Source: a virus
Reading direction: 5' to 3' (one strand)
Length of the DNA stretch: 22,162 nt
Virus record (IMG/VR): IMGVR_UViG_3300037010_000300
Span: 1-22,162 of that record
Shown one piece after another: positions 1-22,162 of the stretch. Position 1 is the first letter of the stretch. Every line of letters starts with the position of its first letter. The notes beneath the pieces are model-generated. The model did no database searches. It worked only from the letters and a program-made list of their open reading frames with translations, and was not told where the DNA came from. The translations under genes were made by a program, and so were the position numbers.

Positions 1-1
1 G

Positions 2-2488
2 CATGGGTTCGCCTACTGCGAGGACGATGGGCCTGTCCGGTGGGTTTCTGGCCCGTCAGTGCCTGCATCCCTACTCAGGCTCATACAAGCTCATCCAGAC
101 GCATCGTGGTGCGCACACAACGCCATGTTCGATATGGCGATCCTGTCCTGGCGCTACAACATCAGGCCGCGACGCATCGTGGACACGCTGAGTATGGCGC
201 GGCTGGCCGACGTGCATGGCAAACATTCCTTGGCGGCGCTGAGTGAGCGGTACGGCTTGGGCGTGAAGGGTGACGCGCTGGTAAAAACCCTTGGAGTGCG
301 CGACCTCGATCCCATGCTAGAAACGCGGCTGGCTGAGTATTGCAGGCAGGACGTGGGGCTACTGCGCAAGCTGCATTACATGCTCGACGACGCACTCCGC
401 TCGGAGATTCCAGAAATTCGCTACAAGCGTGAGCTGGCGCTGATCGACTGCACGGTGCGCATGTTCACTGAGCCGGTATTGACAATCGACGCGGCACTAC
501 TTCACGCGCGGCTGGAGGAGCTAGAAGCGCAGCGCGACGCGGCTGTCGCTGCCTCGGGGGTAAGCCTCGACGTGCTGATGAGCAATCAGCAGTTCGCCGC
601 AGTGCTTGCGGGACGTGGCATCCAGGTTCCTGCATCCCTACGCAAGACTGACCCCGACCTGCTGGCGCTCAAGGATGACTCGCGCGCGGCTGCGCTTATC
701 CAAGGCAGGCTGGCGGCTAAGAGCGTGTCGGAGCTACGGCGGACGTCGAAGTTCCTCGGTGTGAGCGGACGCGGCACGATGCCTGTGCCGCTCAAATACT
801 ACGGCGCGCATACGGGCCGATGGTCGGGCGCGGATGGGTTGAACATGCAGAACCTGAACCGAGGGTCGCCATTGCGTAAATGCTTGACAGCCCCGGACGG
901 GTATGTGCTGGTCGTCGTGGACTCAAGCCAGATCGAGGCTCGCGTGCTCGCGTGGCTGGCCGGCCAGGACGACTTGCTGGCGCAGTTTGCCGCAGGTGAG
1001 GACGTTTACGTCAAGTTTGCGGAACGGCTATGGCCGGGAGAGAAGATCGACGAGATCAAGCGGTTCGTGGGGAAAACTTGTGTTGCCGAGGGAACTCTTG
1101 TATTATCCCGACAAGGTTGGAAGCCTATCGAGAGCATCACAACCGACGATTTGTTGTGGGATGGAAAGGAGTGGGTATGCCACCAAGGGTTACTGAACAA
1201 CGGCATCAAGCCAACATTGAGTCTTTGCGGCGCTTGGTTGACGCCGGATCATCTTGTGTGGTCAGGGGAGCAGTGGTTGGAGGCGAACTCGGTAGTAGCC
1301 GACGCCGATACCCTTTGCCGAGCATTGGCTACCGGAGCGGAAAACTTACCGTCACAGGCTACATTCGTGGCATCCGAGGGGGAGTTAGTGCCATCATTGT
1401 GCGATGCGACTGTAACGGAGTTGAGTACACCGTTGACCGGCACAACTTCAAAAACTTCAGGAGCACGCGATGCCCTATTTGCGCCAAAACGGCATCGGTT
1501 GCTAAACGCTATTGGTTATATAGCGAAGCGATGGCGGACGACCAGCACAGAATTCGCTTACTCAATCGCCTATCTGCGGCAATTTCTCGATGCCACTGTC
1601 CAACCAACCGCGTGTATAAACACTACGGCGGGCGCGGCATCTATGTGTGTCAAGATTGGCGGCAGGACAGAGCAGCGTTCCTACGGTATGTCCAAACGCT
1701 TGATGGTTGGGACAACCCTGCCCTCGAAATGGACAGGATCGACGTGGATGGGCATTACGAGCCGGGCAACATCAGGTTCGTGTCCCGTAGCACCAACCTC
1801 CGCAACAAGCGCAAAATCGCTGACCTCGAAGCGCGTATACGACATCTTGAACTGCGGCTCGCGCAACAGGTTCACGATACTGACTGAATCCGGCCCGGTA
1901 ATTGTGCACAACTGCATACTCGGACTCGGGTATGGGGTCGGGCACGCCAAGCTCCACGCGCAGATCGTCACGAAGCAACCCGACGCGGCCCTCGAGGATG
2001 CGCAGCAGTATGTCGCTACATACCGTAACACTTACGGCGCGATCACGCGGCTTTGGCGGCGTGCCGATGGTATGCTACGAGCGATGATGCAGGACGCACG
2101 CGTCGACTGGCTGCGCGGCATTTCGACGGGGTTTGAGACACTTCGCCTGCCGTCTGGCCGGGTGCTGCGCTATCCTGGCCTACGCTTGACGACTGACGGG
2201 TATGAGTACGGCGTGGGGTCGGACAAGCGCAGGCTCTACGGCGCGGCGTTGGTCGAAAACATCGTCCAGGCCATCGCTCGTGACATTGTGGCCGACCAGA
2301 TGCTCGCCATCAGGAGCAAGTATCGCGTGGTCACTATGACGCACGATGAGATTGTCTTTTTGGTGCGAGAAGGCGAGGCGGATGAGGCGTTCGAGTTTGC
2401 GAAAAGCGTGATGCGTGCGGCACCGAGCTACTCGGAAGGCGTGCCGCTCAATTGTGCAGGCGGATATGCGAGGAACTATTCAAAATGA
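2..2488 (+). CDS. Family A DNA polymerase with 3'-5' exonuclease domain, intein-interrupted, 5'-partial
   Basis: Replicative phage polymerase of the DNA polymerase I type. The frame is open to the window edge, so the true start and exonuclease motif I lie outside; the GTG at 59 is internal. The exonuclease part shows motif II (HNAMFD, near 116-133) and motif III (YCRQDV). The polymerase part shows TGRWSG and NMQNLNR, motif A (VVVDSSQIEARVLAW, catalytic Asp codon at 920) and motif C (THDEIVF, His-Asp codons at 2342-2347). Motif B (O-helix) is split: KRFVGKT ends at 1078 and CILGLGYGVG starts at 1913, with an intein between. About 828 residues are visible, 278 of them intein, leaving about 550 of extein. 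The stop overlaps the next start as ATGA at 2485. It heads the replication cassette. Active enzyme requires protein splicing, because the intein disrupts the catalytic helix. Confidence 0.95.
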   Translation, partial: HGFAYCEDDGPVRWVSGPSVPASLLRLIQAHPDASWCAHNAMFDMAILSWRYNIRPRRIVDTLSMARLADVHGKHSLAALSERYGLGVKGDALVKTLGVRDLDPMLETRLAEYCRQDVGLLRKLHYMLDDALRSEIPEIRYKRELALIDCTVRMFTEPVLTIDAALLHARLEELEAQRDAAVAASGVSLDVLMSNQQFAAVLAGRGIQVPASLRKTDPDLLALKDDSRAAALIQGRLAAKSVSELRRTSKFLGVSGRGTMPVPLKYYGAHTGRWSGADGLNMQNLNRGSPLRKCLTAPDGYVLVVVDSSQIEARVLAWLAGQDDLLAQFAAGEDVYVKFAERLWPGEKIDEIKRFVGKTCVAEGTLVLSRQGWKPIESITTDDLLWDGKEWVCHQGLLNNGIKPTLSLCGAWLTPDHLVWSGEQWLEANSVVADADTLCRALATGAENLPSQATFVASEGELVPSLCDATVTELSTPLTGTTSKTSGARDALFAPKRHRLLNAIGYIAKRWRTTSTEFAYSIAYLRQFLDATVQPTACINTTAGAASMCVKIGGRTEQRSYGMSKRLMVGTTLPSKWTGSTWMGITSRATSGSCPVAPTSATSAKSLTSKRVYDILNCGSRNRFTILTESGPVIVHNCILGLGYGVGHAKLHAQIVTKQPDAALEDAQQYVATYRNTYGAITRLWRRADGMLRAMMQDARVDWLRGISTGFETLRLPSGRVLRYPGLRLTTDGYEYGVGSDKRRLYGAALVENIVQAIARDIVADQMLAIRSKYRVVTMTHDEIVFLVREGEADEAFEFAKSVMRAAPSYSEGVPLNCAGGYARNYSK
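1165..1179 (+). promoter_or_regulatory. Ribosome binding site and ATG of the nested HNH gene
   Basis: AAAGGAG at 1165-1171, spacer TGGGT, then ATG at 1177. In the polymerase frame the same bases encode the intein residues GKEWVC. A near-consensus site at optimal spacing directly before the alternative-frame ORF supports independent translation. Confidence 0.6.
1177..1887 (+). CDS. HNH homing endonuclease nested out of frame inside the intein
   Basis: A 236-aa protein read one base out of phase with the polymerase and lying wholly within the intein DNA. Residues 49-61 (SIGYRSGKLTVTG) open a domain typical of phage HNH nucleases. A likely zinc ribbon follows (C77, C79, C99, C102), then YKHYGGRGI (147-155), then the nuclease core with EMDRID (184-189) and YEPGNIRF (194-201), and a basic, Leu-heptad tail. 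The chosen ATG has Shine-Dalgarno AAAGGAG at 1165-1171 with a 5-nt spacer. The first ~45 residues overlap intein blocks A-B coding and look like a forced extension. GTG 1273 or TTG 1315 are later possible starts, but neither has as good a site. Likely role: cutting intein-less polymerase genes so that the element spreads. The fold call is firm; expression as a separate protein is inferred. Confidence 0.85.
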   Translation: MPPRVTEQRHQANIESLRRLVDAGSSCVVRGAVVGGELGSSRRRYPLPSIGYRSGKLTVTGYIRGIRGGVSAIIVRCDCNGVEYTVDRHNFKNFRSTRCPICAKTASVAKRYWLYSEAMADDQHRIRLLNRLSAAISRCHCPTNRVYKHYGGRGIYVCQDWRQDRAAFLRYVQTLDGWDNPALEMDRIDVDGHYEPGNIRFVSRSTNLRNKRKIADLEARIRHLELRLAQQVHDTD

Positions 2489-2814
2489 GCAGTTTGTATT
2501 GCGTGAAGTGCGGAGCGAAGGACGGTGAACGGCATCACGACACATGCCTTTTCGCCGGGACGGTGTTCACCACGAACAAAAGTCGGGTTGTTGATAACTA
2601 CCAGATCGGCGGCGACCACTATAAAGAGCTGGCGGTTCAGCCGTGGTCGGCGATGGAGTCATGGATGAGCGAGGCTGAGTTTGAAGGCTTCTTGCGCGGG
2701 AACGCGATCAAGTATCTGTCCCGCGCAGGTCGGAAGGGCGACGGTCTGCAAGACTTGAAGAAGGCCTTGCACTACCTTGAGAAGCTGGTGAGCGTGAAGG
2801 AGCAGCGGGAATGA
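2485..2814 (+). CDS. DUF3310 family phage protein with N-terminal Cys cluster
   Basis: A 109-aa protein starting at the ATG that overlaps the polymerase stop (ATGA, 2485-2488); AGGA lies about 10 nt upstream. Residues ~36-105 carry the DUF3310 signature: YQIGGDHY, then AVQPW, GNAIKYLSRAGRKG and DLKKALHYLEKL. This domain is widespread in phages, sometimes labelled nucleotide kinase-like, and its biochemical role is not settled. The first ~25 residues hold C6, C9 and C21 with nearby His residues, suggesting a small added zinc-binding module. It sits between polymerase and nuclease in the replication operon, so a role in DNA or nucleotide metabolism is an inference from context. Confidence 0.85.
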   Translation: MSSLYCVKCGAKDGERHHDTCLFAGTVFTTNKSRVVDNYQIGGDHYKELAVQPWSAMESWMSEAEFEGFLRGNAIKYLSRAGRKGDGLQDLKKALHYLEKLVSVKEQRE

Positions 2815-3461
2815 TCTACTCCTACTCTAGCCTAAGCTGCTACCTGAAGTGCCCGCAGCAGTTTTTCCGCAAATACAAAGCGCGGGACACGCTGCCTTAC
2901 CAGAGCAAAGAGTCATCGAGCGGGGTCGAGATTCACGAGGCGATTGAGACGGCGCTCAAGACGCGAACCCCTCTGCCCGAGCCGCTGACGATCTACGAAG
3001 AAAGCATCAGCAGCGTGCGCAACCGCATTGACAACGCGCGGATCGAGCAGACGATCTTCCTCGACCACAATTTCGACTACGCCGTGACAAAGCCGGCCAA
3101 AGGGTTCGTGGCGAAGCTGGACGTGCTACTCATCAGCGACGACGGCAAGCGTGCGGTGGTGTGCGATTGGAAAAGCGGCAAGCCCTACGAGGACACGCTG
3201 CAACACGACTGCTATGCGCTCGCCGTCCTCAAGGCGTTCCCTGTCGTGGAGAAAGTGACCGGGTTCAATGTCTACCTGAAGCACGGCAAGGTGGGCGCAG
3301 AAGTGGTGCATGAGCGGTGCAACCTGCAAGCTGTTGAGGACAAGATCGCCCGCATCATCGCGCAGATCGAGGCCGACGAGCGGTGGGTGCCCAAGCCTTC
3401 GCCGCTTTGCAACTGGTGCAGTGCGCACAAGTGCGTGCTTTACCCGAAGAAGGAGGCTTGA
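2811..3461 (+). CDS. PD-(D/E)XK nuclease, Cas4/RecB-like
   Basis: 216 aa; the ATG overlaps the previous stop (ATGA), with AAGGAG at about 2797-2802. The N-terminus YSSLSCYLKCPQQFFRKY is typical of Cas4/RecB-type phage exonucleases. Catalytic elements in order: H42 in EIHEAIE, D104 in AKLDVLL, D119 and K121 in CDWKSGK, and Q131 in the QHDCYA helix. C14 together with C200, C203 and C208 matches the four-Cys pattern that holds an iron-sulphur cluster in Cas4-like nucleases. Likely a DNA end-processing exonuclease acting in recombination-dependent replication or host DNA breakdown. There are no CRISPR genes nearby, so a CRISPR role is unlikely. Fold assignment is firm; the precise substrate is unknown. 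Confidence 0.9.
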   Translation: MIYSYSSLSCYLKCPQQFFRKYKARDTLPYQSKESSSGVEIHEAIETALKTRTPLPEPLTIYEESISSVRNRIDNARIEQTIFLDHNFDYAVTKPAKGFVAKLDVLLISDDGKRAVVCDWKSGKPYEDTLQHDCYALAVLKAFPVVEKVTGFNVYLKHGKVGAEVVHERCNLQAVEDKIARIIAQIEADERWVPKPSPLCNWCSAHKCVLYPKKEA

Positions 3462-3462
3462 C

Positions 3463-3594
3463 GTGGGGGCGATTTCGCTTGCGGTCGTTATGATGCTGAT
3501 TATTTTGGCGTTTCTTGTCATTGGGCCCCGGCTCGGAGTTGCGTTCCTAGCCGTCTGCGGCGTCCTGTTTTTCTTGGCGCATATATTCCAATGA
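3463..3594 (+). CDS. Small membrane protein (43 aa)
   Basis: Begins at GTG 3463 behind an excellent Shine-Dalgarno, AAGGAGG at 3450-3456 with a 6-nt spacer, inside the end of the nuclease gene. The product is almost wholly hydrophobic: residues ~3-20 (ISLAVVMMLIILAFLVI) and ~25-42 (GVAFLAVCGVLFFLAHIF) form two membrane segments joined by a short GPRLG turn. Its TGA overlaps the next ATG as ATGA. The frame stays open far upstream, but only this part reads as protein and has a start signal. Function unknown. Small two-TM proteins in early phage operons can be host-takeover or exclusion proteins, but nothing here proves that. Confidence 0.75.
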   Translation: MGAISLAVVMMLIILAFLVIGPRLGVAFLAVCGVLFFLAHIFQ

Positions 3595-3881
3595 CGCCCG
3601 AAGGCAAAGTAAAGGCCGAGATCAAGAAAGTCTTGGCCGAGTACGGATGCTGGTATTTCATGCCCGCCATGAACGGCTACGGGCGGTCGGGGATACCAGA
3701 CTTTATCGGCTGCTACAAAGGCGTGTTCTTTGCGGTTGAGGCGAAAAGTGCGAACGGCAAGCTAACGCCGAACCAGGAGCGTGAGGTTGCCGCAATGTTG
3801 GCCGCTGGTGGCCGCGTGGTGGTGGCTCGCAGTGCAGAAGCTGTCAGGGATCTGATGGTACTTATTGAGAGGGGAAAATGA
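3591..3881 (+). CDS. VRR-NUC domain nuclease
   Basis: 96 aa, the usual size for a stand-alone VRR-NUC protein. The nuclease core shows GIPDF (34-38), VEAK (49-52) and a following Gln (NQERE, Q62), the PD-(D/E)XK catalytic pattern. The C-terminal GGRVVVARSAEAV is the standard end of the fold. The family acts as structure-specific or Holliday-junction-type endonucleases in phages and eukaryotic FAN1. Translation is probably coupled to the small membrane protein (ATGA overlap; weak Shine-Dalgarno of its own). Placed with polymerase, exonuclease and helicase, it probably trims replication or recombination intermediates. The identity is solid; the role is inferred. Confidence 0.92.
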   Translation: MTPEGKVKAEIKKVLAEYGCWYFMPAMNGYGRSGIPDFIGCYKGVFFAVEAKSANGKLTPNQEREVAAMLAAGGRVVVARSAEAVRDLMVLIERGK

Positions 3882-3884
3882 ATG
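3867..3884 (+). promoter_or_regulatory. Shared Shine-Dalgarno with tandem out-of-frame starts
   Basis: GAGAGGGG (3867-3874) is followed by AAA and ATGAATG. The ATGs at 3878 and 3882 open the methyltransferase and the overlapping frame. The TGA of VRR-NUC (3879-3881) lies between them, so a terminating ribosome is placed to reinitiate at either ATG. Confidence 0.5.
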
Positions 3885-4585
3885 AGTTGGCTTTATTCGC
3901 GGGCGCTGGTGGAGGATTACTTGCAAGCGACCTGCTCGGAATTAGAACGATATGCGCCGTTGAACGAGACGAATTCTCCAGAAGCGTTCTTATCAAACGG
4001 CAAAACGACCGAACACTTAATGCTTTCCCGATATGGGATGACGTGCGAACCTTTGACGGAACCGTCTGGCGTGGGAGTGTGGATCTGCTTTCTGGAGGGT
4101 TTCCATGCCAAGCGTTTTCTACAGCGGCGCATGGAAGAAACGTCGCAAGCAAAGACTTGTGGCCTGAAATGCGAAGAATTGCACGAGAATGCGTTCCGAA
4201 GTTTATCTTTGCAGAGAATGTTTCCGAACATGCGGTTAACCGGGCGGCTATGGATCTTCGCGCCGATGGTTACGAGTGCGCCACAACGTGCTATAGCGCG
4301 CAAGACATGGGTGCAGACCACATACGGAAACGACATTGGCTACTTGCATACACCAACCACGATTGCGAATTTCGCAGCGCCTTCAATGCAAAAGCACAGC
4401 GGCTGCCGGAATTTTGTCCGCGTGTTTGGGAAACCAACCCCAACGAATTTCGAGTACCTGATGGGTTGGCCCATCGGGTGGACAAGTTACGAGCCATTGG
4501 AAATGGGCAAGTACCATGCGTGGCGGCAGCGGCATTTTTAACGCTTTGGGCTAAGATGCTGTCAGGGGATGCTGGATGCAATTAG
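3878..4585 (+). CDS. C5-cytosine DNA methyltransferase (compact)
   Basis: 235 aa, short for the family because the target recognition region is small. Motif I, SAM binding, is LFAGAGGGLLA (5-15). Motif IV with the catalytic Cys is GGFPCQAFS. Motif VI is AENV, a motif VIII-like stretch is GADHIRKRHWLLA, and motif X is AIGNGQVPCVAAAAF. It transfers a methyl group to C5 of cytosine, probably protecting phage DNA from host restriction; no cognate restriction enzyme is visible. The ATG at 3878 overlaps the VRR-NUC stop (ATGA) and shares GAGAGGGG (3867-3874) with a second ATG 4 nt downstream in another frame. The 3' end overlaps the helicase start by 10 nt. Recognition sequence unknown. Confidence 0.92.
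   Translation: MNELALFAGAGGGLLASDLLGIRTICAVERDEFSRSVLIKRQNDRTLNAFPIWDDVRTFDGTVWRGSVDLLSGGFPCQAFSTAAHGRNVASKDLWPEMRRIARECVPKFIFAENVSEHAVNRAAMDLRADGYECATTCYSAQDMGADHIRKRHWLLAYTNHDCEFRSAFNAKAQRLPEFCPRVWETNPNEFRVPDGLAHRVDKLRAIGNGQVPCVAAAAFLTLWAKMLSGDAGCN
3882..4541 (+). CDS. Phage protein overlapping the methyltransferase in the +1 frame
   Basis: A 219-aa frame lying entirely within the methyltransferase gene, starting at the second ATG of ATGAATGAG. It begins MSWLYSRALVEDYLQATCS and ends with TPTTIANFAAPSMQKH, FEYLMGWPIGWTSYEPLE and a basic tail. From memory, these N- and C-terminal patterns recur in phage hypothetical proteins next to or overlapping Dcm-type genes, which is why I do not treat it as a mere shadow. 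GAGAGGGG at 3867-3874 gives it a spacing of 7 nt, at least as good as for the methyltransferase start. The middle (residues ~70-150) has no recognisable motif. Function unknown. Expression is unproven; the main alternative is a long open shadow of the methyltransferase. Confidence 0.6.
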   Translation: MSWLYSRALVEDYLQATCSELERYAPLNETNSPEAFLSNGKTTEHLMLSRYGMTCEPLTEPSGVGVWICFLEGFHAKRFLQRRMEETSQAKTCGLKCEELHENAFRSLSLQRMFPNMRLTGRLWIFAPMVTSAPQRAIARKTWVQTTYGNDIGYLHTPTTIANFAAPSMQKHSGCRNFVRVFGKPTPTNFEYLMGWPIGWTSYEPLEMGKYHAWRQRHF

Positions 4586-6147
4586 CTTACAGCGCAAAGC
4601 ATAACGTGGTCGGCTGGCCCGGATTGCCCGAGCCTGACCGGGTTGCGCGTGCAATTCCTGGTGCGCGGGTCGTCAATGACGTCGTGGTCGCGCCCGTCAA
4701 CTTGCTGGCGATGATTGCCGCTGCGCATATCGGACTGCCGGTCAAGTCGCCCATTGAGACGAGCTACGACTGGCCGCGCTCGCCGTCGATCGAGAAGCCG
4801 ATGGCGCACCAGATCGAAATGGCGCGGTTCCTGACCACGCACCCGCGCTGCCACAACTTATCCGAGCCAGGGACAGGCAAGACGCTTGGCAACCTGTGGG
4901 CCAGTGACTATCTGTTGGGGCTGAACGTCGTTACGAAAGTGCTGATTGTTGCCCCACTGACCACGGTCTACAGCGTCTGGTGTGACGCGATCGGGGAGCA
5001 CTTTCCCGGGCGCAGGCGGTCGAGCGTGCTGCACGGGAGCGTGAAACAGCGGCTCGAAGCGTTGGAGTATGACGCGGACTACTACATCATCAATAACGAA
5101 GGGTTGACCATCCCCGCGGTGCGCGAAGCGATCATGGCGAAACAAACGTCGTGGCTGATTATCGTGGACGAGAGTCACAAATACCGGCACCCGACGACCG
5201 CGCGGTGGAAAGCCCTGCGCGACCTGATCCGTGGGCTGCCGAACCCGCTAGTCTGGCTGAACACGGGCACGCCCACGCCGCAAGAGCCAACCGACGCCTA
5301 CGGCCAGCAGGCGTTGATCGACAAGCCAAAGCTGAGTTACCGGGCGTTCCGTAATACCGTGATGCGGCAGGTATCGAACTTCAAGTGGGAGCCGGTTCCG
5401 AGCGCGGAGAAGATCGTCGGTGAGTTCATGCAGCCAGCGATCCGGTTCCGGCGCGATGACTGCATCGACTTGCCGCCCACGACCTACGAGCACCGCAAGG
5501 CGGAAATGACGACTGCGCAGCGCAAGGCGCTCGATGAGCTACGCAAAAAGATGCAGTGGGCGCTCGACAACGGCGCGGAGATAACGGCGGTGCATGAGGG
5601 TGCGCTGCGCATCAAGATTTTGCAAATCCTGGCTGGTGCGGTCTACGACAAAGACCATCAGGCGCATGACGTGGACGCCGCGCCCCGGCTGGCCCTGCTG
5701 CGTGACATTGTGGACGAGTGCGACCGGAAGATCATCGTGTTCGCGCCGTTTCAGAGCATTGTCAAGCGGGTTGCAGACGCGCTCAAGGGCGACTACTCGG
5801 TGGCCGTGGTGTCGGGCGAGACGAGCCTGAGCGACCGCACGCAAATTTTTGCAGACTTCCAAAAGAAGCCCGAGCCGCGCATCATCGTCGCTGACCCGCG
5901 CACCATGAGCCACGGCCTGACGCTCACGGCGGCCAACACGATCATCTGGTACGCGCCTACGGACGGCGGGGACGCCTACGTGCAGGCCAACGCCCGCATC
6001 CAGCGCCCCTCGCAAACATCTCACACGAGAATCTTACACATTTTTGTTGACGCCCTAGAGAGGGCAATTTACAGTAGGAACCAAGCACGCCAGTCCCTAC
6101 AGAATCTCGTCATGGCGTGGATAAACGGAGAGAGCTATGGAACTTAA
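4576..6147 (+). CDS. SNF2-like (SF2) DNA helicase/translocase
   Basis: 523 aa. A Q-motif-like start (KPMAHQIEMARFL) is followed by Walker A EPGTGKT (97-103), motif Ia LIVAPLTTVYSVW, the DESH box (198-201), motif III LNTGTPTPQ, and in the C-terminal RecA lobe IIVFAPFQS, GLTLTAANTIIWYAP and motif VI QANARIQRPSQT (from ~470). The order and spacing match phage SNF2-family ATPases. It probably moves along or remodels DNA during replication or recombination. AGGGGA precedes the ATG, which overlaps the methyltransferase stop by 10 nt; the 3' end overlaps the next gene by 11 nt. The first ~70 residues are outside the ATPase core and not recognised. Confidence 0.92.
   Translation: MQLAYSAKHNVVGWPGLPEPDRVARAIPGARVVNDVVVAPVNLLAMIAAAHIGLPVKSPIETSYDWPRSPSIEKPMAHQIEMARFLTTHPRCHNLSEPGTGKTLGNLWASDYLLGLNVVTKVLIVAPLTTVYSVWCDAIGEHFPGRRRSSVLHGSVKQRLEALEYDADYYIINNEGLTIPAVREAIMAKQTSWLIIVDESHKYRHPTTARWKALRDLIRGLPNPLVWLNTGTPTPQEPTDAYGQQALIDKPKLSYRAFRNTVMRQVSNFKWEPVPSAEKIVGEFMQPAIRFRRDDCIDLPPTTYEHRKAEMTTAQRKALDELRKKMQWALDNGAEITAVHEGALRIKILQILAGAVYDKDHQAHDVDAAPRLALLRDIVDECDRKIIVFAPFQSIVKRVADALKGDYSVAVVSGETSLSDRTQIFADFQKKPEPRIIVADPRTMSHGLTLTAANTIIWYAPTDGGDAYVQANARIQRPSQTSHTRILHIFVDALERAIYSRNQARQSLQNLVMAWINGESYGT
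6047..6075 (+). promoter_or_regulatory. Possible sigma-70-type promoter inside the helicase gene
   Basis: TTGACG at 6047-6052, a 17-nt spacer, then TACAGT at 6070-6075: 5/6 and 4/6 matches to the -35 and -10 consensus. The spacer holds a short inverted repeat, GCCCT (6052-6056) and AGGGC (6061-6065), which could be an operator or chance. It would serve the genes starting at 6137, 6478 and 6663. Sequence match only; the rest of the operon shows no comparable site. Confidence 0.3.
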
Positions 6148-6481
6148 CGACCTGATCGCGGCGTATAAGCACGCCCGCGAAGAAAAAGACGCTGCCGTCA
6201 AAAAATACACGGCCTTGCTTGACGACCTGAGCCAACAGATCGAGGCGAAGCTCTTTGAGGCGGGGTTGAAGTCGGCACGCACCGATGCCGGCCTGGTGAC
6301 GACCTACGTGCGACGCAACGTCAAGGTGACGGACTGGAACGCCTTCGCGCAGTTTGCAGAGTCCAACCCCGCGCTGGTCAAGCAGTCGATCGACTCGACC
6401 GAAGCCTTGCGGCTGATTGAGGACGGCGAGGTTATCCCCGGCGTCGAGGTCAGCGGAACGACTGTGTTGAGCGTCAAATGA
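6137..6481 (+). CDS. Conserved-type phage protein of unknown function (114 aa)
   Basis: Starts at ATG 6137 behind GGAGAG, overlapping the helicase end by 11 nt. Residues 1-45 are charged and helical (LIAAYKHAREEKDAAVKKY, then LSQQIEAKLFEAG) and probably form a coiled coil. The rest is mixed alpha/beta with TTYVRRNVKVTDWNAF and a C-terminal GVEVSGTTVLSVK strand. Small proteins of this layout commonly precede ssDNA-binding or recombination genes in phage replication operons, but I cannot name a family. No catalytic motif or membrane segment is seen. A partner of the downstream putative ssDNA-binding protein is a guess from context. Confidence 0.8.
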   Translation: MELNDLIAAYKHAREEKDAAVKKYTALLDDLSQQIEAKLFEAGLKSARTDAGLVTTYVRRNVKVTDWNAFAQFAESNPALVKQSIDSTEALRLIEDGEVIPGVEVSGTTVLSVK

Positions 6482-6666
6482 ATCCACGCGAGATTCTCCG
6501 TGTCGGCGCAGTAATCCGCACCCTTACGCTAGGGCGGGTGCGCGTCGAACAGATCAACCGTGACGAGGTGCATTGCCGCGTCATTGGAAGAAAGACTCGG
6601 ATTGTTCTGAGTCGAGCTGCGGCGCTACGCCGTTTTATTGAGCCTGCGAAAAGGAGCGAAGTATGA
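6478..6666 (+). CDS. Small basic phage protein (62 aa)
   Basis: Starts at ATG 6478, overlapping the previous stop (ATGA), and its own TGA overlaps the next ATG. It is Arg-rich, with predicted strands RVGAVIRTLTLGRVRVEQI and EVHCRVIGRKTRIVLSR, resembling a small SH3-like beta barrel. The charge suggests contact with nucleic acid or an acidic partner. No family recognised. The clean overlaps at both ends and the strong Shine-Dalgarno for the next gene within its 3' end support it as a real operon member. Confidence 0.7.
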   Translation: MNPREILRVGAVIRTLTLGRVRVEQINRDEVHCRVIGRKTRIVLSRAAALRRFIEPAKRSEV

Positions 6667-7511
6667 GCAACCTGACCACTAAAACCACGAACCTGCCCAC
6701 CGTTGCGGGGCTGTCTAGCCTTGCGGCGGACGTCATCAGCGGCATGTCCGGCGAAGGCCGCATGTTCCCTGAGATCAGCATCAAGGGCGCACGCTGGCGC
6801 TTGCGTATGCTTGATGGCGAGGAGCATGTGCTGAATTCGTTCAACATCCAGTTTGCGCTGGTGGCGGCAAACCCGACCAAGAGCAAGACGTTCTACCTGA
6901 GCAAGTATGACCCGGACGGCGAACCCCGCGCCCCGGACTGCGCTTCGGACAACGGCATCCGCCCCAACGACGGTGTTGAGCACCCGCAATCGCCCTCGTG
7001 CGCAAACTGCCCGCATAACGTGTGGGGCAGCGACATTAACCCGGTGTCGGGCAAGAAAAACAAGCGGTGCAAGGACTCCAAGCGCGTCGCCGTCATGCTG
7101 GTGGGCGATCCTGACGCGCAAATCTTTGCGTGGCGGCTCTCGCCCATGAACATGCTGGCGTTTGCCGATGCGGTCAAGGACGCTGTGCGCCAAAACATCG
7201 ACCTTGAGCGAGTGGTATTCGATGCGTCGTTCGATGCTAAGAGCGACTATCCGCGCGTGGTGTTTACGATCAAGCGCCCGCTGACCGAGGAAGAACTGCA
7301 CGCCGCAGCGCAATTGCGCCAGAGCGAGGGCGCGAAAGCCGCAGTTGGCATGGGCGCGCCGATGGTCGCTGCGACTGTTCGGGAGGTCGTGACGGAAGCC
7401 CCTGCGACGGAGAAATCGCCCGCTGCCGCGCCGGAAAAGGTGACGCCGATCTCCAAGGTCAAGACCGCAGCGGCTGAAAAAGTCGACTTGGACGCTTTGC
7501 TCGGCGACTGA
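6663..7511 (+). CDS. Putative ssDNA-binding protein with zinc knuckle
   Basis: 282 aa, ATG preceded by AAGGAG at good spacing, suggesting high expression. The N-terminal ~80 residues look like an OB-type beta core (ARWRLRMLDGEEHVLNSFNIQ, then KSKTFYLSKYD). Four cysteines, C93, C113, C116 and C136, could bind one zinc (CANCPHNVWGSDINP between). After residue ~215 comes a low-complexity Ala/Pro/Glu/Lys linker and an acidic end, VDLDALLGD, like the C-terminal interaction tails of SSB proteins. It lies between helicase and primase genes and just before a terminator-like hairpin. The ssDNA-binding role is inferred from this architecture and context, not from a recognised family motif. Confidence 0.6.
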   Translation: MSNLTTKTTNLPTVAGLSSLAADVISGMSGEGRMFPEISIKGARWRLRMLDGEEHVLNSFNIQFALVAANPTKSKTFYLSKYDPDGEPRAPDCASDNGIRPNDGVEHPQSPSCANCPHNVWGSDINPVSGKKNKRCKDSKRVAVMLVGDPDAQIFAWRLSPMNMLAFADAVKDAVRQNIDLERVVFDASFDAKSDYPRVVFTIKRPLTEEELHAAAQLRQSEGAKAAVGMGAPMVAATVREVVTEAPATEKSPAAAPEKVTPISKVKTAAAEKVDLDALLGD

Positions 7512-7520
7512 TCGAGTATA

Positions 7521-7548
7521 GGATTGGGGCTTCCGCCCCAATCCTTTT
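7521..7548 (+). terminator. Rho-independent terminator or attenuator
   Basis: A perfect 10-bp stem, GGATTGGGGC (7521-7530) and GCCCCAATCC (7535-7544), with a TTCC loop and followed by TTTT. It lies 10 nt after the putative ssDNA-binding gene and 11 nt before the primase ATG. With only four Ts and a downstream co-directional gene, it may reduce rather than stop read-through. Confidence 0.75.
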
Positions 7549-7559
7549 CCCCCTTCAAA

Positions 7560-10028
7560 ATGATCCAAGACTATCTACGGTTAGGGTTAGCGCTTGTCGC
7601 TATACCACGAGACGAAAAAGGGCCGAGAGAGAAGGGGTGGGTGGAGCGAAGGTGCGAGGACGTTGCGCGGCTCGAACGCGGCAATGTAGGTGTCAACCAC
7701 GCGCTTTCTGGCACTTGCTGTCTTGACGTTGACGATTCCACGCTGTTTAAGGCGTGGTGGACTGCGCAGGGGTTCCCGCCCGATGCGCTCAAGCAGATTC
7801 TTGCTGCGTGCCCCGTCTGGACGAGCGGCAGGCCGCGCCGCTGGAAGGCGTTATTCCGCGCACCGGAGGGTATGCGCACGGTCGCCTTGCATCAGCATGG
7901 GTTTGAGTTGCGCGCGGCTGGCGGTCAGGACGTGTTGCCTCCATCGGTCGTTGTTGACGATGCAGGCACCCCGTGGCAATACCGCTGGATCAATAGCCTG
8001 CCAGCGTTGCTGGACGATGTGCCGATGCTGCCCGCGAAGTTACTTGCCAAGGCGCAGGCAACTCCACGCCAGGAAAGCCCGCTGGATGCGCCCACGGGGG
8101 TGTTGGCGGCGGTCTTGAGCGTCGTGCCGCAAGGTGGCCGCAATGACTATCTGAGCCGGGCTTGCTACGCCAAGATCAAGGCCGGCGTGGAGGGCGACGA
8201 CTTGGTGGCCGAAATGCTGGCGCTGAACGAGTCCAAGTGCGAGCCGCCGCTGCCCGAGGCCGAGGTGCTGGCGATCGTTCGCGGCAAAGAGCGGCGCGGC
8301 ATCGAGCCAGCGCCAGAAGTTGAGCAGTGGAAGGCGCTGGCACCGTTCATCCCCGATGGCTATCGCCTTCATGCAGGCGCTTTGCAGGTCAAGGTAAAAG
8401 ACGAAGAAAGCGGCGAGGCGACATGGGACACACTGTTGCACTACCCGGTTGCCGTGACGAACGTGATCCGCATCCCTGGCGTGCAGGAGCAGCGGTACAT
8501 TGAAGTGACATTGCTCAACCCGCACGAGGCGAAGCACCACTTAACTATGGCGCAATTGAGCCGGGAGTTCGAGCAGGCGCTGAACAATGTCGGCGTGAGC
8601 GTGTTCGGCAAGCGTGCGACTGGAGTCAAGGCGTTTTTGATTGCGTCGAAAGAAAAACTGGAGCGGGAGCAAAAAGTGACGGACTCATACAGACAATTTG
8701 GTTGGCAGCCTGACGGCAGTTTTCTTGTCGGCAACCGGCTTTATCGCGCAGGCCAAGTGCCCGTGCTGGTGCATCTGGAACCGCACGCTGCGCAATTGGC
8801 GCGGTATATGCCCTTGGTGGGCGACGTGAACGCATGGCGCGAGGCGGCATTGCCCCTGCTGTGTGGCGATAGCCCTAAGCAAACCTTCGCATTCATGTGT
8901 TCGCTGGCCGCGCCGCTGATGAAGCTGTCGGGCGAGCGTGGCGGCATCCTGTCGCTGGTTGGCCCTTCAGGACAAGGCAAGTCCACTGTGCAGAGTGCCA
9001 TTACGAGCGTGTTCGGAACGCAAGAGTCTGCGTTTAGTAAAGCGCAGGACACTGATAACGCGCGGGTGGCGTTCCTCTCCATCATGCACAACCTACCGGT
9101 GCAGGCCGAAGAACTGACGAAGCTCGACGGCCAAAGGCTCGCCGTGCTCGCCTATGACGTGTCCGAAGGCCGGGATAAGCGGCGGCTCGACCGCTCGGGG
9201 CACATGCGCGAGATGGCCCCGGAGTGGCATACCATCCTCACGTCGAGCAGCAACACGTCCATCATTGAGAAGCTGATGGACTTGGGCGCAATCCCGGAGG
9301 CTTTCCGCGTGCTGGAAATGCGCGTGGTGTTGCCGCCCAACGCCCGCCTGCAAGACGGCGACATGATGAAGCGCTTGCTGATGGCGAACGCCGGAACTGC
9401 CGGTCACGCCCTGGCACAATACTTGGTTGACCACAAAGACTTGATCGCGCAGGGGCTGGAAAAAGTCAAAAGCGCACTGCAAGCGGCGATTCAGGCACCG
9501 ACTGAAGAACGTATCCGCGTCAACATGGTCGCTGGCGCGGCCATGATGGCCCGCGTCGTCAAGGCGGCACTAGGTATGCCCGTTGATGCGAACGCCGTGC
9601 TGGAATTTGGCCGCGAACTGATCCTGGCTGAACGGGAGCACCGCAGCGCCTACGAGTCAGACGCGACACAAACGCTTACAGACTTCATCAACGAGAACAT
9701 CGCGCATTGCGTGCAGACCAACATGCAGAACGTGGTGTTCGACCTGATCCGCACCACGCCGCCCTACACCATGCGCTACGAAGCGCCTAGCCGCACGCTC
9801 TACGTCTCTTACTCGCTCATGCGCCGCTATGCGTTGCAGCGGCGGCTAGATTGGGCGGATGCGCAACGCGAACTGCGCAAAATCGGGGTGCTGCGCGGCT
9901 TGCGCAAGGTGACGCTGACGAAGGGCATGACGGGCGTCCCCCCGCAAGGGCAGACGCAATGCCTCGAACTCGACACCGACAGGCTTGGCTTCGAGTTCAA
10001 GCAAGAGGGCGAAGCTCAAGCGGCGTGA
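7560..10028 (+). CDS. Primase-polymerase with DUF927-type helicase domain
   Basis: 822 aa from ATG 7560; MIQDYLRLGLALVAIP is the usual start of phage prim-pol proteins, and an upstream in-frame TTG (7524) lies inside the terminator stem. The prim-pol (AEP) domain shows catalytic LDVDD (55-59) and FELRAAGGQDVLPPS (115-129). A PriCT-like helical domain follows at ~180-250 (GGRNDYLSRACY, then PPLPEAEVLAIVRG). The C-terminal half is a DUF927-like SF3-type ATPase with Walker A GPSGQGKST (468-476), an acidic HNLPVQAEELTK region and HTILTSSSNTS. It probably primes and unwinds phage DNA. No Shine-Dalgarno is visible before the ATG. The 3' end overlaps the minus-strand gene by 13 nt. Confidence 0.9.
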   Translation: MIQDYLRLGLALVAIPRDEKGPREKGWVERRCEDVARLERGNVGVNHALSGTCCLDVDDSTLFKAWWTAQGFPPDALKQILAACPVWTSGRPRRWKALFRAPEGMRTVALHQHGFELRAAGGQDVLPPSVVVDDAGTPWQYRWINSLPALLDDVPMLPAKLLAKAQATPRQESPLDAPTGVLAAVLSVVPQGGRNDYLSRACYAKIKAGVEGDDLVAEMLALNESKCEPPLPEAEVLAIVRGKERRGIEPAPEVEQWKALAPFIPDGYRLHAGALQVKVKDEESGEATWDTLLHYPVAVTNVIRIPGVQEQRYIEVTLLNPHEAKHHLTMAQLSREFEQALNNVGVSVFGKRATGVKAFLIASKEKLEREQKVTDSYRQFGWQPDGSFLVGNRLYRAGQVPVLVHLEPHAAQLARYMPLVGDVNAWREAALPLLCGDSPKQTFAFMCSLAAPLMKLSGERGGILSLVGPSGQGKSTVQSAITSVFGTQESAFSKAQDTDNARVAFLSIMHNLPVQAEELTKLDGQRLAVLAYDVSEGRDKRRLDRSGHMREMAPEWHTILTSSSNTSIIEKLMDLGAIPEAFRVLEMRVVLPPNARLQDGDMMKRLLMANAGTAGHALAQYLVDHKDLIAQGLEKVKSALQAAIQAPTEERIRVNMVAGAAMMARVVKAALGMPVDANAVLEFGRELILAEREHRSAYESDATQTLTDFINENIAHCVQTNMQNVVFDLIRTTPPYTMRYEAPSRTLYVSYSLMRRYALQRRLDWADAQRELRKIGVLRGLRKVTLTKGMTGVPPQGQTQCLELDTDRLGFEFKQEGEAQAA

Positions 10029-10318
10029 TTCTCGATCAGCGTTTGTGTGCGCCCGGCCTTGAGCCTGCGCACTTCGTCCAGGATCACCGCAATAGCCGCG
10101 TCCGACTGCGCACGGAACCGGCTCTCGTCGGCCTTGATCGCCATATTGATCGCGCTGGCGGCCGCGTCCTTCTGGATGGATAGCAGCCGCGCATAGTCGT
10201 TGTCCCAAGGCGCAGGGTTGAGGTCAAGAATGTCCTCGATCTTGCGCAGGGCCTTGTTGACGATCCGGTTGAGGTGGTTGGTCTGCTCGTTGCTTACAGC
10301 TTCAAGCTCGTTGCATAC
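10016..10318 (-). CDS. Small helical phage protein, start codon unclear
   Basis: About 100 residues of coherent coding sense: NELEAVSNEQTNHLNRIVNK, then ALRKIEDILDLNP, DYARLLSIQKDAAASAINMA, ESRFRAQSDAAIAVILDEVR and a polar tail. It looks all-helical. Small proteins of this look sit near packaging genes in many phages, and a small-terminase-like role is possible but unproven. The frame stays open to 10810, but the upstream part is a shadow of the ATP-grasp gene. No in-frame ATG, GTG or TTG exists near the beginning of the coherent part, so the given start is approximate. It is the last gene of the late operon and overlaps the primase gene tail to tail. Confidence 0.55.
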   Translation of the reverse strand, partial: VCNELEAVSNEQTNHLNRIVNKALRKIEDILDLNPAPWDNDYARLLSIQKDAAASAINMAIKADESRFRAQSDAAIAVILDEVRRLKAGRTQTLIENHAA

Positions 10319-11604
10319 CCCATCTTCTGCAACTTGGGCAATTGGGTACTGAGGCGCTTGCCAATGTCCGTCCGATATATCGGGGAGTTCGGCACCGACA
10401 ACGACTCCAAGGCTTTGTAGGCTTGCCCCCGACTTGCGTCCACTGTTGGCGCTGCCGCCGCTGCGATGAGCAGATACGTCCCGGCGCTCACGAGGTGCAT
10501 TTCCTCCACGATCTTGTTTCCGCGCTCCACTGGCACCTTCGCTGCCTTCAACTCGCAAGGATGGATGTGGCTGCTCACCGCGTCCAGATTGTAGATCGGC
10601 GTGCCCGACACTTCCTTGCGACTCAGCTTGTTGTAAGGGAAGTCCGGGATCGCCAGCACGACCCCTGTTGCCGTCAGGCCCGTCAAGAAGTTCGTCCAGA
10701 TCGATAATCCGTTTAGGCTTTCGAGCATCCATTTTGCTGTGCTCCGGTGTAGTTGCTGCTGAATGTTGAAGATCGGCCAGCCTGGGCGCATCGTAAACTC
10801 TAGCGGCCACGGGTTGCCTTTGTCATCAATGATGACTGCAACGTCCACGAACCCAATGTGCCCACTGCGCACCAGATAATCCTCCAGCGGCTTGAGGACT
10901 TTTTCGGCCAGCTTGGACTTCTCAGTGTAAGTGACGACAGTCCCCATCTCGCCTGTGTTTGGGCCTTTGTCGTCGTTCATCAACTTCTTGTGCTCGAAGT
11001 TCTCGCACCAGGGGCTTGCAAACCCGTTCGGGCCGACCCATGCGCCCACGGCCATTTCGATGCCGGGCTGGAACTGCTGCATGATGAACGCGGGGACGTG
11101 CTTCCCGGTGCGCTTCCACTTTTCCAGCATGTAGACCATATCCGCAGGCCCTTTGCTGACGTAGGACAGGCTGCGGTCTGCATCCCCAAACGGCTTGGAA
11201 ACGTAGCGCCCCATGTTGGCCTTGACGTAGGCAATGGCCTTGTCGTAGCTGGTAAACGTCTCGCCTTCGATGAGCGGCACGCCATGCGCTTTGAGCACAT
11301 CCATGCCTACCTGCCGGTTTAGCTCCCACTGCGCAGTGAAGCTGTTGGCCCCATAGATCGGATACCCGCGCTGCCGCCACTTGTCCAAGTCGGCCATGTA
11401 GACCGCGTTGTCTGGCAGGAACACCAAGTCCGCCCAGTTCATGTGCTGCTCCCAATGCTGCACCTTCTGGACAAGATGATCCCCAACAGTAATCATCCCG
11501 TCTGGCTTGTTGCGGATGAACCACCGGACTTGTGCGCCCTCGGCCATGCTGCGCAGACAAAAGTCAAGCGCCAGCGCCGAGGGGTCGATGACGAGGATTT
11601 TCAT
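10294..11604 (-). CDS. ATP-grasp enzyme, PurD (GAR synthetase)-like
   Basis: 436 aa, close to bacterial PurD length. The N-terminus MKILVIDPSALALDFC resembles the PurD N-domain. IYGANSFTAQWELNRQVGMD corresponds to the segment before the ATP-grasp core, and YVSKPFGDADRSLSYVSKG to the ATP-binding strand and Gly-rich loop. FEHKKLMNDDKGPNTGEMG matches the PurD HKR...GPNTGGMG motif, and PWPLEFTMRPGWP matches the metal-binding LEFN.R.GDP motif with Glu and Arg kept. The family joins a carboxylate to an amine using ATP. PurD itself makes glycinamide ribonucleotide, but divergence and location among virion genes suggest another substrate. The ATG overlaps the upstream ejection gene stop by 4 nt (ATGA). 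Confidence 0.85.
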   Translation of the reverse strand: MKILVIDPSALALDFCLRSMAEGAQVRWFIRNKPDGMITVGDHLVQKVQHWEQHMNWADLVFLPDNAVYMADLDKWRQRGYPIYGANSFTAQWELNRQVGMDVLKAHGVPLIEGETFTSYDKAIAYVKANMGRYVSKPFGDADRSLSYVSKGPADMVYMLEKWKRTGKHVPAFIMQQFQPGIEMAVGAWVGPNGFASPWCENFEHKKLMNDDKGPNTGEMGTVVTYTEKSKLAEKVLKPLEDYLVRSGHIGFVDVAVIIDDKGNPWPLEFTMRPGWPIFNIQQQLHRSTAKWMLESLNGLSIWTNFLTGLTATGVVLAIPDFPYNKLSRKEVSGTPIYNLDAVSSHIHPCELKAAKVPVERGNKIVEEMHLVSAGTYLLIAAAAAPTVDASRGQAYKALESLSVPNSPIYRTDIGKRLSTQLPKLQKMGYATSLKL

Positions 11605-13211
11605 TTAGAAGGCGCAGGTGACGAATCGTATGAAGAAAAGGACGGAAGCGCTCCGGGCAATGTGGACACCATCGCTCGACTTCCTGCCTGAATGAGCTTT
11701 CCGGTTAAGGGGTCAACCATCTGGCCCGATTCTAGTAGTCTTTGCCCCATTGGCGACCCATACAACGCTCGCCCTGCTGCGCCGATTCCCGTTGAAGAAA
11801 TCATTTTTGGGAGGACGTTGAAAGACCCCAAAGATAAATGCACTGGCATCCCCGCTGAATGTGCGCCGGCCAGGAGCAGGTTCAGCATTTCAGCGTCCCC
11901 TTCCTCACGCGCCTGCGGCACAAGGTTTAGCTGCGCAGCACGCCGTGCGGTCTGCGTCAACGGGTCATCGGTGATGAGTGTCTTTGCCTGCGCGCTTGTA
12001 GTTTTTGCGTCATTCATCGCCGCTGCCCACACTTTGACAGGGTTGATCTTGCCGGTCTGCAAAAAATTCATGTCGCCAGCCATTGCGTCAAGAAGCAACG
12101 CATTGGCGCGGTATTGGCTGTTAAATGTTCGGTACGCCTTGTTTAGCTCGGGGCTAAACTGTTTGACTGGTTGCTCTAGCGCATCGATGACCGAGCTTAG
12201 CTGGCGCTGGACATTCGGCTCTTTTTGCGCGTAGCGCATAGCTTTAAGTTGTCGCACAATGGCGAACCAATCCTTTGCAGGGATAGGCTCTCCGTTTGCG
12301 GCGGCCTCGAACGCTTTTGATAAGCCCGTAGCCCCAACAACTTCTTCGGCAATAGCCGGCTGCTTTTCCACCAAACTGCGCACAGCAGACGCTGTTGTAC
12401 TTGGAATTTTGACTGCCTTTCCGGCGAGTTTTGATGCAAATTCGTCCGAGATGGCTTTGTTGGCCTGCGCCAAAGAGTCGCTATCGAGTTTGACGCCTTT
12501 GGGGACGCCAGCCAGCCCCCCGAGCGTTTGCTCATAGAGGTTGTAGTTGTGCGCGGCTGCGGAACCTTTCCCTGCGTTGATAAGTTGTTGCGCACCTTTG
12601 CCGAAGCCCGTTGCTTCGCTTGGCATGAGCTTGTAGCCTTGCGCTTTAGCCTCTTTGGCGGCACGGGCAACGGCAGGTGTTACTACCCCACCCTCTAGCA
12701 AACTAGCCAATCCTGAGCCAGCGCCGCTTAGCAAACCGGCTGATATTGCGCCTGTTGCGGCGGCTTGGTTTTTCTCGCCTTGGGGCGCTGTCAGGTAAGA
12801 CTGCAACCCGCTAAGAGCGGCTTGGCCCGCTGCTTGCGACAACGCGCCGGGCGCGAATTCAGGCTGCGCCAACATAGTGAGGGCTTGTGTCGTCCCTTGG
12901 CCGAGCGCCTGCCCAGTTGGTGAACCTAAACTACCTGCAATTTGCGCCTCTTTCTGCGCAAATTGCTGCACTGCTGGGATAGGGATTGATCCTACAGCGT
13001 TCCATAAGGGCACGTTCATGCCGCCTACGAAGCCTTTAGCACCTTGTATTGCAGTGTCCAGCCAGTTGTGCCCTGCGGATTGCGTCGTTGCCGGTTTAGG
13101 CGCAACGGGCGCCGGAACACTGTTTTTCTTGAGGTAAGCGTCTGGATTAAACCCGCCTGCGCCTGCTGGCTGTTTGACGGATGCTAGGTAAGCGTCAGGG
13201 TCGAAAGCCAT
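11601..13211 (-). CDS. Putative internal virion / DNA ejection protein (536 aa)
   Basis: Starts MAFDPDAYLASVKQ and repeats the motif about 20 residues later as FNPDAYLKK, a tandem N-terminal pattern seen in phage structural proteins (from memory). Then follow an Ala/Gly/Gln-rich part with amphipathic or weakly hydrophobic stretches (residues ~50-170) and a helical, charged middle (KDWFAIVRQLKAMRYAQKEP, then SSVIDALEQPVKQFSPELNK). The C-terminus is small-residue rich. No enzyme motif seen. Its position next to two similar large proteins and downstream of the lysis genes fits proteins packed inside the head and injected with DNA. The start overlaps the previous stop by 1 nt (TAATG). Confidence 0.65.
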   Translation of the reverse strand: MAFDPDAYLASVKQPAGAGGFNPDAYLKKNSVPAPVAPKPATTQSAGHNWLDTAIQGAKGFVGGMNVPLWNAVGSIPIPAVQQFAQKEAQIAGSLGSPTGQALGQGTTQALTMLAQPEFAPGALSQAAGQAALSGLQSYLTAPQGEKNQAAATGAISAGLLSGAGSGLASLLEGGVVTPAVARAAKEAKAQGYKLMPSEATGFGKGAQQLINAGKGSAAAHNYNLYEQTLGGLAGVPKGVKLDSDSLAQANKAISDEFASKLAGKAVKIPSTTASAVRSLVEKQPAIAEEVVGATGLSKAFEAAANGEPIPAKDWFAIVRQLKAMRYAQKEPNVQRQLSSVIDALEQPVKQFSPELNKAYRTFNSQYRANALLLDAMAGDMNFLQTGKINPVKVWAAAMNDAKTTSAQAKTLITDDPLTQTARRAAQLNLVPQAREEGDAEMLNLLLAGAHSAGMPVHLSLGSFNVLPKMISSTGIGAAGRALYGSPMGQRLLESGQMVDPLTGKLIQAGSRAMVSTLPGALPSFSSYDSSPAPSK

Positions 13212-14818
13212 TATTTCCCCTGCAAATGCTGTTTGATTGCCGCCGCCCGAGGGTCGTTCGGGTTCGCGTTAGCCCAGTCAAGTGCTTGTTGGTCTTGCGG
13301 GCTGAGTGCTGCTGATTTGCCACCGTTTTGCGATTGCTTAACAAGCGACTCTCGCTGTTGGCGCAGGCTCTTTAAGACGTTTTCGCCTTCCGTTTCGAGT
13401 GCTTTTTGCGCCGCCTCTAACTGACCGAGTGTCATATTGCCCGACAACGTTTTCTCTGCGTCTTTCATAGCTGAAACAGTGACGCCTCTTGCCCCTGTAG
13501 CGCCTTGAAGAACCTTCCCAAACTCTTTTTGCACGCCCTTCAAAAACAGGTCGTAGGTCGTGTAGTCCGGGTCGCCCACGCTGCGCATGCGGTTCAATAG
13601 CGCGTTTACCGGCGTTGCCGGCCCAAGACCATACTTTTTAGCGGCACCCAACAGTCCGCTAAAGTTTGCGTGCAGCGCATCGTATGCAGGCTCAATCGCC
13701 GATAGATTTTTCTGCACTTGCGTCAAAGCGGCGCTGTTTGCTTTAGAAACCGCTGTAGCGTTGGTTTTATCGACCTCTCGTTGCACTTGGACCGGCGCAA
13801 GAGCTTTAGCCTTATCCACCGCCTGATCGACAGCCCCTTGGGCTACGCTGTCGGCAAAACTACTAGGGTCAACGCCGGAAGCTAAAATCGCGCGAACCAT
13901 ATCCGCTGGAGGGCGCACGCCACGCTTCCACAGCTCTATAGCAGCGTCTATCTGTGGTTGCGAATAGGGCACAGGTGCGCCGCCGGCCCCAGGATACCGC
14001 GCGTCAAGGCTTCGCTCGCGCAGCAGCAAGCCCACGGTCTTGAAAAAATCCGTGTCGGCCAACCCTGCGGCACGGATTGCGGCATCAGCCTGCTTTGTTA
14101 GCGTCGGGTTAATCATGCTCATCGTAAGGCCAAGCTCGCGGTCGCTCATGTTTGGATTTGCCTTGAGCAAATTCGCGGCGGTCCGAGCAGCGAGATTAAG
14201 GGGCTGGTTGTTCTGAATGAGCGCCATCATGCGCCCATAAGTTCCGGGCGAGAGCGACGAGCCAGTATCTTGACCTTGTTGCGTAGGCGGCGGGGGCGGA
14301 GTCGATGCGGGCGTTTGCCCCACACCACGCCGCGCCATGTCGAGCAAGACGCTTGCCGCAGCGTTCGGACTCATCTGCTTCGCTTTGAGCGCAGCGGCGA
14401 CTTGATCCGGGGTCGAAATGTGCTCAAACTGCTGCTTCGGGCCGAACGTAGGGACCGACTCTGCGCCCGGTAGCGGCACGGACTGTATGTTTCGAGGCGG
14501 GACAGGGGACGCCTGCGACGTATCTATTGGCGGAAGCGGCTGCTGCGCACTGTCTTGCCCTGGTGCAGGCGCTGGCGCGGAGTCGGATGTGGAGTCGAGC
14601 GTGGAGTTCTGAGCAATGCTTCGGAGCCACCCCCCTGCGCCTTGCGTTGCAGCTAGGTAGTCTTGAAATTTCTGGCTGTCAATCTGACGCGCTAGCGCAC
14701 TGTTCGCCAGTAAGTTGTCGATCTGCTGCTGGTGTTGCCGGTTAACAAGGTCTTGCTGGTTGGCGTCGTAGGCGCCCCTCAGCATGTTGCCAAGCCGCAA
14801 ATAGCTGCCGATGTTCAT
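13211..14818 (-). CDS. Putative internal virion / DNA ejection protein (535 aa)
   Basis: Begins MNIGSYLRLGNMLRGAYDAN after an AAGGAC site. Residues 1-60 are a Gln/Asn-rich helix. A Pro/Ser/Gln linker with a PPPPP run follows (~75-190). The main part is mostly helical, including a long predicted helix VDQAVDKAKALAPVQVQREV and the ESLVKQ region. The end, DQQALDWANANPNDPRAAAI, carries a short motif (NPNDPRA) that I recall at the C-termini of phage injection-type proteins. No catalytic residues recognised, and no lytic transglycosylase motif. Together with its two neighbours it probably forms an ejection assembly; this is inferred from size, composition and position. Confidence 0.65.
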   Translation of the reverse strand: MNIGSYLRLGNMLRGAYDANQQDLVNRQHQQQIDNLLANSALARQIDSQKFQDYLAATQGAGGWLRSIAQNSTLDSTSDSAPAPAPGQDSAQQPLPPIDTSQASPVPPRNIQSVPLPGAESVPTFGPKQQFEHISTPDQVAAALKAKQMSPNAAASVLLDMARRGVGQTPASTPPPPPTQQGQDTGSSLSPGTYGRMMALIQNNQPLNLAARTAANLLKANPNMSDRELGLTMSMINPTLTKQADAAIRAAGLADTDFFKTVGLLLRERSLDARYPGAGGAPVPYSQPQIDAAIELWKRGVRPPADMVRAILASGVDPSSFADSVAQGAVDQAVDKAKALAPVQVQREVDKTNATAVSKANSAALTQVQKNLSAIEPAYDALHANFSGLLGAAKKYGLGPATPVNALLNRMRSVGDPDYTTYDLFLKGVQKEFGKVLQGATGARGVTVSAMKDAEKTLSGNMTLGQLEAAQKALETEGENVLKSLRQQRESLVKQSQNGGKSAALSPQDQQALDWANANPNDPRAAAIKQHLQGK

Positions 14819-14827
14819 TTTTCGTCC

Positions 14828-15805
14828 TTAGCCCATGTAAGCAAGGGGGTCGCCCGACATAGTGGTGCTCCCGTCTGTGCCTCCGCTGCTCCCTCCCAAG
14901 TTATTGAACCAACCGCCAATAGCCTTGCCGATTGGCGCGGCGATTGTTGAGCCAAAACCCTGCGCCGCTTGGTTGAGTTGGTTTTGCTGCCCAAGCTGCG
15001 AACTCGGACTCCCAAGCCCTTGGTAGGCGTTGTAGTCAACAATCTGCTGCTGGATCGGCACGTTGGCCTGCTGGCCCATCTGCCCAAAACTATTCATCAT
15101 TCCGAGCAGCGAGTTTGCCGAGTTCATCTGCATCTGGTAGGGCATCGCCGCAGATTGGTTCATCAAGTTCACCCCTTGCATGCCCATTCTTGACCCCGCC
15201 GTGCCCAGTTGCCCCGCAGATTGATTGAGCGAGCCAATCCCGCGCACCCCGGCTAGTTGCCGGTTCAGTAGGTTGTTCTGCCAGTTTTGGTTGAATAGCT
15301 GGTTTTGCTGCGCTGCGATCTGCGCGCCAGCCCCGCTCATACCCAACCCTCGCGAGGCAAGGTCTGCGTTGACTTGGTTTGCGTTCTGCGATTGTAGGTA
15401 GTTGTAAAGCTGGCTTTGCGGGTCGAAGGCCGACTGGATAAGTTGATCTTCTAACCCCGGAATACGGCCCATTTGGCCGTAAAGCTGGTTCGCCGCGTTG
15501 GCCGCTTGCGCGCCTTGCTGCATCCCATACTGCGCCGCCTGCTGCGCACCGGAAAGAGCTTGGCCGTAGTAGGGGCTGTTGATCGCCCCGTATACGGTGT
15601 TTTGCGCGTCTGGCAACACTTGCTGGTAGGTGTTGTTCCCGCCGATTTGCGGGATCAAATTCAGTTCGTTGCCCGCTGCCACATCCAAGTTTGGCGGAAG
15701 GTACGAACCACCTTGGTAGCCGCCTGACGAACTGTCGCCGCCAAATAGGGCATTTCCAACAACGCCCCCAATAAGTGGCCCCGCGATTGCGCCGATAATA
15801 GGCAT
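14828..15805 (-). CDS. Putative ejection protein, Gly-zipper and Gln/Asn-rich (325 aa)
   Basis: AAGGAG with a 7-nt spacer precedes the ATG. The first ~23 residues (PIIGAIAGPLIGGVVGNAL) are a glycine-zipper-like hydrophobic segment able to enter membranes. Most of the rest is unusually rich in Gln, Asn, Ala and Gly (QQNQLFNQNWQNNLLNRQL and similar), with a second hydrophobic glycine stretch near residue 285 (STIAAPIGKAIGGWF). Such composition is common in podoviral proteins that leave the head with the DNA and form part of a trans-envelope channel. No enzyme motif. The gap to the next gene is 9 nt. Role inferred from composition and context. Confidence 0.65.
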   Translation of the reverse strand: MPIIGAIAGPLIGGVVGNALFGGDSSSGGYQGGSYLPPNLDVAAGNELNLIPQIGGNNTYQQVLPDAQNTVYGAINSPYYGQALSGAQQAAQYGMQQGAQAANAANQLYGQMGRIPGLEDQLIQSAFDPQSQLYNYLQSQNANQVNADLASRGLGMSGAGAQIAAQQNQLFNQNWQNNLLNRQLAGVRGIGSLNQSAGQLGTAGSRMGMQGVNLMNQSAAMPYQMQMNSANSLLGMMNSFGQMGQQANVPIQQQIVDYNAYQGLGSPSSQLGQQNQLNQAAQGFGSTIAAPIGKAIGGWFNNLGGSSGGTDGSTTMSGDPLAYMG

Positions 15806-15823
15806 GTCAGTCTCCTTGTCCGA

Positions 15824-16147
15824 TTATTTCTGGATGACGACTTCGTCAACCTTGGCAGGGTCGGTTTCGTCCGTGGCGTGAATACAAAACCAAACAGAAT
15901 CTTCGAGCGCCATGATGCCGTGAGAAACCCCCGCGCGGATGGTCACGGCAACCGGGGCGCGATACAGTTGCCGTCCTTCGGGCGTCTCCAGCACTACCGC
16001 GCCCTGCGCTAAAATGCTCAAGTGGTCATACTTGTGCTTGTGCGTCAACGCAATTGCCCCTTTCGGTAGGAGCATCTGCTTTGCGTAGACCCCCGACGAA
16101 AAGTGATGGATCGTGTCCCTATCGATTTGTTCTTTGAGTGAGATCAT
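15824..16147 (-). CDS. Cupin-fold protein (107 aa)
   Basis: The start MISLKEQIDR is at 16147, overlapping the holin stop (ATGA) with ACGGAG upstream; the longer frame to 16270 is a holin shadow. The cupin core shows a HKHKYDHLSIL stretch with several possible metal-binding His residues, a G-V-V strand pair (QGAVVLETPEGRQLY), and a late His (AGVSHGIMAL), plus FCIHATDE. The whole protein is a single small cupin domain. Cupins may bind metal, sugars or catalyse diverse reactions; the substrate cannot be told. It sits between holin and ejection-protein genes in the late operon, so a virion or lysis-associated role is likely but unproven. Confidence 0.85.
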   Translation of the reverse strand: MISLKEQIDRDTIHHFSSGVYAKQMLLPKGAIALTHKHKYDHLSILAQGAVVLETPEGRQLYRAPVAVTIRAGVSHGIMALEDSVWFCIHATDETDPAKVDEVVIQK

Positions 16148-16656
16148 GGTTTCAAGCTCCGTGCGATTTTTTCTCCAGACCTGCCCACAATATACCCGCC
16201 TACGCCGATTTTTAACAGCGCCCACATGTCGGGCGGCAGCGTCAAGGGCGGTTCGGTCACTCCAAACCATTGCGCAACAGGCAACACAAGGTAGTTCACA
16301 ACGATGATCGCTGTAAACGACAACATCAGGATAGGCCGCCAGTTCGCCGCGAGCCAGGACTCTGACTTCGCTTCTGCCTGAATATCGCCCGCTTGGGCGT
16401 TGACGACCGCGGCCTCATAATCCAGATTCATCTTGGCGAGGACTTCTTCGTGCTCCGCCTGAAGTTGAATGATTTTGGCCGCGTTGGTCGGGTCTGCGGC
16501 GATGGCGGCGTTCACTGACGCGGGGTCATTGTTCGTCCCAAGCGCCGAAGCGATCAGGCTGCCCACTACGGCACCCGCAGGGCCGCCAAGCGCCGTGCCG
16601 AGAATCGGCGCAACGCGGCCAACTGCGCGTCCAACATCTGCCCATGTTAGGCTCAT
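16144..16656 (-). CDS. Three-TM holin
   Basis: 170 aa from MSLTWADVG at 16656 (AGGAG with a 7-nt spacer). A glycine-rich hydrophobic N-terminal segment (~16-40, ILGTALGGPAGAVVGSLIAS), a charged helical middle (QAEHEEVLAKMNLDYEAAVV), then TM segments at 108-131 (ILMLSFTAIIVVNYLVLPVA) and 143-159 (DMWALLKIGVGGYIVGR). This layout, with WRPI before TM2 and GGYIVGRSGEKI at the end, matches the 3-TM holin family known from phages and gene transfer agents. It would form lesions in the inner membrane to release the endolysin. It directly follows the endolysin with a 4-nt overlap. No spanin genes are recognised in the window. Confidence 0.88.
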   Translation of the reverse strand: MSLTWADVGRAVGRVAPILGTALGGPAGAVVGSLIASALGTNNDPASVNAAIAADPTNAAKIIQLQAEHEEVLAKMNLDYEAAVVNAQAGDIQAEAKSESWLAANWRPILMLSFTAIIVVNYLVLPVAQWFGVTEPPLTLPPDMWALLKIGVGGYIVGRSGEKIARSLKP

Positions 16657-17138
16657 CGTTGCGCTCCTAGTAAAAGATTGCGTGCAATCCGGTTCGCCCA
16701 CCCACGCCCGAATGTCTGCCACGAACTAAGCGACGTCAAGTAACTTAGCCGGTAGCTATTGAACCGCATGACGACTTGCAACGGGTCGGCAGCGCTCACG
16801 GCGGCAATCGTTACAGGGCCAATGATGCCGTCCTCCGGCACGCCGACTGCTTTTTGTAGCCATAGGGCTGGCTGGCCGCCATTATACGCCGCATCAAACA
16901 CTTGGAACGCAATGCGCGGATCGAAGCTATCGCACGAGTAGGTGTCCCAGTATTTCGCCTTGGCGATAGCCTTCGCCGTTTCCAACGGCAAATCCTTCAT
17001 CGCGCCCGTGTATCCATACGCACGCGCCACGCGCTGCGTGATGCCCCACATCGTCTCACCGCCAGGGTCGGCTAGGTTGTTGCTGTAGCCCCCCTCATTG
17101 CCGATGAGGGCGGTAAACGCATCGTCGAAGGTTGACAT
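16653..17138 (-). CDS. Endolysin, glycoside hydrolase family 108 (N-acetylmuramidase)
   Basis: 161 aa from MSTFDDAF at 17138; the earlier in-frame ATG at 17201 has no good support. The catalytic Glu is E15 in NEGGYSNNLADPGGETMWGI, the GH108 signature. The C-terminal part, LQKAVGVPEDGIIGPVTIAA, is the peptidoglycan-binding/helical region usual for the family. It cleaves the glycan backbone of peptidoglycan. It has no signal peptide or signal-arrest segment, so it should depend on the adjacent holin for access to the wall. GGAA precedes the start, and the gap to the upstream gene is 1 nt. Confidence 0.93.
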   Translation of the reverse strand: MSTFDDAFTALIGNEGGYSNNLADPGGETMWGITQRVARAYGYTGAMKDLPLETAKAIAKAKYWDTYSCDSFDPRIAFQVFDAAYNGGQPALWLQKAVGVPEDGIIGPVTIAAVSAADPLQVVMRFNSYRLSYLTSLSSWQTFGRGWANRIARNLLLGAQR

Positions 17139-17139
17139 A

Positions 17140-18486
17140 TCAGTTCCAAATAAAAACGAGCGCCGCTGGAAACGGCTCGCCCTCATCGACTCCACTACCA
17201 AGCCCTACAATTCCAGAGTCTTGCGGCAAGCCGCCTTGCGTGCCTTTTGCATACGCTGCGCCGTCCAGCAACGACAACAGTGTTTGGCTCCCACGCTGAA
17301 CAGTGACGTTTGGCGAAATTGATACTGTCAGCATGTCGCCAGCAACGACAGGCAACTGTTGCCGTGACGTTTGCCGCCCTGCTGCACCATAAGGCGAGCC
17401 GCCCGCAGCCGTTGCGCTTACGAGAAAGTAATTTGAATACGGTGGAACGGTGAACGTGCTGGACTGCGTATAAACCGCTATGTTCGCTTGCGGCGGTGGC
17501 GACGACGTGTAGAACTGCGGTGTCGCAGCTTGTTGCGCAGCGTATAAGTATGCCGCGTTCAGCGTGCTGTAGCCGGAGCTGATGGACGCAATTTGAACGT
17601 CAGCGCCATTAACTTGTACCGCCGTAATAACAATAGGCTGACTAGTAACAACCAGCGCGACCTGAGCGTCTGCGGCGTCAGCCTGAGCAGCCTGGGCGGA
17701 TACAGGCAGCGTGCCGGACGCAACCTGCGTGTCTGCGGTGTCAGCCTGAGCAGCCTGGGCGGATACGGGCAGCGTGCCGGACGCAACCTGCGTGTCTGCG
17801 GTGTCAGCCTGAGCGGCCTGGGCGGATACAGGCGGCGTGCCGGACGCAACCTGCGTGTCTGCGGCGTCAGCCTGAGCAGCCTGGGCGGATACAGGCAGCG
17901 TGCCGGACGCAACCTGCGTGTCTGCGGTGTCAACCTGAGCAGCCTGGGCGACGACAGTCAGCGTGCCGGTCGCGGCCTGAACGTCTGCGGCATCAGCCTG
18001 AGCAGCCTGGACAACGACAGTCAGCGTGCCGGACGCGGCCTGCGTGTCTGCGGCATCAGCCTGAGCAGCCTGGACGACGACAGTCAGCGTGCCTGACGCG
18101 GCCTGAGCGTCTGCGGCGTCAGTCTGGGCGGCCTGGGCGACGACAGTCAGCGTGCCGGACGCGGCCTGCGTGTCTGCGGCGTCAGTCTGGGCGGCCTGGG
18201 CGGCTGCGGGTATTGTGCCGGACGCGGCCTGCGTGTCTGCGGCGTCAGTCTGGGCGGCCTGGGCGGCTGCGGGTATTGTGCCGGACGCGGCCTGAGCGTC
18301 TGCGGCGTCAACCTGGGCAGCGGTTGCGGAAACGCCGCTGCCGGCCGCGCCGAATATCCACGCACCCCAAACCTGCGCCTCGGTTTTGTCCAGGTCGCCC
18401 CAGTCAATGCGCGCGTAGGTCTGCGCAGCGCTGCGTTTGATGTACCGCGCATTGAGCCAGCCGTTGATCTGCGCGGCAGCGGTCAT
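17140..18486 (-). CDS. Repeat-containing tail/fibre-like protein (448 aa)
   Basis: Three regions. Residues 1-54 (INGWLNARYIKRSAAQTYAR) look like a virion-anchoring domain. Residues 55-285 are eleven 21-residue repeats of the form QAAQxDAADxQxASGTxxxx; the last copy has decayed. The C-terminal ~140 residues (STFTVPPYSNYFLVSATAAG, then AGDMLTVSISPN and GGLPQDSG) resemble the Gly-rich beta domains at the tips of phage fibres. The most likely role is an elongated tail or head fibre for host contact. Repeat sub-types are grouped along the array (IPAAA, LTVVA/V, LPVSA), a sign of local duplication. No trimerisation or enzyme motif recognised. Confidence 0.7.
   Translation of the reverse strand: MTAAAQINGWLNARYIKRSAAQTYARIDWGDLDKTEAQVWGAWIFGAAGSGVSATAAQVDAADAQAASGTIPAAAQAAQTDAADTQAASGTIPAAAQAAQTDAADTQAASGTLTVVAQAAQTDAADAQAASGTLTVVVQAAQADAADTQAASGTLTVVVQAAQADAADVQAATGTLTVVAQAAQVDTADTQVASGTLPVSAQAAQADAADTQVASGTPPVSAQAAQADTADTQVASGTLPVSAQAAQADTADTQVASGTLPVSAQAAQADAADAQVALVVTSQPIVITAVQVNGADVQIASISSGYSTLNAAYLYAAQQAATPQFYTSSPPPQANIAVYTQSSTFTVPPYSNYFLVSATAAGGSPYGAAGRQTSRQQLPVVAGDMLTVSISPNVTVQRGSQTLLSLLDGAAYAKGTQGGLPQDSGIVGLGSGVDEGEPFPAALVFIWN
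17632..18324 (-). repeat. 63-bp coding tandem repeat, 11 units
   Basis: Adjacent copies start exactly 63 bp apart (for example GTGCCGGACG at 17711 and 17774 on the plus strand). 63 is a multiple of three, so gain or loss of units keeps the frame. Neighbouring units are most alike, and the unit nearest the 3' end of the gene is degenerate. Confidence 0.9.
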
Positions 18487-18489
18487 GGA

Positions 18490-19296
18490 TTACCCTTGCG
18501 AATACACAACGTGCCCACTGATGTTGCTTGCCGTCGTGGTAGACGGCACGAACAGCAAAAACGGCACGCTCCCGTCATACATGCGCGGCATCCCGGAGGT
18601 GATTGCATCGATGGCGGCGGGGACGTTGGCAGACGTGATTTCCAACCGCGCAATCTCGCGGTAAGCAACCAGCGATGCGGCCCCCGAAGTCCAGGTTGCA
18701 GAGAGTGTGAAAGTCTGCACCGATTGCACTCCGGTATCGCCAGCAGCCAAGCCCATCGGATAAAACGCCCCGATGGCGGACGATGCTACGCCGGTCAGGA
18801 TGCCTGTGCCTGTCTGACCAGCCGTGCCAGCCGGATTGGTGTAGCTCATCGTGAATACGGGCGTGCCTGATCCGGTCGCCGTCGTGACCTCAAGGCCGAT
18901 CAGAACCTGATTGCCGCTGGTGGCACCGTTGGCATCGCGCGCGGGCCACGCCACCGAGTTTACGTTCTGCGCGGTCGTTGCGGTCAGGTTCAAGCCTGAA
19001 TTGTGCCAAAGCCGGTCGCACAAGATGAGCGTGCCAGCGACGGATGCCTGGGCCTGAAACCTCGCCAGATTGATGTTCTTGCTGGCTACGGCAGCGGGGA
19101 ATGGGATTTGACCGCCATAGCTGGTGAGAGCAACGCCCGACATGCTAGTAGACGGCGCAACAGCCGCCCCAGGCGCGCCTGCGAGGTAGAACAAGCTCTG
19201 CGGTCGTCCAGCGACCAGCGTGGGCGTGGCGGCCTTGACGATGGACGCGGGCGGCTGCATCCCCGCGAGCAGTTGGTCGAGCGTGGTGATTGCCAT
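18490..19296 (-). CDS. Virion structural protein, unassigned (268 aa)
   Basis: Starts MAITTLDQLLAGMQPPASIV. It is rich in Ala, Thr, Ser and Gly, with alternating beta-strand patterns throughout (FTMSYTNPAGTAGQTGTGIL, then QTFTLSATWTSGAASLV). There is no signal peptide, membrane segment or enzyme motif. The N-terminal TPTLVAGRPQSLFYLAGAPG resembles, from memory, a common phage structural protein start. It lies 3 nt downstream-side of the repeat protein and shares its transcript with tail-type genes, so a tail or head surface protein is the likely role. Exact location in the virion cannot be told. Confidence 0.65.
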   Translation of the reverse strand: MAITTLDQLLAGMQPPASIVKAATPTLVAGRPQSLFYLAGAPGAAVAPSTSMSGVALTSYGGQIPFPAAVASKNINLARFQAQASVAGTLILCDRLWHNSGLNLTATTAQNVNSVAWPARDANGATSGNQVLIGLEVTTATGSGTPVFTMSYTNPAGTAGQTGTGILTGVASSAIGAFYPMGLAAGDTGVQSVQTFTLSATWTSGAASLVAYREIARLEITSANVPAAIDAITSGMPRMYDGSVPFLLFVPSTTTASNISGHVVYSQG

Positions 19297-19308
19297 AACC
19301 GGCCCCGA

Positions 19309-19707
19309 TTACGCACCGTAAGCCGTAATTGTCCAGCTTGTAACGCTGACCGGTTGGCCTGACGTGATGGATGTCGTAGTCAGGTTCAAATCCGCGCCGC
19401 TGGTGCCACAAACGCCTTGGCTGACGCACGTTGTGCCCGCTGCAGAAGTGCAAAGACGATAGTAACCTGCGGTGCCAGACGCGGAGGCGTTTGTGGTTGT
19501 AAACGTATTGAACGTCAGAACGCCATTCGACACCGTTCCCGGTGTTGACGACATAGGTAACGACGCGAGCAGTGTGCCTGTGGCAGCCGTTGCGCAGTTA
19601 GCTGGCGGCGAGCCAGTGTAGATCAGCAGATAGCCTGTAGACCCCAATTGCGTGACCAAATCGGTCATGGCATTGGTGCGGTGTGTGGTTGAGTATTGAA
19701 CGGCCAT
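19309..19707 (-). CDS. Virion structural protein, unassigned (132 aa)
   Basis: ATG 19707 with AGGAG upstream. Begins MAVQYSTTHRTNAMTDLVTQ and continues with LLIYTGSPPANCATAATGTLL, a pattern I recall in small conserved phage structural proteins. Thr/Ser/Gly-rich beta protein with four Cys residues, which could form disulphides in the virion. No enzyme motif. Position between the beta-barrel gene and other virion genes supports a structural role; the specific function is unknown. Confidence 0.65.
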   Translation of the reverse strand: MAVQYSTTHRTNAMTDLVTQLGSTGYLLIYTGSPPANCATAATGTLLASLPMSSTPGTVSNGVLTFNTFTTTNASASGTAGYYRLCTSAAGTTCVSQGVCGTSGADLNLTTTSITSGQPVSVTSWTITAYGA

Positions 19708-19735
19708 GTTAGCTCCTAGTTGTTGCGCCCGTGAA

Positions 19736-20428
19736 TCAGAACGAGTAAAGGATCATGAGGACAGTTTGCCCCTTCCAAAGGGGAGGCCAGGGGTCGTTGC
19801 CGTGGCCTTTGAAGCCGTGCTTGTCGCTATAGTAAGACAAAGCAACGGAAACCTGCTTATGCCTAAGGGTTAGCCCCACCATGTGCCCAAGCGCCCATTG
19901 TGACTGGCTAACATTGATCGGCGAAATTGGCCCGGTTTGCGCAAACGCGCCGGGCGGGGTTTCTGCCGAGGGATACCAGTTTGGGACTGCAAGTCTCCAT
20001 GTAGAGTGGTAGAGGAACGGCCCTGCCTGCACACCGAATTGCCACTCCCCTCGCGTATGCGCCTGAAGGGTTGCAGCAATGCCATAGACCGAGCCAGACC
20101 CCATGTAATGCGCCAAGGGAAGCGTGTTGCCTCGGTAGCCTGAGCCAGAATAATTCGCATCGTTCGGCGTATCCCATGAGTCGACGGAGTAAGACCCGAG
20201 GGGTACAACATCAACGTGCCAAGCAACGTTTGGTGTCAGGTCGTCCGTCACGCCGACCAGGAACACAGGCGAGCGCAGGTCAAGGGAGTGCGGGAAACCT
20301 TCTTGATACCAAACCCCATTTTCCTGCGGGGTGGCGCGCGCAGCCCCTGCGCCAACTTCAACGTCGACGGCGTGTGCAGCCACCGAGGCCAGCAACAAAG
20401 CGAAGGCAACAGAGAGCAACTTGGTCAT
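19736..20428 (-). CDS. Secreted outer-membrane beta-barrel-like protein (230 aa)
   Basis: The N-terminus MTKLLSVAFALLLASVAAHA is a classic signal peptide, with a likely signal peptidase I cut after AHA (residue 20). The mature part alternates polar and hydrophobic residues in many strands (VSVALSYYSDKHGF, SVYGIAATLQAHTR, EWQFGVQAGPFLYHS) separated by Gly/Pro/Asp turns. The last strand ends VLMILYSF: a C-terminal Phe after alternating aromatics is the usual BAM recognition signal of Gram-negative outer-membrane proteins. I infer insertion in the host outer membrane, perhaps to alter surface properties, block superinfection or aid lysis. No lipase or protease active-site motif is obvious. It is late-expressed by position. 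Confidence 0.75.
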   Translation of the reverse strand: MTKLLSVAFALLLASVAAHAVDVEVGAGAARATPQENGVWYQEGFPHSLDLRSPVFLVGVTDDLTPNVAWHVDVVPLGSYSVDSWDTPNDANYSGSGYRGNTLPLAHYMGSGSVYGIAATLQAHTRGEWQFGVQAGPFLYHSTWRLAVPNWYPSAETPPGAFAQTGPISPINVSQSQWALGHMVGLTLRHKQVSVALSYYSDKHGFKGHGNDPWPPLWKGQTVLMILYSF

Positions 20429-20430
20429 AG

Positions 20431-21051
20431 CTAACGCCCTAACAGCAGCGTTTGGGTCAACATAGACTCGACTTGCTTGAAGTCTTGTGTTTGTTGTGCA
20501 AGCGCAAGCTGCGTGCCCACCTTGCGGATATGCGGCAGAATTTTAGCCGAAAAGTCTGGGTGCTGGCGCATAGTGGCGATCTGGTCGTAGCTAATGCCGA
20601 TTGCATTAGCGAGCAGCATGTTCTCGGCGCGGGACTTTAGTTCTTCGGCCCACTCGTCTCGCTGCATGGCCTGCTCCATCTTGAGGATGTCAGCGTCCCA
20701 GTGTTTGCACATGGGTTTGAGTTCTTCGAGCATGGCGTTGATCTCTTGCAGTTCTCGCTTTGCGCCCTCCAGGTTAAGCTCAAAGTTCTTGCGCGCCGCC
20801 TTCAGCTTAATGAGTTCAGCCTGGGCACGCAAACGATCTGCTTCAGATGCGGCGGAAGCGGCCTTCTCTTGCAACTCCATCTCGCTCGCTTTTTGCTCAA
20901 GGAGACTTGCTTCGCCTGCTGCTACGTCCATTTCAACTTGTTCGCCTTGCGCGTACAAAAGGCAGAACGCTGCATCTGGCGTGTGGCAAGACCCGACAAG
21001 GAAATGCCGAAGGGCGAAAGAAGAGTGCTTCCGATGATTGTTGACGATCAT
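20431..21051 (-). CDS. Coiled-coil phage protein (206 aa)
   Basis: Starts at ATG 21051, which overlaps the stop of the kelch-like gene by 1 nt (TAATG), suggesting reinitiation. The first ~40 residues are basic then mixed (MIVNNHRKHSSFALRHFLVG, with a CHTPDAAFC pair). Residues ~42-135 are almost continuous heptad-type helix (EQKASEMELQEKAASAASEA and following), and the C-terminal ~60 residues are helical with SYDQIATMRQHPDF. No membrane segment, so it is not a spanin. A chaperone or scaffold-like virion assembly role is possible; function unknown. Confidence 0.7.
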   Translation of the reverse strand: MIVNNHRKHSSFALRHFLVGSCHTPDAAFCLLYAQGEQVEMDVAAGEASLLEQKASEMELQEKAASAASEADRLRAQAELIKLKAARKNFELNLEGAKRELQEINAMLEELKPMCKHWDADILKMEQAMQRDEWAEELKSRAENMLLANAIGISYDQIATMRQHPDFSAKILPHIRKVGTQLALAQQTQDFKQVESMLTQTLLLGR

Positions 21052-21533
21052 TACCAGTTTACTCCGGGGTTAGGCGAACAGGCAGCCAAACCAGACGCCG
21101 CGTAGCTCAAGTTCCCGCCAGCAACAGCGGTGTTTGAGGAATATGTGTAAACGGATGTAGTGCTGACGGGGCCATAACCCCCGCCAAAGACGCCTAGCGT
21201 GCTGTTACCTGCGGCAGCTAAGTAATACGCCGCATAGCTCAAGTTCCCGCCAGCAACAGCGGTGTTTGAGGAATATGTGTAAACGGATGTAGTATTAAGG
21301 GTGCTGGAACCGTTATACCCGTCGCCAAAGACGCCTAGCGTGCTGTTACCTGCGGCAGCTAAGTAATACGCCGCATAGCTCAAGTTCCCGCCAGCAACAG
21401 CGGTGTTTGAGGAATATGTGTAAACGGATGTAGTGTTTTTAGCACCCCCGTTATTCCCGCCACCAAACAGAGCAAACGTTCCAACCTTTACAGCTTGGTT
21501 GTTCCACAGCCCCCAAGGAATTGAAACCAGCAT
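21051..21533 (-). CDS. Kelch-like repeat tail protein (160 aa)
   Basis: ATG 21533 with AAGGA upstream. After a short lead (MLVSIPWGLWNNQAVKVG) come three copies of a 44-47-residue unit: a FGGG or FGDG turn, a variable spacer, then TTSVYTYSSNTAVAGGNLSY and AAYYLAAAGNS. The GG-turn plus Tyr strand layout resembles kelch/beta-propeller blades, but three blades cannot close a propeller alone, so it may trimerise or act as a truncated tip. Located right after a tail-fibre-like gene, it is probably part of the host-recognition structure. The end, SPNPGVNW, departs from the repeat. Confidence 0.7.
   Translation of the reverse strand: MLVSIPWGLWNNQAVKVGTFALFGGGNNGGAKNTTSVYTYSSNTAVAGGNLSYAAYYLAAAGNSTLGVFGDGYNGSSTLNTTSVYTYSSNTAVAGGNLSYAAYYLAAAGNSTLGVFGGGYGPVSTTSVYTYSSNTAVAGGNLSYAASGLAACSPNPGVNW
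21103..21434 (-). repeat. Direct repeats in the kelch-like gene
   Basis: A 59-bp core is identical in three places (21103-21161, 21235-21293, 21376-21434). Two of these extend into a perfect 112-bp direct repeat (21182-21293 and 21323-21434), offset by 141 bp. The offsets of 132 and 141 bp are multiples of three, so recombination between copies would keep the frame. Confidence 0.95.
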
Positions 21534-21542
21534 TTCTTTTCC

Positions 21543-22162
21543 TTAGTAGGTCAGGAACAGTGAAATTGCTACGTTCGCCAGCGTTGCATCTGCCGAGCTA
21601 CCAACCTGCACATACATCGCTTCGCCAGGGTTGAACGTCACTGCCGCGCCAGAGGTTGTGGAGAATGTTCCAGACGACGCACCTGCTGCAAAAGCAATCG
21701 TCCCGACCGTAGTCAAAGTGGTCGAGCCTACAGCTTTCTTAAGAACGTTGATTGTTTGTGCGGCGGTCGCCGTGGCCGTGGCAACTGCGTAACTACCAAC
21801 GCAATTCCCCGGCAACGTAACCGCTACGCCAGAGCCGTTGACCTGCATTGCGTTCACGTAGACCCCAATGTAGGCATTGCTAGTCAACGTGCCCGCAGCC
21901 CCTGCCTCAACGATTAGATTCCGCTGTTGGTAACGACTATCAGCTTGCCCAAGGTTTAGTGCATGCGCGCTAGTCACCGCGTTGGGCACCAAAACCCCGC
22001 TGTTACTTGTCAGGTCAAGCGGGTTTGTGTTTGCCCGAACAAATGGGCCGTTTGGCCCTTCGCCTACAGAAAGAACACGCGAGTCAGACGAACTAAACGA
22101 CACCCCTGTCGTCGGCGTTGACGTTGCCAACAACACGACTTGGTTTGTGTCGTAGTTAGCAG
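21543..22162 (-). CDS. Tail fibre-like structural protein, 5'-partial
   Basis: The frame stays open to the right edge of the window, reading ANYDTNQVVLLATSTPTTGV before the first GTG, so the start lies outside. Visible part ~205 residues. It contains GPNGPFVRANTNP, NAVTSAHALNLGQADSRYQQ (a common phage fibre pattern), and a C-terminal Thr/Ala/Gly-rich beta domain ending ANVAISLFLTY. No enzyme motif. It is the first visible gene of the minus-strand late operon, followed after 9 nt by the kelch-like gene. Most likely a tail fibre or baseplate-side protein. Confidence 0.65.
   Translation of the reverse strand, partial: ANYDTNQVVLLATSTPTTGVSFSSSDSRVLSVGEGPNGPFVRANTNPLDLTSNSGVLVPNAVTSAHALNLGQADSRYQQRNLIVEAGAAGTLTSNAYIGVYVNAMQVNGSGVAVTLPGNCVGSYAVATATATAAQTINVLKKAVGSTTLTTVGTIAFAAGASSGTFSTTSGAAVTFNPGEAMYVQVGSSADATLANVAISLFLTY

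Follow-up and report, generated by a model that had tools for sequence, protein, structure and literature searches.

In textbook homing inteins the endonuclease is a domain of the same polypeptide. The DNA polymerase gene in the phage record IMGVR_UViG_3300037010_000300, whose 22,162 nt form the whole stretch of DNA analyzed here (the window), raises the question of whether an intein and its endonuclease can be encoded in different reading frames of the same DNA and translated as two separate proteins. Such an arrangement had been proposed in an initial annotation of this DNA, and the coordinates given there for the intein (1079-1912), the HNH gene (1177-1887) and the AAAGGAG site were exact (Table 1). 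The locus is very probably a mobile polymerase intein accompanied by a separate homing endonuclease, which is read from the -1 frame and made from an internal start; from the comparisons described below we infer splicing, internal initiation, cleavage and its target.

Table 1. Features of the polymerase locus in the window
Feature	Position	Strand	Remarks
Polymerase ORF	2-2488	+	Frame 2, open throughout; family A DNA polymerase, DNA polymerase I-type
N-extein of phage family A DNA polymerase	2..1078	+	5' end of the gene lies outside the window
Class 1 intein	1079..1912	+	278 aa, polymerase frame; Cys1, TPDH, VYDI..NRF, HN, Cys+1
Shine-Dalgarno-like AAAGGAG	1165..1171	+	5 nt ahead of the ATG; encoded by intein motif WDGKEW
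HNH endonuclease gene, -1 frame	1177..1887	+	236 aa; ATG at 1177; coding to 1884; TGA at 1885-1887
5' overlap	1177..1296	+	The same DNA encodes HNH residues 1-40 and intein residues ~33-72, block A-B region
Intein block B, TPDH, residues 55-58	1241..1252	+	T55 and H58 invariant in relatives
HNH core, zinc ribbon and HNH	1297..1830	+	Stays open in the polymerase frame, where it reads as an unconserved linker predicted to be disordered
3' overlap	1834..1887	+	DNA of intein block F also encodes the HNH coiled tail and stop codon
Intein block F VYDILNCGSRNRFTI	1835..1879	+	Kept in relatives; pLDDT 83-88
Intein block G, terminal His-Asn	1907..1912	+	H277 and N278 invariant
Polymerase C-extein	1913..2488	+	Starts CILGLGYG; contiguous FVGKTCILGLGYG in intein-less L195/L196

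The N-extein matched the Pfam families DNA_pol_A (3.6e-22) and DNA_pol_A_exo1 (3.5e-8) and a PHROG family of DNA polymerases (6.7e-81). The conserved polymerase motif FVGKT/CILGLGYG is split by the 278 intein codons, in which all landmarks of a class 1 intein are present: Cys1, T55-P-D-H58, block F VYDILNCGSRNRF and H277-N278, followed by Cys+1. The splice residues are invariant across the relatives. In an AlphaFold2 model, for which (as for the HNH protein below) only related sequences from the window and the contig loci were used, intein residues 1-93 and 247-278 were predicted with confidence (pLDDT about 83-91), and residues 94-246, which correspond essentially to the HNH-coding stretch, were predicted to be disordered (pLDDT about 23). 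A Foldseek search showed that the two conserved pieces resemble the DnaX, RecA and DnaB mini-inteins; the best 38 PDB matches were nearly all inteins or intein-like domains, with a probability of mostly ~1 at E > 0.001. Judged by its motif set, the HINT-type fold of the model and its exact insertion relative to an intein-less allele, the protein encoded at 1079-1912 is a complete class 1 intein, the splicing itself being predicted. The same polymerase motif offers this intein family two sites, GKT^C... and GKTTILG^C..., located four codons apart, and the loci L016, L024, L026, L028 and L033 use a different one of the two from that occupied in the window. Elsewhere in the window, a 63-bp tandem repeat of 10.6 copies (17656-18321) lies within a minus-strand ORF (17140-18486) with QAAQTDAADTQAASGT repeats, and a short ORF of 235 aa (3878-4585) resembles DNA cytosine methyltransferases by its N-terminal motif LFAGAGGGLLASDLLG, as judged by eye.

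The HNH frame is displaced from that of the intein by (1177-1079) mod 3 = 2, i.e. -1. The protein matches PHROG families of HNH endonucleases (best match phrog_374, E = 2.4e-32), and this similarity together with the zinc ribbon and the core residues assigns it to the HNH family. The residues C77, C99, C102, D186, R187, N198 and N207 are invariant in the relatives, and C79 is nearly so. The core reads DRID...N...N, not the textbook H-N-H, in a family that is annotated as HNH endonuclease, and no HNH match was obtained in searches of Pfam and NCBIfam. Although the AlphaFold2 model of the protein has a mean pLDDT of 84, neither a Foldseek comparison of this model with the PDB nor a profile search of PDB sequences returned a match at E <= 0.001, which lowers the structural support only. 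Both components described in the initial annotation, a complete intein and a 236-aa HNH protein in another frame, were thus recovered. The true N-terminus of the HNH protein could lie downstream of the start at 1177, because the evolution of residues 1-40 mostly follows the demands of the intein frame.

Relatives of the HNH protein were collected from several sources. A tblastn search of cultured phages located them inside the DNA polymerase genes of Jerseyvirus, Pseudomonas phage MR14 and Vibrio phage 97.13 (45-51% identity); a single-sequence scan of IMG/VR gave 28 loci with relatives 51-100% identical, an alignment-based scan of IMG/VR gave 200 loci of which 80 were kept, and GTDB genomes contributed 8 candidates. 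Plasmids yielded distant HNH proteins only. The same out-of-frame HNH intein is also found in bacterial assembly contigs, probably prophages, including L096 (Erwinia sp. OLFS4), L095 and L098. In all 88 HNH-family loci with a locatable intein N-block, the HNH gene has the -1 offset and in none is it in frame; the N- and C-blocks of the intein share one frame in these loci, which is open wherever the contig holds both. A census based on the intein N-block alone, and therefore unbiased with respect to the HNH, comprised 79 loci, with the HNH at +2 (equivalent to -1) in 67, a number that includes six shortened inteins with relics only and some redundant contigs, at +1 in 5, absent in 7 and in frame in none. 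A search for the same offset in other polymerase inteins, as suggested in the initial annotation, thus had a clear outcome, and the possibility raised there of a sequencing frameshift is excluded by the number of loci that share the offset. More generally, the probability that assembly or sequencing frameshifts displaced an originally in-frame HNH domain is negligible: nothing in its favor was found, independent assemblies and cultured-phage genomes share the offset with both frames open, and the start and stop of the HNH gene sit inside the splice blocks, so that an in-frame HNH would be impossible without destroying block F.

The distribution of substitutions and stop codons was analyzed in 20 relatives, with the expected numbers of stops obtained by synonymous codon resampling. 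From 1079 to about 1290 and again past about 1860, substitutions pile up at the wobble positions of the polymerase frame. Between about 1297 and 1830 they fall at the HNH wobble positions, i.e. the second positions of the polymerase codons, and the HNH wobble positions are saturated while the HNH amino acids are kept. The codon phase therefore switches at about 1297 and at 1830-1860. Pairwise comparisons of the window with L010, L011 and L012 gave omega values over 1297-1830 of 0.10-0.11 (HNH frame) and 1.0-1.35 (polymerase frame); in the N-terminal splice-block stretches upstream the polymerase-frame value was 0.08-0.38. No polymerase-frame stop was seen in 1297-1830 (127 expected), and in the HNH frame none was seen in 1177-1293 (25.6 expected) and 2 in 1834-1884 (17.9 expected), counts that come from loci related by descent and are not independent samples. 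Upstream of the ATG, HNH-frame stops were close to expectation (33 seen, 39.7 expected) and the region immediately past it had none; the HNH frame is therefore kept open by selection from the ATG onward. Selection acts on both frames, and the boundary of the constraint is sharp at this codon. The dual-coding test proposed over 1177-1887 was in this way positive, with stops avoided in both frames and omega switching by region.

Within the two overlaps the demands on the HNH protein are modest. Over the 5' overlap its amino acids are lightly constrained apart from the frame staying open, and its tail over block F is weakly constrained on the HNH side. The initial annotation had expected a strong dual constraint at block F; the overlap stands, and the constraint is mild because the HNH tail is tolerant there. 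The splicing and endonuclease functions are thus largely separated along the DNA. It was likewise proposed that the two functions are coded separately, and this is supported by the dual-frame selection from the ATG, the conserved starts described below and the lack of any in-frame HNH.

The same data bear on two other explanations. HNH ORFs being common in the group I introns of phages, the segment might be an RNA-level intron with a free-standing HNH ORF; this is extremely unlikely, given that the polymerase frame stays free of stops through the segment (0 against 127 expected), that all intein splice residues are conserved and that no Rfam intron family was matched. The notion that the HNH reading frame arose by chance or survives as a relic, and that only the intein matters, has some basis in decayed HNH genes, namely the stop in L127, the missing DRID aspartate in L022 and mini-inteins without the core. 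It is nevertheless highly improbable and largely refuted by the selection pattern, in view of an HNH-frame omega of about 0.1, full-length conservation in dozens of loci and retained amino acids at saturated HNH wobble positions. The reverse pattern, stops in the HNH frame beside a conserved polymerase frame, was also looked for, and the HNH-bearing relatives are open except L127.

The start codon of the HNH gene is conserved. The Shine-Dalgarno-like sequence is supplied by the intein motif W-D-G-x-E-W, and its predicted duplex with the anti-Shine-Dalgarno sequence has an energy of -8.2 kcal/mol in the window and -5.6 to -11.5 kcal/mol at the same start in the relatives. In the clade of the window the ATG is built from the codons for V-C (gtATGc) at an offset of +98; clades without this Cys start two codons upstream, at a Trp codon (xxATGG) and an offset of +92, where 32 of 37 distinct loci have ATG and the other 5 have GTG or TTG. 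The +98 and +92 starts are complementary (Fisher p = 2.6e-6, computed without correction for relatedness). These observations bear on programmed -1 ribosomal frameshifting, which would yield an extein-intein-HNH fusion and no free HNH protein. The -1 position of the HNH frame with respect to the polymerase does match the direction in which programmed frameshifting commonly occurs; however, slippery X XXY YYZ heptamers in the polymerase frame of 72 loci were sporadic only, with no conserved position. The HNH frame is, moreover, free of stops from the ATG with many just upstream, the relatives retain a start codon (ATG, GTG or TTG) with Shine-Dalgarno-like pairing at +92 or +98, and a second HNH family sits in the other (+1) offset, which together make frameshifting very improbable.

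The intein with its out-of-frame HNH gene appears to be mobile. Two polymerases, L195 and L196, have an exactly empty site in extein DNA 87-92% identical to that of the window, and in the similarly close L197-L200 the same codon is occupied by a different intein (32% identical), whose HNH (49% identical) is again out of frame. A motif scan found the insertion site empty in 76 of the best 80 closest polymerases. The HNH proteins of L010-L012 are 75-80% identical to that of the window, versus about 40% for the exteins, a discrepancy showing that the intein moved independently of the host-gene phylogeny by horizontal transfer. Next to its HNH intein, the L010 polymerase has a second, 157-aa mini-intein at VTEN^CVQALA (C1 = ORF residue 843). 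Stages of decay were also observed: a single stop in the HNH frame (L127), loss of the DRID aspartate and part of the HNH core (L022), and shortened inteins with out-of-frame HNH remnants and an intact polymerase frame (L116, L121, L132, L143, L144 and L177). The latter and L165, a shortened derivative with +1 relics, are 135-195 aa long and retain relics of both HNH ends, and are best read as deletion derivatives. Within the N-block, stops in the former HNH frame are confined to mini-inteins that have lost the HNH (L151, L161, L165 and L175). This series of empty, full, decayed and HNH-less alleles fits the intein homing cycle as outlined in a passage of PMC1654191.

Taken together, the following scheme is proposed. 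The polymerase ORF would be translated straight through the intein, of which residues about 1-93 and about 247-278 would fold together and splice out, and the excised intein would carry a disordered linker, which is simply the HNH gene read in the wrong frame. Ribosomes entering at a second place, the Shine-Dalgarno-like site and ATG (1165-1179), would produce the 236-aa zinc-ribbon HNH endonuclease, which may cut or nick intein-less polymerase genes, and repair would then copy the whole intein across. The levels of polymerase and endonuclease would thereby be uncoupled. Phage endonucleases can also act in marker exclusion. Even if the arrangement is right, the HNH may serve another function than homing of the intein that carries it, e.g. 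cutting competitors or spreading flanking genes, and some HNH proteins act in packaging, as cited in a passage of PMC4422536. We assign this only a small probability, as the location of the HNH inside the intein, its co-transfer, the sporadic distribution and the empty sites fit homing.

A second class of polymerase inteins has its HNH gene in the +1 frame. It includes APSE phages and other loci, mostly at another site, and the distantly related HNH proteins, about 26-32% identical to the query set, start after block B and end at block F. Cultured-phage matches to this class in DNA polymerase genes include those in Caulobacter phages GB2A and RW and Shewanella phage SFCi1, as matches of the HNH only, independent of frame. 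An APSE-7 polymerase deletion was considered and rejected, since loci of the same class show the intein at another site, GGKL^CENI. The polymerase of L190 (3-3929) contains two inteins, one (1527-2393) with a +2 HNH and one (2772-3695) with a +1 HNH of the other class. The arrangement either had two or more origins or was re-framed in one lineage. It seems somewhat probable that separately translated out-of-frame HNH proteins are normal for phage family A polymerase inteins carrying this nuclease, that they arose at least twice and in both alternative frames, and that two-protein homing inteins are systematically missed by annotation pipelines.

With the two proteins split over overlapping DNA, the level, timing and fate of the nuclease need not follow those of the host protein. 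Decay of the nuclease, or a deletion of it that keeps the frame, can leave the splice domain untouched. The locus is also an unusually clear natural overlapping gene, with two frames and sharp boundaries of constraint, and an allele series (empty, full, decayed and mini) is available for tests together with cultured phages such as Jerseyvirus. Phage inteins that databases list as "mini" or nuclease-less may in many cases be mis-annotated active homing elements.

The initial annotation knew of no described example of this exact arrangement. This holds insofar as no account of the polymerase case or of its dual selection was found in the open literature, the scope of the search; similar arrangements had, however, been annotated or mentioned before. 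The arrangement recurs across many related phages and has drawn little notice. An out-of-frame HNH insertion, the ShiLan domain, was described in a mycobacteriophage methylase, for which the authors could detect neither motifs of intein splicing nor a ribosome binding site (PMC11855218). As there, the HNH of the window lies out of frame inside an insertion that is open in the frame of the host gene; unlike there, the insertion has a complete splice domain with full splice motifs and a Shine-Dalgarno-like site before the start. For a brucellaphage, a passage of PMC4422536 mentions a putative HNH gene that is encoded by an intein and lies out of frame in its host gene; that gene, compared here through the authors' mention, differs in residing in the terminase large subunit.

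Closer counterparts are found in sequence records. In APSE-1 (NC_000935.1) the HNH endonuclease P46 is annotated as overlapping the DNA polymerase P45, and our computation places it, as in the window, out of frame inside a polymerase intein of the same broad family; it differs in its +1 offset, its site GGKL^CENI and its extent, from downstream of block B as far as block F, and no discussion of it was found in the open literature. The polymerase intein of Jerseyvirus has the same family and offset as that of the window, with HNH proteins 47-51% identical. For Salmonella phage Ent1 (HE775250.1) it is labelled "encoding splicing domains" and the HNH is not annotated; the public Jerseyvirus intein annotations of L003 (Ent1), L007 and L008 omit the out-of-frame HNH. 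Like canonical homing inteins, the element of the window has class 1 splice blocks, is inserted exactly within a conserved polymerase motif, holds its endonuclease DNA between blocks B and F, and has counterparts in empty alleles and mini-inteins. It differs in that the HNH lies outside the precursor, in the -1 frame as in all located relatives, with its own start and stop and reaching into splice-block DNA, and the place of the in-frame endonuclease is taken by a disordered, unconserved linker.
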